From positions 1,811,501 to 1,875,500 of the forward strand of contig NZ_CP031705.1 in NCBI RefSeq assembly GCF_022701255.1: a DNA stretch of 64,000 nucleotides, given 5' to 3'. Below, one piece after another: positions 1 through 64,000 of this stretch. Position 1 is the stretch's first letter. Every line of letters starts with the position of its first letter. This DNA is from Microcoleus vaginatus HSN003 (GTDB lineage: Bacteria > Cyanobacteriota > Cyanobacteriia > Cyanobacteriales > Microcoleaceae). Made by a program: the position numbers and the translations under genes. A model generated the notes under the pieces. That model saw only the letters and a list, made by a program, of their open reading frames with translations. It did no database searches and was not told the origin of the DNA.

Positions 1-395
1 TGGGTTAGCTAAGCGTCTCATTGTTCGCTATGCTTCGCGCAGTTGCGAGGGTACTAAGAAACCACGAAGCAATCACCTAGACTTTCTTCCGTTCTCAATT
101 TTCGTGAGCGGCTACGGCCAGAAGTTACCTTTTTAACTGAACCTTATTGTGCTAGAAGTACCTCATCCAACCACTTTTTACGTAACTAATAGGGTGCCTG
201 AGAGGAAGCAATATTTAAATCCACACGCATGAGACTATTTACACTCACGCACCGCCCCAATCATTGAATAATATGGGTGCTGCCGTAAACGATATTAGGT
301 CTTTCTGTCCACCCTGAATAACCCTAAATTTTAGCATTGTATGTGGTTGGGACACAATTATATATATGGGTTTTTGAGGACGAAAAAGTAAGTTT
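1..395. other. intergenic left edge, no gene seen
   Basis: I see no credible coding region here. The stretch is AT-rich and lies downstream of the leftward gene that ends at 396. It could contain that gene's transcription end or the upstream region of something beyond the left edge, but no clear terminator hairpin was recognised. Confidence 0.4.
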
Positions 396-1136
396 CTACA
401 CTTTAGAAGTGTACAATAAATAGTTGACTTCGTTAGCCAGCCATTCGTTAAACAGATTGTGCAATATTTCTTGATACCGTTCAGGAGTTAATTCCGCCGG
501 GAGAAACTTTTCAACCAGGAACAAGTGATATCCTAGCTCTGTTTCAATTGGACGAATCACTTCTCCGGGTTGAGCACTAAATACGGCGATGGCTATGTCT
601 GGTTTTAAACCCCACCGATAAACCTTGCCTTCGCAACCGCATATATGCCGACGATTTTCGTCAATATCGTACAGGTGAGCTGCCGCAAAAAAGCTGATTT
701 CTCCTTCTTGAATTTGATAAAATAGTTCCTGAGCAAGCTGGGGGTTGGCAAGAACTATTTGATAAAGAATTATTTGGTCAAATTGCAATTTATTTTGAAC
801 AAAAATCTTTTCTACTTCTTGGCTGAACAAGTGCTCCGCTAGTTTTTGGCTGAGGAGCCGATCGCAAATTCCGGCTTCTAAATCTTCTACAGAAATCATC
901 TGATCGACCAGCCAAGCAATCGTGTCCGCTGCTTTCTCCAAACGCTTCTCGCGGCGGAGTTGGTCGCCCACAGCTTGGATTTCGTCGGGAGTCACAGTTA
1001 ACCCCCGTTCCTGGGCGGCTTTTTCAATAACTTTTTTCTGCAACACCTTTTGACTAAATGTTTTTAATTGCATCTCTTGTCTGAGTAGTTCGATGATTTC
1101 ACTTGGTTCAATCAAGGGGCGGTACAAATCCTTCAT
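396..1136 (-). CDS. parvulin-like peptidylprolyl isomerase (PpiC/SurA type)
   Basis: This 246-residue protein has the plan of a SurA-type chaperone. A helical N-terminal half (about 1-115) is followed by a PpiC-like rotamase domain at about 120-215, visible as an AAHLYDID segment, a WGLKPDIAIAVFSAQPGEV segment and a final ELGYHLFLVEKF strand. There is no signal peptide, so it is probably cytoplasmic. In cyanobacteria such proteins often sit with type I secretion genes. The gene directly downstream on the same strand's upstream side is an RTX calcium-binding protein (85 bp away), which suggests a role in keeping that secreted substrate foldable. The start is ATG at 1136 with a weak purine-rich site. 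The secretion role is inference. Confidence 0.75.
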   Translation of the reverse strand: MKDLYRPLIEPSEIIELLRQEMQLKTFSQKVLQKKVIEKAAQERGLTVTPDEIQAVGDQLRREKRLEKAADTIAWLVDQMISVEDLEAGICDRLLSQKLAEHLFSQEVEKIFVQNKLQFDQIILYQIVLANPQLAQELFYQIQEGEISFFAAAHLYDIDENRRHICGCEGKVYRWGLKPDIAIAVFSAQPGEVIRPIETELGYHLFLVEKFLPAELTPERYQEILHNLFNEWLANEVNYLLYTSKV

Positions 1137-1221
1137 CTTTCTCTCTCCACCTATATAAATTTATTAACTTCCTCCCCCGACAATTCCTGCGGGGTAGTTG
1201 GTGTTAACGGTTAACTATTAA

Positions 1222-2307
1222 CTACAAGATGTCATTTGGCAAACTAATAAAATCAGCATTGCTCAAAGTGGTTGCACCCGCTGCGTTAACTGTTCCCAAA
1301 ACAACAGCTAAAATTCGATCGCCATTATTTGAACTAAACTTGAGCAGAGTCGCGTCTGTCGTACCGTCACCATCCGTATCAAACGCGACGAGTGTCAAGT
1401 CTGTTACCGAAAGTCCCCCTGTCAGCCCAATTCGATCGCCTTCAGCGGGATTGAAATCCACGACTCGATCTGCTAACAATGGATTAGCTGCTGCACTCGC
1501 TGTTTCCGGCCTAAAGGCAAAGGTATCAGCGCCGCTACCTCCAATCACTGTATCGCTGCCGAAGTCGCCACAAAGAAAATCGTCGCCGTTGCCGCCACTG
1601 AGCACATCTTGACCTTTTCCTCCCCGCAAAGTGTCGTTTCCATCGCCTCCATCGATCGCATCATCACCTCTGTTAGCTTGGACAATATCGTCGCCGCTTC
1701 CTGCAAAAATTTGCTCGATCCCGCTACCGCCAGTAATCACATCGCTCTCGTTGGTGCCGAGCCAATATCCGTCGCCGTTGCTGTCGTAGCTGATAGTTAA
1801 TGCGCCAGGATAGTTTTCTGGGGCGACCATTTCTGGAGCTGGGGTTGTCTCAGCATTGCTGTTGTTGGTATTGTGATCGGGAAGTGCGATCGAATTATTG
1901 CTGTTACTGTTATCTGTTGGCTCAGGAATTATCGTACTCTCGCCACCAGTACCCGTAGTGATCGCATCCTCATTATTTGAGGGTGCAGGTGTTGGCGCTG
2001 GGGCCGTTGCTGTCGCGCTGGAAGTTGGAGCAGCAACAGAAGAAGTTTGCGCTTGTGTACTCCCGCTGCTAGAGGTAGCCCCCGCAGCGTAAGCAGTCTC
2101 ACTACTGGTACTGGTTCCCGTCGGGGAAGTGGCTGTCCCACTGCTGGTGCTGCCTGCACCACTGTTATCTACAAAGGCACTAGATTGGGTGGAACTGCTG
2201 CTGCAGGCACCAGGGTTATTCGCCAACGAATTCAAGGTGTTTAAACTATTGCTGTTTCCAACAATATTATTTAAGGGCTCAGGAGCTGATGAATCTAATG
2301 GAGGCAT
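1222..2307 (-). CDS. RTX-type calcium-binding secreted protein
   Basis: The first 150 residues are low-complexity Ser/Thr/Ala/Pro/Asn-rich sequence, probably a flexible spacer. Residues about 175-265 carry glycine-aspartate nonapeptides of the GGxGxDxxx kind (GGSGIEQIF, GSGDDIVQ, GDDAIDGGDGNDTL, GGNGDDFL, GGSGADTF), the hemolysin-type calcium-binding repeat that folds into a parallel beta-roll. The last 90 residues form the hydrophobic C-terminal region typical of RTX proteins, which usually holds the type I secretion signal. No N-terminal signal peptide is present, consistent with type I export. The ATG at 2307 has a good AGGAG site. It probably forms a unit with the parvulin-like gene just downstream. 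The transporter genes are not in this window. Substrate or activity cannot be told. Confidence 0.85.
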   Translation of the reverse strand: MPPLDSSAPEPLNNIVGNSNSLNTLNSLANNPGACSSSSTQSSAFVDNSGAGSTSSGTATSPTGTSTSSETAYAAGATSSSGSTQAQTSSVAAPTSSATATAPAPTPAPSNNEDAITTGTGGESTIIPEPTDNSNSNNSIALPDHNTNNSNAETTPAPEMVAPENYPGALTISYDSNGDGYWLGTNESDVITGGSGIEQIFAGSGDDIVQANRGDDAIDGGDGNDTLRGGKGQDVLSGGNGDDFLCGDFGSDTVIGGSGADTFAFRPETASAAANPLLADRVVDFNPAEGDRIGLTGGLSVTDLTLVAFDTDGDGTTDATLLKFSSNNGDRILAVVLGTVNAAGATTLSNADFISLPNDIL

Positions 2308-3283
2308 CGCGATTTATCTCCTTTTACCTGTATGTAAAGACGAAAAGGACTTCCACGAGCGCCGACACTGCCAATTTCAATGAATGCCAATGTAGGATTT
2401 TAAAGAGTGTGAAGCAATTGCTCTTGACTTCAGACTAAAGAGTGAAATCTTTGTAATAAATGAACCTTGGTGCATCCCGAAAATAGGACGAAACCAAACT
2501 GTTACAATACCAATCTGGGCGATCGGTACTGATGGCCAATGGCATTTGATTTAGCCATTACCATCACTCTCAAAAGGCTTATATAAATTTAAACTGCACC
2601 TTCCTTGCACTCGCCCATACTCAAAAAATATTAGGACGGACTGCTAAAGATGAGCAAAAACCGTGTTTTAGTTCGATTTACCTCAATATATCGGGACTAA
2701 TTAGAGCTATGTTGCCAATTTGGCAGATTTGTTTGAAATTATAAGACTTACGCAAGTTTTCAATTTTTACACTCTTTGTATCCGGGCGGGCGCTTGCTGA
2801 TGTTGAGCGCCGATCGACACACCGCTGCTCCCGTTCCTGAATTGTGATTAACAGACCGGGGTTTGGCAGCATTTTGATGACTGTGGTTGACCGGATGGGA
2901 GGGGACTTGGAACGGCGCTTGGAGGGGCTTGCATCAGCCTGGAAGACGACGGATTTGGCTCCTTTGAATACGAGCGCGGTCGAATGGATTGCCGAACTAA
3001 TTAGAACTGGCATTCAGCCAGTAGGGGCGATCGGCTCTTTCCTCGGCCAGAAACCGCTCGTACCCGTGATGCAGTGGTCAATCATTAAAAGCTAAAAAGG
3101 GCTTAAGCCCTTACTACAAGCCATCACAGTTAGTGTGGCAAGTCCATCGCCTTTACAGTAAGTAGGTCGGCGCGAAAAGACCTAACTATCTTAAAATAAG
3201 TAAACACAGAATCCATCTACTGAGGGAACTCAATATATGGGCGATCGAGGTATTATATAATGTCCGGTAAAATCACCGTTATA

Positions 3284-3345
3284 GGTTTGTAGTGACGACG
3301 GAAGTGTTCAGGATTTTATGAGGATTAAAGTTCTAACTACAAACC
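3284..3345. repeat. MITE-like element with GGTTTGTAGT ends (copy 1)
   Basis: The 62-bp segment begins GGTTTGTAGT and ends with its exact reverse complement ACTACAAACC. A related element of 60 bp with the same ends lies at 34507-34566, and a partial right end lies near 40222-40231. The same ends, similar length and dispersed intergenic positions suggest a small non-autonomous or hairpin-forming repeat family. Confidence 0.6.
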
Positions 3346-3545
3346 AACGTGATGGTTGTCGTTCCCGGGGAGATAATGTTAATACCAATTTCACTCATTT
3401 AGGGCTAAAAACTTTTGGGTGAATTTTCGTTCCACCTGCCCAGGTTACTCCTGCATTGTTTATTGAAATTGCTATTATATGGTTTCCGGTTGTATCGGTA
3501 TTTTTCAAAGGTTCACACAGTCCGTTGTCCCGAAAGCATAATTTT

Positions 3546-3585
3546 AGTCAACAGTCAACAGTCAACAGTCAACAGTCAACAGTCA
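3546..3585. repeat. heptanucleotide tandem repeat (CAGTCAA)n
   Basis: Between five and six head-to-tail copies of the 7-mer AGTCAAC are visible. The same heptamer or its complement recurs in other intergenic regions of this window (near 14940, 28860 and 44940). Such short tandem 7-mers are typical of Oscillatoriales intergenic DNA. Confidence 0.85.
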
Positions 3586-3610
3586 TCTCTGAATACAACC
3601 GGAATTGATA

Positions 3611-5191
3611 TTACGCAATAGCATCCGAACTGGCAAGATTCTCGAATTGCGCCAATAGCATTGCCTCACCACTATTTGGAGCTCCAAAAATTTTAGGTAA
3701 CTGACCTGTTTCAGCGAGAACTTGTCTCACTTCTCGGTTAGATACATCGGCTAGATTTTTGTTATTTAGAATGGCATTAACCGCAGCGATACCGACACCT
3801 TGACCAACTGCGGCGTTGAATTCCACAATTCTGCCGACAGAACAAGCAAACCCTTCAAATCCAGAACAGGGACTGACCACTGCCAGGTTAGGAACGTTTT
3901 TAATTAATGCGTGGCGGATGCCAATATTCAAGATAGGGTGTTTAAAACTCAGACTTTGAAACCATCCTAGACGAGTTGCTTTGTCGCGAATACCCGGGAT
4001 GCCTCCCCGTACATCAAAATGATAGCTAAATGTTGCCAGGGCTTCATTAGCAGGTACGCCACCTAACAGCATTTGTGCGCCCGTTAAAGGTTCTACCACG
4101 CCTGTCACATTGCCAGCGTGTCTGATATAAAGTTCTGATGCGTAAGTAACAGAAGTAGCCCCCAAACTCTTCAGCCAAGTTGTAATAAATAACATCTCTC
4201 TTTGCATATTAGCCGTGGGTTTGCTCCCGCTTCTGGCTAATGCTTCTGCTTCGCTGGCGGTGACGGCAAATAAAAGCGCATTCCACGAAAGTCTATCATT
4301 TGGAAGTATGGCTATATTTCCCTCATCTAAAATTACGCCTGTTTCAGGAAAAAATAGCTTTTTTCCCCTGAAGGAGTGGTAAGCTACAGACAAAGCGGGC
4401 GAACGAACATCGATGTAATCGTTACCAGCCCACAGAGTTTTGAGATTGCCTCTAGTGTCGATCATTTCCCGCCGGAGTTCTTGTGCTAGCTGGGCATCCT
4501 TGTCGGCCGCGTACAGCAAAAATTTTTGACCCTCTGCATCTGCCAGGTTTGTGAAGCGTTTTAGATAAGTATAATCGAGTTCTTTCAGTGCTTTTGCACT
4601 GAGTCCTTGGGTTTCAAAAACGAGGGTGACTGGAAGTTCTGAGTTAGGCAGACCAAATGTTTCAAATCCCTTCAGCTTTCTCACGCCTGCAGCTTGAGCT
4701 AATTCGCCATTGACAGTGGCATCAATAAATTGCTTGCCCGCATAAACTACGCCTTGAGACGTGGTTATACTGGCAATTTTTTGGCCTTCTTTAGTGACTG
4801 ATTTAATTTCTACTTTGCTGAGGAGATCTGCCCCAGCTTGTATCAGCATTTCTTTCAGCGCTGCACTGGCTTTGCGGGGGTCAAGTGCAATTGCCTTAAC
4901 ACCGGATTTTTGCAGGAACTCTTTATAGATTGTCGCCGGTGAACCAAAGGTATCTAACTTTAAAGATTGTTGAAGTTGTTCACTAATCTGACTTCTATCT
5001 AAATAAGCAAGACCGCCTCTTACCAAATGTCCGCCAATGCCTTCTTGCAAGCTTGCTTTCGACATCAGTAGAATTCGCGGATAACGCTTTGTTCGGCGAA
5101 GATATTCTCTGGAGGCAGAGATAACAGCTAGAACTCCTGGAACTTCATCACCAAAACAGATGACATCGTAAGAACGCAGATCCATGACCAT
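3611..5191 (-). CDS. FAD-dependent oxidoreductase
   Basis: A 526-residue protein with the layout of the FAD_oxidored group. The N-terminus YDVICFGDEVPGVLAVISAS resembles a Rossmann dinucleotide-binding element, but the usual GxGxxG is relaxed (GDEVPG), so FAD binding is degenerate or atypical. A second nucleotide-binding feature is the segment around residue 150-165 (QFIDATVNGELAQAAG), a strand-DATxxGxLA pattern that is common in this group. A C-terminal stretch near 440-475 (CSGFEGFACSVGRIVEF, then AVGQGVGIAA) resembles the FAD-capping region of these enzymes. The substrate is unknown. It stands alone on the minus strand. The start is one of two close methionines (MVMD), both possible. Confidence 0.7.
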   Translation of the reverse strand: MVMDLRSYDVICFGDEVPGVLAVISASREYLRRTKRYPRILLMSKASLQEGIGGHLVRGGLAYLDRSQISEQLQQSLKLDTFGSPATIYKEFLQKSGVKAIALDPRKASAALKEMLIQAGADLLSKVEIKSVTKEGQKIASITTSQGVVYAGKQFIDATVNGELAQAAGVRKLKGFETFGLPNSELPVTLVFETQGLSAKALKELDYTYLKRFTNLADAEGQKFLLYAADKDAQLAQELRREMIDTRGNLKTLWAGNDYIDVRSPALSVAYHSFRGKKLFFPETGVILDEGNIAILPNDRLSWNALLFAVTASEAEALARSGSKPTANMQREMLFITTWLKSLGATSVTYASELYIRHAGNVTGVVEPLTGAQMLLGGVPANEALATFSYHFDVRGGIPGIRDKATRLGWFQSLSFKHPILNIGIRHALIKNVPNLAVVSPCSGFEGFACSVGRIVEFNAAVGQGVGIAAVNAILNNKNLADVSNREVRQVLAETGQLPKIFGAPNSGEAMLLAQFENLASSDAIA

Positions 5192-5324
5192 TATTTAATA
5201 ACCTCTGCTGATTTTCATTTTTTCGAGCTGCATCTCAATGTTTCCCGTCAAACTCTCTGTTTTTTCCAAATCTAGCTGCATCTTCCCTGATTTTTGCGAT
5301 AAATATTCACACATTTCTGGATGC

Positions 5325-5396
5325 AGCAACCGGGTTTTTTCCAGAAAATCTTTGGTTGAGGACGATCGATCTCGGTTGAAAAACCCGGTTTCTGAG
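5325..5396. repeat. inverted repeat AACCGGGTTTTT...ACCCGGTTTCT (copy 1 of 4)
   Basis: The left arm AACCGGGTTTTTT and right arm AAAAACCCGGTTTCT flank a divergent centre of about 40 bp. Sister copies lie at 8770-8838, 23706-23774 and 54993-55063. All are intergenic, 69-72 bp long, and end with TTTCTGAG. They could form a long hairpin. Confidence 0.75.
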
Positions 5397-5433
5397 CCTC
5401 AAGAGTAGGCCAGTGTTGTACTCTTGACTGCCC

Positions 5434-6216
5434 TCAGCCCAGATTATCAGGATCTATCCCCAACTCGCGCAATCGCTGAGCTAGTCGATCGGAACGTTCA
5501 GCCAGTCGATCGGCGCGCTGCGATTCCTGTTGGGCGCGCTGCGATTCCTGTTGGGCGCGCTGCGATTCCTGTTGGGCGCGCTGCGATTCCTGTTGGGCGC
5601 GCTGCGTGGATTCTTTCACCTGTTCTTCAGGAGTCAGATAACGTTTTCCATCGGCATCATACCAATACAACCACTCCCTTGTCACCCCAGAATAACTTCC
5701 CCTTTCACAACCAATCCCCAAACCTATTTCTGGCATCCAAACTGGATGTCCTGGCTGTAACTCGTACTTCCCATTGACTAACTTGTGTACTTCTAAACGG
5801 GGTTTACGACGGCGGCGGGAAGAATAAATGACGTAATAAAGTACGCCTAAAGCTTGATATTCCTCCAACTTTGTGCTGTATTCCTTGCGATAAGTTGGGG
5901 AAACTACTTCCAGCACAAAAGTCGGCAGAACATTTTCATCCCACAGCACGTAACTGGGACGCAATTCTTCATCATAAAACCTTTCTACTCCTAAACTTAA
6001 GAAAGCATCCGGGACAATGGCAGGTTTATCCGGGTGATGATAAATACCCATATCTATGCCAAAAAACCAGTCCATGCGTTCTGCCCAAAGTATCAGCAAT
6101 ATTGCTTTTAACAACCCTGGTATTAGTTCTTGCAGTTCGTTATCCACAGGCGTTTCATCTGAGTCTGGTAGTTCATCGGCTGAGGGCCAGTGCCTCGGCA
6201 AGTTGTACTGTAACAT
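5434..6216 (-). CDS. Uma2-family (DUF820) restriction-endonuclease-like protein
   Basis: Residues about 1-190 match the Uma2 family of PD-(D/E)xK-fold putative nucleases that is greatly expanded in cyanobacteria. Visible hallmarks are the segment around PDAFLSLGVE, the LPTFVLEVVSPTYRKEY motif (the E and K being the expected catalytic positions) and YWYDADGKRYLTPEEQ after the fold. The C-terminus is a charged helical tail with four copies of a seven-residue unit QRAQQES, then a QRADRLAERSDRLAQRL stretch, likely coiled coil. I chose ATG at 6216 because GAGGAAA lies 8 nt upstream; a TTG 15 nt further up is less likely. The cellular role of this family is not established. Confidence 0.85.
   Translation of the reverse strand: MLQYNLPRHWPSADELPDSDETPVDNELQELIPGLLKAILLILWAERMDWFFGIDMGIYHHPDKPAIVPDAFLSLGVERFYDEELRPSYVLWDENVLPTFVLEVVSPTYRKEYSTKLEEYQALGVLYYVIYSSRRRRKPRLEVHKLVNGKYELQPGHPVWMPEIGLGIGCERGSYSGVTREWLYWYDADGKRYLTPEEQVKESTQRAQQESQRAQQESQRAQQESQRAQQESQRADRLAERSDRLAQRLRELGIDPDNLG
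5521..5604. repeat. four perfect 21-bp tandem repeats inside the Uma2 gene
   Basis: The unit CGATTCCTGTTGGGCGCGCTG is present in four identical head-to-tail copies; because 21 is a multiple of three, copy-number change would add or remove seven residues (QRAQQES) without breaking the frame. The identity of the copies suggests recent slippage. Confidence 0.85.
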
Positions 6217-6403
6217 TGCGGCTTTCCTCAAAACTCATTAAGATTATAGCGTTGATTTGTTGAGCGATAGTATTTATTGAACGAACCGCGAAGACACGAA
6301 GGAAAAGAAGAGAAGATGAGAGGTAATTTTGACTTAGTTAATCTGAAGTAATTTTTGTAAAAGATTTGCTGAGACTTACGCGATCGACTAAACTATGTCT
6401 AAC

Positions 6404-6530
<127 letters not shown>

Positions 6531-6559
6531 TTTACATAGTCTCATCTGCGAGGTTCAGT

Positions 6560-7321
6560 GTGAAGACCAGAAATCGGAAATTGGTCAGCTTGGGATTGAT
6601 GGCTGGCTTGAGTTGTTATATTGTCTTGGGTTCGGCAACGCCCGCCGCAGCTATGCACATTTCGGAAGGTTTTTTGCCGGTGCAATGGGCTGCATTTTGG
6701 TGGATGGTGGCGTTGCCTTTTTTTGCAGTAGGTTTGCGCTCAATTACTCGCATCACCAAAGAACACCCGGAACTTAAACTGCTGCTAGCTTTAGCCGGTG
6801 CGTTTACTTTTGTACTTTCTGCTTTAAAAATTCCCTCGGTAACGGGGAGTTGTTCTCACCCAACGGGTACGGGTTTGGGTGCGATTTTATTCGGCCCTTC
6901 GGTGATGGCGGTACTCGGTGCTTTGGTGCTGCTTTTTCAAACGTTACTGTTAGCTCACGGCGGGCTGACAACGCTGGGAGCTAATATGTTTTCGATGGCG
7001 ATCGTTGGCCCGTTTGCTGCTTATTTTATCTATCAATTGCTGATGCGAACAGGCAGGCAACGGGCGGCAATTTTTTGTGCAGCCGCTTTGGCAAATTTGC
7101 TGAGTTACGTGGTTACTTCGCTTCAGTTGGCATTAGCTTTCCCCGCAGCTAGGGGCGGTTTTATGGCTTCGTTTTTCAAGTTTGCTGGCATCTTTGCTAT
7201 CACTCAAGTACCCCTGGCGATTAGTGAGGGATTGCTGACTGTATTGGTCTGGAATTGGCTGCATTCTTACGGGCAGCAAGAGCTAGAAACTCTCAAGTTA
7301 TTGATGATACGGGAGTCATAA
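6560..7321 (+). CDS. cbiM: energy-coupling factor cobalt transporter, CbiM subunit
   Basis: CbiM is the membrane S-component that binds cobalt in the CbiMNQO transporter. The defining MHISEGFLP sequence is present; its histidine belongs to the metal site. It is preceded by a leader ending SATPAAA, so the leader is probably cleaved to expose the metal-binding N-terminus. Several membrane helices follow, with the conserved [20 protein letters not shown] segment. An ATG at 6512 is in frame but lies inside the conserved 3' block of the riboswitch; GTG at 6560 has GCGAGG 8 nt upstream and gives a compact signal peptide ([16 protein letters not shown]), so I prefer it. cbiN follows after 3 nt. Confidence 0.93.
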
Positions 7322-7324
7322 GCG

Positions 7325-7645
7325 ATGAGTCAAAAAAACACAAGAAATCAGCAAGCTACTTCACAACAAAATTGGATGTTGGTAATTGCTGTTATCGCGC
7401 TTGCCGTTATTCCCTTAGTTTTTGTCCGGGGTGAATATGGCGGATCGGATGGGGAGGCTGAGAAAGCGATTACGGAAATTCAACCGGACTATCAACCTTG
7501 GTTTAACCACTTTTTTGAGCCTGCTAGCGGAGAAGTTGAAAGTTTGCTGTTTGCGACTCAAGCGGCGCTAGGAGCTGGCGTAATTGGGTATGCGATCGGG
7601 CTGTACAAGGGGCGATCGCACCGACAAAAATCTGATGATGAATAG
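7325..7645 (+). CDS. cbiN: cobalt transport protein CbiN
   Basis: A 106-residue protein with two membrane helices, at about 18-35 (WMLVIAVIALAVIPLVFV) and 75-92 (SLLFATQAALGAGVIGYAIG). Between them is a loop with the CbiN-typical GSDGEAEKAITEIQPDYQPW. In CbiMNQO transporters CbiN has two helices and helps CbiM load cobalt. It lies 3 nt after cbiM and 8 nt before cbiQ, clearly one operon under the riboswitch. Confidence 0.92.
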   Translation: MSQKNTRNQQATSQQNWMLVIAVIALAVIPLVFVRGEYGGSDGEAEKAITEIQPDYQPWFNHFFEPASGEVESLLFATQAALGAGVIGYAIGLYKGRSHRQKSDDE

Positions 7646-7653
7646 CCGTCGGA

Positions 7654-8454
7654 ATGAACCATCAGATTGATAGTCTGGCTTATACAAATCGCTTGCGGGG
7701 GTTGCCGCCATCTCACAAGTTATCCTTTGCGATCGCCCTTTTAATTCTGTCTCTAGTTTCTGGGGCGATCGTCCAATTGTCGATCGCCCTTTGGTTGGCT
7801 GTCTGGATCGTCATTTATGCGGGTATTCCGGGGAAACTGTATTTGCGGTTGCTGTCGCTACCGTTGATGTTTTTGCTGACAAGTTTGCCTGCTTTGGCGA
7901 TGGGTGCTGTTGAGTTAAGTCAAATCCAGGAAATTCAGTGGGATATTTGGCAAGGTTGGGGGATTAGCATCGGCACTTTTTATCTGTATGTGAGCCGCAG
8001 CGGAATATACCAAGTGAGCTTTTTGTTTGCCCGCGCCTTCGCATCGACAAGCTGTATGTATTTCATCCTCTTGACGGTTCCATTTACCGAAATCTTGCAG
8101 ATTCTCAGACAATTACGCTGTCCAGAGTTAGTCACAGAACTGCTATTACTAATGTATCGGTTTATTTTTAGCTTATTGGCGATCGCCGATGAACTTTGGA
8201 TTGCTCAAAACTCGCGTTGTGGCTATCGCACTTGGAAGCGGGGAATGCACAGTTTAGGCATTTTAATCGGGCAATTGCTTCAGCGAACTTTGGAAAACTA
8301 CCGTCAAGTTTCGTTGAGTTTAGCGTCGCGCGGCTTTAATGGAGAACTGCGCGTTTGGAATTCTTACCCTTACAAACCTTCGCGAAGATATACATTTGAA
8401 GCCGTGTTTGGTTGCACGGTTTTAAGTTTGTTAAGTGTCGTATTTCAACGCTAA
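7654..8454 (+). CDS. cbiQ: energy-coupling factor transporter T component CbiQ
   Basis: This 266-residue membrane protein has the CbiQ topology: a short cytoplasmic N-terminus (GLPPSHKLSFAIALL), a cluster of hydrophobic helices, then the cytoplasmic coupling helices with ARAFAS and later RGFNGELRVW, the type of Ala-Arg-Gly motif with which T-components grip the ATPases. It is the third gene of the riboswitch-controlled operon. The ATPase gene cbiO that normally follows is absent; downstream is only a gene remnant and then a gene on the opposite strand. The ATPase must be supplied from elsewhere if the transporter works. Confidence 0.9.
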   Translation: MNHQIDSLAYTNRLRGLPPSHKLSFAIALLILSLVSGAIVQLSIALWLAVWIVIYAGIPGKLYLRLLSLPLMFLLTSLPALAMGAVELSQIQEIQWDIWQGWGISIGTFYLYVSRSGIYQVSFLFARAFASTSCMYFILLTVPFTEILQILRQLRCPELVTELLLLMYRFIFSLLAIADELWIAQNSRCGYRTWKRGMHSLGILIGQLLQRTLENYRQVSLSLASRGFNGELRVWNSYPYKPSRRYTFEAVFGCTVLSLLSVVFQR

Positions 8455-8487
8455 ATTTATTAGGAATAGTGATATAACCCACAGTTA

Positions 8488-8508
8488 GGACACAGCACTG
8501 CCGTGTCC
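8488..8508. repeat. small hairpin GGACACAGCACTGCCGTGTCC
   Basis: A short near-perfect inverted repeat just after cbiQ. A related hairpin (GGACACAGCATTGCTGTGTC) lies at 38563-38582 after the LCP gene. It may act as a transcription end or belongs to a dispersed repeat family. Confidence 0.5.
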
Positions 8509-8518
8509 CTACAATTAA

Positions 8519-8740
<222 letters not shown>

Positions 8741-8769
8741 TATCAACGGCACTTACGCATCAGAACCTT

Positions 8770-8838
8770 CATAACCGGGTTTTTACTGAATCTGCGGGTT
8801 GTAACGTGTCTTCTGGGCAAAAAACCCGGTTTCTGAGC
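8770..8838. repeat. inverted repeat AACCGGGTTTTT...ACCCGGTTTCT (copy 2 of 4)
   Basis: Left arm ATAACCGGGTTTTTACT, right arm AAAAACCCGGTTTCTGAG. Its centre CTGCGGGTTGTAAC is almost the same as in the copy at 23706-23774 (CTGCGGGCTGTAAC), so these two are the closest relatives. Confidence 0.75.
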
Positions 8839-8966
8839 ACCCGCGCCTCCAGGAATATTGTTGATAATTCTCGTATTCTCGTTAGTTTAGCGGGCAGGAT
8901 TTGGATAAGGGCGATCGCACATTTCCAAGTTCCCGATAATTCACTTAACGCCAATATAATTTTTTA

Positions 8967-10409
8967 TTACTCACAGTTGGGGCGGGGATAGTTAGTTTTG
9001 ACATACTCTTTTAGTACGGGTGCAAGGGTAAAAAATGTGCGATCGCCTTCCGGGATTTTTTCAACTAATGAACGCCGTCCCAAGGATTGCATAACTTTCA
9101 AAAATTGCGATCGAGACAATTGCAGATTTTCTGGCACTTTTGAGATGGAAACTGGCGCGGTTTCACTCGCTAGCCATGACATTACCTGTTTTTCTGACTC
9201 GGATAAGCGATTAAATGGCTTATCCAGTAATAATTCTAAATCACCTAAAAATAGTTTATCCTCAGACAAAAATTCAGATAGGCTGCCGTTAAATAAATCT
9301 TGAATCATTGTCGCCACTATTTTTAACCACAAGGGATTGCCTCTGTATTGTTCAATTAGTTCTGACCATTTTTGATGTTCAGCTAAACCTTTTTCTCTCA
9401 GGATTTCCCCCGCTTCAGCACCTAAACCATGGAGTTGTAATGAGCGAATTGGCTGATTTTGGCCTTCTAATGCGGCGATTTCTCTGGGTTTTTCCCAACT
9501 GAGCAACACTAAACAACTATTGTGAGATAATGCTCCTACCTGTCTGAATAGTGTGCCGTAATCTTCGTATCCAAGTTGGTAATTGCCAGCGAGTTGTCCG
9601 CTGCTATTTACCATTTGTACGTCATCGAGTATCAGCAGACAGCGGTATTTTTGCAAGTAGTTCAGTAGGGGCAAACCCCCTGTGGTTGTCCCATTCTCTG
9701 GGACAACCACGCCGTCGGCATTTGGGGCGGGCACGGGGGCGCCGCCCCTACAGAAGAATTGAATTATATTTGTTTGAAGTATTGACGGGGGTGGAGATGT
9801 GGCGAGACTTCGCCAGATGACGAAATCAAATTCATCTTTGATTTGTGGGACAAGTTGTGCGGCGAGTGCGGTTTTGCCAATGCCGACTATGCCTAGTATG
9901 GCGAGTAGGCGGGTGTGTTCGTGGAGAATCCACTGTTTGAGGGTGGCGAGTTCGGATGTGCGATCGTAGAAAATGCCAGACTTAGGCATTTCAGTTAAGA
10001 ATTGACGCAATTTTGATTCACTGTTGCCTTTGTTTAGAAATTCTTCATCAATTGGTGAATTGGGGACTTTTGGGGACTGTGAATTATTTTCACAGACGTT
10101 GACGTTACCAATGTGTACACAATCTTTATTATTGAAATTCCAGAGATTTGATAATTTTACTTGCTCCAATCTGACTCTAAAATTGGCTTTATTGACTTCT
10201 TCGCCTAATACTTCTGATAGTAGCTTCCATAATGCAGAGGCAATATCTTTAATGTGACCTTCACTACAGTGAGATTCATCTGCTATTTTTGAGTATTTCT
10301 GACCTTGTAAAGTTCCCCGCAGTATCACCTCTTGCAGATTGTCTAAGTGTTTTCCCGTATTGATAAAAACTAGGTCGTCGGCAAGTTTTAAGACTTCTTG
10401 AACGTCCAT
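8967..10409 (-). CDS. vMAP-type HTH / NB-ARC STAND NTPase
   Basis: The N-terminus (about 1-70, MDVQEVLKLADDLVF... then GQKYSKIADESHCSEGHIKD) matches the helix-turn-helix domain common at the start of cyanobacterial vMAP/NB-ARC proteins. Residues about 145-420 are an NB-ARC ATPase with Walker A GIVGIGKT at 173-180 and Walker B LLILDDV at 258-264. A winged-helix-like region ends the protein (about 400-480). There are no WD40 or TPR repeats, which most relatives carry, so it is either a short form or truncated. Residues about 220-248 are encoded by a repeat element inserted in frame between the two Walker motifs. STAND NTPases act as switches in signalling or defence. It is transcribed divergently from two small membrane-protein genes. 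Confidence 0.8.
   Translation of the reverse strand: MDVQEVLKLADDLVFINTGKHLDNLQEVILRGTLQGQKYSKIADESHCSEGHIKDIASALWKLLSEVLGEEVNKANFRVRLEQVKLSNLWNFNNKDCVHIGNVNVCENNSQSPKVPNSPIDEEFLNKGNSESKLRQFLTEMPKSGIFYDRTSELATLKQWILHEHTRLLAILGIVGIGKTALAAQLVPQIKDEFDFVIWRSLATSPPPSILQTNIIQFFCRGGAPVPAPNADGVVVPENGTTTGGLPLLNYLQKYRCLLILDDVQMVNSSGQLAGNYQLGYEDYGTLFRQVGALSHNSCLVLLSWEKPREIAALEGQNQPIRSLQLHGLGAEAGEILREKGLAEHQKWSELIEQYRGNPLWLKIVATMIQDLFNGSLSEFLSEDKLFLGDLELLLDKPFNRLSESEKQVMSWLASETAPVSISKVPENLQLSRSQFLKVMQSLGRRSLVEKIPEGDRTFFTLAPVLKEYVKTNYPRPNCE
9665..9751. repeat. 87-bp repeat element inserted in frame within the NB-ARC gene
   Basis: The segment starts GTAGGGGC and ends with the reverse complement GCCCCTAC-type sequence. 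Inside it is a perfect 12-bp hairpin (GTGGTTGTCCCA / TGGGACAACCAC, 5-nt loop). Its length of 87 bp equals 29 codons, so the reading frame stays open. The encoded residues (CRGGAPVPAPNADGVVVPEN and onward) are low-complexity and unlike the flanking NB-ARC sequence. It resembles intergenic GTAGGGGC elements such as the one near 45424-45450. Confidence 0.7.
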
Positions 10410-10451
10410 AGGTCGGGTTAATGCTGGGGTTTTGCCTATTATATCCTACTC

Positions 10452-10552
10452 GATCCGACTTTTTCCGACCCGATCGAGTTTGTCTAGCTTTTTCTGGCGT
10501 GGGTAAATGGCAAATGATATAAAAGTCCCTACTTGATCCTACTTTTTCCGAC
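10452..10552. promoter_or_regulatory. two 18-bp direct repeats between divergent genes
   Basis: GATCCGACTTTTTCCGAC at 10452-10469 and GATCCTACTTTTTCCGAC at 10535-10552 differ by one base and lie 83 bp apart in the shared upstream region of the NB-ARC gene and the gene at 10625. A further TCCTACTCGATCC lies at 10444-10456. They could be operator sites for a common regulator, but this is only inferred from position. Confidence 0.4.
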
Positions 10553-10624
10553 TGGACAACACTGAGATTTTATAGTCACAATCATATTTAAGAGACACTC
10601 TTATAGCTTTCCCATAGGAAAAAA

Positions 10625-11128
10625 ATGACTGCACAAGCATTATCCCTCCCCCAAGCAAACTTAAAAATGGCTCTCTGGCAAGTAGATGCCGATTCAATGA
10701 GTAGTAGCGAGTTGTATGTCTGGTTAAATGATAGTGGCTTGCCCCACGAAGTCACCATCAGATTGCACGAATTGGCTAGCTACACGAAAAAAGCTGGTAA
10801 CAAAGTTTTGGCTGTAGGGAAAATTGTTCTGATCCAAATTATCGAGTTTGTCAAGGCACATCCTAATTTAGCTACGGGCATTGCTCTAGGAGCTGCTGTG
10901 GGACTATTGGCAAGTTCAGTACCAATTATAGGCCCAGTGTTAGCGCCATTGGCAGCAGTGCTAGGTATAACTGTTGGTGCGATCGCTGGACATAGACTAG
11001 ATCAAGGCTACCGTCAAGTAGATGGCATAGTTGAAGTAACACAAGACTTTATTCAAATCGCCCGATTGTTTTTTCAACTACTGATTGATGTTTTTAATGC
11101 AGTTTTTTGCCACGTTATCACTGCTTAA
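10625..11128 (+). CDS. glycine-rich membrane protein of unknown function
   Basis: I do not recognise the family. The 167-residue protein has an acidic-to-neutral N-terminus with a short helical module (SSSELYVWLNDSGLPHEVTIRLHELASY) and then a hydrophobic stretch at about 72-125 made of small residues (GIALGAAVGLLASSVPIIGP, then LAPLAAVLGITVGAIAGH), a glycine-zipper-like helical hairpin that should insert in membranes. The C-terminus is an amphipathic helix (FIQIARLFFQLLIDVFNAVF). The ATG has AGGA 7 nt upstream. It is followed after 33 bp by a second protein of similar style, and it is divergent from the NB-ARC gene. A pore-forming or membrane-perturbing role is possible but unproven. Confidence 0.7.
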   Translation: MTAQALSLPQANLKMALWQVDADSMSSSELYVWLNDSGLPHEVTIRLHELASYTKKAGNKVLAVGKIVLIQIIEFVKAHPNLATGIALGAAVGLLASSVPIIGPVLAPLAAVLGITVGAIAGHRLDQGYRQVDGIVEVTQDFIQIARLFFQLLIDVFNAVFCHVITA

Positions 11129-11161
11129 ATAAAAAAAATTGAAACAATCAGAAGGCTTAAT

Positions 11162-11695
11162 ATGTCCGGAAATAAAACCCTAACTAAGGAGCAAATCCTT
11201 AAAGCGATCGAGGAATTGGAAAAAAATCCTCATGATAAGCTAGGAATTTTAGCTGATATTGGGATTGGTGTGGTAGGTGCTGGTGCTGCTGGTGCTGCTG
11301 TGGCGGCTTTCGGCGGTACATCCATATTGTTTGGGCTAATAGCGGTTGCACCCCCAGTAGGATTGGTTGTTGGCGGTGCAGCATTAGGTGCAGCAGCTCT
11401 CGTTGGGGCAAAGAGGATCTTCTTTGATGGCACTTTCAACGAAGGGAAAAAAGCAGAAATGCTCCAACAGCTAAAAGAACAGCAAAGAGAGGTTGAAACA
11501 AAAGAAAGGGCATCTAAGCTTGGAGAAAGTGACAAGACAAAATTTATTGTTTCCTTGAAAGAACCAGTTAGGCTTAATTTAATTAGCCCTAAAGAGGCTC
11601 AGGATTTAATGAGAGCTGTCGAAACTGGTCAAATACCTATCAAGGAAGCTATTAATATGGTCAAGGCTATAGTTGAAGCTGCTCAACTCCAATAG
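11162..11695 (+). CDS. glycine-zipper membrane protein with C-terminal helical domain
   Basis: No family is recognised. Residues about 28-85 are very rich in Gly/Ala/Val (DIGIGVVGAGAAGAAVAAFG, then VGLVVGGAALGAAALVGAKR), a tandem pair of glycine-zipper transmembrane segments. A charged coiled-coil-like helix follows (KKAEMLQQLKEQQREVETKE, about 98-118), and the last 50 residues form a compact helical domain resembling a short SHOCT-like oligomerisation module (LISPKEAQDLMRAVETGQIP). It is 33 bp after the preceding membrane protein, with AGAAGG before its ATG, so the two are probably co-transcribed. A strong terminator hairpin follows at 11774. Confidence 0.72.
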   Translation: MSGNKTLTKEQILKAIEELEKNPHDKLGILADIGIGVVGAGAAGAAVAAFGGTSILFGLIAVAPPVGLVVGGAALGAAALVGAKRIFFDGTFNEGKKAEMLQQLKEQQREVETKERASKLGESDKTKFIVSLKEPVRLNLISPKEAQDLMRAVETGQIPIKEAINMVKAIVEAAQLQ

Positions 11696-11773
11696 TCTTT
11701 TAAATCCATGACATGAAAATGGTCGGCACAGGCTATGTTGCTGTGGTATTTCTGACAATTGACTTAGCTGCTG

Positions 11774-11821
11774 AAAGAGCGATCGCCCTTCTATTATTGA
11801 AGTGCGATCGCTCTTTTTTTG
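11774..11821 (+). terminator. Rho-independent terminator
   Basis: AAAGAGCGATCGC at 11774-11786 pairs perfectly with GCGATCGCTCTTT at 11803-11815, and a run of T residues follows. The stem includes two HIP1 octamers. It closes the two-gene membrane-protein operon. Confidence 0.85.
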
Positions 11822-11975
11822 AGTATCACGAATTCTTTTTCTCCAACACCCTAGGGAATTTTTACCGCTTTGACAACGATTCATAAGACAAACTATAGTG
11901 AGTAGGAGAAAATCGGAGTGGGATATTTGGTATAACGAAAGAATCCCGATCGCCCTCCAATCATTTACCACAAAT

Positions 11976-12302
11976 ATGATCGTTAACGATAAGCTTAACA
12001 ACATACTGATGCAATTACGATCGCACTTCGAGCAACTTTACGGCGATCGCCTCACCCAAATGGTGCTCTACGGTTCCCAAGCGCGAGGCGATGCACATCC
12101 AGACTCAGATATAGATGTGTTAGTAGTTCTGAAAGCGCCAGTTCAAGCAGGCGAAGAAATTGATAGAACTCTTCAGATTGTAGCAGATTTGTCGCTCCAA
12201 AATGATGAAGTGATTAGCTGCCAGTTTATAAATGAAGAAAAATTCACTAATTATCAAGGCCCTTTGCTCAGAAATATCCGTAAAGAGGGAATTTTAATAT
12301 GA
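11976..12302 (+). CDS. minimal nucleotidyltransferase (MNT), antitoxin of an MNT-HEPN pair
   Basis: The protein shows the DNA polymerase beta-like nucleotidyltransferase motif GSQARGDAHPDSDIDVLV with the GS and the two metal-binding aspartates (DxD). In MNT-HEPN modules such proteins neutralise the HEPN RNase, in studied cases by AMP-ylating it. I chose ATG at 11976, which gives the normal MNT length of about 108 residues (MIVNDKLNNILMQLRSHFEQ); an ATG- or GTG-like start further up at 11898 would add an unusual leader. The stop overlaps the HEPN start by 4 nt (ATGA), a sign of translational coupling. Confidence 0.85.
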   Translation: MIVNDKLNNILMQLRSHFEQLYGDRLTQMVLYGSQARGDAHPDSDIDVLVVLKAPVQAGEEIDRTLQIVADLSLQNDEVISCQFINEEKFTNYQGPLLRNIRKEGILI

Positions 12303-12688
12303 CATCGGCTCAATTAAACTTACTCGCAAAAGCTCGTCAAAGCCTTTCAGCGGCTAAGTTAATGTTAGATGGCGAATACCCGGATTATGCAGCCTCTCGC
12401 GCGTACTACACTATGTTTTATATTGCCGAAGCATTTTTAGAAGGTGAAGGACTATCTTTTTCTAAACATTCCGCAGTCATTAGCGCCTTTGGTCGAGAAT
12501 TTGCTCGTACAGGAAGAGTTCCTGTTAAGTTTCACCAATACCTCATCAGAGCTCAAGAGTTGCGAAATGCTGGAGATTACGGCGAACTTGATGCCGTTAC
12601 GAGCGAGCAAGCCACAGAATCGATCGCCCAAGCTGAAGAATTTCTCGAATTAGCCCAAAATGCGATCGGCACTCTACCACCGCCCTAA
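12299..12688 (+). CDS. HEPN-domain protein (UPF0332-like), toxin of an MNT-HEPN pair
   Basis: A 129-residue all-helical protein. The conserved HEPN features are the LxxAxxxLxxAK start, the AASRAYYTMFYIAEAFL helix, the FSKHSAVISAFGREF segment and the LRNAGDYGE segment that occupies the place of the RxxxxH motif. The classical catalytic histidine of that motif is not visible; instead an arginine and a tyrosine are there, as in the UPF0332 branch, so RNase activity is uncertain. It overlaps the MNT gene by 4 nt. Together they form a toxin-antitoxin-like or stress module in the accessory island. Confidence 0.85.
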   Translation: MTSAQLNLLAKARQSLSAAKLMLDGEYPDYAASRAYYTMFYIAEAFLEGEGLSFSKHSAVISAFGREFARTGRVPVKFHQYLIRAQELRNAGDYGELDAVTSEQATESIAQAEEFLELAQNAIGTLPPP

Positions 12689-12701
12689 AACAGAATACCG
12701 A

Positions 12702-12731
12702 AATCCCCGACTTCTTCAAGAAGCCGGGGAT
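12702..12731. terminator. hairpin between convergent genes (repeat family)
   Basis: ATCCCCGACTTCTT and AAGAAGCCGGGGAT pair with one G-T wobble around a 2-4 nt loop. It lies between the converging HEPN and lpdA genes, where it could end transcription from both sides. The same sequence type is common as a dispersed repeat in filamentous cyanobacteria. Confidence 0.65.
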
Positions 12732-12758
12732 ATAAAACCAAAAAACAGCCCCTACAAA

Positions 12759-14195
12759 TTAATGACTTCCCGCTCCAGCCGCCCGTTTAAACGCCTCATC
12801 CAACACTTCCGAAAGCGTCGGGTGAGTGTGAACTCGGAATGCTAAATTGTTCACAGAATCGCGCTGGGCGATCGCATTTGCAGCCTCCTGAATCAAATCC
12901 GAAGCGTGCAAACCGAAAATGTGAACTCCCAACAACTCCCCAGTATCTTTCCGGTAAATCACCTTAGCCATACCGTCGGTTTCACCCTCCGCAATAGCCT
13001 TAGAATTTCCCTTAAAATAACTCTTGACAGAACCGACCTCAAACCCTTCAGTTTTTCCTAACTCCTTCGCCGCAGGTTCCGTCATCCCCACATAGCTAAT
13101 TTCCGGGTGAGTAAACGCCGCCGCCGGGATACTCAAATAGTCAACTTCGCGGGCACGGCCGCAAATATTTTCCACCGCAGCAATTCCCTGAGCAGACGCA
13201 GAATGCGCTAACATCATCTTGCCGTTAACATCGCCGATCGCCCACAAATTCTGCAGCGGTTCTCCCGCTGCCAAAACCTGCATCTTATCGTTAACTGGGA
13301 TATAACCGCGCATCGTTTCTACGCCAACAGTTTCTAATCCCAAATTCTTGCTCACAGGAACTCGGCCCGTTGCTACCAAACAAGCGTCAACTTCCAAAAC
13401 TTCGACAACTTCCTTAGTTTTGAAATCAGCTAATTCAATAATTACTGGCGAACCAGGAATAATTTTCTTAGCCAACAACCCAACTTTTGTTTCAATATCG
13501 CGGGGTGCAATTAACACTCGTTCTGCTAACTTAGCAATATCCGGGTCAAAAGTCGGCATCAATTGATCTAGAGCTTCAATCATCGTGATTTCACAGCCCA
13601 GTGCGGTGTAAATATCGGAAAACTCTAAACCGATGTAACCGCTACCAATAATTGCAATCCATTTCGGTAGCGATTCCAACCTGACAGCATCGTCGCTGGT
13701 AAATACTGTTTTGCCGTCAATTTCTATCCCAGGGGGGACGAAAGGAATTGAACCGGGGGCGAGAATAATATCCTTGGCAGTAATCGTTTTCTCACCTTTA
13801 TCGGTTTCGATCGTAATTTTTTGAGAACCGGCGATTTTGCCCCAACCTTCGATCGTATCAACATTCAAACGTTTGAGGCTGTTGGTCAAGTCGCCGCGAA
13901 GTTTGCTAACAATAGTGTTAGCGTGATTGGCGATCGCCCCGCGATCGAAATCCACATTCCCCAACTGAATTCCCAAAGTCTTCAGGTGGTGGGCATTCCG
14001 CAACTCTCGCACTCGCCCCGAAGCCGCCAACAGCGCCTTCGAGGGAATGCAGCCGCGGTTGACGCAAGTCCCCCCCATGTCCCCCGCTTCGATAATTGCC
14101 ACTTTCAGTCCGCAGCTAACCGCGTGTATGGCCGCGCCGTGTCCGCCCACGCCAGCGCCGATAATTGCTAAATCGTAATCAAATCCCTGAGTCAC
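12759..14195 (-). CDS. lpdA: dihydrolipoyl dehydrogenase (E3)
   Basis: E3 re-oxidises lipoyl groups of 2-oxo acid dehydrogenase and glycine cleavage complexes. The FAD site [12 protein letters not shown] is near the start, the redox-active disulfide is in [13 protein letters not shown] (Cys44 and Cys49 in this numbering), a second Rossmann fold carries [11 protein letters not shown], and the interface His-Glu pair is in HTHPTLSE near the end. I place the start at GTG 14195, giving [13 protein letters not shown], because AGGAG lies about 10 nt upstream and the protein then has the usual length of 478. The open frame continues upstream to 14285 but that extension (with a long basic leader) is not expected. 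Confidence 0.93.
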
Positions 14196-14641
14196 CTTAA
14201 AATCTCCTAATGCCTTTGAAATCTTAGGACTTAAGCAAAAAATACCGTCTCTCCGTCCTTTCGAGGTGGCGCGTTGCCATCGCAACCCTTGAACAGCGGT
14301 AATAGTTGCATAAGTCCTGTCTCCTTATTCTCGACTAGACTAGGGTTAATTAGACAACGAAAGAGCCCTAACTGAGATTTTTTCAGGGTCGATGATTTTG
14401 AGCTGGGTCTACACAAAGTCTCAAATCACTCAGTAGGCGGGTGTACAGTTAAATACAGTTTGAAGGCTGACAATGCCCGCAGCAGGTTTGATATTGGGCC
14501 AGCAACTTGGGCCGCAGGCATTCCCACGGCCCGGTTAAATTCTGTCCCCCTGCTTGTTTTAGTCGGTTTTCATGTCTAATATCTGCACGCGCCGGGGCGC
14601 ACAGAGTTTGTTGGCAACTTTTGGACTCTATGGAGTGGCTT

Positions 14642-14917
14642 ATGACGGATGACGATGACCAGAAAGATTTACGCCGGGCCTCGGCTCAATCATTTTTTGA
14701 GTCCCTGGATGAATTGTTCGATATAGAATCGAACAGCAGTCAAGCTGCACAACCTAAATCTCCACCGCCTCCGGCGAAGTCTTCGAGTCAGTCTTCGAGT
14801 CCGCCGAAGAAGACTAGACCTGCGAAAATTAATTTGTCGGATTTTGAAGATGCGATCGCCGATTTGGAACAGTTTATCCAGAGCAAACACCAGAAAAGCC
14901 CTGAATCCAATCAATAG
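14642..14917 (+). CDS. small acidic hypothetical protein
   Basis: I do not recognise the family. From ATG at 14642 (GGAG 9 nt upstream) the protein is about 91 residues. An acidic start (MTDDDDQKDL) leads into a helix (AQSFFESLDELFDIE), then a Ser/Pro/Lys-rich linker, then a second predicted helix (INLSDFEDAIADLEQFIQSK). Two short helices joined by a disordered linker suggest an adaptor-like or regulatory role, but nothing specific can be said. An upstream in-frame ATG at 14507 would add a cysteine-rich, unlikely leader. Confidence 0.6.
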   Translation: MTDDDDQKDLRRASAQSFFESLDELFDIESNSSQAAQPKSPPPPAKSSSQSSSPPKKTRPAKINLSDFEDAIADLEQFIQSKHQKSPESNQ

Positions 14918-14937
14918 TGCGATGACACATTTTCAAG

Positions 14938-14987
14938 TAGTGACTGTTTACTGTTGACGGTTGACGGTTGACTGTTGACTGTTGACA
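14938..14987. repeat. heptanucleotide tandem repeat (TTGACTG/TTGACGG)n
   Basis: Six to seven imperfect head-to-tail heptamers alternate between GTTGACT and GTTGACG. They are the complement of the CAGTCAA family seen at 3546. Confidence 0.8.
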
Positions 14988-14992
14988 AGCGA

Positions 14993-15244
14993 AAAATTTT
15001 AGACCGAAGTTCAGCTCCCAGATTCATCTGTGGAGTCAATTTTTAAATCGAAAATCTAAAATCTTAAATCTAAAATCGACTGGCTGTTGGCTGTTGAAGT
15101 CGCCCAAAAACTAATACTTGCTTGAAGACAGGAGTCGCCCCGGTCACAAAATTTTAGACCAAAGTTCAGCCTCCCAGATTCATCTGTGGAGTCAATTCTA
15201 AAATCTAAAATCTAAAATCTAAAATCTAAAATCGACTGACTGTT
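14993..15244. repeat. duplicated block of about 95 bp with TTTTAGA-type heptamers
   Basis: The block beginning AAAATTTTAGACC, with AGTTCAGC, CTCCCAGATTCATCTGTGG and AGTCAATT, occurs at about 14993-15085 and again at about 15150-15244. Each copy ends in tandem AAAATCT heptamers and then AATCGACTG. The second copy has four clean heptamers, the first has fewer and altered ones. The region between lpdA-side genes and the polysaccharide cluster (14918-15336) holds no gene. Confidence 0.75.
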
Positions 15245-15336
15245 AACGGTGCTTTCGGCTGAATTTGCTTATGTCGCAGCCTACCATATATTCACATTTC
15301 GTTGAAGATTGCTTGATAAGAATCAAGCCACATAAA

Positions 15337-17613
15337 TTATCTCAATTTACTATTAATAGCCTTGTTTTTAGGCTTTGACGGCTGCGGTAATTGCCTCGAT
15401 CGCACTTCGATCGCCCGATCGCCGATCGCACTCAAAGGCAACTCCAATTCATGAAGATCAGTGCGGAACTTGACGGGAATGTCAGCACCGTTAATAATCG
15501 CTCCCAACAGCCGCGGCCCGGATTTATTCGACTCCTCATCCTCAGATTCCAGCAACTGATCTGCCGCCTCAGACAACATACTAGACAAAGTGTAACCAGG
15601 CCGCGCCACCAAAATGATACCGTCCGTGTACGGTTCCAGCGTCAGCGCGTCGTTGCACTCGCTCAAAGCCGGAGAATCCACAACCACAAAATCAAAGCGG
15701 TTGCGAACATCCTCAAACAATCTCCGCATTTCGCTGGATTCTAGTACGGCGGAGGCTTGCCGCAAAAAGCCGGGACTCGGCACAACGTATAGATTCTCTA
15801 CCTCTGGAACCAAAAGGACGCACTCGCTAATATTGCCGTAATAGTGCAAAGGTTCCACCGTCGCCAGAGGATCAGCAGCAATTTTCAAAGATTCAACGTT
15901 AGAAGGCGATCGCAAATCTGCTTCAATTAGCAAAGTCCGTTTACCCGATCGAGCCGATGCAATTGCCAAATTGTAAGCACTAAAACTTTTCCCCTCCAAA
16001 GGCGCCGCCGAAGTCAGCAACACCACCTTCACCGGTTTGTTCCCGATCCGGCGCAAATTAGTACGCAACCGCTCGTAAAATTCCAAATAAGGAGAATTTA
16101 CCTCCAGGGCCAGAGGCATTTCATCGCCGTAGGAATCAAACACCGTCACTTCAGGCAAAACTGCCAGTATCGGCACCTCTTTTTCCACCAAAGCCGCCCG
16201 CACTTCTTCCCAACTGTAAAACTTGCCGTTGAGCATCCCCAACAAAAATATCAACCCCCCGCCCAGCAGCAATCCCACAAATCCGCCCACCGCCAGCATC
16301 ACGGGCAAACCTCTCTTGTTTGACTCAACGTCATCAGTTTGTGGCAATTGGGCGATTCTCAAACTCCCCGTTGTCTCAGCTACCGCCGCCTCAGCATCTA
16401 CCAAAGCCGACTGCATCTTGTCATAGAGAGCTTTTTTGAACGCCACTTGCTGCGCTAACCGCGCTTGTTCTAACTGCTTGTTGGGGATTGTCGCGTGTTC
16501 CCGACGCAATTCTTTTTCAGTTTTCTCGATTCCTTGGAGTTGCTGTTGCACCGTATCCCGCTGCGTTTGCAAACCAATCAAAGTTTGAGCTAACTGCTGT
16601 CTGGCCGGATCTAAAGAAGAGTCTACCCGAATTCGATCGGCACTTCTGAGCGGAGCCGCCACCCCGTTACCGCCGAGTACCTCAGATTGCCGCTGCTGCA
16701 ACTGCTGCTCAAAAGCAAGTTTTTGTTTAAGCAATTCTACAATTTTCGGGTGTTCCTCCTGCAAGTCGCTGCGGAGAATTTTGAGCTGAGATTCGATCGA
16801 AAACAATTGCACTCGCAGTTGGGCAATAATTGGATCGGCAGAGAGTGCTTGAGCGACGTAAGCTTGCTCCACATTCAATCCCAAGCGATCCTGCAAACTA
16901 TTAATTTGAGCTTCAATTCCTCCCAACTGCACGCGGAGTTGCCGCTGCTGCTGTTGGCTGCTGGTAATCGCTTGCGGCAAAGCACCGCTCTGAGCAGCTA
17001 AAATTGAAGTTCCTTCTCGTTTTTCGTAGGATTCAAGTTTTGCTTCCGTCTCTCGGAGTTCCTGAGTTACTTTCGGCAAACGCTGGTTAATTTGCGTGAT
17101 AGTTGCTCGCAGTCTAGAAGTATTAAATGTTTTGCTGTACTCCACCATTTCGTTCATCAGCGTCTTTACTACCGCTTCTGCTTGTTTACGATCGGTATTT
17201 TTGTACAATACTTGAATCAAAGCGCTGGGGTCATTATTCTTACTGGGCATCTTTACTTGCACATCTTTTGCCAGCTTTTTAGCCAAAGCTTGTACTTTTT
17301 CTGCCGCTTCTTTTTTGTTTAATTTTTGTTCGGGTTGGATGAGTTTTTGGGCTGCTGGTTTAACCACCCTTGTATCCAGCAACATATCTTTAGTTATTTC
17401 TTGTCCTTCCTGTTGAATTTTAGTAGTAGTCGATGAAAAAATCACGCTCGGTCTGTCGTAGGCCAGCGTACCTATTGCAGTGTAAACTGGCGCCGCCTTT
17501 GGCTGAACAGCCACTACTCCCGACACCCCCACAGTCACCGCGAGAGTAGCCAGTCCCACCCACTTGTATTGGTCGAAAGCAATTAAATAACGTTTGACAA
17601 CGGATAAAGTCAT
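15337..17613 (-). CDS. Wzz/GumC-like exopolysaccharide co-polymerase with BY-kinase-like domain
   Basis: A 758-residue protein with the two-part plan of bacterial tyrosine autokinases in polysaccharide export. The Wzz-like part has a membrane helix at about 18-36, a long periplasmic coiled coil (about 170-420) and a second helix at about 437-461. The cytoplasmic ATPase part has a Walker A-like SAAPLEGKSF (534-543), Walker A' LLIEADLR (561-568) and Walker B DFVVVDSP (641-648). Two things are odd: the first Asp of Walker A' is Glu, and the C-terminus lacks the usual tyrosine cluster. It may regulate polymer length without autophosphorylation. Its upstream neighbour is a Wza-like export protein on the same strand. 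Confidence 0.88.
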   Translation of the reverse strand: MTLSVVKRYLIAFDQYKWVGLATLAVTVGVSGVVAVQPKAAPVYTAIGTLAYDRPSVIFSSTTTKIQQEGQEITKDMLLDTRVVKPAAQKLIQPEQKLNKKEAAEKVQALAKKLAKDVQVKMPSKNNDPSALIQVLYKNTDRKQAEAVVKTLMNEMVEYSKTFNTSRLRATITQINQRLPKVTQELRETEAKLESYEKREGTSILAAQSGALPQAITSSQQQQRQLRVQLGGIEAQINSLQDRLGLNVEQAYVAQALSADPIIAQLRVQLFSIESQLKILRSDLQEEHPKIVELLKQKLAFEQQLQQRQSEVLGGNGVAAPLRSADRIRVDSSLDPARQQLAQTLIGLQTQRDTVQQQLQGIEKTEKELRREHATIPNKQLEQARLAQQVAFKKALYDKMQSALVDAEAAVAETTGSLRIAQLPQTDDVESNKRGLPVMLAVGGFVGLLLGGGLIFLLGMLNGKFYSWEEVRAALVEKEVPILAVLPEVTVFDSYGDEMPLALEVNSPYLEFYERLRTNLRRIGNKPVKVVLLTSAAPLEGKSFSAYNLAIASARSGKRTLLIEADLRSPSNVESLKIAADPLATVEPLHYYGNISECVLLVPEVENLYVVPSPGFLRQASAVLESSEMRRLFEDVRNRFDFVVVDSPALSECNDALTLEPYTDGIILVARPGYTLSSMLSEAADQLLESEDEESNKSGPRLLGAIINGADIPVKFRTDLHELELPLSAIGDRAIEVRSRQLPQPSKPKNKAINSKLR

Positions 17614-17619
17614 GACGAT

Positions 17620-17648
17620 TTTAGATTTTAGATTTTAGATTTTAGATT
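17620..17648. repeat. heptanucleotide tandem repeat (TTTTAGA)n
   Basis: Four copies of TTTTAGA-type heptamers lie directly before the Wzz-like gene. The same unit is seen at 15203-15236 and 40156-40190. Confidence 0.8.
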
Positions 17649-17778
17649 GCTAATTGTTAACGATAACTAATGACTACTGACTAATTATACCACTTCCCCA
17701 AAAAGCCGCAACCATAGGTTCGTGCTCTAAACTCATATCCCATAAGGCCTTGCCAATCGAAAATTGAAAATGGTATGA

Positions 17779-19356
17779 CTACCTATCATTACGTGACGGC
17801 CCGAACAAATCTGTTACCCCATTTCTCAACTGCTCAAAGAACAGAATAAATCCCAAAGTATCCCGGAATGGTCTAGTAAAAGTATTGATCACATAACCAA
17901 TGCGCTCTACCAAATTCCTACCAATCACAATCACATCATTATCTTCGAGTATCGGGTTCTGAGAAACATTGCCCTCCAAAGCAGCTTTAGCATCTATCGA
18001 ACGGTTGATTGCTCTACCTTGCTTTTCGTCGAACCGAATCAGGGCTATTTTCCGCAAGTTAGCAAGATTAACAGGCAAGTTGTTGAGAGCATCCAAAAAC
18101 CTGCTGCCATTTTCTACGTAGAACGAGGTCAAACCACCACTAGCGTAACTCAAAACTCGAACGTAGATCCTCGGCTTAATCAGAGTAGACCGCGAAACCA
18201 GAGCTTTATCGTAGTCTAGGTTTTTGATACTAGCGTCCAATTCCGGGATGACAATTACATCTCCCGATGCCAAAGGAAAATCGAACAAATCGTTAGCGTT
18301 TGCTAGGGGAGTGTAGAGGTCGATTGGTTCCTCCACCGTCGAGCCGTCCAGCAGCGTCCGCCGCACTCGCACCTCGCGCAAATCGGCTTTTCCCGTGACT
18401 CCCCCCGCAATCACCAAAGCAGCCGAAATTCGACCAGAACCCGCCGGAAGCGTGTAAAAACCCGGTTTGCTGACTTCTCCGGTGACAGTGATTTGGACGG
18501 GGACAGCAGCAGCAGCGAGGCTGTACCGGGATGCTAAATCTTGATCGGATTTGCGATCGGGCGTAACCTGTTTATACGGTACAACGATCGCATCTCCATC
18601 TTCCAAACGCAAATCCGGCGGAGCAATACCCGTTTGCAACGGTGTCAAAATATCAACAACTTGCTCCACGACAGCACCTCCCGGCAGAGTCCGCCGCACC
18701 CGCACCGCCCGCAGTTCCGCCGTAGGAGTAGTCCCAGCAGCAGCCGCCAGAGCCGCAGGAAGCTGGGGGGTTTGCAGCGGATAAAAACCCGGTCTGGCCA
18801 CTTCCCCCGTCACCGTCACCACTACGGGGCGCTGAACCAGCAAAGCAGCCGAGACTTGAGGATTTTTGATAAATTGGCCAAAGCGCTCCCGGAGGCGCTG
18901 CTGTGATTCTTCGACGGTAAGACCCCGCACATTTACTGTTCCGATTAGCGGCAGTACAATTACCCCTTCAGGGCTGATTGCACCCGTAAAACCTAGCTCT
19001 GGGAAGCGCTGAACTTGAACAGAAATCTGGTCTCCCGGGCCCAGGCGGTAGGGCCGATTCCCAAAAGCTGGGTTAATATCCCGGTTGAAATTGGCAGGCG
19101 GCGGTGGCGGTAGACGCAATGGCGGTGGCGCTACGAGTCGCTCATCTCTTTGAACAACAGGTTGAGCTAAAGCCGTTCCCGAAAAAATTTTGCTATTAAA
19201 ACCCCAGAATACAGCAGCAAAAGATAGAGTCCAAGCAGTCGAATACAGGCCTGCCAAGGAAAAAGCGAGGCGATTTTTAATTGTGGATTTTTCCCGCATT
19301 TTGAGAGGATTTAAAAAAGTATTATTTTGAAGAATGACCTGAGTTGTAAGTTTCAT
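17779..19356 (-). CDS. SLBB-domain polysaccharide export protein (Wza-like)
   Basis: The 525-residue protein starts with a basic leader and a hydrophobic helix at about 32-52 followed by a proline-rich segment. The Poly_export domain (about 102-180) shows YRLGPGDQISVQVQ and ISPEGVIVLPLIGTVNVRG, the classical Wza signature. Two SLBB repeats follow, each opening with VTVTGEVARPGFY or ITVTGEVSKPGFY and containing LRAVRVRRTL or LREVRVRRTL. The protein should form the outer-membrane channel for exopolysaccharide. It precedes the Wzz-like gene on the same strand, so the pair makes an export complex. Start choice between the methionines at 19356 and 19299 is open; neither has a clear ribosome site. 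Confidence 0.9.
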   Translation of the reverse strand: MKLTTQVILQNNTFLNPLKMREKSTIKNRLAFSLAGLYSTAWTLSFAAVFWGFNSKIFSGTALAQPVVQRDERLVAPPPLRLPPPPPANFNRDINPAFGNRPYRLGPGDQISVQVQRFPELGFTGAISPEGVIVLPLIGTVNVRGLTVEESQQRLRERFGQFIKNPQVSAALLVQRPVVVTVTGEVARPGFYPLQTPQLPAALAAAAGTTPTAELRAVRVRRTLPGGAVVEQVVDILTPLQTGIAPPDLRLEDGDAIVVPYKQVTPDRKSDQDLASRYSLAAAAVPVQITVTGEVSKPGFYTLPAGSGRISAALVIAGGVTGKADLREVRVRRTLLDGSTVEEPIDLYTPLANANDLFDFPLASGDVIVIPELDASIKNLDYDKALVSRSTLIKPRIYVRVLSYASGGLTSFYVENGSRFLDALNNLPVNLANLRKIALIRFDEKQGRAINRSIDAKAALEGNVSQNPILEDNDVIVIGRNLVERIGYVINTFTRPFRDTLGFILFFEQLRNGVTDLFGPSRNDR

Positions 19357-19485
19357 CTAAATATAGCGACAAGAAAAAACAATAAGATATTTTAGGGGGG
19401 AGTTGAATCGGGATATTTACTAGGAATCAGTTGATTTTGGCAAAATCGGCCCACGCCCTAAGCTGATTTACTTGCACCTACCTGC

Positions 19486-20205
19486 TTACTCAAACCGAAA
19501 AGTTTCTGTCATTAATTTAGCCTGGACACTTTCGGCAAGAGATTCCACCAATGGTTGAGCTATCTTAATATCGCTTTGCGCTTGAATGGGGAGGATGATA
19601 CTGACAGCAACCCAAGAGGCGCGGCGGTTCGAGAGTCTAGCAATGCTGTCTTCCCAAAACCAGCGACTGGTTGCTGGAGAACCCCCGTTAGGCCAAGCGT
19701 ACCACTGCACGACAGCAAAAGTTTGTTGGGGAGTCCAGCTTCGGAAAAACCGGGCTTCGACAGTAGGCGGTGGCTGGCCGGGTATTAGTGCTAATTTAAC
19801 TTTAAACCTCAAAGTGCGATGAGAATCGGTTTGCCATCGGTGAAATCCATCGATATCTAGCCATTCCACTTGGGGCTGATTTTTGGGGTAATTTTGAGGC
19901 AACAGCAATAAAATGGCAATTGTTTGATCATTTTTAATTTCTTGAACTAACCATCTGTGAGCGCCAATTTGGACGTTATTCTGAACGGCTATAACCTGCC
20001 ACCCAGGAATTTTTATCCCGTTTTCGCGCACACTTCTTAATTGCTTGAGGTTTGCAAGGGTTGGCGGGTTTGTCCAAGGCCATCTTCCCGTCGCGTAGCC
20101 GGGAATTGCTACTGCTCCAACTAATACCAGCAAAAACACCAGTACCATAATTTTAGATAATTGATACCGCCGCAGTAGTTTCTGTGCTGAAATCATCTGT
20201 TTCAT
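19486..20205 (-). CDS. cyanoexosortase A system-associated protein
   Basis: A 240-residue membrane-anchored protein with one N-terminal helix (KIMVLVFLLVLVGAVAIPGYA) and an extracytoplasmic domain including WLDIDGFHRWQTDSHRTL and RFFRSWTP. Its position and look fit the EpsI-like partner that accompanies cyanoexosortase A in many cyanobacteria. The start ATG (20203-20205) shares its A with the TAA stop of the exosortase gene, so the two are translationally coupled; the longer upstream frame to 20316 lies inside the exosortase gene and is ignored. It probably supports exosortase action or polysaccharide linkage; the exact role is unknown. Confidence 0.82.
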   Translation of the reverse strand: MKQMISAQKLLRRYQLSKIMVLVFLLVLVGAVAIPGYATGRWPWTNPPTLANLKQLRSVRENGIKIPGWQVIAVQNNVQIGAHRWLVQEIKNDQTIAILLLLPQNYPKNQPQVEWLDIDGFHRWQTDSHRTLRFKVKLALIPGQPPPTVEARFFRSWTPQQTFAVVQWYAWPNGGSPATSRWFWEDSIARLSNRRASWVAVSIILPIQAQSDIKIAQPLVESLAESVQAKLMTETFRFE

Positions 20206-21080
20206 TAATTGCCAGACTGACTTGGGAAATACTTGTCCATCCCGTTGAGGAGAAGTACCAATAATCCTAGTATACAAGCAGAATATAAATCTCCGCCCCA
20301 TCCGGCGTGTAGCCAAGTAAAAAGCGCCTCTCTGTCGGTTCCGTGAAAGTAAGTTAGCAAAGTATTGCGAAAAATGTTGGAAGTGATGCTAAGAATGGAT
20401 GTAATCACTAAAAACAAAATACTTTTTTTGCGAGAGTTCCAAACTCCCGTCCAATCCAGCAGAATTAAGCTGACGTAAAGACTGGTAAACAGCATTTTTA
20501 AGCCTGCACAATGTGGAGCAACTTCTACAATGCGCTCGTTGACGTACAGATAAATTTCTTCCACTCTCACGTTGATACCAACCTTAATTAATATCCAGCC
20601 TGATGCTTCAGCAATGAATTGCTGTAAGGGCAAGGCGTAGGGTTCTATGAGGTAAGGAATGTGGTTCGGCGAGGCCAGAAATACGAATAAAAGCGGCATC
20701 GCCTGCAATTGTAAGCCGGGAATTCCTTTTAAAGATAAGCAAATGCTGGCCAGCATTATGGGGAGGGATAAATTTACTAAATCGCTCAAGCGACTCAGAT
20801 AAAAAAGCGTGGCTAGTACCAACAAAAAGCCTCCCAAAGGATGCGGTGAGTTGGGTAAGCTGCGCCAGCACTTTCGGTTCATCCAAGCAATATAAGCTGC
20901 GTAGGGCAAACCAATTAGTCCGTGGCTGAAATATTCGTGTTCGAGGCTGATGCTTTTGTTGAGCCAGCCGTCGTACCAGTGTACTAGCAAGGGGGCGTAC
21001 AGCAGCGCTAGGAGCACCGTGATACCTTCCCCCACGAGGTATCGCTTGAAAACAATGCGAATTTTGCGCTGGATGTGCAT
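20205..21080 (-). CDS. crtA: cyanoexosortase A
   Basis: This integral membrane protein has eight or so helices and the exosortase catalytic triad: Cys191 in VAPHCAGLKML, Arg238 in SNIFRNTLL and His258 in FTWLHAGWGG (numbering from ATG 21080). Exosortases are transpeptidases that process PEP-CTERM proteins and attach them to surface polymers, usually next to exopolysaccharide genes, as here. ATG at 21080 is preferred over a TTG at 21119. No PEP-CTERM target is visible in this window. The gene name crtA is used for this family but is also a carotenoid gene name. Confidence 0.87.
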   Translation of the reverse strand: MHIQRKIRIVFKRYLVGEGITVLLALLYAPLLVHWYDGWLNKSISLEHEYFSHGLIGLPYAAYIAWMNRKCWRSLPNSPHPLGGFLLVLATLFYLSRLSDLVNLSLPIMLASICLSLKGIPGLQLQAMPLLFVFLASPNHIPYLIEPYALPLQQFIAEASGWILIKVGINVRVEEIYLYVNERIVEVAPHCAGLKMLFTSLYVSLILLDWTGVWNSRKKSILFLVITSILSITSNIFRNTLLTYFHGTDREALFTWLHAGWGGDLYSACILGLLVLLLNGMDKYFPSQSGN

Positions 21081-21229
21081 GGTTTGAGAAGTTTTAAGAT
21101 TGCCGCGCTGGATTCGCAACGCTTTCGGGTTTTAAAGTGTGAGTTAAAGATTTGTTAATTACCCACCAAAACGCTTTGAGAACCGCACCCTACTGCTTGA
21201 AACACCTCCTGCATAAATTTTATGAACAA

Positions 21230-22369
21230 TTAGCAATTCAATGATAGTACGATCGCCCGAACAACTTGCTCGATCTGAGTATTGCTCAATCCGGGATACA
21301 TTGGCAATGATAAAATTTGTTCGCACAGGGTTTCTGCGTGGAGAAAGTCGCCCCGATTCCCTAAGTTTTGGTAGGCGGGTTGCAGGTGACAAGGTATGGG
21401 ATAGTGTATCCCTGTTTGAATGCCGTGTTGGCCGAGTTTTTCCTGAAGGGTGTTGCGGTTGATCGAGCTTTCCTCAGTAATTTTGATAACATAGAGGTGA
21501 TAAATGTGACCGCTGCTGCTATGGTTGGCGATCGGTACAATGCCTTTGTGTTTCAATGGTGCTAGTAGAGTATTGTAGTGTTGAGCAGCGTCGGTGCGAT
21601 CGCGATTCCATTTTTCTAAGTAAGGCAATTTAACATTGAGCACGGCGGCTTGCAAATTGTCGAGGCGGCTGTTGGTGCCAATTTCTGTGTGCAAATATTT
21701 GCTAGGTGCTCCGTAATTGCGGAGAGTTCGCATTTTGTCTGCGAGTTGTGCATCGTTAGTAATTAACATCCCGCCGTCGCCAAAAGAACCAAGGTTTTTG
21801 CTGGGATAAAAGCTGAATGCTGCTGCTTTACCAATGGAACCCGCGCGGTATCCTTCTCTGTGGGCTAAGTGCGCTTGGGCGGCATCTTCAAATATGATTA
21901 AATCGTGGCGATTCGCAAAATCTAAAAGCTGCCGAGGCGATACCATTTGACCGTAAAGGTGTACGGGGATAATTGCTTTAGTTTTCGAGGTAACTGCTGT
22001 TTCGGCTGCTGTGAGGTCAATCAGGGCGGTTTCCGGGTCACAATCTACAAGAATAGGTATAGCTTTGGCTTGGACGACGGCGATCGCAGTGGCAATAAAA
22101 GTGTTAGCGGGTATGATAATTTCGTCGCCCGGATTAATGCCGCAAGCTTGGAGTCCCAGAGCGATCGCATCTGTTCCACAAGCCAATCCTACGCCGTATT
22201 TTACTCCAGAAGCTGCTGCAAATGCGGTTTCAAATTCTGCGAGTGCATGGCCTAAAATAAAGTCTCCTTCCTGGATTATTTTTCTAATTGCTTCTGCTAT
22301 TTGCGATTGAATTGGTTGGTGTTGCAGTGAAAAATTTACAAACGGAACTTTGGGCGGGCGGTTACTCAT
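21230..22369 (-). CDS. DegT/DnrJ/EryC1/StrS-family aminotransferase
   Basis: PLP-dependent sugar aminotransferase of 379 residues. Hallmarks are VGLACGTDAIALGLQACGI, GDEIIIPANTFIATA, the EDAAQAHLA segment that contacts PLP, and the Schiff-base lysine in FSFYPSKNLGSFGDGG. The family adds amino groups to nucleotide-linked keto-sugars for surface polysaccharides. Its place upstream of the exosortase and export genes on the same strand suggests it makes an amino sugar for the polymer. A 150-bp gap separates it from the exosortase gene, so separate transcription is possible. Confidence 0.92.
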   Translation of the reverse strand: MSNRPPKVPFVNFSLQHQPIQSQIAEAIRKIIQEGDFILGHALAEFETAFAAASGVKYGVGLACGTDAIALGLQACGINPGDEIIIPANTFIATAIAVVQAKAIPILVDCDPETALIDLTAAETAVTSKTKAIIPVHLYGQMVSPRQLLDFANRHDLIIFEDAAQAHLAHREGYRAGSIGKAAAFSFYPSKNLGSFGDGGMLITNDAQLADKMRTLRNYGAPSKYLHTEIGTNSRLDNLQAAVLNVKLPYLEKWNRDRTDAAQHYNTLLAPLKHKGIVPIANHSSSGHIYHLYVIKITEESSINRNTLQEKLGQHGIQTGIHYPIPCHLQPAYQNLGNRGDFLHAETLCEQILSLPMYPGLSNTQIEQVVRAIVLSLNC

Positions 22370-22577
22370 AAACTATCGAGGCATAATTCTTTATATTAAC
22401 ATTTTAGTGCGGATAGCATTTGAAAATTTTTAACCGCAGAGGACGCAGAGTAAAAGAGGGAAAAGGGAGATTTTTTACGGAATAGCTGCGCTTCACCTAC
22501 TTTGTTTTGAGCGCTCAACTAAAGGAAAGTTTTTCGGTAATATAGAAGCAGAGAATTTTGCAGCAAGCATCAAAATC

Positions 22578-23615
22578 ATGGAATACAAAAAACTCGGCGA
22601 CAGCGACTTATCAGTATCTGAAATCTGTTTGGGTACGATGACTTACGGCCAGCAGAACACCGTTGAGGAAGCGGCCCAACAGCTCGATTTTGCGATCGAT
22701 AGAGGCATCAACTTTATCGATACGGCAGAAATGTATCCCGTCCCTGGAAAGGCGGAAACTCAGGGCAAAACAGAGGAATATATCGGGGAATGGTTGGCGA
22801 AACAGCAGCGGGATAAAGTCATTATAGCGACTAAAGTAGCGGGCAGAAGCACTCGCTTAAAGTGGATTAGGGAAGGGAAAAATCAGATCGATCGCCCAAA
22901 TGTCGAAAAAGCCCTGAATGACAGCCTGAAGCGTTTGCAAACTGACTACATTGACCTCTATCAGATCCACTGGCCCGATCGCTACGTGCCGCTATTTGGC
23001 GCGCCGGATTACGACATCGCCCAAGAACACGAAACAGTGCCGATTTTGGAACAGTTAGAGGTATTTGCTGACTTGATTAAAGCTGGCAAAATCCGCTATT
23101 TGGGTTTGAGTAACGAGACGCCTTGGGGAGTTTGCGAGTTCTGCACCTTGGCGGAAAAACACGGATTGCCGAAAGTTGTTTCGATTCAGAATGCTTTCAG
23201 TTTGAGCAATCGGACATTTCACCTAAATTTAGCAGAAACTTGCCGTTTTAAGAATGTGGGATTGATGGCTTATAGTCCTTTGGGATTTGGGCTGTTAACG
23301 GGTAAATACTTGAAGGGAATTCCCGAAAATTCTAGGTTGGCTTTATTCGCGGGATTCGGCCAGCGTTACGATAAAACTAATCTGAACGATGCGGTCAAAG
23401 CGTATGTTGAGATTGCGGGGAAACATGGGATAAGTCCGGCGCAGATGGCTTTGGCGTATGTGCGATCGCGCTGGTTTGTCACGAGCACAATTATCGGTGC
23501 AACAAGTCTCGAACAGTTGGAGGAAAATATCGGTAGTTTGGAGGTGAATTTGGATAAGGAGATCGTAGCGGAAATTAATGCGGTGCACGCTAAGTATCCG
23601 AATCCGACACCGTAA
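22578..23615 (+). CDS. aldo/keto reductase (Tas-like)
   Basis: A 345-residue NADPH-dependent oxidoreductase with the AKR barrel. Visible features are MEYKKLGDSDLSVSEICLGT, the FIDTAEMYP segment with catalytic Asp and Tyr, the KVIIATKV segment with catalytic Lys, the QIHWPDRY segment with catalytic His and the C-terminal STIIGATSLEQLEENI cofactor-binding part. The insert with RSTRLKWIREGKNQIDR places it near the E. coli Tas subgroup. It is a single gene; the physiological substrate is unknown. Confidence 0.93.
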   Translation: MEYKKLGDSDLSVSEICLGTMTYGQQNTVEEAAQQLDFAIDRGINFIDTAEMYPVPGKAETQGKTEEYIGEWLAKQQRDKVIIATKVAGRSTRLKWIREGKNQIDRPNVEKALNDSLKRLQTDYIDLYQIHWPDRYVPLFGAPDYDIAQEHETVPILEQLEVFADLIKAGKIRYLGLSNETPWGVCEFCTLAEKHGLPKVVSIQNAFSLSNRTFHLNLAETCRFKNVGLMAYSPLGFGLLTGKYLKGIPENSRLALFAGFGQRYDKTNLNDAVKAYVEIAGKHGISPAQMALAYVRSRWFVTSTIIGATSLEQLEENIGSLEVNLDKEIVAEINAVHAKYPNPTP

Positions 23616-23705
23616 GTTTATTAGTAGGTTGGGTTGAGGTAACAAAACCCAACTTACCACTTTAATATGCGAAAATTCCATAAACAGAACTTACGCACTC
23701 CGCCC

Positions 23706-23774
23706 AAGAAACCGGGTTTTTACTACATCTGCGGGCTGTAACAAAGTTTTATCGCAAAAAACCCGGTTTCTGAG
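23706..23774. repeat. inverted repeat AGAAACCGGGTTTTT...ACCCGGTTTCT (copy 3 of 4)
   Basis: The arms AGAAACCGGGTTTTT and AAAAAACCCGGTTTCT are almost exact reverse complements. The centre closely matches the copy at 8770. Confidence 0.78.
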
Positions 23775-23794
23775 TTCCCCTGCGTAAGTTTTAG

Positions 23795-23992
23795 TTGAGG
23801 AAGTTGGAAACTTCTGGTTGGGAAAAGGTTTTTGAATGCGATCGCACTCACGTATTAGATGTGCTGAGAGGTTTTCTTCAGGAAGTGATGCAGCTAGCTG
23901 TAGATAAAGGTTACATCACGCTGGAAGAGAAGGAGGAATTTATTTGTCCGGCTTTTGCTAGCAGTACGGATGCTGTGGTATTAGGCAAGTAG
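23795..23992 (+). CDS. short hypothetical protein, possibly a gene fragment
   Basis: A 65-codon frame begins with TTG (23795) immediately after a stop, and lacks a ribosome site. The residues look protein-like and acidic (LRGFLQEVMQLAVDKGYITL, then EEKEEFICPAF), and the end is plausible. It lies between a dispersed repeat and the CRISPR remnant. I do not recognise it; a truncated 3' end of a lost gene is as likely as a real small gene. Confidence 0.3.
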   Translation: MRKLETSGWEKVFECDRTHVLDVLRGFLQEVMQLAVDKGYITLEEKEEFICPAFASSTDAVVLGK

Positions 23993-24046
23993 TTGGTTTG
24001 GGTGGTGGTTTGGGCGAGCGACCTTTTTTAATATAATGACGGACAA

Positions 24047-24300
24047 GTTTCAATCCCTAATAAATATTTAGGTTAACTGCATTTTTAAAAGTTCCGTCCC
24101 ACATCTTGCTAAATGTATCGGTTTCAATCCCTAATAGAGATTTAGGTTAATTGCCACTCAAAAACGCAACCCGTTGCGCTTTTGACAGAGAATAAAGCTG
24201 TTTCAATCCCTAATCGGGATTTAGGTTAATTGTGGCTATGCAGGATTTAACGCTAAATACCCGCTTTGCGGTTTCAATTCTTAATTAAGTTAATTAATAC
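24047..24300 (+). CRISPR. short degenerate orphan CRISPR array
   Basis: Three repeats of about 33 nt start GTTTCAATCCCTAAT at 24047, 24121 and 24200, each ending GATTTAGGTTAATTG or a variant (first copy TATTTAGGTTAACTG). A fourth, decayed copy starts GTTTCAATTCTTAAT at 24271. Spacing is 74, 79 and 71 bp, giving three unrelated spacers of about 38-46 nt. GTTTCAATCCCTAAT is the usual start of cyanobacterial type I-D/III repeats. Repeats differ in their middle (AAA, AGA, CGG), and no cas genes lie within the window, so the array is probably a decaying remnant. Confidence 0.82.
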
Positions 24301-24500
24301 CTCGCATTCAATTAGTATCTCATTTCCTATCCTGTTTCGTTTTTTTCTATCCCGTTCTGCTTTCTTGGTAACACAGGATCAAGAAAAAAAAAACCATAAC
24401 TTATCACAAAATTTGATTGACTACTAGCCAGCTAATGTGCTAATAATAAATAAAGAACGTCCCTACTACTTGGAGGTGTTAAGGACGCTCTATTCAAACC
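24301..24500. other. AT-rich spacer after the CRISPR remnant
   Basis: No gene is seen. The segment includes an A-rich run near 24382-24396 and a possible ribosome site TTGGAGG before the gene at 24501, but that lies too far from the start codon to be used directly. Confidence 0.3.
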
Positions 24501-24887
24501 ATGAATTCTAGAACGGTAGCATTGAACTGCATTAAGCCGTTCTCAGGATTCTGGATGTTATTTAATTTATGCAAAACAATGATACCACAAAATCACGCGC
24601 GAGCGCTACTCGAAAAGCTGCTCGCTCATCCTGATGGTTTGGAGATAGCCCGTATGGTTTATGGGTCGCACCCAAACAGTCAAGAGCTTACATCATCGGA
24701 CATTCAGCGCGATCTGCAAAAACTCAAAGACAGAGTGACTACCTTAGAACGCTTACACTCTGAAGATGAGGATCGGAAAGATAAAAACCGTGGATGGGAG
24801 TACGAGTCTGATTCCTGGGATAACAATGGTTCATCAAAAGCCGACTCCTTGGAACGCAAATACTCAGCCGAAAGACTAGGAAGCTGA
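24501..24887 (+). CDS. hypothetical protein with charged helical C-terminus
   Basis: Not recognised. The most conserved-looking part is MIPQNHARALLEKLLAHPDG (from ATG 24579) followed by a coiled-coil-like helix (DIQRDLQKLKDRVTTLERL) and a highly charged Asp/Glu/Lys/Arg tail. If translation begins at 24579 the protein is about 102 residues; the ATG at 24501 adds a hydrophobic leader. It may be a small regulator or scaffold. It is followed by a long hairpin and then the toxin-antitoxin operon. Confidence 0.5.
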   Translation: MNSRTVALNCIKPFSGFWMLFNLCKTMIPQNHARALLEKLLAHPDGLEIARMVYGSHPNSQELTSSDIQRDLQKLKDRVTTLERLHSEDEDRKDKNRGWEYESDSWDNNGSSKADSLERKYSAERLGS

Positions 24888-24889
24888 TA

Positions 24890-24950
24890 GAAAGTGCGAT
24901 CGCCCTTTCCATCCAAAAAATAGGATAATGGTAAAAGGCGATCGCACTTC
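24890..24950. promoter_or_regulatory. long imperfect hairpin before the DUF433/PemK operon
   Basis: GAAAGTGCGATCGCC near 24890 pairs with GGCGATCGCACTTC ending at 24950, and the inner part (CTTTCCATCC versus GGATAATGGTAAAAG) also pairs with mismatches. It lies between two genes on the same strand. It may end transcription of the upstream gene, or serve as the operator of an autoregulated toxin-antitoxin operon. Confidence 0.55.
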
Positions 24951-24977
24951 ACCCTAGAATCTTTCTCAACTAAACCC

Positions 24978-25658
24978 ATGAGTACAATTCGCTTACAACT
25001 AGCCGAATACTTGAAATGTCGAGGTTTCACCCCCGAAAACTTAGTCGAAGCTGTGGGCGAAACACTCAATCCTGAAACCGTATACCAACTGATCGAAAAA
25101 GCCGAAAACCTCAGCCACCTAGACTTATCCGTCTTAGCCGCCATTCTAGATGCCTTGAGCAAACTCAATGGTTTTCCCGTTGGCATCGCAGAAGTGCTAA
25201 TATTTTTTCCTGACATTTCTGAGGAAGCATTGGCAAAATCACCTTGGCGTCAACTTTACCTCGTCGATAATGAAATTCCCCCCTATGATTGGGGAGATGT
25301 AGACCCCCTGGAAGGCACAAAGCCTGTGCGTTTTATTCCGGGAGTTGGAATGGTAATTCTGGACAATGAAAGTGCAACGAATAGCAAAGAAGATATCCAG
25401 CAATTTACTAGAATTACCTCCGATTCAGAATTCATGGCGGGAAAACCTTGCATTCGCAACTTACCCATACCAGTTGAAACTATTATCTCAATGATGGCTT
25501 CTCACTATTCGACAGCAGAAATACGCCAAACTTATCCAGAACTTGAAGAAGAAGACTTTAAAGAAGTTCTAGCCTATGCTGCGTGGCGGATTCAAGAAAC
25601 AAACCCGATCGACATTGGCAATAAAAAGGTAGAGAAAGTTTGTGAGTCAGCTACCTAA
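24978..25658 (+). CDS. HTH plus DUF433-domain protein, likely antitoxin
   Basis: The 226-residue protein has an N-terminal helical region (about 1-70) that resembles a small HTH domain (LAEYLKCRGFTPENLVEAVG, then AENLSHLDLSVLAAIL), a central linker with an acidic proline-rich part (PPYDWGDVDPLEG), and a C-terminal DUF433 domain (about 155-212), recognised by ITSDSEFMAGKPCIRNLPIP and YPELEEEDFKEVLAYAAWR. DUF433 is a winged-helix-like antitoxin domain. It overlaps the downstream PemK/MazF-like gene by 17 bp, which strongly suggests an antitoxin-toxin pair. DUF433 normally accompanies PIN-type toxins, so this partner is unusual. Confidence 0.75.
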   Translation: MSTIRLQLAEYLKCRGFTPENLVEAVGETLNPETVYQLIEKAENLSHLDLSVLAAILDALSKLNGFPVGIAEVLIFFPDISEEALAKSPWRQLYLVDNEIPPYDWGDVDPLEGTKPVRFIPGVGMVILDNESATNSKEDIQQFTRITSDSEFMAGKPCIRNLPIPVETIISMMASHYSTAEIRQTYPELEEEDFKEVLAYAAWRIQETNPIDIGNKKVEKVCESAT

Positions 25659-26019
25659 TTTTTTGCAGGTGAGGGCCGTGGTGCTAGTTAACTTCCCGGC
25701 TCAAATTCCCCCCGGTCGCGAACAGGAAAACACTCGACCTGCGGTAATTGTAGCTTTGCCAAATGTCACAGGAATAACGCGGTTTTCGCTGGTAATAGTC
25801 GTTCCCTTGACGACACAACAAGGAGATTGGGCGACACGAAACTCAACGCTATATCCGCAGCTTCAGGCTGGAATGGGAAACCTACGCTATGACTCTACTG
25901 TGTTGCTGGATCAACTACGCGCTGTAGACATAAAGCGTGTTTTGGGCTACCGAGGAGATTTAACCGCAGAAGAGTATCAGCCGATCGCCAATGGACTAAA
26001 AGCGATGTTTGGCTTTTGA
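25642..26019 (+). CDS. PemK/MazF-family endoribonuclease toxin
   Basis: A 125-residue beta-rich protein with the MazF landmarks: VVLVNFPAQIPPGREQENTRPAVIV-like start (the PG...RPA loop), VVPLTTQ, and LLDQLRAVDIKRVLGYRGDL with the conserved D-x-x-R near the end. MazF-like proteins cut mRNA at short sequence motifs. The GTG start at 25642 lies inside the antitoxin gene, so they are co-translated. Confidence 0.82.
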   Translation: MSQLPNFLQVRAVVLVNFPAQIPPGREQENTRPAVIVALPNVTGITRFSLVIVVPLTTQQGDWATRNSTLYPQLQAGMGNLRYDSTVLLDQLRAVDIKRVLGYRGDLTAEEYQPIANGLKAMFGF

Positions 26020-26091
26020 ATTATCCCTTCATCAGCGTTTATTTGCGTGCATCTGCGGTTAAAAATCCCCCTCAATTCCCTGACAACAAGC

Positions 26092-28104
26092 TTAATGTCC
26101 CAATAGCTTATCCCGCAAATGCTTAATCCGATCGCGCAATTTACCCGCCTCCTCAAACTCCAACTTCTTAGCCGCCGCCTTCATCTGCGCTTCCAACCGC
26201 CCGATTAACTGAGGAATCTCATCCAAAGATAACTCGTTTACCTGTTCGTAAACATCCTCCAACTGCTGAGAATTTAGCTTGCGCGACACATCCAAAAATG
26301 CCAAAATCGCATTACTCGATCGCTTTTTCGCGATCGGCTGTGGCGTAATCCCGTGCATCTTATTGTACGCTACCTGAATCCCCCGGCGTCGATCCGTTTC
26401 GTCGATCGCCTTAACCATACTATCCGTCAAATTATCCGCGTACAAAATCGCCTGTCCCTGAACGTGCCGCGCCGCCCTTCCAATCGTTTGAATCAACGAA
26501 CGTCCCGATCGCAAAAACCCCTCTTTATCCGCATCCAAAATTACCACCAGCGAAACTTCCGGCAAATCCAAACCTTCCCGCAGCAAGTTAACACCAATCA
26601 ATACATCAAACTTACCATCCTGCAAATCTTGGATAATTTCGATGCGTTGAATCGACTGAATTTCCGAGTGCAAATACCGGACTTTAATAGCCCTCTCCTG
26701 CAAATATTCGGTTAAATCTTCCGCCATCCGCTTCGTTAAAGTCGTCACCAAAACTCGCTCGTCCCGACTTACTCTCTCCTTGATTTCCCCCAACAAATCA
26801 TCAATTTGTCCTTCCGTCGGGCGCACGAAAATTGTCGGATCTATTACTCCGGTAGGGCGAATTACTTGCTCTGCAACCCTGCCTTCCGATATTTCCATTT
26901 CCCAATCCCCAGGCGTAGCAGAAACAAAGATGCACTGATTTTCTTTTGCCCAGAATTCCTCTGCTTTTAAAGGGCGGTTATCTGCCGCGCTGGGCAAGCG
27001 AAAACCATGTTCAATCAATACTTTTTTGCGCGCTTGGTCGCCGTTGTACATTCCCCGAATTTGCGGCACGGTGACGTGAGATTCATCTATCACCAACATC
27101 CAATCTTTCGGGAAATAATCAATCAAACATTCTGGCGGTTCCCCCGCATTTCTCCCTGCTAAATGCCGCGAATAATTTTCGACTCCGTTGCAGTAACCTA
27201 CCTCGCGCAGCATTTCCAAATCGTAGCGAGTGCGCTGTTCCAACCGCTGAGCTTCTAATAGTTTACCCTGTTTTTCAAATTCTACCAGTCGGTCTTCTAA
27301 TTCGAGTTCTATTCCTTGACAAGCTGCCTCTAATTTATCTTCTGCCGTGACAAAGTGGCGCGCTGGATAGATATTTAAAGCCGTTGAACTTTGCAGGATT
27401 TTACCTGTTACGGGGTCAACGTAGCGAATGGCATCAATTTCGTCGCCGAAGAATTCGACGCGAATAATTCTATCTTCGTAAGCGGGGCCGATTTCCAAAA
27501 CATCGCCTTTGACGCGAAATTTGCCTCGACCTAAATCTATATCGTTGCGGCTGTATTGGACGTTGACTAAATCGCGCAAAACTTGCCGCTGGTTTACTTC
27601 CATTCCTACTCGCAAAGGAATAGCTGCTTTCAGGTATTCGGCGGGCATTCCCAAACCGTAGATGCAGCTAATTGAAGCAACTACAATTACGTCGCGGCGT
27701 TCAAAGAGCGATCGCGTGGCTGAGTGCCGCAGCATATCGATCTCGTCGTTAATTGCTGCCGTTTTCTCAATGAAAGTATCGGTGACGGCGATGTATGCTT
27801 CAGGTTGGTAGTAGTCGTAATAACTGACAAAGTATTCGACTGCATTGTTGGGGAAAAAATTACGCAGTTCGTTGCACAGTTGAGCGGCTAGGGTTTTGTT
27901 GTGTGCTAGAACTAAGGTGGGTCTGCCGACTTTTTCAATCACCGAGGCAATGGAGAAGGTTTTGCCCGTACCTGTGGCACCGAGTAAGGTTTGAAATCGA
28001 TCGCCCGCTTCGATGCCTTTGACAAGTTGCTCGATCGCTAGCGGTTGGTCGCCTGTGGGCTGGAAGGGCGCTTGCAATTGAAAAGATGCTGCCGCAGTTA
28101 CCAT
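26092..28104 (-). CDS. uvrB: excinuclease ABC subunit UvrB
   Basis: Full-length 670-residue UvrB, the damage-verifying helicase of nucleotide excision repair. Walker A is [14 protein letters not shown] near residue 40, the beta-hairpin region follows ([14 protein letters not shown]), the DEAD-like box is in [12 protein letters not shown], and the C-terminal UVR domain that docks UvrC is at the end ([20 protein letters not shown]). It is a single-gene unit; ATG at 28104. Confidence 0.97.
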
Positions 28105-28288
28105 AGGAAAATGTAGCTATTACCCATAAATCTTAACAAAAATGCAGAGATTCTGCAATTTCTCTAAGAAAATAGTTAGACTTTGTAATATTATTTTAAT
28201 CATCGGCCGAAATAGCAAGCAGAAAGCCAAGAAAAGCAGTTGTCCGCACCCAGCAATCAACGCCCAAAAATAAGCGAGGAAAAGAATT

Positions 28289-28771
28289 ATGGATACGAGC
28301 AGTACAGGTACAAGCAAAAGCAAAGCGATCGCCCGCCGCGGCAAAGCAGGTTCCAAAAGCCAACCGACAGAACCCACGGATGCCAAAGCAACCGGAATCC
28401 AACTTTATCGGCCGCAACTCATGCATGACAACCGCCCCGTCGGCCCAGACGATTTTACCATCAGCGAGACCGTCTCAATGTCGGGGAATCGCCCGATCGG
28501 CACTAGCACCCTGCACATCAGCGATACCTACGGCATTGTAGGCAATCGCCCGGTCGAATCGAGCGAGTTTGAAGTGGTGGGGACAGTGGGGAGACGCCCG
28601 ATCGGTTCCAGCGCCATGCAAGTCAGTGAAATGTTCAGTATGTCCGGTGCCCGCCCTATTGGCATGAGCACTCTGCACATTGATGAAGTTTACTCCACAA
28701 TGGGAGGAAATCGGCCAATTGCCTCCAACGAAATTGACGATAGCTCGACATTAATGGGCTTTTTAGATTAA
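28289..28771 (+). CDS. protein of repeated NRP(I/V)-type motifs, unknown function
   Basis: This 160-residue protein has a basic Ser/Thr/Lys-rich N-terminus (about 1-35) and then five to six imperfect repeats of 19-23 residues, each beginning with NRPV, NRPI, RRPI or ARPI and running on to a serine and a beta-like stretch such as TSTLHISDTYGIVG, SSAMQVSEMFSMSG and MSTLHIDEVYSTMG. The regular period suggests a stack of beta-hairpins or a solenoid. There is no signal peptide or membrane segment. I know of no function for this motif. The ATG has GAGGAAAAG upstream. It lies divergently from uvrB. Confidence 0.7.
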   Translation: MDTSSTGTSKSKAIARRGKAGSKSQPTEPTDAKATGIQLYRPQLMHDNRPVGPDDFTISETVSMSGNRPIGTSTLHISDTYGIVGNRPVESSEFEVVGTVGRRPIGSSAMQVSEMFSMSGARPIGMSTLHIDEVYSTMGGNRPIASNEIDDSSTLMGFLD

Positions 28772-28776
28772 TTAGT

Positions 28777-28922
28777 CAGTTGTTAGTTGTTAGTTGTTAG
28801 TTGTTAGTTGTTAGTTGTTAGTTGTTATCTGCTACCAATAACTAATAACTAATAACCACTAACAACAGTCAACACTCAACAGTCAACAGTCAACAGCCAA
28901 CAGCCAACAGCCAACACTCAAC
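28777..28922. repeat. two heptamer tandem repeats: (TTGTTAG)n and (AACAGTC)n
   Basis: At 28777-28826 about seven copies of TTGTTAG follow one another. At about 28862-28922 AACAGTC and AACAGCC units are repeated some seven to eight times. Between them is TAACTAATAACTAATAACC, which is the imperfect complement of the first array, so the region can also fold. Confidence 0.85.
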
Positions 28923-28925
28923 AAA

Positions 28926-31853
28926 CTACTTCTCGATACCCTGATATTTGCTCAATAAAGCAGCAAAGCGCTTGTAATCCACAGGCTTTCTCACATACTC
29001 CGCCGCTCCCAATTCCAACCCCTGATTTTGGTCGTCCAAAAAAGTTATCATAATCACTGGAATCTCAACCAAATCCTGATCGGCTTTCAGCGCCGACAGC
29101 ACCGCCCAGCCGTCCATACTGGGCATCATCACGTCCAGAATAATTGCGTCGGGCAGCAACTCCTTAGCCAACAAAAGCCCCCCTTGACCGCTAGCCGACG
29201 ATCGCACCCGAAATCCCTGTTTCGACAAGCAGCGAGTCATTAAATCCCGCGCGTCTGGATCGTCGTCAATCACCAGCACAGTAGCAGCCTCCGGCAGATC
29301 CAGCGGTTGCGATCGCACTGCTTTTTGCTTTGCTTCTGGCGACGCTACACTCGTTTCTAACTCCTCAGAATACTTCGGCTGCATTTCTGCGACTTCTCGA
29401 TCTTCCCGCGCTTCTTTCGGGTTTTTAACGGCAATCGGCAACCGGATCGTAAAACTAGAACCGCAGCCAAACTCGCTATCAACCGTAATGTCCCCGCCCA
29501 TCATCTGGCAAAACTTCCGGCTAATTGTCAGCCCCAAACCGGTGCCGCCATACCTGCGGGTAGTAGAATCATCCGCTTGGGCAAAAGCTCCGAACAACCT
29601 CGACACCTGATCCTCAGTCATGCCGATGCCGGTATCGGTGACTTGAAAAACGATCGAAGGCTGTTGACACCGAGAAGGATCTGCCGAGAGTTCTTCGGCA
29701 TTCTCCACTGGCCAAACTTCTCCTTCTTCCTTCCAAACATTAATCGTAATTTTGCCTTGATCGGTAAACTTAGCAGCATTGGTCGCCAAATTCAACAGCG
29801 CTTGTCGCAGCTTCGACAAATCGGAGTATATCGTGCCAATATTGCGATCGCAATTGACGATCAAAGTGTTGCCATTTTTCCCTAGCGTCGGTTGAACAGT
29901 AGTGACAACCTGCTCGAGCAAATCCAACACATCAAAAGTCTCCAAGAAAAGAGTCATCTTTCCTGCTTCAATTTTAGAAATATCCAGGATGTCACTAATA
30001 ATGGTGAGCAACTGCTTGCCGGCCATATTAATGCTTGCCAAATCCATCACAAACTCTTCTTCGCCGAGTTCCAGAGCCTCTTCTTGCAGCAGCTCGCTGT
30101 ACCCAATAATCGCATTCAAGGGCGTCCGCAACTCGTGAGTCATATTTGCCAAAAAAGTGCTTTTCGCCCGGTTGGCAGCTTCCGCAGCGTTCTTAGCAAC
30201 TTCCAATTCGCCCGATCGTTCTTCTAGCTGCCGCTGTCGGACTTCCAAACCGTTGAGCAAACTGCTAATTTGCTGAGCCATTGTATTGAGAGTAGAAGAT
30301 AGCACCCCGATCGCATCATTAGAAACCACAGGCGATCGAGCCGTCAAATCACCACTCGCCATCTGTTCGGCAGTTTCCCGCACCAAGCCGAGATTCCGAA
30401 TAATTGCCGACACCGACACAAAAGCCACTATCCCCGCGATCAAACTCAAAACTGAAGCCCCCAGCAGCCAGTGCTGAGTGCGGCTCGCCACCAAGAGAGT
30501 TTGCTGCACCAGCACCGCCATTGCGGCATCAGGAACCCCCGCCGCCGGAGCTGAGGCAGCGTCTATTGTCAGCAAATAGTTCTTCATCTCCACAGAACCC
30601 ATCCACCCGACTCCCACCGCCATCCAAGTTATCAGTACCAAGATGACAAACAGCCCGCTCAAAGACGCCCGAGTTCCCAGAGAAATCGGCCTCGGAGCAA
30701 GTGCCGCCGCCCAAGGATAGGTTTTGAGAAAAGGATCTGGCTGCACTGGGGCGCCCGAATTCCAAATTTCCTCAATTTGACCGTCCGACTGCACCTTACC
30801 AATCCGCACTGTTTTCCAGATATGCTGCGTTTGGCCATCTATTTTTACCTTGCCCGATGGCGCTGCAAACTCGATATTTTTAGCAGCAGCCCTGACTTTA
30901 ACCACATCTGTCGAACCAGCTTTTTCTACTGCTTGCTTCCACAGGTAAACGCTTAAATAACCCGCTTCGATCGGGTCATCCGTGACTCTATTTTCCCCGT
31001 ATCGGGCTTTATAAGCCTTGACAAATTTCCGATTTTCCGGTGTATCCACCGTTTGAAAATAGTTCCAAACCACCCAATGTCCAGCAATATTGGACGGCCC
31101 GATCGCCCGCACTTCCTCTTCTGCTACGCTGACCGACATCACCGGCAAATCCTCCGGTTTCAAGCCAAATTCCCGCAGCTTTTGGAAAAAAGCCACATTG
31201 CTGTCACCGTTGAGAGTGTTGAGAATAGCATCCGGTTTCACTGCTAAGATATCAGCGATCGCCTCGCCCACTTCCCTAGAACCCAGCGGCAGATACACTT
31301 CCCCCGCCAACTCTCCCCCCTGTGCCGCCAGTTGAGCTTTCACAATCCGATTTGCCGTCCGGGGAAAGAGATAGTCCGAACCCAACAAGAAAATTTTCCG
31401 TTTCCCCTGTGCCAGCAAGTAATTCACCCCAGGCACAATCTGTTGGTTCGGGGCAGCACCAGTGTAGAAAATATTCGGACACTGTTCTAGCCCTTCATAC
31501 TGCACCGGATAGAACAGCAACCCGTTGCCGTGATCCAAAACCGGCAGTACAGCTTTGCGGCTCGCCGAAGTCCAACAGCCAAATACCACCGCCACCTGCG
31601 CTTCTAAGAGCAATTGCTTAGCTTTTAGAGCAAAAGTCTGCAAATCGCTGGCTCCATCTTCTATAACCGCTTCCAAGGGGCGTCCGAGCACCCCTCCCGC
31701 GGCATTAATTTCTTCAACAGCCAATAGCGTCGCATCTTTAACAGAAATTTCGCTGATGGACATCGTGCCCGTCAGCGAATGCAACACGCCTATTTTGATC
31801 GGCTCACGAGGCCTGCCGGCTGCTTCGAGGGGGTTACTGCTCCTTGTTACCAT
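28926..31853 (-). CDS. hybrid histidine kinase with UrtA/AmiC-like N-terminal domain
   Basis: Residues about 17-375 are a complete substrate-binding-protein fold of the urea/amide type ([48 protein letters not shown]). Then come two membrane helices (about 398-419 and 462-484) around a short 42-residue loop, a HAMP-like segment (about 485-535), a HisKA dimerisation domain with His573 in [16 protein letters not shown], a HATPase domain with NLATNAAKF and GGTGLGLTI, and a receiver domain (about 855-975) with the phospho-Asp in [13 protein letters not shown]. The N-terminus has no signal sequence, and an in-frame stop lies three codons before ATG 31853, so the ligand domain is predicted to be cytoplasmic. 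Ligand unknown; urea or short amides are guesses. Confidence 0.9.
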
Positions 31854-32429
31854 ACGGTTTTAAATACTTTTTACTAATAACAGAAATTTTAGTTCGATCC
31901 TGCACAAAGTTGGCCTTGATGCTAACTTTTCTTTAGCAGATTATTTAACCCGATCGGCACACAACTTGCGAATTGCGGCATCCTGTTGATTTTAAGGGTC
32001 AAACTGCTCTACATCTGACTTAAGTCTGCACTAAATCTGTGGCCTATTTCTCTTTTCATCTTTTACGGATGTCGAAACAGCCTCATCAAACAAACGACAG
32101 AAGGTACTTATGGCGCGCCCGCTGCATAAAACTTCTCACCCTCTCCCGCTCTCCCCGCTCCTCTCCTCTCCCCAACTCATTCACGGGATTACCCTTGCAG
32201 GTTATCAATAATTTCAAGCACTCACGCACTCTTCCCCTTCCCCTATCTCCCTTCCGGCAGATGGAAGTCTCCGTACTTTAAACTCTTAGTTTAAAACTAA
32301 AAACTATTACCCACCTCCTCCTTCTTCAGGCAGAGGGCAGTGTTCGTGATTTCCCTTATAATTAACTTAAGGTTAACTTATAAGTACCCTTGTTTAAAAT
32401 CAATTTTGCCAAGAATAGGGGAAAAACTA
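31854..32429. other. 575-bp intergenic region, no gene seen
   Basis: The middle is pyrimidine-rich (CTCTCCCCGCTCC-type). No open frame with credible composition was found. Upstream signals of the gene at 32430 lie at the right end: AATTAACTTAAGGTTAACTT near 32360 and AGGGG at 32416. Confidence 0.4.
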
Positions 32430-32636
32430 ATGAATACTGAAGAAAATGCGACCCACCCTGGCAGCGAAACTCAAGTAACGCTACCAAAATCAAGAGAAAT
32501 ATTGCTGGGTGAGGAAACAGAAAAAGCGCTCGGTGAGCAAAAACAAAAAGATTCTCAAACTATGCGCGCTGTGGAACAGTTGAAAGAAGAACTTCAGCAC
32601 AGAATAGATGAAGAATGTCCTCCCAAGGTAAATTAA
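32430..32636 (+). CDS. small hydrophilic hypothetical protein
   Basis: A 68-residue protein starting MNTEENATHPGSETQVTLPK, rich in Glu, Lys and Gln and mostly helical after residue 20 (REILLGEETEKALGEQKQK). It has no hydrophobic core-like segments, which suggests an intrinsically disordered stress protein. AGGGG at 32416 supports ATG 32430. It heads a set of small genes (CsbD, lipoprotein, helical protein) on the same strand with separate upstream regions. Confidence 0.6.
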   Translation: MNTEENATHPGSETQVTLPKSREILLGEETEKALGEQKQKDSQTMRAVEQLKEELQHRIDEECPPKVN

Positions 32637-33057
32637 AACTAATAGCGATTTTTTTAGGGTGTGGGTAAGATCCGATCTGGTTCACACCCGCCTTTTGAAG
32701 GAAGAAGAAGGAATCAAGAAGGCACAAGGCACAAGACAGAATTTAATATAAATTTGAAATTTTAAAGTATTTTGGGTTTCACAAAAACCGTCCTCTAAGC
32801 AAGGGTAACGCTCCCCCTTAATTTTTACACCGAAATACTTCGTTGTCGCCCATAGAAACTGTAAAAAAACACCGTAATTATCAAAGTGGCAGTCAGGTCA
32901 AGAGAGAAAAATAAAGTTTTTATATTCCCTATTCCCTATTCCCTATTCATTGTTGATTCATTCTTTCTTCCTAGAGGTAGAGTGCAACGCAGCTCCTAGT
33001 TACCTATGATGAGTTTATTAAGTAAAAAATGTCTGAGATACAGATAGGGAGAAACCC
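32637..33057. other. 420-bp intergenic region
   Basis: No gene. It contains a tandem CCCTATT repeat (TTCCCTATTCCCTATTCCC) near 32925-32948, another heptamer array. The region is AT-rich and probably carries the promoter of the CsbD-family gene. Confidence 0.4.
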
Positions 33058-33240
33058 ATGAGCACTGAAGATAGAGCAAAGGCAACTGGCAACAACATCG
33101 CAGGCGCTGCTCAAGAAGCCCTAGGTAATGTTACTGGCGACCCGAAGGATAAAGCAGAAGGCAAAGCCAAGCAGGCAAAAGCTGAAGCTGGTCACGCCAT
33201 CGAAGATGTAAAAGATGAGCTCAAAAAGAAACTAGACTAA
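33058..33240 (+). CDS. CsbD-family stress protein
   Basis: A 60-residue protein of the CsbD family: MSTEDRAKATGNNIAGAAQE and then GNVTGDPKDKAEGKAKQAKA. Family members are small, very hydrophilic and induced by general stress in several bacteria. GGGAGAAACCC lies directly upstream of the ATG as a ribosome site. It is the second gene of the 32.4-34.4 kb set. Confidence 0.9.
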   Translation: MSTEDRAKATGNNIAGAAQEALGNVTGDPKDKAEGKAKQAKAEAGHAIEDVKDELKKKLD

Positions 33241-33317
33241 GCCTAATACTAATTGAGAGGGTCGAGCAACCAGACCCTTTCAAGTATTCCAAATCTTTTG
33301 TGAACGGAGGAAAAAAG

Positions 33318-33761
33318 GTGAGTTTATTGCAGCAGAGTCGCAAAATAATTGCGGGCGTACTTTTGGTATTAATGCTGGCAGTTACTACTGCCTGCGCGCC
33401 CAGCATTTCAGCCCAAAAATCGACTGATGTGCCTGTAGCAATTGGTGGCAGTCAGGGTTATTACGCGCAGCTAGAACGTGGCAATACCGCCGCAGGTCAA
33501 GATTTTGGTCAATGGGTAACAAAGACGGCTAAGGGCTTGGTTCAGGATGCTTACGTCCGCGACAATAACAAATTGGGAATTGTAATTACCCCGCAAGTCC
33601 GCCCGACTGAAGTGAAAGATTTGGCGAAATCTTTAGCACAAGGTTTTCACCGCAATTTCCCAAATCAGGATGTAAGTGTTTTGGTTTACGCTCCTGACAA
33701 AAAGTTGATTTTGACTGCTAAGTACGACCAGCAATCAAATCAGATTGAATACAAGTCTTGA
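33318..33761 (+). CDS. putative lipoprotein, unknown function
   Basis: From GTG at 33318 (GGAGG 10 nt upstream) the protein starts MSLLQQSRKIIAGVLLVLML and has a lipobox-like VTTAC, so it is probably lipidated at the cysteine near residue 26. The mature part of about 120 residues has a short mixed alpha/beta fold (LGIVITPQVRPTEVKDLAKS, then FPNQDVSVLVYAPDK). I do not recognise the family. An in-frame upstream GTG at 33300 is less suitable because it overlaps the ribosome site. Confidence 0.65.
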   Translation: MSLLQQSRKIIAGVLLVLMLAVTTACAPSISAQKSTDVPVAIGGSQGYYAQLERGNTAAGQDFGQWVTKTAKGLVQDAYVRDNNKLGIVITPQVRPTEVKDLAKSLAQGFHRNFPNQDVSVLVYAPDKKLILTAKYDQQSNQIEYKS

Positions 33762-33877
33762 CCGGGTTAGCAAGCTTAAATGATAGCCGCGTGGCGGTTT
33801 AATATTCCACAGTTTTTTGAAAGCGAAACCATCTCAAATTAAGACTGAAAAGTTGTGTAGATTGGAAGAGAGTTACC

Positions 33878-34390
33878 ATGAGTAGCAGCGATAATTACAA
33901 GCGTCAAATCATGAACGATTTAGCCCAGGGCGATCGAGAAATGATGCCGGAGACAACTGGTGAAGATTACGAAAACTTTGACGATTTTGCTCAGAGAACT
34001 TCGCCCGCTCAGCGCAAACAATTATTCGGGCGTTCCCTGAATCACGACTCCCTCCCGCCGGCTCAGTTGGAACCGGAATTGCAAAAGGCGATCGCCCAAA
34101 TTAAGCCAAACGAACGCGACGATGTAGCGCGGGAATTCTTCAAGCATTTGGGCAAGAGAGGATTGGACGATCGCCAATTGGAAAAGCAGCTAGGACTTTC
34201 TACGCACCACGCCAGCCGCATGAATGCTGACGATGTTACCAAGCTGGCCTCGTTTACCTATCACAATCACCCGGATATTTTCCAAGAAGTGCTGGCAGAA
34301 CAGCCGAGTTTGATGAAGTTTTTGGGAAATCCAGTTGTTGCAGGTATTTTGGGAATAGTTGCAGCTAAATGGCTCAACAACCGCAAATAG
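33878..34390 (+). CDS. conserved helical hypothetical protein
   Basis: This 170-residue protein starts with an acidic, disordered-looking region (MSSSDNYKRQIMNDLAQGDR, then a stretch rich in Glu and Asp), goes on with an amphipathic helical domain (about 65-145), and ends in a short hydrophobic helix (NPVVAGILGIVAAKWLNNR) that could anchor it to a membrane. No family is recognised. GAAGAGAG lies upstream of the ATG. Together with CsbD and the lipoprotein it looks like a stress-related group, but that is inference from neighbours. Confidence 0.65.
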   Translation: MSSSDNYKRQIMNDLAQGDREMMPETTGEDYENFDDFAQRTSPAQRKQLFGRSLNHDSLPPAQLEPELQKAIAQIKPNERDDVAREFFKHLGKRGLDDRQLEKQLGLSTHHASRMNADDVTKLASFTYHNHPDIFQEVLAEQPSLMKFLGNPVVAGILGIVAAKWLNNRK

Positions 34391-34436
34391 TCTCTGATTC
34401 AGACAAGCTTAAAAGCGGATAATACGTGCACCAAAT

Positions 34437-34468
34437 AAAAGGACGATCGCTCGGGCGATCGTCCTTTT
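34437..34468 (+). terminator. Rho-independent terminator
   Basis: AAAAGGACGATCGC and GCGATCGTCCTTTT form a perfect 14-bp stem around TCGG, followed by an AT-rich stretch. It ends the 32.4-34.4 kb group of small genes. Confidence 0.85.
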
Positions 34469-34506
34469 ATCTTTTATATCTAGTCCTGTAAAATAACGGC
34501 GCTCGC

Positions 34507-34566
34507 GTTTGTAGTTAAGACTAAAGTCCTCAGAATCTGCTCAGGACTAAATTCCTCACTACAAAC
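34507..34566. repeat. MITE-like element with GTTTGTAGT ends (copy 2)
   Basis: It begins GTTTGTAGT and ends ACTACAAAC, with inner arms ACTAAAGTCCT and AGGACTAAA that also pair. The whole 60 bp can fold into a hairpin. Related to 3284-3345. Confidence 0.7.
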
Positions 34567-34798
34567 CTTTTTTATTGGGTCGTTTGAGGCAAAATTATAT
34601 TATAATAAATTCCCATGATTTAAATCTTAATTATTAGGTTAGTCGCTGTTCAAGTGATTAACACCCCTTGCCAATTACCGAGTACGAATTACCGATTACC
34701 ACTGAATAAATATTGGTCACAGATAAAAATAACTGCACAGCAGTCAACAGCGGTATACCTGACACTCCGCAAAATTAAATGTAGGATTAAGTGTTGCC

Positions 34799-35599
34799 GT
34801 GAATCAGAAAAAAAAGATGAACGTATCCACTATTTGGCGAAAACTCCGCAGCCAGCAAGCCTTGTGCTTGGCTGTACTCCTGGCAAGTTGCCTGGTATTT
34901 ATCGGTTGTTCCCCCGCCCAGTCAGCGGCTGGCAATTCAGCCGATCCCAAATTGAAAGAGCAAGTATTGCAGATTATCCGCGAAAACCCGCAAGTAATTT
35001 TAGAGTCGGTACAAGCGTACCAGCAACAGCAGCAGCAGTCTCTCAAAGCAGCGCAGCAGTCATTTTTGCAGGAGATGAAAACTAATCCCAAATCTTCGAT
35101 AGGGGATTCTCCCAGCACGGGCTCACCTTCCCAGCAAATTGTACTTTTAGAATTCTCTGACTTTCAATGTCCGTTTTGCGCGCGCGCTCACGATACTGTC
35201 AAGCAGTTTATGGCAAAACACCAGGACAAAGTTACTTTAGCTTACAAGCATTTTCCCTTGACTTCTATTCACCCTCAAGCGCTGCCAGCAGCTAAAGCAG
35301 CTTGGGCAGCCCAACAGCAGGGCAAATTCTGGGAATATTACAGCGCTTTGTTTGAAGGGCAAAAAGATTTAGGCGAGCCATTGTACGCATCGATCGCCCA
35401 AAAGCTCAATCTAAAATTAGATAAATTCAACACCGATCGCAACAGCCCTGCTGCCGAAGCCGCCATTCAGAAAGACGTGCAACTTGCTCAACAACTGGGC
35501 ATTGAAGGCACTCCATTTTTTATTATGAACGGCCAAACTTTCTCCGGGGCGGTCGAGCTGGCTGAAATGGAAAGCATTCTCGCTTCTGTCTCGAAATAA
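34799..35599 (+). CDS. DsbA-family thiol-disulfide oxidoreductase, exported
   Basis: A 266-residue protein with an N-terminal hydrophobic segment ending in a lipobox-like FIGC near residue 37. A helical linker (about 48-85, rich in Gln) precedes the thioredoxin-fold domain (about 112-262) with the active site FQCPFCARAH and the cis-proline loop GIEGTPFFIMNG, both typical of the DsbA/DsbG-like Thioredoxin_4 group. It should act on disulfides in the periplasm. GTG at 34799 and ATG at 34817 are both possible starts. It stands alone, convergent with rpe. Confidence 0.88.
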   Translation: MNQKKKMNVSTIWRKLRSQQALCLAVLLASCLVFIGCSPAQSAAGNSADPKLKEQVLQIIRENPQVILESVQAYQQQQQQSLKAAQQSFLQEMKTNPKSSIGDSPSTGSPSQQIVLLEFSDFQCPFCARAHDTVKQFMAKHQDKVTLAYKHFPLTSIHPQALPAAKAAWAAQQQGKFWEYYSALFEGQKDLGEPLYASIAQKLNLKLDKFNTDRNSPAAEAAIQKDVQLAQQLGIEGTPFFIMNGQTFSGAVELAEMESILASVSK

Positions 35600-35637
35600 G
35601 TAATTCCTGACTCTTGGAAACCGAGTCTAAAAATATG

Positions 35638-35662
35638 TTCCCAGCCTGCTTTGGCTGGGAAC
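35638..35662. terminator. hairpin between convergent genes
   Basis: GTTCCCAGCC and GGCTGGGAAC pair around TGCTT between the DsbA-like gene and rpe, and could terminate both. It resembles the GTTCCC...GGGAAC hairpin at 42082-42106. Confidence 0.6.
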
Positions 35663-35695
35663 GAGAAAAACCCGAAAAACTTGAAAAATCTTGGA

Positions 35696-36397
35696 TTAAA
35701 CCGCAGCTAACTCAGGAGTCGGACGCTTGCTGTGGCGGATACCCTCGATCGCGGCTGCGTAATCATTCGCCTTAAACACAGCAGAACCAGCGACGATCGC
35801 ATTTGCGCCCGCTTCCAGAACCTGCCAAGTATTGTTCCCCTTCAAACCGCCATCTACCTCAATCCAAGGATCGAGGCCCTTGTCGTCGCACATTTTACGC
35901 AACTGGCGAATTTTCGGCAAAACAGCCGGGATAAAACTTTGACCACCAAAGCCGGGATTGACGCTCATAATCAGCACCAAATCGCAAAGTTCCAGCACGT
36001 ACTCGATCAACTCCAAAGGCGTCGAAGGATTCAGAACCACACCAGCCATTTTGCCCAATTCCCGAATTTGGCCGAGGGTGCGGTGCAAATGAGGCGAAGC
36101 ATTATGCTCGGCGTGAACCGAAATAATGTCAGCGCCAGCCTTAGCGAAGTCCTCGACGTACTTCTCCGGCTCCACAATCATCAAGTGGACATCGATCACC
36201 TTGGTAGTAACAGGGCGAATTGCCTCAACAATCAGCGGCCCGATAGTAATATTAGGAACAAAGCGACCGTCCATCACATCTACGTGAATCCAGTCAGCTC
36301 CAGCTCGATCGACAGCCTGAATCTCTTCTCCGAGACGGCTAAAATCGGCTGATAATATGGATGGAGCAATAACGATTGATTTTTGGGATTGGGTCAT
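35696..36397 (-). CDS. rpe: ribulose-phosphate 3-epimerase
   Basis: Calvin cycle and pentose phosphate enzyme that interconverts ribulose 5-phosphate and xylulose 5-phosphate. TIM-barrel landmarks are [18 protein letters not shown], the metal-site [12 protein letters not shown] and HLMI, SVHAE, and the second catalytic Asp in IEVDGGL. The start is ATG at 36397 ([13 protein letters not shown]), which yields the usual 233 residues; the open frame runs further up to 36541 without typical sequence. Confidence 0.95.
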
Positions 36398-36641
36398 GGC
36401 CTTCGTCTGTTCTCCTGTCTGCTGTGCTGTATCCAGTTTATCAAAATACGGGTCTCCGGGTCGAAAAGTTGCCACCGATCGGTCGCGAGATTGTGAGGGC
36501 AGAAAAATTTTGCCTCTGACAGACAAGTTTGGCGATCGCACCCCCCCACCTCTGGGAATTTTGGTTTAGGATATAAATTTTCCCTCTAACAAATAACTTT
36601 TGTGCAAAATCTGACCTTCTGCAAATTTTGAGTAGCGAATT

Positions 36642-37016
36642 ATGAAAAGAACAGATCCCTTAGAAAATCCTGAACTCGATCGTGCCAGTCTGTTTGTATT
36701 AATGATCCCCGTCATCGGCTTTTTCCCCGCCCTGTGGACTCTTTACCGCCGTCAGGGTAGTCCCGAACGCAAAGCCGTTAGCCGCTTGGCAATTGCCCTT
36801 GCTTTTAGTTGGCTCTTAGGACATATTCTTTTAGAAGCTGGAGCGATTTCTGCGGAATCTCCGACACTTCCCATGTTATTAATGAGTAGCCTGCTAACAA
36901 CCAGCTATTTCATCGTTGCTCTGGGACTGATGGTTCGCCTCTGGAAGCGTCAACCGCTATGGTTGCCCGGAATTAGTCGCGTAGCCGAGCAAGTAGTAGG
37001 CAAACATTTATCATAA
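36642..37016 (+). CDS. small membrane protein of unknown function
   Basis: A 124-residue protein with three predicted membrane helices: about 17-34 (LFVLMIPVIGFFPALWTL), 49-68 (AIALAFSWLLGHILLEAG) and 80-101 (LLMSSLLTTSYFIVALGLMV). A charged segment RRQGSPERKAVSR lies between the first two. No family is recognised. It precedes the LCP gene by 104 bp on the same strand; a functional link to envelope work is possible but not shown. Confidence 0.6.
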   Translation: MKRTDPLENPELDRASLFVLMIPVIGFFPALWTLYRRQGSPERKAVSRLAIALAFSWLLGHILLEAGAISAESPTLPMLLMSSLLTTSYFIVALGLMVRLWKRQPLWLPGISRVAEQVVGKHLS

Positions 37017-37120
37017 TTTAGGGTGATTTTAAGCCCCTACCCTATTGATTCAGTGCGTCTTCAGCTTGATACTACATATTGCCATTATCTTTTTTATTTT
37101 TGTTGTGTGTGAGGAAGCCA

Positions 37121-38536
37121 GTGCCAGCTCAAAAAATTCCTAATCAAGACCCTATCCAACAATCACCTGCTCAACCTGCAACCAAAAAAGCTTCCCAGCC
37201 TCATCGAGGCCGCTGGCTGGGTTTTGGTTTTGGTTTGGCTGGAGTAGCCATGCTCTCAGCCACCGCCGGAGCATTGCTAGCCGTCTCCCTTTCCACAACG
37301 CCGCTTCAGCAACAAAAGTTGAGCCCTGAAGAAGCAGCAGTATTTTCTCAAGGCGACATGGCAAAGCTCAACATGAAGATGCCGGAGCTGACTCGGCCAG
37401 TTAATATTTTAGTTTTAGGACTTAAAGTTCTGACCTCTGACATCGAAGGAACTGCTAATAAAAATGTCGGATATGAGGTTTGGGAAAACTCATTTAAGGG
37501 GTTAACCGATACCATGCTGTTGGTTAGGTTTGACCCTCAAAATAAAAAGTTAAGCGTGCTTTCCATTCCGCGAGACACCCGCACCTATGTTGAAGGCAGG
37601 GGCGAGGTGAAAATCAACGAAGCTAATTACTACGGTGGCCCGGCTTCGTCAGCGAAGTCAGTCAGCGGACTCCTGGGCGGTGTGGGAATTGACCGCTATG
37701 TCACAGTTAATATTCATGGCATAAAAAGTTTGGTAGATGCCCTTGGTGGCATTACTATTAATGTCCCTAAAGACATGAAGTATACCGATCATAGCCAGCA
37801 TTTATATATAGATTTAAAGGCGGGCAAGCAGAAGCTCAACGGTGAACAAATCGTGCAATATTTGCTTTACCGGCACGACGATTTGGGCGATATCGGGCGG
37901 GTGCAGCGCCAACAATTGTTGATGCGGGCTTTTGTGGAACAGGAAGTTAATGTAGGTTTGCTGTCTCGACTACCGAAGATTTTATCGGTGATTCAATCTC
38001 ACCTGGACACCAATTTGAGTATAGAAGAATTGGTGGCTTTGGCTGGTTTTGCTACTCAAACCGATCGCGCTGGCGTGCAGATGTTGATGGTTCCCGGTAA
38101 ATTTAGCGATTCTAAGGACTACAAGTCAAGTTTTTGGTTGCCAGACCAATATGCCATCGAAAGTATCGTGGCGGAACATTTTGACTTCGGTCAAAATACT
38201 TGGCAAATTGAGAATGCTGATTCGACTTTTCTGAATGTGGCGATTCAAGATGCTACCGGAGATCCATCGGCTGTTGAAGCTTTTGTCAATACTCTGACTC
38301 AAGCCGGTTATCGGAATGTTCAGGTTTATAAAGCTTGGCCCGAACCGCTGGAGGTAACTACTCTAGTAGCTCAACAGGGCGATATTAAAGGTGCTCAAGC
38401 GATTCGCCAGTTTTTGGGTTTTGGAGATGTGCTGGTTGAGAGTACCGGTTCTTTGCAGTCCGACGTGACAATCAGATTGGGTCAGGATTGGTTGGAGAAA
38501 AAGGCTCAGTCCGGCGGTGCGGCTAAGTCTTTTTAA
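37121..38536 (+). CDS. LytR-CpsA-Psr (LCP) family protein
   Basis: LCP enzymes transfer lipid-linked glycopolymers to peptidoglycan. The N-terminus is cytoplasmic with one membrane helix (GFGFGLAGVAMLSATAGALL). The LCP domain shows VNILVLGLKVL, GLTDTMLLVRFDP, the catalytic-arginine motif SIPRDTRTYVEG, and NEANYYGGP. A C-terminal LytR_C domain (about 370-450) follows with VAIQDATGDPSAVEAFV. I prefer GTG at 37121, since GAGGA lies about 6 nt upstream. A TTG at 37079 would add an extra hydrophobic leader. In cyanobacteria LCP proteins may ligate surface polysaccharides, which would fit the exopolysaccharide genes elsewhere in the window. Confidence 0.9.
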   Translation: MPAQKIPNQDPIQQSPAQPATKKASQPHRGRWLGFGFGLAGVAMLSATAGALLAVSLSTTPLQQQKLSPEEAAVFSQGDMAKLNMKMPELTRPVNILVLGLKVLTSDIEGTANKNVGYEVWENSFKGLTDTMLLVRFDPQNKKLSVLSIPRDTRTYVEGRGEVKINEANYYGGPASSAKSVSGLLGGVGIDRYVTVNIHGIKSLVDALGGITINVPKDMKYTDHSQHLYIDLKAGKQKLNGEQIVQYLLYRHDDLGDIGRVQRQQLLMRAFVEQEVNVGLLSRLPKILSVIQSHLDTNLSIEELVALAGFATQTDRAGVQMLMVPGKFSDSKDYKSSFWLPDQYAIESIVAEHFDFGQNTWQIENADSTFLNVAIQDATGDPSAVEAFVNTLTQAGYRNVQVYKAWPEPLEVTTLVAQQGDIKGAQAIRQFLGFGDVLVESTGSLQSDVTIRLGQDWLEKKAQSGGAAKSF

Positions 38537-38559
38537 ACTGGATTATAACTGGGGTATTT

Positions 38560-38584
38560 GTAGGGACACAGCATTGCTGTGTCT
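38560..38584. repeat. small hairpin GTAGGGACACAGCATTGCTGTGTC
   Basis: An inverted repeat just after the LCP gene, related to 8488-8508. The rest of the 38537-38757 gap contains HIP1 sites and no gene. Confidence 0.5.
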
Positions 38585-38757
38585 TCTTATTTTCTGTTGG
38601 TATGAGATGGAGGCGATCGCTTTTTTGTCGATTTACTGATACTATATTTTTTGGTGATGATGAATCGCGATCGCAATAGCGATACTTCCCTCCGCAATCT
38701 CAACTGAAACAAGAATCAACGAGGGAAAGCTTAAAATATTTTATAAAGGTAGGGTTG

Positions 38758-39186
38758 ATGAACAAGGGTGATAAAATAGACCGACAGCGGGAACATCAGG
38801 CAAATGAACGCACCTTTCTGGCATGGTTACGAACTTCACTCGCTTTAGTTGGTTTTGGGTTTGCGATCAGTCGGTTCAGTTTATTTCTCCGTCAATTTCA
38901 AGCTACAGTGACTCAGCAAGAAGTTTCCTCCCCTCCCTTCTTCAACTCAGAAACTTTAGGGCTGAGTCTGGTCGTTTTTGGGATTGCGGTCATTGCTTTA
39001 GCAGCATGGCGTTATAATCGAGTATTCTGGCAAATTGAGCGAGGTGATTATCGCCCAAATCGTGTGCTAGTTTGGATTCTGACTGGAGTTGTAATGATTT
39101 TAGGAACGTTAAGCATTCCGTTGGTGCTATGGCGCGATCGCGGAAATATAGCTCCCACTTCAACTCCTAAAAATTCTCAATTCTAA
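38758..39186 (+). CDS. DUF202 (YidH-type) membrane protein
   Basis: A 142-residue membrane protein with the DUF202 pattern: ANERTFLAWLRTSLALVGFG near the N-terminus, a second helix at about 68-87 (LGLSLVVFGIAVIALAAWRY) and a third at about 106-125 (VWILTGVVMILGTLSIPLVL). Function of the family is unknown. AAGGTAGGG lies upstream of ATG 38758; the TTG at 38755 is in the same frame. Confidence 0.87.
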   Translation: MNKGDKIDRQREHQANERTFLAWLRTSLALVGFGFAISRFSLFLRQFQATVTQQEVSSPPFFNSETLGLSLVVFGIAVIALAAWRYNRVFWQIERGDYRPNRVLVWILTGVVMILGTLSIPLVLWRDRGNIAPTSTPKNSQF

Positions 39187-39228
39187 GTTAACCCGATCGC
39201 TTAGCTAAAGTGCCTATTCCTTTGTTGA

Positions 39229-40152
39229 TTAAAGGGGCGGATTTTCGGCAAATCTCGATCGCTCTTTAATCCAATCGAGTAAAATAGGATTGACCAATTC
39301 CGGCGCTTCATCTTGCGGACAATGGCCCACTCCCTCCAAAGGAATAAACTTTTCAACAGCCGGAAACTTTGCCAATTCTCGTCCCAATGCGATCGGCTCC
39401 CAAGGATCATCTGTCCCCCACAAAATCAAAGCAGGACAGCTTAAACGCGGCAACAAATCCTCCGGTAGTGGGCCTTGAGAATAACTGATAAATGCTACAA
39501 ATACTTCGACTGCGCCGCTGTCTTTAGCAGGTTCCAGCAGGATATTTACCAGTTCGTCGCTGACAGCTTCAGGACGGCGATAAGCTTGCAAAAGCACTTT
39601 TTTTACTGTTTTTGGCGTTGCTAATTGTTTAAAAAATAATTGACTTATCCACTTGACATTTAAAACTTTTTGTGCGATTGGCGCTCCAAAACTGCGATAC
39701 CAAGGCAATTCAGCGCGTTTGCGATCGTGCAGCAAGCGCAGGGAACAATTAAGTAAAATTACGCCCTCAGCAATATCGGGAAAATCCACAGCGGCTTGCA
39801 TTATTGCCACACAGCCGATCGAATTTCCCACCAAAAAAGCCGGCCCGCCCGCAACTTCCCGACAAAAATCAGCAATTAACTGTCCCCAAGTTTCAAAAGT
39901 ATAGTCAATCTCAAGTTTGGGCGCAGGTTTAGCAGAACCGCCAAAACCGATGAGGTCGATCGCATAACAGCGGCAATCAGCAGCCAGCGCCGGCAAATTC
40001 TTGCGCCAGTGGCCCCAAGATGCGCCGAAACCGTGGACGAACACCACCGCAGGCCCCTGGGAACCCGCAGCCTGGTAGCAAATCGGAAAGCCTTTCCACA
40101 GCCAAGTTTGAGGTGCAGCAACTGTTGACGAAGTGGGAGTAGAAGATGTCAT
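39229..40152 (-). CDS. alpha/beta-fold hydrolase
   Basis: A 307-residue hydrolase with an oxyanion loop VFVHGFGASWGHW, the nucleophile elbow GNSIGCVA (Ser), an acid in ILWGTDDPWEP and the histidine in GVGHCPQDEAP. Similar cyanobacterial proteins act as esterases or in chlorophyll-breakdown-like reactions; the substrate here is unknown. It is a single gene on the minus strand. Confidence 0.9.
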   Translation of the reverse strand: MTSSTPTSSTVAAPQTWLWKGFPICYQAAGSQGPAVVFVHGFGASWGHWRKNLPALAADCRCYAIDLIGFGGSAKPAPKLEIDYTFETWGQLIADFCREVAGGPAFLVGNSIGCVAIMQAAVDFPDIAEGVILLNCSLRLLHDRKRAELPWYRSFGAPIAQKVLNVKWISQLFFKQLATPKTVKKVLLQAYRRPEAVSDELVNILLEPAKDSGAVEVFVAFISYSQGPLPEDLLPRLSCPALILWGTDDPWEPIALGRELAKFPAVEKFIPLEGVGHCPQDEAPELVNPILLDWIKERSRFAENPPL

Positions 40153-40155
40153 AGG

Positions 40156-40190
40156 ATTTTAGATTTTAGATTTTAGATTTTAGATTTTAG
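40156..40190. repeat. heptanucleotide tandem repeat (TTTTAGA)n
   Basis: Five copies of the heptamer directly upstream of the hydrolase gene. A partial right end of the ACTACAAACC element follows at 40222-40231. The remainder of the 40153-40421 gap shows no gene. Confidence 0.8.
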
Positions 40191-40421
40191 ATGAATGCAA
40201 GGCTGCAAAGGACTCAAGTCATTACTACAAACCGTATCGCAATTCGAGGCAACCGCTAGGACATAAATCCCAAACCCTCTTCCCTCTTTCCTCAGCGTCC
40301 TCAGCGCTCTCTGCGGTTCATTTATCTTCCTTTTTCCTTATTCCTTCTGACTTTGCAGTTAGAGCCGATAGTATGTCACGATTAAAGATGCTGACTTCTT
40401 TGCCTTATTGAAATTTCCCTT

Positions 40422-41351
40422 ATGCCAACGATCGTTTCCACTGCCGTCGTACCGTTTCTGGGGTCGGAAATTGTACCAGACTACGACACCGCCAAAGTAG
40501 TTATCTTACCAATTCCCTACGAGGCAACAACCACTTACCGCCGGGGGTGCGAAAACGGGCCCGCTAAACTTCTAGAAGCTTCTCATCAACTCGAGTGCTA
40601 CGACGAAGAACTAGATTCCGAAGTTTGCTACGATGTCGGAATTTATACTAAAGATCCGATCGCCGATACCCGCAACAGGCAACCAGTTTCATCCTCAGAA
40701 ATGCTGCAAGTCACCCAAGCAGCAGTGCACCAGCTAGTTACCGAAAATAAATTTGTCATCTCCCTCGGAGGCGAACACAGCATCACTGCCGGCGTTGTTG
40801 AAGGTTATCGCCAAGCATACCCAAACGAACCTTTCACCGTCGTGCAAATCGACGCCCACGGAGACTTGCGGCACGAATACGAAGGCTCGATTCACAACCA
40901 CGCTTGCGTGATGCGACGTATTGTAGATATGGGCTTACCGACACTGCAAATCGGGATTCGCGCTATCTGCAAGGAAGAAGCAGACTTGATTAAAGCAAAA
41001 CAGCTAAACGTGATTCGAGCTCGCGAAATCGCTACTCAACCGGATTGGGCCGATCGGGCAATTGCCAGCATCACAACTAAGCGAGTATTTTTGACGATCG
41101 ACTTAGACGGCATCGATCCGACTTTAATTCCAGGGGTTGGCACACCGGAACCGGGCGGGTTAAATTGGTATTCGCTCACCGGATTTTTGCGCCGCATCTT
41201 CGAGTCCTACGAAGTAATCGGGTGTGACATTATGGAATTAGCACCTATTGTAGATTCTGTAGTCTCAGAATTTACCGCCGCCAAATTAGCATACAAACTT
41301 ATTGGATACCAAGCTCTGGCTCAAGGTTGGCTAAAGCCAGACGAGGAATAA
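40422..41351 (+). CDS. speB: agmatinase / ureohydrolase-family enzyme
   Basis: A 309-residue manganese enzyme of the arginase fold. The metal ligands are in SLGGEHSITAG, QIDAHGDLR and LTIDLDGIDPT. The family splits agmatine into putrescine and urea, and this subgroup includes cyanobacterial SpeB. Related guanidinobutyrase-type or guanidine-type substrates cannot be ruled out from sequence alone. No partner genes are next to it. Confidence 0.87.
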   Translation: MPTIVSTAVVPFLGSEIVPDYDTAKVVILPIPYEATTTYRRGCENGPAKLLEASHQLECYDEELDSEVCYDVGIYTKDPIADTRNRQPVSSSEMLQVTQAAVHQLVTENKFVISLGGEHSITAGVVEGYRQAYPNEPFTVVQIDAHGDLRHEYEGSIHNHACVMRRIVDMGLPTLQIGIRAICKEEADLIKAKQLNVIRAREIATQPDWADRAIASITTKRVFLTIDLDGIDPTLIPGVGTPEPGGLNWYSLTGFLRRIFESYEVIGCDIMELAPIVDSVVSEFTAAKLAYKLIGYQALAQGWLKPDEE

Positions 41352-41484
41352 ATCGCGAAGTACGAATCACTATAGGCTGTTGGTAAGGCTAGAATTAAGC
41401 TAAAGCCAAACAACAGCCAATTTTATTCGTGCTGACAGTTTCATCTTTCATGCTGGCAAATACTGCTCTTCACCTCCTGAAAAC

Positions 41485-42042
41485 ATGAGTTTACTAATCG
41501 ATACAACTGGTACTCCCATTAACGGCTACGCTCCCGATTTTGAATTGCCGGGAGTGGACGAAGAAGTTCACCATTTAGCTCGATATTTAGAAAAATTTCG
41601 GGCGATCGCGGTGATATTTATGTGCAATCATTGCCCTTACGTGCAGTTGTATCTCAATCGCATGAAAGAACTTCAAGCAGATTTTCAAGATCGAGATGTT
41701 ACTTTAATCGGGATTAATGCTAATGATGCCAACCAGCATCCCGACGACAGTTTTGAGAACATGAAAACTTTTGCCGCCAACAATCAACTCAACTTCCCGT
41801 ACATCCGAGATGTTGCTCAAGATGTGGCTGAAAGTTTTGGGGCTTCTAAAACGCCGGAGGTTTTTTTGTTAGATCAAGACGGCAAACTGCGCTATAAAGG
41901 TTTAATTGACGACAACGCTGACGATCCGGCGGCGGTGCAGGTTTCTTATTTGCGGAGTGCGATCGACCAATTGCTCAACAGTCAACCCGTTGAGCCTTCA
42001 ACTACAGAGGCGATAGGCTGTTCCGTCAAATGGCGAGCATAG
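41485..42042 (+). CDS. thioredoxin-family redoxin (AhpC/TSA type)
   Basis: 185 residues with a thioredoxin fold and the active-site-like segment MCNHCPYVQLY, in which the cysteine pair is arranged CxxC. The start ATGTP-type segment PDFELPGVDEEVHH and the ESFGASKTPEVFLLD cis-proline loop are typical of the redoxin group. It is probably a cytoplasmic peroxiredoxin-like or thiol-reductase protein. It stands alone. Confidence 0.85.
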   Translation: MSLLIDTTGTPINGYAPDFELPGVDEEVHHLARYLEKFRAIAVIFMCNHCPYVQLYLNRMKELQADFQDRDVTLIGINANDANQHPDDSFENMKTFAANNQLNFPYIRDVAQDVAESFGASKTPEVFLLDQDGKLRYKGLIDDNADDPAAVQVSYLRSAIDQLLNSQPVEPSTTEAIGCSVKWRA

Positions 42043-42081
42043 GCAGATTTAAAATTAACGTTCCGGCAGTAATTATTAACT

Positions 42082-42196
42082 GGTTCCCTGGCTGTGCCTG
42101 GGAACCTATCTCCAGAGGCTCTGCCTCGTCAAAGAGTGGAGGCAAATTGGAGGTACAGCCTCCGAATCTGCTTTACCAGGCTCTGCCTGGTAAGGA
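42082..42196. repeat. cluster of small hairpins (GTTCCC / GAGGCTCTGCCTC / CCAGGCTCTGCCTGG)
   Basis: Four successive short inverted repeats: GGTTCCCTGG/CCTGGGAACC at 42082-42106, GAGGCTCTGCCTC at 42115-42127, GGAGGTACAGCCTCC at 42148-42162 and TACCAGGCTCTGCCTGGTA at 42174-42192. They fill the gap between the redoxin gene and modA. Such arrays of CTCTGCCT hairpins occur as mobile-looking repeats in several cyanobacteria. Confidence 0.7.
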
Positions 42197-42221
42197 GTAA
42201 AAAGATTCAAAACAATTTTCT

Positions 42222-43028
42222 GTGAACTTAAAAAGTAGACGTATTCCCAACTTAATTCTCGCAGTCGCCTTCATGCTAGCACTGCTGATTAGTTGGAACT
42301 TATTTAAGAACTTTTCCTCAGTCGATACGCTGCCGCAAACATCCTTAACAGTATCCGCCGCTATCAGCCTCTCACAAGCTTTACAAGAACTCAAAACAGT
42401 TTATCAAAGCAGCAATCCCAACGTTACTATTACTTATAATTTCGGTGCTTCCGGCGCTCTCGCACAGCAAATTCAGCAAGGAGCACCGGTAGATTTATTT
42501 TTCAGCGCCGCCACCAACCCAATGGATGCTTTGCAGCAATCTAACCTGCTAATTAACGACACGCGCCGCAATTTGCTGACAAATCGCCTAGTTTTGATTA
42601 CACCCACAAACGGTGTTGCTTTGAGCGACTTTAAACAGTTAGCAGATGCCAGAATCAAGAAAATTGCGATCGGCGAACCGAAAAGCGTACCTGTGGGCCA
42701 ATATGCTCAGGAAATGTTAACTAAGCTGGGATTGTGGCAGCAAATCCAGCCAAAATTAGTGCTAGGAAATAACGTTCGCCAAGTGCTGACATTCGTCGAA
42801 AGCGGTAACGTTGATGCTGGCATAGTTTACACGACTGATGCCAAAGCATCCGACAAAGTAACTGTGCGGCTAACGGCTGCTGAAAATTTACACTCGCCCA
42901 TTGTTTATCCGCTGGCAGTTATTAGAAACAGCCGCAATCCGGCTGCTGCGAAAGCGTTTGTTGACTTTGTAGCGGGCGATCGCGCTAAAATAGTATTTCA
43001 GAAATATGCATTTGGCACAGTTCGATAA
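42222..43028 (+). CDS. modA: molybdate ABC transporter substrate-binding protein
   Basis: A 268-residue periplasmic binding protein with an N-terminal signal-like hydrophobic segment (LILAVAFMLALLISWNLF) and the ModA pattern: LTVSAAISLSQALQELK, NFGASGALAQQIQQGAPVDL, KSVPVGQYAQEML, and VDAGIVYTTDA. It binds molybdate or tungstate. GTG at 42222 is taken as the start because it supplies the basic residues before the signal helix. It lies 70 bp before the fused modBC gene on the same strand. Confidence 0.92.
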   Translation: MNLKSRRIPNLILAVAFMLALLISWNLFKNFSSVDTLPQTSLTVSAAISLSQALQELKTVYQSSNPNVTITYNFGASGALAQQIQQGAPVDLFFSAATNPMDALQQSNLLINDTRRNLLTNRLVLITPTNGVALSDFKQLADARIKKIAIGEPKSVPVGQYAQEMLTKLGLWQQIQPKLVLGNNVRQVLTFVESGNVDAGIVYTTDAKASDKVTVRLTAAENLHSPIVYPLAVIRNSRNPAAAKAFVDFVAGDRAKIVFQKYAFGTVR

Positions 43029-43098
43029 CTAACTAATTATGGATTTTTTACCGCTGATGAAAGCAGATAAGCGCTGATTAACGCGGATGTATTTATAG

Positions 43099-44919
43099 AT
43101 GGAATTTGATATTTCTCCGCTCTGGATATCTCTAAAATCCTCCGCTATTGCGACTTTTATCACCTTTTTCCTGGGAATAGCAGCCGCCCGGTGGATGCTT
43201 TCAACTCGCATGAGAGGTAAAGCTTTAATTGAAGGCATTTTAATTTCTCCCTTAGTTTTGCCGCCGACAGTAGTGGGATTTTTGCTGCTGCTGCTGTTTG
43301 GGAGAAATGGGGCGATCGGGCAATTTTTGCTACAATTCGACTTAACTATAATTTTCACTTGGCAAGCCGCCGTCATTACTGCCACAGTTGTATCATTTCC
43401 CCTCATGTACAAAACTGCTTTGGGAGCTTTTGAGCAAATTGATGCCAATCTTCTCAATGCAGCCCGCACTTTGGGAGCCTCGGAGTGGCAAGTCTTTTGG
43501 CGGATTATGTTGCCGCTAGCATGGCCGGGAATTTTAGCAGGAACTATTCTCGCATTTGCCCGCGCTTTGGGGGAATTCGGCGCGACGTTGATGTTAGCGG
43601 GGAATATTCCCGGACAAACTCAAACTATCCCGATGGCAATTTATTTTGCTGTGGAAGCAGGGGATATGGGGCAAGCTGCTATTTGGGTTTTGATTATTCT
43701 GAGTATTTCTTTGAGCGTGCTAACTGTTGTTAATTTTTGGACGGATTTACAAAAGAGATCACGCAAACCGAATTCGAGCCAAAGACTGCAATCAAATATT
43801 CCTAAATTCGCGTCTAATTTTACCACCAAATCCCAAAAACAACAACCGGAAAGGGGACTTTTTTTAAACATCTTCAAACCTCTCTCCAGCTTTGCCTTGG
43901 ATGTCGGTTTCGATATTGGCCCGGAAGTGCTGGGAATTTTGGGCGCGTCGGGTTCTGGTAAGAGCATGACTCTGCGCTGCATCGCTGGTTTGGAAACTCC
44001 CAGGAGCGGTCAAATTTCAGTCAATGGCAGGGTTTTATTTGACTCAGCACAGGGCATTAATGTACCTTCTAAAGACCGTCGTATCGGTTTTTTGTTTCAA
44101 AACTATGCTTTATTTCCTCACCTGAGTGTTGCTCAAAATATTGCGTTTGGCTTGCAGCATTTATCTGAAAGCGAGCAAAAACTTCGAGTCAAAGAACAAC
44201 TAATTGCGGTGCAAATGTCGGGACTGGAAAACCGCTACCCGCACGAACTTTCAGGAGGCCAACAGCAGCGGGTGGCTTTGGCTAGGGCGATCGCCCCTTC
44301 TCCCGATTTGCTGCTGTTAGACGAACCGTTTTCTGCTTTGGATACTCACTTACGCAGTCAACTGGAACAGGAGTTAATGCAGACTCTGGCTAATTATCGG
44401 GGAATTACTTTGTTTGTCAGCCACAATTTAGAGGAAGTTTACCGGGTGTGCAAAAATCTGTTGGTTTTGGTCGAGGGAAGGTCGATCGCCTTTGATACCA
44501 AAGAGAACATTTTCGATCGCCCCCGCAACTTTACCGTCGCCCAGTTGACGGGCTGTAAGAACTTCTCAGCAGCTAAACCGATCTCCGTAACTGTCGTCGA
44601 GGCGATCGACTGGGGCTGTACTCTGACTGTAGTCGAACCAATTCCCAAATCTCTAGTTTCTGTGGGAATTCGGGCTCATCAACTGATTTTTGTTAGCGGG
44701 TGCGATCGTGAAAATACTTTTGCTTGTTGGATCGCCTCGACGGTGGAAACTCCGCACCGGGTGACATTATATCTCAAATTGCACTCGCCTCCCAATGATT
44801 CCCAAGATTATCACTTGCAAGCCGAAGTTTTCAAGGAAAAGTGGAGGGCTATTAAGGACAATCCTTTTCCCTGGTATGTTTATTTCGAGCCAATTAGGTT
44901 AATATTAATGGAAGCCTGA
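43099..44919 (+). CDS. modBC: fused molybdate transporter permease and ATPase (ModBC)
   Basis: One 606-residue chain joins ModB and ModC. Residues about 1-215 are the permease with the EAA-like loop [21 protein letters not shown] linker rich in Ser, Lys and Gln (about 216-255) follows. Residues about 256-480 are the ABC ATPase with Walker A GASGSGKS (282-289), signature LSGGQQQR and Walker B LLLLDEPF. The last 120 residues are a TOBE-like part that resembles the regulatory region of ModC. Such ModBC fusions are known from cyanobacteria, so it is not a sequencing artefact. With modA it makes a complete uptake system. Confidence 0.93.
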
Positions 44920-44938
44920 GTTAACTAGGAATATACCG

Positions 44939-44989
44939 TTAACCGTCAACACTCAACAGTTAACAGTTAACCGTCAACACTCAACACCT
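44939..44989. repeat. heptanucleotide tandem repeat (AACCGTC/AACACTC/AACAGTT)n
   Basis: Seven imperfect 7-mers are arranged head to tail between modBC and msrB, with a duplicated block CCGTCAACACTCAACA. Confidence 0.8.
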
Positions 44990-45016
44990 AAATACATCTT
45001 AACCAAACATCAAATC

Positions 45017-45415
45017 ATGACTGAAAAAGTTCAAAAAACCGACGCACAATGGCAACAGCAACTCACGCCAGAACAGTTTAAAGTCGCCCGAAAAAAGGGA
45101 ACCGAAAGAGCTTTTAGCGGCGAGTATCACGACAACAAAAAGCCCGGAATTTATAATTGCATTTGCTGCGGTACGGAGCTATTTAAATCAGAAACAAAGT
45201 TCGATTCCGGTACCGGTTGGCCGAGTTTCTACGCTCCCGTTAGCGAAGAAAATGTCAAGTGCGAGTCGGATAACACCTTGTTCATGCGCCGAACAGAGGT
45301 ACTGTGCGCTGTTTGCGACGCTCATCTCGGTCACGTATTTAACGACGGGCCCAAACCTACCGGTCAGCGTTACTGCATGAATTCTGCTGCTCTTAATTTT
45401 GTTCCCAAGGATTGA
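45017..45415 (+). CDS. msrB: peptide-methionine (R)-S-oxide reductase MsrB
   Basis: Reduces methionine-R-sulfoxide in proteins. Two zinc-binding CxxC pairs are visible in CICCGTELF and [13 protein letters not shown], and the catalytic cysteine is in [12 protein letters not shown] near the C-terminus. Substrate-binding [11 protein letters not shown] is in place. 132 residues is the normal length for a single-domain MsrB. Confidence 0.95.
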
Positions 45416-45423
45416 TTCTTTTA

Positions 45424-45620
45424 GGGGCGGGTTTGCGTGCCCAACCCCTACTCCCCACAAAAAATCAATCGGCTTGTGGAACAGGCATCTTGCCTGTTCA
45501 CTTAGCATTCACTGAGAAAAAATCAATCCTGTTGTGGAACAGGCATCTTGCCTGTTCACCTAGCAGCCCACGCAACAAACAAATTCTCTTGTAGTACAAG
45601 CAGGAGGCCTGTTCTGGGTA
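45424..45620. repeat. repeat cluster with GTGGAACAGGCATCTTGCCTGTTCAC hairpins
   Basis: A GTAGGGGC-like palindrome lies at about 45422-45450 (TTAGGGGCGGGTT and AACCCCTACT). Two identical copies of TGGAACAGGCATCTTGCCTG plus TTCAC follow at about 45476-45500 and 45535-45559, and a third diverged copy (GTAGTACAAGCAGGAGGCCT) at about 45592. Each copy is a hairpin with arms GAACAGGC and GCCTGTTC. Confidence 0.75.
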
Positions 45621-45691
45621 ATTGATGTTCAAAATGCACCCGTACTGCTATCTTATGGTGAAGGCAAAAAGAGTAAAAAAATAGTGGCGGC

Positions 45692-46420
45692 ATGGGGATG
45701 GTTTATCAGCGAGTTTTGCTGAAGCTCAGCGGTGAAGCGCTGATGGGCAGCTTGGGCTACGGCATCGATCCGGTAGTCGTTCAGTCGATCGCCCAAGAAG
45801 TGGCCAAAGTCGTGTCCCAAGGCATTCAAATCGCGATTGTTGTCGGTGGCGGCAACATTTTTCGCGGGGTGAAAGCTGCTTCGGCAGGGATGGATCGGGC
45901 AACGGCTGATTATGTGGGCATGATTGCGACGGTGATGAATGCTATCACTTTGCAGGATGCCCTGGAACAAGCAGGAGTGCCAACGAGGGTGCAATCGGCG
46001 ATCGCCATGCAAGAAGTAGCTGAACCCTACATCCGGCGGCGGGCGATTCGCCACCTTGAAAAAAAACGGGTAGTGATTTTTGGTGCCGGTTCTGGCAATC
46101 CTTTTTTCACTACGGATACTACAGCCGCTTTGCGGGCGGCTGAAATTGATGCAGAGGTGATTTTTAAAGCTACTAAGGTAGATGGGGTGTACGATTCCGA
46201 CCCCCACGTCAACCCCAACGCGCGCAGGTATCAAACCCTCACCTATGCCCACGTCTTGAATCAAGATTTGCGGGTGATGGACAGTACGGCGATCGCCCTT
46301 TGCAAAGAAAATAATATTCCTATTATGGTATTTGACCTCTCGGTGTCGGGCAACATCTACCGAGCTGTAATGGGAGAATCTATTGGAACTCTTGTCGGAG
46401 GTTTTTGTGAAGTTAGCTGA
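45692..46420 (+). CDS. pyrH: UMP kinase
   Basis: Hexameric bacterial UMP kinase, 242 residues, of the amino-acid-kinase fold. Landmarks are [53 protein letters not shown] C-terminal ATP site (visible as [13 protein letters not shown]) and the final [13 protein letters not shown]. It produces UDP for RNA, DNA and cell-envelope precursors. It overlaps frr by 14 bp, the usual bacterial pyrH-frr pair. Confidence 0.96.
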
Positions 46421-46955
46421 CGCAGAAGATCATATGCAAAAGGCAGTTGAGGCTACTCAACGGTCTTTTAATACTATTCGGACGGGACGGGCCAACGCCT
46501 CCCTCCTCGATCGAGTCATGGTAGACTACTACGGTTCTCCAACTCCGATCAAATCCCTTGCCAACATCGGCACGCCGGATGCGACTACGATCAACATTCA
46601 ACCGTTCGATCGCACAGCGCTCAACTCGATCGAAAAAGCAATTTCCCTGTCGGATGTAGGACTCGTACCCAACAACGACGGTTCAGTTATTCGCTTGAAC
46701 ATTCCGCCGCTGACGAGCGACAGACGCCAAGAATTTGCCAAAATGGCCGGGAAGTTTGCTGAAGAAGGTAAAGTTGCAATTCGCAATATCCGTCGCGATG
46801 CCGTTGACTCGATTCGCAAGCAGGAAAAAAGCAGCGATATCTCTAAAGATGAATCCCGGGACTTGCAAGATAAAATTCAAAAGCTGACGGACAAGTACAT
46901 TGCCAAAATAGAAGAAGTTCTGGCAGCGAAAGAGAAAGATATCACGACTGTTTAG
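46407..46955 (+). CDS. frr: ribosome recycling factor
   Basis: Releases the ribosome from mRNA after termination. Start GTG at 46407 gives [20 protein letters not shown] and a normal 182-residue protein; GGAGG lies 5 nt before it, inside pyrH. The characteristic [13 protein letters not shown] and RIRR-like segment ([14 protein letters not shown]) are present, as is the helical end [20 protein letters not shown]. It overlaps the pyrH end by 14 bp, so the two are translationally coupled. Confidence 0.96.
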
Positions 46956-47142
46956 GGGATGGGAAATTGGGCAGGGGGAATAGGAATAGTTGTGAGATTG
47001 CCGAGATACGGCCGCGAACAACGAGCAGACGCTTAATGATTTGTGAGTTGTGAGTTAAAAACTCAAAATTTAACACTCATTAACTTACCAATTCCTCCTG
47101 CCCCATGACCCATCACCCATTACCAGTTACCCCTTACTCAAA

Positions 47143-48240
47143 ATGTTGGATTGCATTATTGTCGGTGCAGGCCCGGCAGGCCGTACAGCAGCCGATCGCC
47201 TAGCAAAGCACAGACGTTCTGTTTTGGTAGTAGAAAAAGCATCTTTGCCCCGTAATAAGCCTTGTAGTGACGACGTTTCTGGGGCGATCGCCCAAGGGCT
47301 CGATTTTGACCTGACGCCAGCTATTTCGATGAAAGCTAACAAAATTAGCTACACAGGGAAAATGGAAGATCTAGTGCAGGTTCAAATAAATTCGCCAATG
47401 TGGATGGTACAGCAAGATGTATTTGACGACTTTTTAATTAAACAAGCTCAAAAAACTGGCGCGAAACTTAGACACTCTACAGAAGTTAAAGGAATTGAGT
47501 TTAAAAATTCTGTTTGGGAAGTTAAAACAAACTCAGAAGCTGTTTCTGGCCGCTATTTGATTGCTGCTGACGGTGCCGGCGGGCCGATGACTAAGAGGCT
47601 GGGATTGAAAGAAGCAAAACTCTGTTTGAGTCCAAGTTTAGAAAATCGCTCAATCAAGGGCGATTCCGTCAATTTCGATTTTGGTACTATTAAAAAAGGT
47701 TTTATCTGGAGCTTTCCCCAAGCTGACGGCTACTCTTTGAGTATTGCGGCGATGCGTGGCGACAAGCCAAAAGATATCAAGAATATTTTGGCCGACTACG
47801 CAACGAAGTGCGGTGCGGATCTTAGTGTCAGCAACGTGCGGGAACACCCCATGAGTTTGTGGGAGGGCGATCGCAAATTGCACTCGCCCAATTCCCTGCT
47901 TGCAGGAGACGCAGCCAGTCTCGCCGACCCCCTGTCCGGTGATGATGTAATTCGTCCTGCCATTTTTAGTGGCTTTAAGGCCGCTAAAGCGAGCGATCGA
48001 GCTCTTGGAGGTGCCGACGACGCTAAGAAGCCGTACACTCCATTTATCGCCCCAGAATGGAACACTGATATGGTTTGGGCCAGTCGGTTGGCTAAGGCAT
48101 TCTATCAGTTTACAGGAGCTGTTTATAGAGCGGGCCTCCAATTTCTGAGGACTACTCAGTTGATGAGCAAAATTTTGTGTGGCGAACTGCTTTATGCCGA
48201 GCTCGCTAACCGCGTTTTTCAAAAGCTGATGGTGTTTTAG
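47143..48240 (+). CDS. geranylgeranyl-reductase-family FAD oxidoreductase
   Basis: A 365-residue flavoprotein with the dinucleotide motif IIVGAGPAGRTAADRLAK at the start, PRNKPCSDDVSGA in the place of the substrate-flavin loop (related to the C-G-G-G type loop of the ChlP group, but altered), and LAGDAASLADPLSGDDVIRP as the second FAD-contact motif. The family reduces isoprenoid chains of chlorophyll, tocopherol or lipids. Only general assignment is safe; this is not the main ChlP of the cell with certainty. It stands alone, 187 bp after frr. Confidence 0.82.
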   Translation: MLDCIIVGAGPAGRTAADRLAKHRRSVLVVEKASLPRNKPCSDDVSGAIAQGLDFDLTPAISMKANKISYTGKMEDLVQVQINSPMWMVQQDVFDDFLIKQAQKTGAKLRHSTEVKGIEFKNSVWEVKTNSEAVSGRYLIAADGAGGPMTKRLGLKEAKLCLSPSLENRSIKGDSVNFDFGTIKKGFIWSFPQADGYSLSIAAMRGDKPKDIKNILADYATKCGADLSVSNVREHPMSLWEGDRKLHSPNSLLAGDAASLADPLSGDDVIRPAIFSGFKAAKASDRALGGADDAKKPYTPFIAPEWNTDMVWASRLAKAFYQFTGAVYRAGLQFLRTTQLMSKILCGELLYAELANRVFQKLMVF

Positions 48241-48610
48241 AATGAAGGAAGAGGGAATAATAAATATTCTTAAATCCCCATTACTTATTCTTGATTTCAA
48301 ATTCTTACTCGTTAATTTAAAAATAGGAATTACGCACTATTCCTCAGAAAGCCAGTTGATTCCTAGATTTTGCGTTCCCCAACCCGCTTTTTTCCAATAA
48401 ACTGGGTTCAAAAGCGTAAATGCTATTTTAAATAAAGTCGATGCGAGGATTTTTTAATACAAGCCCCGCGCTGCTCATAGAATCCATCTCAAATGCTCCT
48501 GGAGGCAAAAAGTGGTTTGAAACATTACTCTAACGCGGTAAGGCGCTTCAGGGACACCCTGAATAATTACATTCTACCTAAATCCTGTAAAATATAAAAT
48601 CTCAAATCGA
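48241..48610. other. 370-bp intergenic region
   Basis: No gene is seen. A weakly preserved relative of the ACCGGGTTTTT repeat may lie at 48340-48415 (CAGAAAGCCAGTTGATTCC and AAACTGGGTTCAAAAGC). This is suggestive only. Confidence 0.3.
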
Positions 48611-49063
48611 ATGATAATTTATTTTTATAAAGTAGAGGAGCCTTACGGCTGCTTTTCTAATTTTTCACTACACGACATTTCTCTGCACGGTCAATATTGG
48701 TTGACTGTGGAACATTACTATCAAGCCCAAAAATTTGTCAGCACTGATAAAAGATTAGTGGCGGCGATTCAAGCCGTAGCAACTCCTCAAGAAGCGGCTA
48801 AATTAGGTCGCGATCCCAACCACCGGATTCGCGCTGATTGGGAAGCCGTGAAAATTCCCATTATGCGCGAAGCAGTTTTAACTAAGTTTCTCGCTCATAC
48901 AGACATTCAAGCGATTCTCCTCGCCACAGGGGATCGAGAGATTGTCGAGGATTCGCCAACGGATTACTACTGGGGGTGTGGCTGCGATCGAACCGGTCAA
49001 AATCATTTGGGTAAAATTCTGATGAGCGTGCGCCAAGAAATTAGTCACCGCCTTGCGCGCTGA
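48611..49063 (+). CDS. NADAR-family protein (YbiA-like)
   Basis: A 150-residue member of the NADAR/YbiA family: FYKVEEPYGCFSNFSLHDI, WLTVEHYYQAQKFV, and DYYWGCGCDRTGQNHLGKIL near the end. Some family members are N-glycosidases acting on riboflavin-pathway intermediates, others remove ADP-ribose from guanine bases in defence or toxin systems. Neither riboflavin genes nor an ADP-ribosyltransferase is next to it, so the role here is open. ATG at 48611. Confidence 0.88.
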   Translation: MIIYFYKVEEPYGCFSNFSLHDISLHGQYWLTVEHYYQAQKFVSTDKRLVAAIQAVATPQEAAKLGRDPNHRIRADWEAVKIPIMREAVLTKFLAHTDIQAILLATGDREIVEDSPTDYYWGCGCDRTGQNHLGKILMSVRQEISHRLAR

Positions 49064-49435
49064 TAGAAACTCAAATTCTTTCGTTAATTATCATTATATG
49101 AAGTTCTACAACAAATGTCAAGTTATCCTAACAATGAAGAATTTTCATAGTAAGAGTTGAAGATTGCGAGAAATTTATAAGAGCCTTAAAATAATAATTA
49201 TTATTTGCTTAACTCGCTCTGCCTGTTGAAGGCAAGGATTAAACCGGTGCGATCGCAGATTTTCCTGACGCCAGTGCGCCAGAGGCGATACACCGTCGCC
49301 TCTCAACAGTGCGCTACCCATTAATTGTACAGATCGGTTGACTCAAAAACTCAGGGTGAGGCATTTGAGTTTGCTCGCGACCACAGCACCTCAAAACTTC
49401 TTAATTATCATTGTATTAAGTACAAAAGGAGATTT
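49064..49435. other. 370-bp intergenic region
   Basis: No gene. A short inverted repeat (AGAGGCGATACACCGTCGCCTCT) lies at 49280-49302. A frame open to 49325 precedes the kinase start but lacks coding character before 49436. Confidence 0.35.
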
Positions 49436-52400
49436 ATGCAACTCAGAGAAAATACGCAAGAATTACATTATAAACTAGACAGAGAAGTTTTGATACGGCG
49501 GATAACAGAACGCATTCGCCAATCTCTAGAATTAGAAGATATTTTAACCAGTACGGTAGCAGAAGTGCGGTCTTTTTTGAAAACAGATCGCATTATGATT
49601 TACAGGTTTAGTGCTGACGGAAGTGGAGAAGTTGTTGCTGAGTCAATTAATAACAACCATCTCCCTTCCTTGAAAGGGCTGCACTTTCCAGCAGAGGACA
49701 TTCCCGCGAGCGCCAGGGAAATGTATGTCACTTTGCGCCAGCGGACAATAGTAGATGTTAACTCAGGGACGATCGTCCTGAGTCCCCTCGATGCTGCAGA
49801 CACCGGTAAACCTTTAGTAAAGGAGGAGATGCACTACCGAGCGGTCGATCCTTGCCACACCGCTTACCTGATGGCAATGGGAGTGCAATCTTCCTTAGTG
49901 GTGCCGATTTTGCACCGCAGGATCGCGTCGCCAAACAGCAAAACAGATATCTGCGAGGCGGCCACGTGTCTGACTCGATACGAGCCAGGAAATAATCAAA
50001 AAATTCACATCGAACTGTGGGGACTTTTAGTGTCTCACCACTCTGCGCCCCTCAATATTTCACCAGCAGATTTAGAAGTAGTTCAGCTCGTATCAGATCA
50101 ATTGTCTAGCGCTATAGCCCACGCGCTCCTCCTCCAGCAAACCCGCTCTCAAGCCGCCCGCGAAGCTACCGTGAGCCGCATAGCAGCCCTGTTGTATGGT
50201 CACGTCAACATTCAACTGCAACAGGGTTTAGAAGCCACCGTCACCGCTTTGGGTGGCAGCGGCGGCAGACTTTATCTCAACCTGCCGAAAATCAACAGTG
50301 AAAAGTTATCTGAACTCAAGATTGAGAAAGGATTTCCAATTGCCGCGACCCACAGTGATGCTACCTTTGAACTGTTCACCACAGGAGAACAACCGACACT
50401 CCCTAACTGGGAAAAAGTGAAGGCAATCGAAGCTCATCCCCTCTGGCAGCAATGGCTAACCAAAGGATTTAAAAATACCGAAGAAATTCCCAAGTTACCA
50501 ATTTTTACTAACTCTCCGTTCCCAGTTTGGATAATTACAGACTTATACAAAGAACCTCTATTTAGAGTTTTAGTTCCCGCTTTCCAATCTACTAAAATTC
50601 GGGGTTTGCTGGTAATTCCCCTCCACTACAAACAACAAGTAGTCGGCTGTTTGACCATTTTTCGCAATGCAATTGATACCGAAAAAATGTGGGCGGGGCG
50701 CTTTGACACCAGCGCTGCACAAACCCTTCCCAGACAATCCTTTGAAGTCTGGCGAGAAATAAAAAAAGGTCAGTCGCCCGAGTGGAAGTGCGAGGATATT
50801 GAGCAAGGTTTAGCTATAGGCAGCCAATTTTGTTCGGCAATTGGGCAGTACGTTCTTTATAAAGAAGTGCAGACCCTGAATGCCAACTTGGAGCGCCAAG
50901 TTCAAGAACGCACCGCCCAATTGCAACAATCCTTGGACTTTGCCAAAGTATTGACGCGAGTTAGAGACCAGATTCGTAGCACCTTAGATTTAAAAATCAT
51001 ACTGCAAACTATTGTGCGAGAAGTCAGAGTTTTGTTGGATACCGATCGCACGGTAATCTACCAATTTGCAGCAGATAAAGAGGGCGAGGTAGTTGTCGAA
51101 GCTGTTTGCGGCCAGTGGCGGTCAATTTTAGGTATCACCTCTCCACAAGGATGCTTTCCCGAAGGCTCAGACTGCTTTTATCGAGCCGGACGGGTGCGAG
51201 CAATTAATGATATTTATACTGAGGATTTAACACCCTGTCACCGCGAATTTTTGGAAGAGTTGCAGGTGAGAGGCAGTTTAATTGTGCCCATGAGAGGCAA
51301 AGATTCCCAATTGTGGGGGTTGTTGATTGCCCATGAGTGTTCGGGGCCGAGAGTTTGGCAAACTGCAGAACAGGAATTAGTGCAACATTTAGCGGCTCAA
51401 GCTGCGATCGCCATTCACCAAGCAGAACTTTATCAAGAAAGTCTCAATGCAGCAACTGCCGATCGATTAAAAGCCGAACAGCTAGCTAAAACAGTCACAG
51501 AACTGCACAATACCCAAGCCCAACTGATTCAAACCGAAAAAATGTCCAGTCTCGGACAACTCCTCGCCGGAGTCGCCCACGAAATCAATAACCCCGTTAA
51601 CTTTATCTACGGCAATCTGTCCCACGCCAGCGAATACACCAAAGATTTACTCTGCTTGGTGGAACTCTACCGCCAGCACTACCCCAATCCCAACCCAGAA
51701 ATTAGCGAGCGCTCCGAAGCAATCGACATCGAATTTCTTGCCGAAGATTTGCCAAAAATTTTGGGTTCCATGACAGTCGGAGTTGAGCGCATCCGCCAGT
51801 TAGTTGTATCTTTGCGTAATTTTTCCAGGAGCGATCAAGCCGAGAAAAAAGCCGTTGACATTCACGAGGGCATCGACAGTACCCTGTTGATTTTGCAGCA
51901 CCGCATCAAAGCCAATTCCGATCACAACACCGTTGAAATCATTAAAGAATACGCCCATTTGCCCTTAGTAGAATGCTATGCCAGCTCGCTCAATCAAGTA
52001 TTTATGAATCTGATCGGTAATGCCCTTGATGCCATAGAAATGGGAAAAAAAGAGCGTGTTATGAATCTTCCCTTTAAAGCCGCAAGTGCAGCGGCGACGC
52101 ATTTAAGCTCCCAAATACTGCCTATCGAGTCAGGAGATATAAATGCCACCACCGAGTGTTTGATTCCTGATTTCCCATCTCCTTGCATTCGGATTCGCAC
52201 TGAATTAATCAATGAAAAAACGGTAGGAATTTGCATTGCCGACAATGGTCACGGCATCCCCAAAGAGTTAATCTCTCACATATTTAATCCGTTTTTTACT
52301 ACTAAACCCGTAGGTCGGGGCACGGGTTTAGGACTGTCTATCAGTTACCAAATTGTAGTTGAGAAACACCAAGGCGTACTTAAGTGTGTTTCTGTACCCG

Positions 52401-52441
52401 GTCATGGTACAGAGTTCTGGATCGAGATTCCTCTGAATTAG
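49436..52441 (+). CDS. sensor histidine kinase with two bilin-type GAF domains
   Basis: From ATG at 49436 (AAGGAG 5 nt upstream) the protein has 1001 residues. GAF1 (about 25-240) carries Cys140-His in DPCHTAYLMAMGVQSSLVVP, the position that binds bilin in phytochromes and cyanobacteriochromes. A second GAF-like block without such a cysteine follows (about 250-465), then a coiled coil (about 480-505). Another GAF (about 510-670) has Cys601-His in TPCHREFLEELQV and FYRAGRVRAINDIY. The kinase part shows His715 in GVAHEINNPVNFIYG, NLIGNALDAIE, and GRGTGLGLSIS. It is probably a light or redox sensor; chromophore attachment is inferred. No response regulator lies next to it. Confidence 0.9.
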   Translation: MQLRENTQELHYKLDREVLIRRITERIRQSLELEDILTSTVAEVRSFLKTDRIMIYRFSADGSGEVVAESINNNHLPSLKGLHFPAEDIPASAREMYVTLRQRTIVDVNSGTIVLSPLDAADTGKPLVKEEMHYRAVDPCHTAYLMAMGVQSSLVVPILHRRIASPNSKTDICEAATCLTRYEPGNNQKIHIELWGLLVSHHSAPLNISPADLEVVQLVSDQLSSAIAHALLLQQTRSQAAREATVSRIAALLYGHVNIQLQQGLEATVTALGGSGGRLYLNLPKINSEKLSELKIEKGFPIAATHSDATFELFTTGEQPTLPNWEKVKAIEAHPLWQQWLTKGFKNTEEIPKLPIFTNSPFPVWIITDLYKEPLFRVLVPAFQSTKIRGLLVIPLHYKQQVVGCLTIFRNAIDTEKMWAGRFDTSAAQTLPRQSFEVWREIKKGQSPEWKCEDIEQGLAIGSQFCSAIGQYVLYKEVQTLNANLERQVQERTAQLQQSLDFAKVLTRVRDQIRSTLDLKIILQTIVREVRVLLDTDRTVIYQFAADKEGEVVVEAVCGQWRSILGITSPQGCFPEGSDCFYRAGRVRAINDIYTEDLTPCHREFLEELQVRGSLIVPMRGKDSQLWGLLIAHECSGPRVWQTAEQELVQHLAAQAAIAIHQAELYQESLNAATADRLKAEQLAKTVTELHNTQAQLIQTEKMSSLGQLLAGVAHEINNPVNFIYGNLSHASEYTKDLLCLVELYRQHYPNPNPEISERSEAIDIEFLAEDLPKILGSMTVGVERIRQLVVSLRNFSRSDQAEKKAVDIHEGIDSTLLILQHRIKANSDHNTVEIIKEYAHLPLVECYASSLNQVFMNLIGNALDAIEMGKKERVMNLPFKAASAAATHLSSQILPIESGDINATTECLIPDFPSPCIRIRTELINEKTVGICIADNGHGIPKELISHIFNPFFTTKPVGRGTGLGLSISYQIVVEKHQGVLKCVSVPGHGTEFWIEIPLN

Positions 52442-52448
52442 GCAACCG

Positions 52449-53225
52449 TCAAGGCAACATTAGCTTCACCAGCACAGAACCGATCGATCCCAGAAGACTC
52501 ATAAAGTTGCCACCGCCGCCCGTGCGGGGTTCCGTAGGCTTTTGACGTGCAACAATGGCTTCGGCTAACTGCTTTGACAAATCCTCACCTTGGGGATTTC
52601 CTTGAGCTGCAAAGAGTTGCTTAGCTCGATCGGCGTCTAGAGTCGCGCCGGCGAAGTCTCCCAAGTCAGCGCGAGACATACTGCGCGCAAAATAAACGGC
52701 TGCTAAATCCGATTTTAGATTCAGGGCTTGATTGTAATAATCAATGGCGTTTCTGTAGTTTCCTGCTTGAGCTTCCAGCACTCCCAACCGGTAGAAGTCT
52801 TCAGCGGTGCCGATATTGGTTGGCATTCCTCTAACTCCGAGCAGTTGCGCGTTAGTTAAATTGGCGTTGAGCAAATTGGCGTCGGTGAGATAGGCACTTC
52901 TCAAGTCAGCACCGCTGAGGTTGGCACCGGTGAGGTTCGCCCCTGTCAGGTTGACGCCAAACAGGCTAGTGCCGCTGAGGTTGGCACCGCTGAGGTCAGC
53001 CCCGGTGAGGTTGGCTCGGCTGAGGTTAGCCAACCTCAAGTCAGCACCTTTGAGATTGGCTCCGGTTAAGTTGGCTAAAACCAAGCCCGCACTGCTGAGG
53101 TCGCAGTTGGGGCACTGTCGGGTGGCTAGTAATTGTTGCGTGTGTTGGATGTTCTCGGCGGGTGCAGGAGCGATCGGGGCGATCGCGCTCAGCAGTGTTA
53201 CAGCAGCGAGGATTCTGAGTTTCAT
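52449..53225 (-). CDS. exported pentapeptide-repeat protein with TPR-like region
   Basis: A signal peptide ([20 protein letters not shown]...AENI) precedes a [11 protein letters not shown] segment, and then about 14 pentapeptide repeats (A(N/D)LxG units, about 45-130) that form a right-handed beta-helix. A TPR-like part (about 145-200, [20 protein letters not shown]) follows, and the end is a hydrophobic Gly-rich tail. Probably periplasmic or membrane-attached; function unknown. It is convergent with the histidine kinase (7 bp apart). Confidence 0.88.
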
Positions 53226-53485
53226 TTTAACCGTCCAAAATTCAAAATATTAAATCTAAAATAGCTTTTATCGAAGCAATTGAAAATCACCATAACACAA
53301 CTTCACCCAACAAATCTTTTGACTTGCCGAATGTAGGAGTTCTGGGCGCCATCAGCACCCTAAATTAAAGTTATCCACCTTACCTTGGTGTCAAATAAAG
53401 ATTTCCCTGCCAATAAATTAGGGTAATGAATTACTCATTACCCTTTAGCCGCTGTTCTCGGCAACCATAAAAATTAACAAATAAA

Positions 53486-54130
53486 TTAGTCGTGAATCGT
53501 GCCGTCGGGCATCGTTGTACCCTTAAGATATACTCCGCTCAGGTTAACTTTTGTAAGGTTTGCTCCCAACAGGTTTGCTCCGCTTAAGTCTGACGCACTT
53601 AAAATCGCTTCACTCAAGTCTGCCCTAATTAGACTCGCCCCCATTAAGTCGGCGCCGCTAAGGTCTACTTTGCTCAAGTTTGCGCCAATTAAATCGCATT
53701 CTGTCAGCACCGCCCTACGCAAGTTTACTCCGTAAAGATTTACTCCGTGCAAGTCTGCACGGCTGAGTGTGGCCCGAGATACGTTGGCTCCAATTAAAGT
53801 TGCTTGGATCAGGGAAGCTCCGCTCAAGTCTGCTTTGCTGAGGTTCGCTCCCATCAACTCAGCTCGATTCAGGTTAGCTTCAACTAAAAGTGCTTCTGTG
53901 AGGTCGGCTCCACCTAAGTCTGCTCTCATCAAATTAATTTTGCACAAATTGGCTTTGCCAAAGTTAACTCTGTTGAGTTTCGCTTTGCTGAGATTGGCTC
54001 CAATCAGGTCGGCTTCATACAGATTGGCTCCAATCAATTCTGCTTCGTAGAGGTAGACCTCGTGCAGGTAGACCCCGCTAAAATTTCTTTCTCCTATTGC
54101 ATATAGCTTGAGCAGTTCGTCAACGTTCAT
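53486..54130 (-). CDS. pentapeptide-repeat protein
   Basis: A 214-residue protein almost wholly made of pentapeptides of the A(D/N)LxGA kind, 35 to 40 units in length, from about residue 15 to 205. There is no signal peptide and it starts MNVDELLKLYAIGERNFSGV, so it should be cytoplasmic. Repeats are well kept, suggesting a regular quadrilateral beta-helix. Function unknown. It is separated from the other pentapeptide gene by 260 bp and is transcribed in the same direction. Confidence 0.88.
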   Translation of the reverse strand: MNVDELLKLYAIGERNFSGVYLHEVYLYEAELIGANLYEADLIGANLSKAKLNRVNFGKANLCKINLMRADLGGADLTEALLVEANLNRAELMGANLSKADLSGASLIQATLIGANVSRATLSRADLHGVNLYGVNLRRAVLTECDLIGANLSKVDLSGADLMGASLIRADLSEAILSASDLSGANLLGANLTKVNLSGVYLKGTTMPDGTIHD

Positions 54131-55216
54131 TGTGGCTTCTCTACACCTTTTAAATGAAGAATACTGTCAGCAAGCTGGTTGCACCGGATGTTCTGCAATT
54201 TTAGATTCTGAAATATTCACACCCAGGGTTAAACTTCCCTCAATCTGTAAGGTTTGAGTATAAATTAGATGCTTTGGTGAGGGTGAAGGACAAAGCTGCA
54301 TTCTATTTTCCCTGTGGTTAAAAATTAATCTTTAAAAATTTTAACAACAAGTTTGCTCGCACTTCCTAACTAAATCCCAAAGATTCTACGTGGAAACTCC
54401 GATCAATCGAAGCCATAACTTTTTGTGGGTAGTTGAGGTTACTGAGTAGACGCGTGACCAAGATCACAAAGCACTGTTAGTAGGATCACATAGAAACCTC
54501 CCTTTCGATCACAGCAGGCGGGCAAAAATAGCCGATACTTATACTGTAATGCTGAGAAATTGACAATGCCACCCTCGTCGTGTTTTACTCAACTGGCGAT
54601 AAAGCCAGTAGTTTCACCGATACTTGCCCGCAGCAAGAAAGTCGGTTGCAACGTCACTCGGCGCTACCCGCTCTGACCGATGAGAGTCCTGATATCTAAG
54701 GATTTTTCGCATAGCGAAAGCCAAAAATGCACTTCGGGGAGTAAGGGAATGTCTGTATAAAAATGCGATCGCTGGTGTACATTCGCCTGTTTGCTAGCAC
54801 CTAAGGACTAAAAATCGCCCATACGTTCGCAAAAAATAGCAATAAATACCAGGAAAACCATGATAGATGTTTAACAATAAGAGAATAAATGGTATTCCTT
54901 AAGAGTCACCTATTGCCGCTAATGTTACAGTCGATCGGTTAACGGCTATCAGTATTAGCAATGACGCTTGTCCATCAAATACAAAACTGACCCAGAAACC
55001 GGGTTTTTACCCAAAAAACTCGTTGCAACCTTGCTCCAGGTTAAAATAATCCGGTTTCTGAGCGTCTGAGTGCCTCCCGGAAGGAAAAAGTTTAATGAGA
55101 ACGAACGCTTTTGTATTGCTTTAGGGCAAACAAGAGGTCAGCATTTAGGATAGGAGCAGCTTTTGCTCCATTGTCAAACAAAGGTATTGTAGAACGCGAA
55201 TTGTGAGGTAATTGAT
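54131..55216. other. 1.1-kb region without a gene
   Basis: No credible coding frame on either strand. It contains one copy of the ACCGGGTTTTT inverted repeat (54993-55063) and AT-rich spacer with the upstream region of the HTH gene. It may hold decayed sequence from a former mobile element linked to that HTH gene. Confidence 0.4.
54993..55063. repeat. inverted repeat AGAAACCGGGTTTTT...CCGGTTTCT (copy 4 of 4)
   Basis: Left arm AGAAACCGGGTTTTTACC, right arm ATAATCCGGTTTCTGAG. The right arm has lost part of its complement, so this is the most diverged of the four copies. Confidence 0.7.
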
Positions 55217-55654
55217 ATGGCTGGAGTATGTAAACTTAGCATCACAGAGACAACTGAAGAACTAAAAAACCTGTTAACTGAACAAAAAACGGCAAGCGGC
55301 TTTCAAAAAATTCAAGCACTTTACCTGTTCAAAATTTGTCACGTTAAGACAGTTAAAGAATTGGCTACGACGATCGGGGTAAACCGAATTACAGTGCAGC
55401 GGTGGCTCAGAAAGTACCGCTCTGACGGACTCGAAGGACTCCTCGAAACAAAACACAGTGGCGGCCGCAAGCCGGCCATTCCTCCTCTGGCCCGCGCTAG
55501 TTTGGCAATGCGCCTCAGCGACCCCCAGAAAGGCTTTAAAAGCTATGGAGAAATTCAAGAGTGGTTGCAGCAGGAATACAGCATTGAAGCTTCCTATAAA
55601 GCGGTTTACGCAACAGTCAGATACCAGCTCAAAGCCAAGCTGACGAAAGTCTAG
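55217..55654 (+). CDS. HTH protein like the N-terminal half of an IS630-type transposase
   Basis: The 145-residue protein has two helix-turn-helix units: KTVKELATTIGVNRITVQRW and a second winged part (SYGEIQEWLQQEYSIEASYK). The linker LLETKHSGGRKPAIPP is typical of IS630/Tc1-like DNA-binding domains. The catalytic DDE half is absent. After the stop another frame reads an AFEAFEEFLRHEKPD stretch, ending at about 55754. It may be a transposase remnant or a domesticated DNA-binding protein. No intact terminal inverted repeats were recognised. Confidence 0.7.
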   Translation: MAGVCKLSITETTEELKNLLTEQKTASGFQKIQALYLFKICHVKTVKELATTIGVNRITVQRWLRKYRSDGLEGLLETKHSGGRKPAIPPLARASLAMRLSDPQKGFKSYGEIQEWLQQEYSIEASYKAVYATVRYQLKAKLTKV

Positions 55655-55951
55655 ACAGTTCATACCACGTCGGATTAATCACCGATTATCTAATGGTTTG
55701 CAGTCAGCTTTTGAAGCTTTTGAGGAGTTCCTTCGTCACGAAAAACCTGACTAATTCTTTTTTAACAAAACTCGCTCTCATAAACGGCGAAGCATATAAA
55801 TTATATGTTGTGGAAATGGGGGTGAGGGGAAGAAGATGTGACGCTTTTCCCCTGTTTGTGAAAGATGCTTAAAAAATTGGCCATAAATCCTAACTTGCAA
55901 GTTTTGTCTAATTTGCAGGTTTTGTTATATGGAGGTAAAAATTGGCAGCGG

Positions 55952-56305
55952 CTAAGGCAAAAACCGATCCAAAGCCGCTTTCAACTCTTCGATTTCCGTA
56001 TCGATATTGCCTTCTTTAGCGGCTCTGGCAATGCACTCAGTTAAATGTTCATCAAGAATGATTCTCGCTACGCGATCGAGCGCCCCTCGAACTGCTGCAA
56101 CTTGCACGAGAACTTCGGGACAGGGACGGTTTTCTTGCACCATCGTTTTAATGCCGCGGACGTGCCCTTCAATCCGAGACAAGCGATTTACTAGCCGCCG
56201 CATCGATTCTTCATCGTGATGGTGAGGGTGGGCTGATTTATCGTCGTGATGGTGGTGGGAATTTGAGGGCAAGGATTTGTCAGTAGAAGTATCAGATAGA
56301 ATCAT
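55952..56305 (-). CDS. CsoR/InrS-type metal-sensing repressor
   Basis: 117 residues. The N-terminus is histidine-rich (SHHHHDDKSAHPHHHDEE), followed by the all-helical CsoR/RcnR fold starting LVNRLSRIEGHVRGIKTMV. The metal-binding positions are Cys62 in RPCPEVL, His87 in DEHL and Cys91 in TECI, which is the Cys-His-Cys set of copper sensors and of the nickel sensor InrS of Synechocystis. It probably represses a metal-efflux gene that lies elsewhere. It is transcribed divergently from the HtrA-type protease, so control of that gene is also possible. Confidence 0.88.
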   Translation of the reverse strand: MILSDTSTDKSLPSNSHHHHDDKSAHPHHHDEESMRRLVNRLSRIEGHVRGIKTMVQENRPCPEVLVQVAAVRGALDRVARIILDEHLTECIARAAKEGNIDTEIEELKAALDRFLP

Positions 56306-56483
56306 TGGGGTTACGAGGGAAAGTTTAAAAGTTAGAATTCTGAATATGTTGAGTTGGTGCGGGCTCCTGACTCATGTATTGTAACTGTCAAAATATATTT
56401 AGGATCTTCATAGCGGCAGATTATTGAGTCCGCACGATCGCACACGTTTACCAGACTAACCCAGACTAACAAAGATTGACGCT

Positions 56484-57728
56484 ATGCGACTATTTAAGTT
56501 TTTTCGCCCCACACCTCGAATCGGTGCTCGTTGGTTCGCCCTAATTTTAGGAATGACGATCGCCCTGAGTGCGCTGGGTATCAATGCTGCACCCGCTGCC
56601 GCCGCTGATGGCACAAATCCGCCCAACTTACAGTTCCAGAGTTCCCCCGCCACCCCCCCGAATCCGCAACAGTTAGCGCTGCGCGGCGGGGAATTGCCAG
56701 CGGATACGGGAAGTTTTGTGACGGCGGCTGTCGATCGAGTCGGGCCGGCAGTTGTCCGCATTGATACCGAGCGCACTGTCAGTCGCAACATCGACCCCTT
56801 AATGGAAGACCCATTCTTCCGCAGATTTTTGGGAGAAGATTTACGCAGCATGACCCCTAGACAAGAACGCTTACGCGGTCAAGGTTCCGGCTTCATCATT
56901 GACAAAAGCGGGATTGTTTTAACCAACGCTCACGTAGTTGACAAAGCCGATCGAGTGACTGTCACCTTAAACGACGGCAGGACATTTCCAGGAGAAGTCC
57001 AAGGTACTGACGAAGTAACAGATTTGGCTGTTGTCAAAATTAATACCAAGCAATTAAACCTGCCGACGGCCACCTTGGGAGATTCCGACGCGGTGAAAGT
57101 GGGAGATTGGGCGATCGCCGTGGGCAACCCCCTGGGATTTGACAACACCGTCACCTTGGGCATTATCAGCACCCTCAAACGCTCCAGTGCAGCCGTCGGC
57201 ATTCCCGACAAGCGGCTTGATTTCATTCAAACCGACGCCGCCATCAATCCCGGCAATTCCGGTGGCCCCCTGTTAAACAGCAGAGGAGAAGTGATTGGCA
57301 TCAACACGGCGATTCGAGCCGATGCAATGGGTATTGGGTTTGCGATTCCGATCGACAAAGCCAAGGCCATCTACGCGCAGTTAGCCAAGGGGGAACAAGT
57401 CAGCCATCCGTTTTTGGGGATTCAGATGATTGCTTTGACTCCTGAAATGGCCATAGAGAATAATTCTGACCCCAATGCTCCTTTGATTGTGCCGGAAGTG
57501 AAAGGGGTGTTAGTGATGCGAGTTGTGCCAAATACGCCTGCTGAGGAAGCAGGGATTCGCAAGGGGGATGTCATCGTTCAAATTGACGGTGAGGGAGTGA
57601 CTGAGCCCGAACAGTTGCAAAATTTGGTGGAAAACAGTCAAATCGGTCAAATTCTGCAACTGAAGGTGCGCCGCGGTGCCGAGATTAAAGAAGTTCCGGT
57701 TCAAACTGCTCAACTGAGGGATTTTTAA
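56484..57728 (+). CDS. HtrA/Deg-family serine protease (HhoA/HhoB-like)
   Basis: The 414-residue protein has an N-terminal signal ([20 protein letters not shown]), a trypsin-like protease domain with the triad His150 (LTNAHVVD), Asp180 (VTDLAVVK) and Ser259 ([10 protein letters not shown]), and one PDZ domain at about 320-410 ([20 protein letters not shown]). This is the plan of the cyanobacterial HtrA/HhoA/HhoB enzymes, which handle damaged proteins in the periplasm or at the membranes. It is divergent from the CsoR-type gene. Confidence 0.93.
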
Positions 57729-58503
57729 TTAGAAGGGGAAGGGGGGAAATCGTTAAAACCCCCTCCTCGACTCGATCGCGTGCTGGGCATAAAAATTGTT
57801 CACCAATGAAATAGGATTGCTATCATAAGCTGTCGCGCATTTAAATTGCCTATTCGAGGCGGGCGGGACGCCCACCCCACAAGAGTTTTATTGTTTTTTG
57901 ACATACAATTTAAATCCCGAACAGCTTAGATGATTTAACTTCACTCAAATATGACCGAATATTGCGTCTACTTTTAACTCAAATCCTGATGCAAAAGGAT
58001 CTCGCCCTTCAGTCTATTCGATCGTACTATAACTGCTTCAGCTCAAATCCGCTCAAATCCGCGTTTCATCGGAATTACAAAGTTGAGCCAAGTGGCTACC
58101 CTATCTATCTTCGAGATATTAGGGCACTTTTCTGTTTATCAACTCACTTTAAGCTGTCAAATGTCAAGAGCCACAACTCTTGCTCCACTTAAATCCTGAT
58201 GGCTTTCTAACTATTTAGTTTACCAACTAAAACGCCCAATCATTGCGATAACGCTGGTAACTATGCTTAGTTATAGTATCATTTGTAACAGTTGCGTAAT
58301 TCATCCGCAATTAAAGTAAGTGGATTAAAGTAAAAAATACATGGTAGACCTGGTGTTGCACAAATAACATCTCTCTTAGTATAGATTTTAGGCTAAACCA
58401 GCCCCTACAAAAGCTTACAAAATATTATTGTTTTTTGGCGCTTACCTAGTTATATTGGCCATAATTAATAGACATAAAATAAAAAAAATAGGGAGAATTT
58501 AGT
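57729..58503. other. 770-bp intergenic region
   Basis: No gene with coding character is seen. A GC-rich hairpin GGCGGGCGGGACGCCCACCCC lies near 57858-57878. The last 100 bp before the EF-hand gene are strongly AT-rich and end with AGGGAGAATTT, a good ribosome site 8 nt before ATG 58504. Confidence 0.4.
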
Positions 58504-60927
58504 ATGACCTCTGTGGAATTTGAAAAAACAGTCATGACTGAAGAAGAGGAGGCAAAGTTATGGGAAGTGTTCAAAGTATTGGACGCGGACGGGAGCGGTG
58601 CTATTTCATCAGAAGAACTCGGTCAAGTGATGCGATCGCTAGGCCAGAGTCCTAACGAAACCGAGCTGCGCGACATGATCGAGGAAGTGGACTTAGACTC
58701 GTCGGGCAGTATCGATTTTGAGGAATTCAAAATGCTGATGGTGTCCCAGCAAGGCGATCGCCAGAGTCGTCTCAAAATGTCATTTAGTGTATTTGATGAA
58801 AACGGTACCGGTCAAATCAGTAAAAACGAGATGCAGGATGTGATGAGCCCGTTTGGGCTGACAGAGCCAGAGCTTGATGAGATCATCAAAGAGGCAGACC
58901 ATGACGGCAATGCCTTAATTGACTTTGAGGAATTCTGCACACTGGTACCCGATGAGTCAGAGATCGCAACAGGAGATCAAGACTTGCCGGTTCCGGTTGT
59001 GAGTACACAGATAACCGAAATTTCAGATAGTACAGAGGCTGCGGCTGCGCTCGAAAGTATAACCACTGCTGTCAACGAGGCAGCTTCTGCCACTATTGAA
59101 CCTAATCTAGAAGATCTACAAGAACCACCCACCGGTTGCAATCGAGAAATAGCGCGGCTAAAAGAACTACTCGCCCAACACCCACAAGGTGAGAAGAAGC
59201 GCGGTACGTCCCGCTTGGAGATGCAGATTGGTTTGTTTCGTCTGATCCAGGGAGCAGCCTACCGCAGCTTCCGCGAGAGTTTCTGTGCCAACCACGAGAC
59301 TCACCTGTGCGTGAGAGACTTGCCATACAGAATTGCTGATTTTGTGCGATTTGTCAGGAGTGCGATCGCGCTTTATAAAGGATTGGGTGTAGTAGAGTCG
59401 GCGTGCAACCCTCTACTGGATGCAGTAGTTAAATCGCTCGAAGATGAATATGCCCGACTAGAGCATCGCATCAAGAACTGGAAAACCATAGAAAAAACTC
59501 CTGAAATGTTGGCCCAAGAACAAGCCATGTTGCAGGCGCGGGATAAGTCTGCCACCGCCAAGGAGAAGTTTGGGGCGGCAGTCGAGTTGGCCATGACCAT
59601 CAAAAAGGATAGTCTCAACTTGCGTGACATTGCCGAGGGTGTGCTTGCCATCAACGAACTCAACCGACTGCGAAACTTGGAGCTGAGTGAGAACATGGCA
59701 GCGCCACCAGCCAAATCCGAGGGAGATCCCACAGAGTACCTGAAGAAGTGGAACCGCGTCATCCTCTCGGAGGCATCAGAGCAAATAGATGGTGCGATGA
59801 TGCCACTAGCATATTGGTATGAAGACTTTATGCCGAAGTTGCTGGCTGCCTTCAGCGTCATTACCGAAGCAGACATTCCCTTCAACACGGTGCCTGATGA
59901 AGCAGCTTTAAACCAGTGGTACGAAGCGACTAAAACGTCAGGGGAATTTGGGCGCTATGGGGCGGATGTTGCAGAAGGCTTTCCCAAATGCGCTCCAAAA
60001 CAGAAGCTGATGCTTCAACAGGCATGGCGCTTGACGCACCACTACCTCAATGGGATACAGAAACGGCGCGAACGCTTAGAGTCTGGGCGCGAGTCTGGCG
60101 AACTCTCGCAATATGTGGCGTTCATCGATGTGTATATCGATCGCACTGAAGTAAAGAATTCACAAATGCGGGTTAGCTTCCCTTACTATATTGGCCCTGC
60201 GGTGTGGCGTTTCTTGCACACTACGGCTGAGATAGTCTCTACCAAGACCCCAGAACAGCAAAAAACTCTGGTGGCCATCTTCAAGCACTTCTTCAACCTG
60301 TTTGCCAGTATGTATCCCTGCCCCTACTGCCGCCACCACCTCAACGCCTACGTCGTGCAGAATAAGGAGGTGGAAATTTACCCTGTGGAGTACCTCGTGC
60401 TTGGGCGCGACCCGCGTCTCAATAGCTTTGAGGTATCAATGGAGGCAAAGCTGTCCACCGTAGTAGATGGCCCGTCCCTGCGCTTATTCTTCTGGAAGTT
60501 GCACAACACTGTCTCCTCCTCAATTGCGCGATCCGAGGAGTGGTATCAAAAGGATGAGGAAGCATTCTACACCACCCGTTATTGGCCCAGCATTGAGTCT
60601 GAGCTAGCACAAGCCAAAGCCCTCAAACAAATCAGCATTGCCACCGATCGGATGTACCGCCTCTACGGTATCCTCAAGCCCGCAGCACGACTGACAGGGG
60701 TGAGAGCAATATTGCATAAGCTGTTGGATAAGAGGGATGAGGAAAGCATCAAGGAGGTATGCTTAGTTGCTCAAGATTACATCCAGGAGTTGGACGAGGC
60801 GATCGTCACGGGGCAATTCCTACAAGAGATATACTACTTTGACCCTGACCTTGTGGATGAAGCTCCTGTCTTTACTCCTGAAGAAGAGGAGTTTGCTCGA
60901 AGCGGTTTGTTCGTCGAGGCTACTTGA
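58504..60927 (+). CDS. four-EF-hand calmodulin-like / Erv1-ALR sulfhydryl oxidase fusion
   Basis: 807 residues. Residues 10-145 have four complete EF-hand loops: DADGSGAISSEE (27-38), DLDSSGSIDFEE (63-74), DENGTGQISKNE (98-109) and DHDGNALIDFEE (132-143), with calmodulin-like helices between (GQVMRSLGQSPNETELRDMI). An acidic linker runs to about 210. A helical middle part (about 210-555) is unrecognised and has a CX7C pair (Cys261, Cys269). At about 563-680 are the Erv1/ALR marks: GPAVWRFLHTTA, YPCPYC (Cys606, Cys609) and FFWKLHNTV, the FAD-contact W, H and HN positions. The last 120 residues are helical. No signal peptide, so cytoplasmic. I infer a calcium-controlled disulfide-forming enzyme. 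Confidence 0.8.
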   Translation: MTSVEFEKTVMTEEEEAKLWEVFKVLDADGSGAISSEELGQVMRSLGQSPNETELRDMIEEVDLDSSGSIDFEEFKMLMVSQQGDRQSRLKMSFSVFDENGTGQISKNEMQDVMSPFGLTEPELDEIIKEADHDGNALIDFEEFCTLVPDESEIATGDQDLPVPVVSTQITEISDSTEAAAALESITTAVNEAASATIEPNLEDLQEPPTGCNREIARLKELLAQHPQGEKKRGTSRLEMQIGLFRLIQGAAYRSFRESFCANHETHLCVRDLPYRIADFVRFVRSAIALYKGLGVVESACNPLLDAVVKSLEDEYARLEHRIKNWKTIEKTPEMLAQEQAMLQARDKSATAKEKFGAAVELAMTIKKDSLNLRDIAEGVLAINELNRLRNLELSENMAAPPAKSEGDPTEYLKKWNRVILSEASEQIDGAMMPLAYWYEDFMPKLLAAFSVITEADIPFNTVPDEAALNQWYEATKTSGEFGRYGADVAEGFPKCAPKQKLMLQQAWRLTHHYLNGIQKRRERLESGRESGELSQYVAFIDVYIDRTEVKNSQMRVSFPYYIGPAVWRFLHTTAEIVSTKTPEQQKTLVAIFKHFFNLFASMYPCPYCRHHLNAYVVQNKEVEIYPVEYLVLGRDPRLNSFEVSMEAKLSTVVDGPSLRLFFWKLHNTVSSSIARSEEWYQKDEEAFYTTRYWPSIESELAQAKALKQISIATDRMYRLYGILKPAARLTGVRAILHKLLDKRDEESIKEVCLVAQDYIQELDEAIVTGQFLQEIYYFDPDLVDEAPVFTPEEEEFARSGLFVEAT

Positions 60928-60936
60928 ATATCAGTT

Positions 60937-60966
60937 AAAAAGTTAAGTTTTTAAGCTTAACTTTTT
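60937..60966 (+). terminator. Rho-independent terminator
   Basis: AAAAAGTTAAG at 60937-60947 is the exact complement of CTTAACTTTTT at 60956-60966, with a T-rich end. It closes the EF-hand/Erv-like gene. Confidence 0.75.
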
Positions 60967-61188
60967 ACCTCTTCAAAATTCCGAGAGAATGAACTGTATC
61001 ACTGCCCTGAAATTACTGTGTTTGCAGAGTTTTTTTGTGCTAATTCGTTTGCGGGAATGCACAAAAAGGATGATCGCAAACAATTGGTGCTTTTTGATGT
61101 GGAAACTGAGGGCGGTATGGTTGTTCCCGATCGGTTTATTCAGAATCGATCGAGTAGTGCGATCGCTAAAACCTCGTCTTTTGCTTGA
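60967..61188 (+). pseudogene. short open frame, possible gene remnant
   Basis: A frame of 73 codons reads KFRENELYHCPEITVFAEFF, then HKKDDRKQLVLFDVETEGGM and ends at a stop at 61186-61188. The only internal starts are GTG at 61018 and ATG at about 61057. The residues look coding but belong to no family I can name. It lies directly after the terminator of the preceding gene. It could be a real tiny gene or the 3' remnant of a lost one. Confidence 0.25.
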
Positions 61189-61239
61189 GTACAATTAACC
61201 TTGTCGTTTTCTTCAACCTAATCTGGATCAATACTTGGT

Positions 61240-64000
61240 TCAATCAGAGCCATTTGCTAAGGAATTAGCTATCTCATCCCCTAGTCTTCTTGCGCCTAGC
61301 GCGTCAATTTCCTGTAACTGCCCCAACAAAGTTCTCAGACCACTACGTCGAAGTGGGCTATGTATTATCCAACTGGGATCTGAATCCCAGAGTTCAGCAA
61401 GAAGTTGAACTAAAAGTTCACTTTCGTCATTTCTGCTAGTGGGTAAGATTTCCTGGTTTTGGATGAGCATTTTGAAAAGTAAACGGCGGAAGTGTCTATA
61501 ATTCGTTGATGTGCCAACACGGTACAATTTTCTTCTCAACCACCTATCAGGAAGTAATACTTCTTGAAAACGCTCTAAAAACTCCATAAGCCATTGATCT
61601 GCTTGAGTTGCATACTGAAGATTTTTCTTAGACCATTGCCACAGCAGGTCAATCAATTTTTCCCAAATATCTCTGACACTACCGAAGAATCGCAGATTTG
61701 GCTCCTGCTGGTTTCTAAGGCCAAACAGATATTCTCCCACTGTACAAGCTGTGTATTTTCTAAATGAGTGGTCAATTATATCCGAAGAATTTTCCTCAAC
61801 AATGCAGTAACTTAAAGTATCTATAACCTCACCTAAAACAATGCAATCTACCAGTTCAACTGTTTTAAACACCTGGAGAATTACATTAATTCCTGTAGCA
61901 AATTCGGTAGAATTGGATTTTACTATTGTATGTATTATTTGAGATTGAGCAGAATAAAGTTGTGTTTCTACAGAATCATCTCCATCCTCTTCTTGCTCTG
62001 CTTTGTTATCTACATAAACTGTTGCCCTTTCGTGCAACAAAGCAAAAAGCACTTGCTCGCGTAATAAACTGATTAAATCCAGCTCTATCTCGCTATCTGG
62101 CTTTGCTTTTAGCACCGGAATCAACGCTGCCGCTAAAAAATCCCAATCAAAGTAATTGTGTAACCAGCGAGGTTGTTGTTGCAGAGGTTGGATAAGTATT
62201 TCTGGAATCCATTGAGAAACATCACTTAGAGAAATTCCTGAATTTTTTTTCTCTTCAAAATCCTTTTGTAAACTAGACCAGACCTCTTCAATTTGAGGCT
62301 TTTCTCGTTTGCTTATTTCTTCAGCATAGGGTACTGCATAAGTCAGGAAAAGGAGGCGGGCTATTCGGGGTGCAATATTGATGAGTTCTTGGGTGAGAGG
62401 GTGAACAAGCCCATATTCTCTTATCCATGAACTCATAAAAGCAGATGTATTGCAATTGCGGACACCAATAAAGCAACGGAAAGCAGATGATCGAAGTAAG
62501 GTTTCAGATTTGCATCTTCGCAGTAATTTAGGGGCCCCATGAGCGAGAAAAGCTTCAGCATCCCTATTATAATTTTGACAACGATTGCCGTCATCTAAAC
62601 TTATCGGTAGATGAGAAAAATCACTAGCATAATCAGTGATGTAGTTCTCCAGTTCTGGGTTGAGATTATCAATAGGAAACTCTAGAATAACAGCAATCGC
62701 TGCCCAAATTATATCTATAAAAGCTTTTTCTCCAAGGCGCTCTTGTAGGGAAGTAAGCTGTTCTTCACTGGTCAGAAGAGTAACAAACTCCCTATCTAGT
62801 TCCGGTGTCTTTTGCAACTCACCATCTAGAACTTTTCGGCACATTATTACGATTTCAAGATGCTGAAGATTCCAAAGTGCAGATTCAGCTTTAGCCTCAA
62901 CTTCAGCATCTGGAGGTAGAGTACCGACGAAGTGAAAGATTCTAGTTCCATGTTCATCCTCTTCCGGCACCCAGTTGTTGCCCTCAAACCAAGCTCGGAT
63001 TTTTAATGCACGATAGCGACTGACCGCTGGAATAAAATTAAGTTGGTGATTATCCCAGTCTGCCAAAATCTGAGATGTTGCATCAAAAGGAATGTCTCTC
63101 TCTAGCCACATTGGGAGTGCTATCTTCTCTAAAAGGGGAATTTTTCTGTGAGATAACTGATGAAATTCAGCTAACTCTTGAGATTCCTCGTTTGACAGTC
63201 GGCTCCATGCCTTCCCAAAATCGAATGCAAAATCTTGTCCCCGATCAATTAATTCAAACTCTAACCATACCCAAAGTTGTAATGACGACTGTAGAGGTAG
63301 TAAGGAACCTTTCAAAAGATTGGGATCGCATTTAGCCAGCGAAATGAGTACCCCAAGCATTGCAACAGTGTCAGCATGCTCAAAGATAATTGATATAGAA
63401 CGTTCGAGTGCTGCTTTAGTCGGACGACTGTAGAGCCATCCCTCTAGCGTCATTAAGAAACAAGCGACAATATCTGGAGACCAAGGATACTTGCGATGCC
63501 AGTACAAAGCATGACGACCACCTTTGAAGTCTTTTCTGTTCTCGCCAATAAGCAAAGTTACGCCATCAGTATCAGTTTCTGGCATACCCTCCAGTTTGTT
63601 CTTTGCCCAGCGATGCTCATGCCAATAATCTGTGGCTACATTACAAAGGCTTGCAATAACATCAACTGCAAGAGATTCATCTATTTGAAGCAGATAAAGA
63701 ATTGCGGAAAACTTGAATGTACAGACATCAAGATCATCAGAGCCTTCTGTTCCAAGATCGTCATCTAACTGTTCAGAGGAGCGCTCGAACTCATAGCGAT
63801 AACCAGGCGGTGAAATAGTCAGAGCTAAAAGTAATTCAGCACCTAGTTGTGGATTGACACGAACTACAAAATTGAGATATCTACCTCCTTGCTTAAGCAT
63901 GAATTTGCGGAACTGACGATCAACCCGCCCTGATGACCCTTTTGGATGTGGAGGCTCAAGCACGCCTACACCATGTCTAGTGAAAGAAAAAGAGGTTTCA
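61240..64000 (-). CDS. large helical protein of unknown function, partial at the right edge
   Basis: The frame is open through the right edge of the window. A GTG at 63963 exists but the codons upstream of it (ETSFSFTRHGVGVLEPPHP) also read without stop to base 64000, so the gene probably begins outside. The visible 900 residues are helical and rich in Leu, Trp and Glu, with no recognisable motif, signal peptide or membrane segment. An acidic stretch (DNKAEQEEDGDDSVETQ) sits near residue 690. The pattern is like the helical C-terminal part of large STAND-type or defence-type NTPases, but the ATPase part, if any, is outside. That comparison is a guess. Confidence 0.6.
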   Translation of the reverse strand, partial: ETSFSFTRHGVGVLEPPHPKGSSGRVDRQFRKFMLKQGGRYLNFVVRVNPQLGAELLLALTISPPGYRYEFERSSEQLDDDLGTEGSDDLDVCTFKFSAILYLLQIDESLAVDVIASLCNVATDYWHEHRWAKNKLEGMPETDTDGVTLLIGENRKDFKGGRHALYWHRKYPWSPDIVACFLMTLEGWLYSRPTKAALERSISIIFEHADTVAMLGVLISLAKCDPNLLKGSLLPLQSSLQLWVWLEFELIDRGQDFAFDFGKAWSRLSNEESQELAEFHQLSHRKIPLLEKIALPMWLERDIPFDATSQILADWDNHQLNFIPAVSRYRALKIRAWFEGNNWVPEEDEHGTRIFHFVGTLPPDAEVEAKAESALWNLQHLEIVIMCRKVLDGELQKTPELDREFVTLLTSEEQLTSLQERLGEKAFIDIIWAAIAVILEFPIDNLNPELENYITDYASDFSHLPISLDDGNRCQNYNRDAEAFLAHGAPKLLRRCKSETLLRSSAFRCFIGVRNCNTSAFMSSWIREYGLVHPLTQELINIAPRIARLLFLTYAVPYAEEISKREKPQIEEVWSSLQKDFEEKKNSGISLSDVSQWIPEILIQPLQQQPRWLHNYFDWDFLAAALIPVLKAKPDSEIELDLISLLREQVLFALLHERATVYVDNKAEQEEDGDDSVETQLYSAQSQIIHTIVKSNSTEFATGINVILQVFKTVELVDCIVLGEVIDTLSYCIVEENSSDIIDHSFRKYTACTVGEYLFGLRNQQEPNLRFFGSVRDIWEKLIDLLWQWSKKNLQYATQADQWLMEFLERFQEVLLPDRWLRRKLYRVGTSTNYRHFRRLLFKMLIQNQEILPTSRNDESELLVQLLAELWDSDPSWIIHSPLRRSGLRTLLGQLQEIDALGARRLGDEIANSLANGSD

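Follow-up and report, generated by a model that had tools for sequence, protein, structure and literature searches.

Does a single cyanobacterial protein join calcium sensing to disulfide formation? The question is raised by one gene of Microcoleus vaginatus HSN003 in the window, the 64,000-nucleotide stretch of DNA analyzed here, for which a preliminary description had proposed a calcium-controlled disulfide-forming fusion of EF-hands with an Erv1/ALR-type oxidase. The frame agrees with that description: it starts with ATG at position 58504 of the plus strand, ends at 60927, and translates into 807 aa. Our leading answer, with a probability of about 0.55, is that the product would be a soluble Erv-type thiol oxidase of the cytosol, FAD-dependent and with a single redox disulfide, and would be tuned by calcium through a calmodulin-like regulatory domain of its own. 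The layout of the gene is as follows.

58504 to 60927, plus strand: whole gene, 807 aa plus stop (open frame with ATG start; homologue search)
58534 to 58947, plus strand: calmodulin-like domain, residues 11 to 148 (Pfam EF-hand families; phmmer to 1ahr)
58582 to 58617, plus strand: EF-hand loop 1, residues 27 to 38 (position, sequence)
58690 to 58725, plus strand: EF-hand loop 2, residues 63 to 74 (position, sequence)
58795 to 58830, plus strand: EF-hand loop 3, residues 98 to 109 (position, sequence)
58897 to 58932, plus strand: EF-hand loop 4, residues 132 to 143 (position, sequence)
58951 to 59190, plus strand: variable acidic linker, residues 150 to 229 (low conservation, pI, dN/dS)
59191 to 60153, plus strand: conserved central domain of unknown family, residues 230 to 550 (alignment of 29 rows; no convincing family match)
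60154 to 60603, plus strand: Erv1/ALR-type domain, residues 551 to 700 (Evr1_Alr match; profile to 4e0h)
60205 to 60219, plus strand: WxxLH motif, residues 568 to 572 (W568 and H572 in 63/63 members)
60319 to 60330, plus strand: active-site CPYC, residues 606 to 609 (C606 and C609 in 63/63 members)
60502 to 60507, plus strand: HN motif, residues 667 and 668 (63/63 members)
60604 to 60924, plus strand: C-terminal tail, residues 701 to 807, no known family (invariant residues; no Pfam match)

Conservation is given below for an alignment of 63 members, from which five fragments, five duplicates, and, as repeats of other loci, L057 to L072 and L081 had been removed; other alignments had 52 or 75 rows, and sets of 29 rows served for profiles. 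The 63 members share 102 invariant positions. G135 is the only one outside residues 236 to 799, a span that runs from the central domain through the Erv domain into the tail.

The N-terminal part closely resembles calmodulin. The Pfam scan found EF-hand_7 (E = 2.7e-29, two stretches) and EF-hand_1 (E = 1.8e-27, four stretches), and four canonical 12-residue loops lie exactly at residues 27 to 38, 63 to 74, 98 to 109, and 132 to 143, where they had been placed before. In a phmmer comparison, residues 11 to 148 matched the solved calmodulin 1ahr over both lobes (E = 2.1e-36, 128.4 bits). The four EF-hands and this score are what the protein has in common with calmodulin and calmodulin-like proteins; here they form one domain of a larger enzyme-like chain, and the protein is not a free-standing calmodulin, the EF part being covalently joined to about 650 further residues. 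The NCBIfam model XopAW reaches 57.2 bits, against a cut-off of 120, and covers only residues 14 to 192, which take in the EF-hand half and run into the linker. The only EF-hand_7 matches in the host genome are the two inside this gene.

By a loop rule that fixes loop positions 1, 3, 5, and 12, all four loops are present in 50 of the 63 members. The near-uniform ligand positions of these 50 are partly by construction, because the rule fixes them; loop position 8, which is hydrophobic and lies outside the rule, is I or V in every one of their loops. The remaining 13 members lack at least one loop by the rule while their oxidase core is unaltered. They comprise seven proteobacterial rows, four rows (L084 to L087) whose genomes are of the same class but small (2.3 to 3.0 Mb), and two additional cyanobacteria. 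Among the 13, L050 ends at a contig edge, with loops 1 and 2 unseen, and L034 misses the rule by one residue, an E at position 3 of loop 2. The four-loop state corresponds to four changes on the tree. Against near relatives, five comparisons of the EF domain gave a dN/dS of 0.18 to 0.39 in four cases; the fifth (L002) gave 1.05, with a small dS. Since 13 of the 63 members lose loops with an unchanged core, calcium binding is, as these alignments have it, not a fixed part of the enzyme; the oxidase core is its constant part, and calcium binding by four loops is the usual state in the rows from filamentous cyanobacteria. The proposal of a calcium-controlled disulfide-forming fusion thus survives in one half: the fusion is real and both families are there, with motifs invariant in 63 members, but control of the enzyme by calcium is putative.

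The same observations bear on the best-surviving alternative, a working Erv-type oxidase whose EF-hand lobe would be mainly structural or partner-binding, with calcium stabilizing it and no switch. The N-terminal EF-like region aligns even in rows with decayed loops (11 rows displayed), including L084 to L087, in which one loop or none meets the rule, and in five such rows scanned with Pfam the EF match was above a cut-off in L054 and L086 but below one in L084 (E = 0.12), in L087, and in Gemmobacter; a lobe kept for its shape is consistent with this. Four canonical loops with near-uniform ligands in 50 of 63 members, even allowing for the selection rule, nevertheless exceed a purely structural need, and we consider this alternative doubtful.

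The oxidase half of the leading reading begins with the Pfam family Evr1_Alr (PF04777), which matches residues 566 to 622 at 42.1 bits, against a cut-off of 27.6 (E = 1.2e-10), and aligns with profile positions 2 to 56 of 93. It is the only Evr1_Alr match in the host genome. The family is also above its cut-off in all 16 of 386 genomes with a match and in seven of seven genomes of other members, and in L086 and L087 the match extends to profile position 82 of 93, spanning the second half of the domain. When a profile of the Erv part from 29 members was compared with solved structures, 13 of the 15 sequences at E ≤ 10 were Erv/ALR proteins, led by yeast Erv1 (4e0h, E = 2.7e-6) and including plant Erv1, Erv2, and ALR. 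These matches span the WxxLH and CxxC helices and end before the HN helix; the HN was aligned with that of plant Erv1 (2hj3) once, in a second stretch that at -1.3 bits gives no support by itself.

The WxxLH, YPCxxC, and HN motifs of the Erv1/ALR family, which the preliminary description had pointed out, are present as W568-R-F-L-H572, Y604-P-C606-P-Y-C609, and H667-N668, and their residues W568, H572, Y604, C606, C609, H667, and N668 are invariant in all 63 members. We take W568, H572, H667, and N668 to be the flavin-contact residues of Erv enzymes. A chance motif or an artefact frame is ruled out by the E-values and by conservation across 63 distinct members. In the Erv part, mean column identity is 78% (29 rows), and dN/dS against five relatives is 0 to 0.19. 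The spacing from C609 to H667 is 58 residues in 60 of the 63 members (range, 58 to 62), compared with about 30 residues between CxxC and HN in small Erv enzymes. The Erv motif reads HNxVN, and its second N, which we did not treat as essential for Erv membership, is S671 in 62 members and N in one. Three distant relatives (P0269, P0271, and P0272; 26 to 32% identity, 179 to 322 aa) share, by eye, a YPxEW...L sequence between CxxC and HN; they may represent a broader Erv subfamily that has this spacer in common. Membership in the Erv1/ALR and EF-hand families is well supported by these comparisons; from it we infer FAD binding, activity, O2 use, a substrate, and calcium control.

Besides C606 and C609, no cysteine is invariant among the 63 members: C301 is kept in 58, C496 in 54, and C753 in 52. 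C301, although invariant in the alignments of 52 and 75 rows, varies among the 63, and the only other close pair of the 807-aa protein, C261-C269, survives in no more than 5 of 52 members. Because C606 and C609 are the only invariant cysteines, the second shuttle or structural disulfide typical of cellular Erv enzymes is, on this alignment, absent. A second cysteine pair is not a defining Erv feature, and in many viral Erv enzymes the FAD-proximal disulfide is the only one (PMC3509050).

A single CPYC pair invites a second alternative, in which the protein would be a thiol-disulfide exchanger or redox sensor, flavin-free or flavin-bound, that swaps with glutathione or thioredoxin as glutaredoxins do, is modulated by calcium, and is no oxidase. 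CPYC is the glutaredoxin active-site sequence, and the lack of a shuttle pair among the 63 members, the lack of a visible export signal, and the incomplete Erv match are all compatible with an exchanger. Against it, no glutaredoxin or thioredoxin family appeared at E ≤ 10 in the Pfam or NCBIfam scans, so that glutaredoxin identity on the strength of CPYC is ruled out, and the invariant W, H, H, and N residues and the significant solved matches are those of Erv/ALR proteins; we regard an exchanger as improbable.

In addition to the missing shuttle disulfide, the gene has a second feature beyond the preliminary description, a large conserved central domain. The linker in front of it is variable: residues 161 to 220 have a conservation of 0.46 to 0.54, residues 151 to 229 have a pI of 4.05, and dN/dS against five relatives is 0.50 to 1.24. 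Residues 230 to 560, by comparison, have a mean column identity of 78% (29 rows), equal to that of the Erv part. Among solved structures the central domain had no significant match (a single chain, at E = 1.2). Across 29 members its Pfam matches did not agree; the weak ones, the best with E = 0.0015 (a family in 2 of 29) and 0.002 (10 of 29) and none in the HSN003 protein, were disregarded as inconsistent. The tail, residues 701 to 807, has no Pfam match and carries the invariant residues L730, L773, Y777, P788, E795, and R799 (63 members). A calmodulin-binding role considered for a basic stretch at about residues 514 to 529 was dropped, as most of its residues are invariant even in members with decayed loops. 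That the protein is chiefly a calcium-triggered H2O2 source with the disulfide as a by-product, in a role like that of EF-hand NADPH oxidases, is very unlikely: Erv chemistry with O2 does give H2O2 and no substrate relay is conserved among the 63 members, but the large central domain suggests a specific partner.

The fusion is not the isolated oddity it had seemed but one of a family of hundreds: two protein searches gave at least 576 homologues at E ≤ 1e-3 and at least 571, respectively, where the candidates sharing the most words were scored and the best 120 of 576 and the best 120 of 571 were detailed. Among the best 120 of 576, all 120 have Evr1_Alr and 118 have an EF-hand family; the two others are shorter (592 and 669 aa), and the 669-aa one starts within the last EF-hand. 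One of the homologues, P0107, comes from Nostoc punctiforme. Annotation names in this set include "EF-hand domain-containing protein," "thiol oxidase," "ERV1/ALR-related protein," and "histidine kinase," the last of which seems wrong. Of 386 genomes sampled from the phylum, that of HSN003 among them, 16 have the Erv family, versus none of 14 control genomes. The same 16 genomes match a model of the central domain, 15 of them over nearly its whole length, and no genome among the 386 was found to have the central domain without the Erv domain or the reverse. In the sixteenth (G167, row L088), the match takes in no more than the final 23 positions of this model; it lies in a 362-residue frame that covers the Erv end and is possibly a broken copy.

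Within the genus Microcoleus, 14 of 29 genomes have the central domain, from which we conclude that the gene is accessory. The row closest to the HSN003 protein is also from Microcoleus, with 98% identity over 569 columns. Proteobacterial members come from metagenome bins, except for one on a Gemmobacter plasmid that is 40.8% identical over residues 234 to 805. Three proteobacterial rows with incomplete EF loops (L050, L052, and L053; one labelled Burkholderiales) are nested within the cyanobacterial part of the tree, suggesting horizontal transfer; the deep part of the tree is unsure, with long branches. A viral gene was rejected: viral contigs yielded 51 candidate stretches, and a check against one sequence confirmed none of them. 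Two eukaryotic transcriptome proteins, P0201 and P0210 (EukProt; MMETSP with JGI), are 43 to 45% identical in the Erv part; by eye, P0201 includes the last part of the central domain as well, and the core is thus not confined to bacteria.

Gene neighborhoods give no lead to a substrate. An HtrA-type protease is encoded upstream, and downstream lies a 907-residue frame (61240 to 63963, minus strand) with no Pfam match at E ≤ 1. The most widely shared neighbor cluster is found at 9 of 57 loci, every one of them a Nostoc or Nostocales record; the clusters also present in distant hosts belong to common kinds (such as an ABC ATPase, a kinase, and, judged by eye, a tRNA synthetase subunit) in differing places. 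An operon that would name the substrate was rejected, since no neighbor is widely shared among the 57 loci. Elsewhere in the window are a cobalamin riboswitch (6391 to 6537, 63.9 bits) and a member of the metal-sensitive repressor family PF02583 (55952 to 56305, E = 7.7e-28) with a histidine-rich N terminus.

A hydropathy scan of the whole protein found no membrane segment or signal-like stretch (the peak over 19 residues is 1.1), and a secreted or lumenal enzyme was rejected on hydropathy. The host genome contains two matches to the VKOR family, which usually serves the cell envelope, and a disulfide route outside the cytosol thus probably exists without the EF-hand/Erv gene.

For a calcium-tuned cytosolic oxidase, our preferred reading, we propose the following mechanism. 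Residues 551 to 700 would fold as the Erv helical bundle and hold FAD against the C606-C609 disulfide, as homology and the invariant motifs suggest. Because the protein lacks another conserved pair of cysteines that could serve as a shuttle, a substrate thiol pair would reduce C606-C609 directly, and electrons would pass to FAD and on to O2, yielding a disulfide and H2O2. The central domain (230 to 550) and the tail (701 to 807) may join the oxidase in a single unit and determine which substrate or partner it takes. In filamentous cyanobacteria, calcium in the four EF-hands would shift the N-terminal lobe on this unit and turn the oxidase up or down. Plant CDPKs offer a precedent, in that a built-in calmodulin-like domain controls the enzyme; here the enzyme would be an oxidase and not a kinase, the calmodulin part is N-terminal, and control is putative.

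In favor of the tuned oxidase we count the above-cut-off Evr1_Alr match and its extension in L086 and L087, the Erv solved matches, the invariant motifs, the closeness to calmodulin, the 50 four-loop members, the absence of membrane or signal stretches alongside two VKOR matches, the constant pairing of Erv and central domains, and the low dN/dS of the Erv domain. Against it count the partial Pfam coverage, the solved match that ends before HN, the lack of a widely shared neighbor pointing to a substrate, the EF dN/dS in L002, and the reducing cytosol, in which a disulfide-making enzyme would be unusual; the chief doubts concern the long spacer before HN, the S in place of the second N of HNxVN, and loop loss in a fifth of the rows. 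A fuller proposal, which we offer tentatively, is a cytosolic calcium-gated generator of disulfides and H2O2 that combines a calmodulin-type sensor, a single-disulfide Erv enzyme, and a new partner-binding domain in one chain, by which calcium transients of filamentous cyanobacteria may be converted into thiol oxidation of specific proteins.

Among known systems, the protein resembles the Erv1/ALR enzymes (PF04777; yeast Erv1, Erv2, and human ALR) in its significant profile match and its invariant WxxLH, CxxC, and HN motifs. Unlike them, it is bacterial, has no conserved shuttle or structural cysteine pair, has a longer CxxC-HN spacer and S for the second N of HNxVN, and is fused to EF-hands and a new domain of 320 residues. 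Fusion of an Erv core to another folded domain is also seen in the sulfhydryl oxidases R596 of Mimivirus and Ac92 of baculovirus, which are viral and are not known to have EF-hands. The extra domain of R596 is reported to have a new fold; unlike the cyanobacterial protein, R596 has this domain on its C-terminal side and a CX9C shuttle pair (PMC3509050). The calcium sensor CSE (asr1131) is likewise an EF-hand protein, found almost only in filamentous cyanobacteria; it is small, with two putative EF-hands, and no enzyme domain is mentioned in the portion of the text available (PMC7065334). Erv1/Alr in cyanobacteria is already in print, Nostocales and Oscillatoriophycidea being among the few bacteria that have it, according to PMC10598087. 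No paper on an EF-hand and Erv fusion was found among the matches listed in the open-licence literature, judged by title and abstract start. What is new seems to be the description and not the sequence, the fusion being visible in public annotations.

Calcium signaling mechanisms in cyanobacteria are virtually unknown, and CSE is the only known calcium sensor in Anabaena, according to PMC7065334. How bacteria read intracellular calcium is poorly known in general, and the EF-hand/Erv family, in which a sensor and a predicted enzyme share one chain, makes it possible to assay calcium dependence in one purified protein. The protein also brings a conserved domain, about 320 residues long, that could be assigned to no family. 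If the tuned-oxidase reading is true, a bacterium with VKOR genes would have a cytosolic oxidative enzyme as well, and this enzyme could tie calcium signals to protein oxidation.
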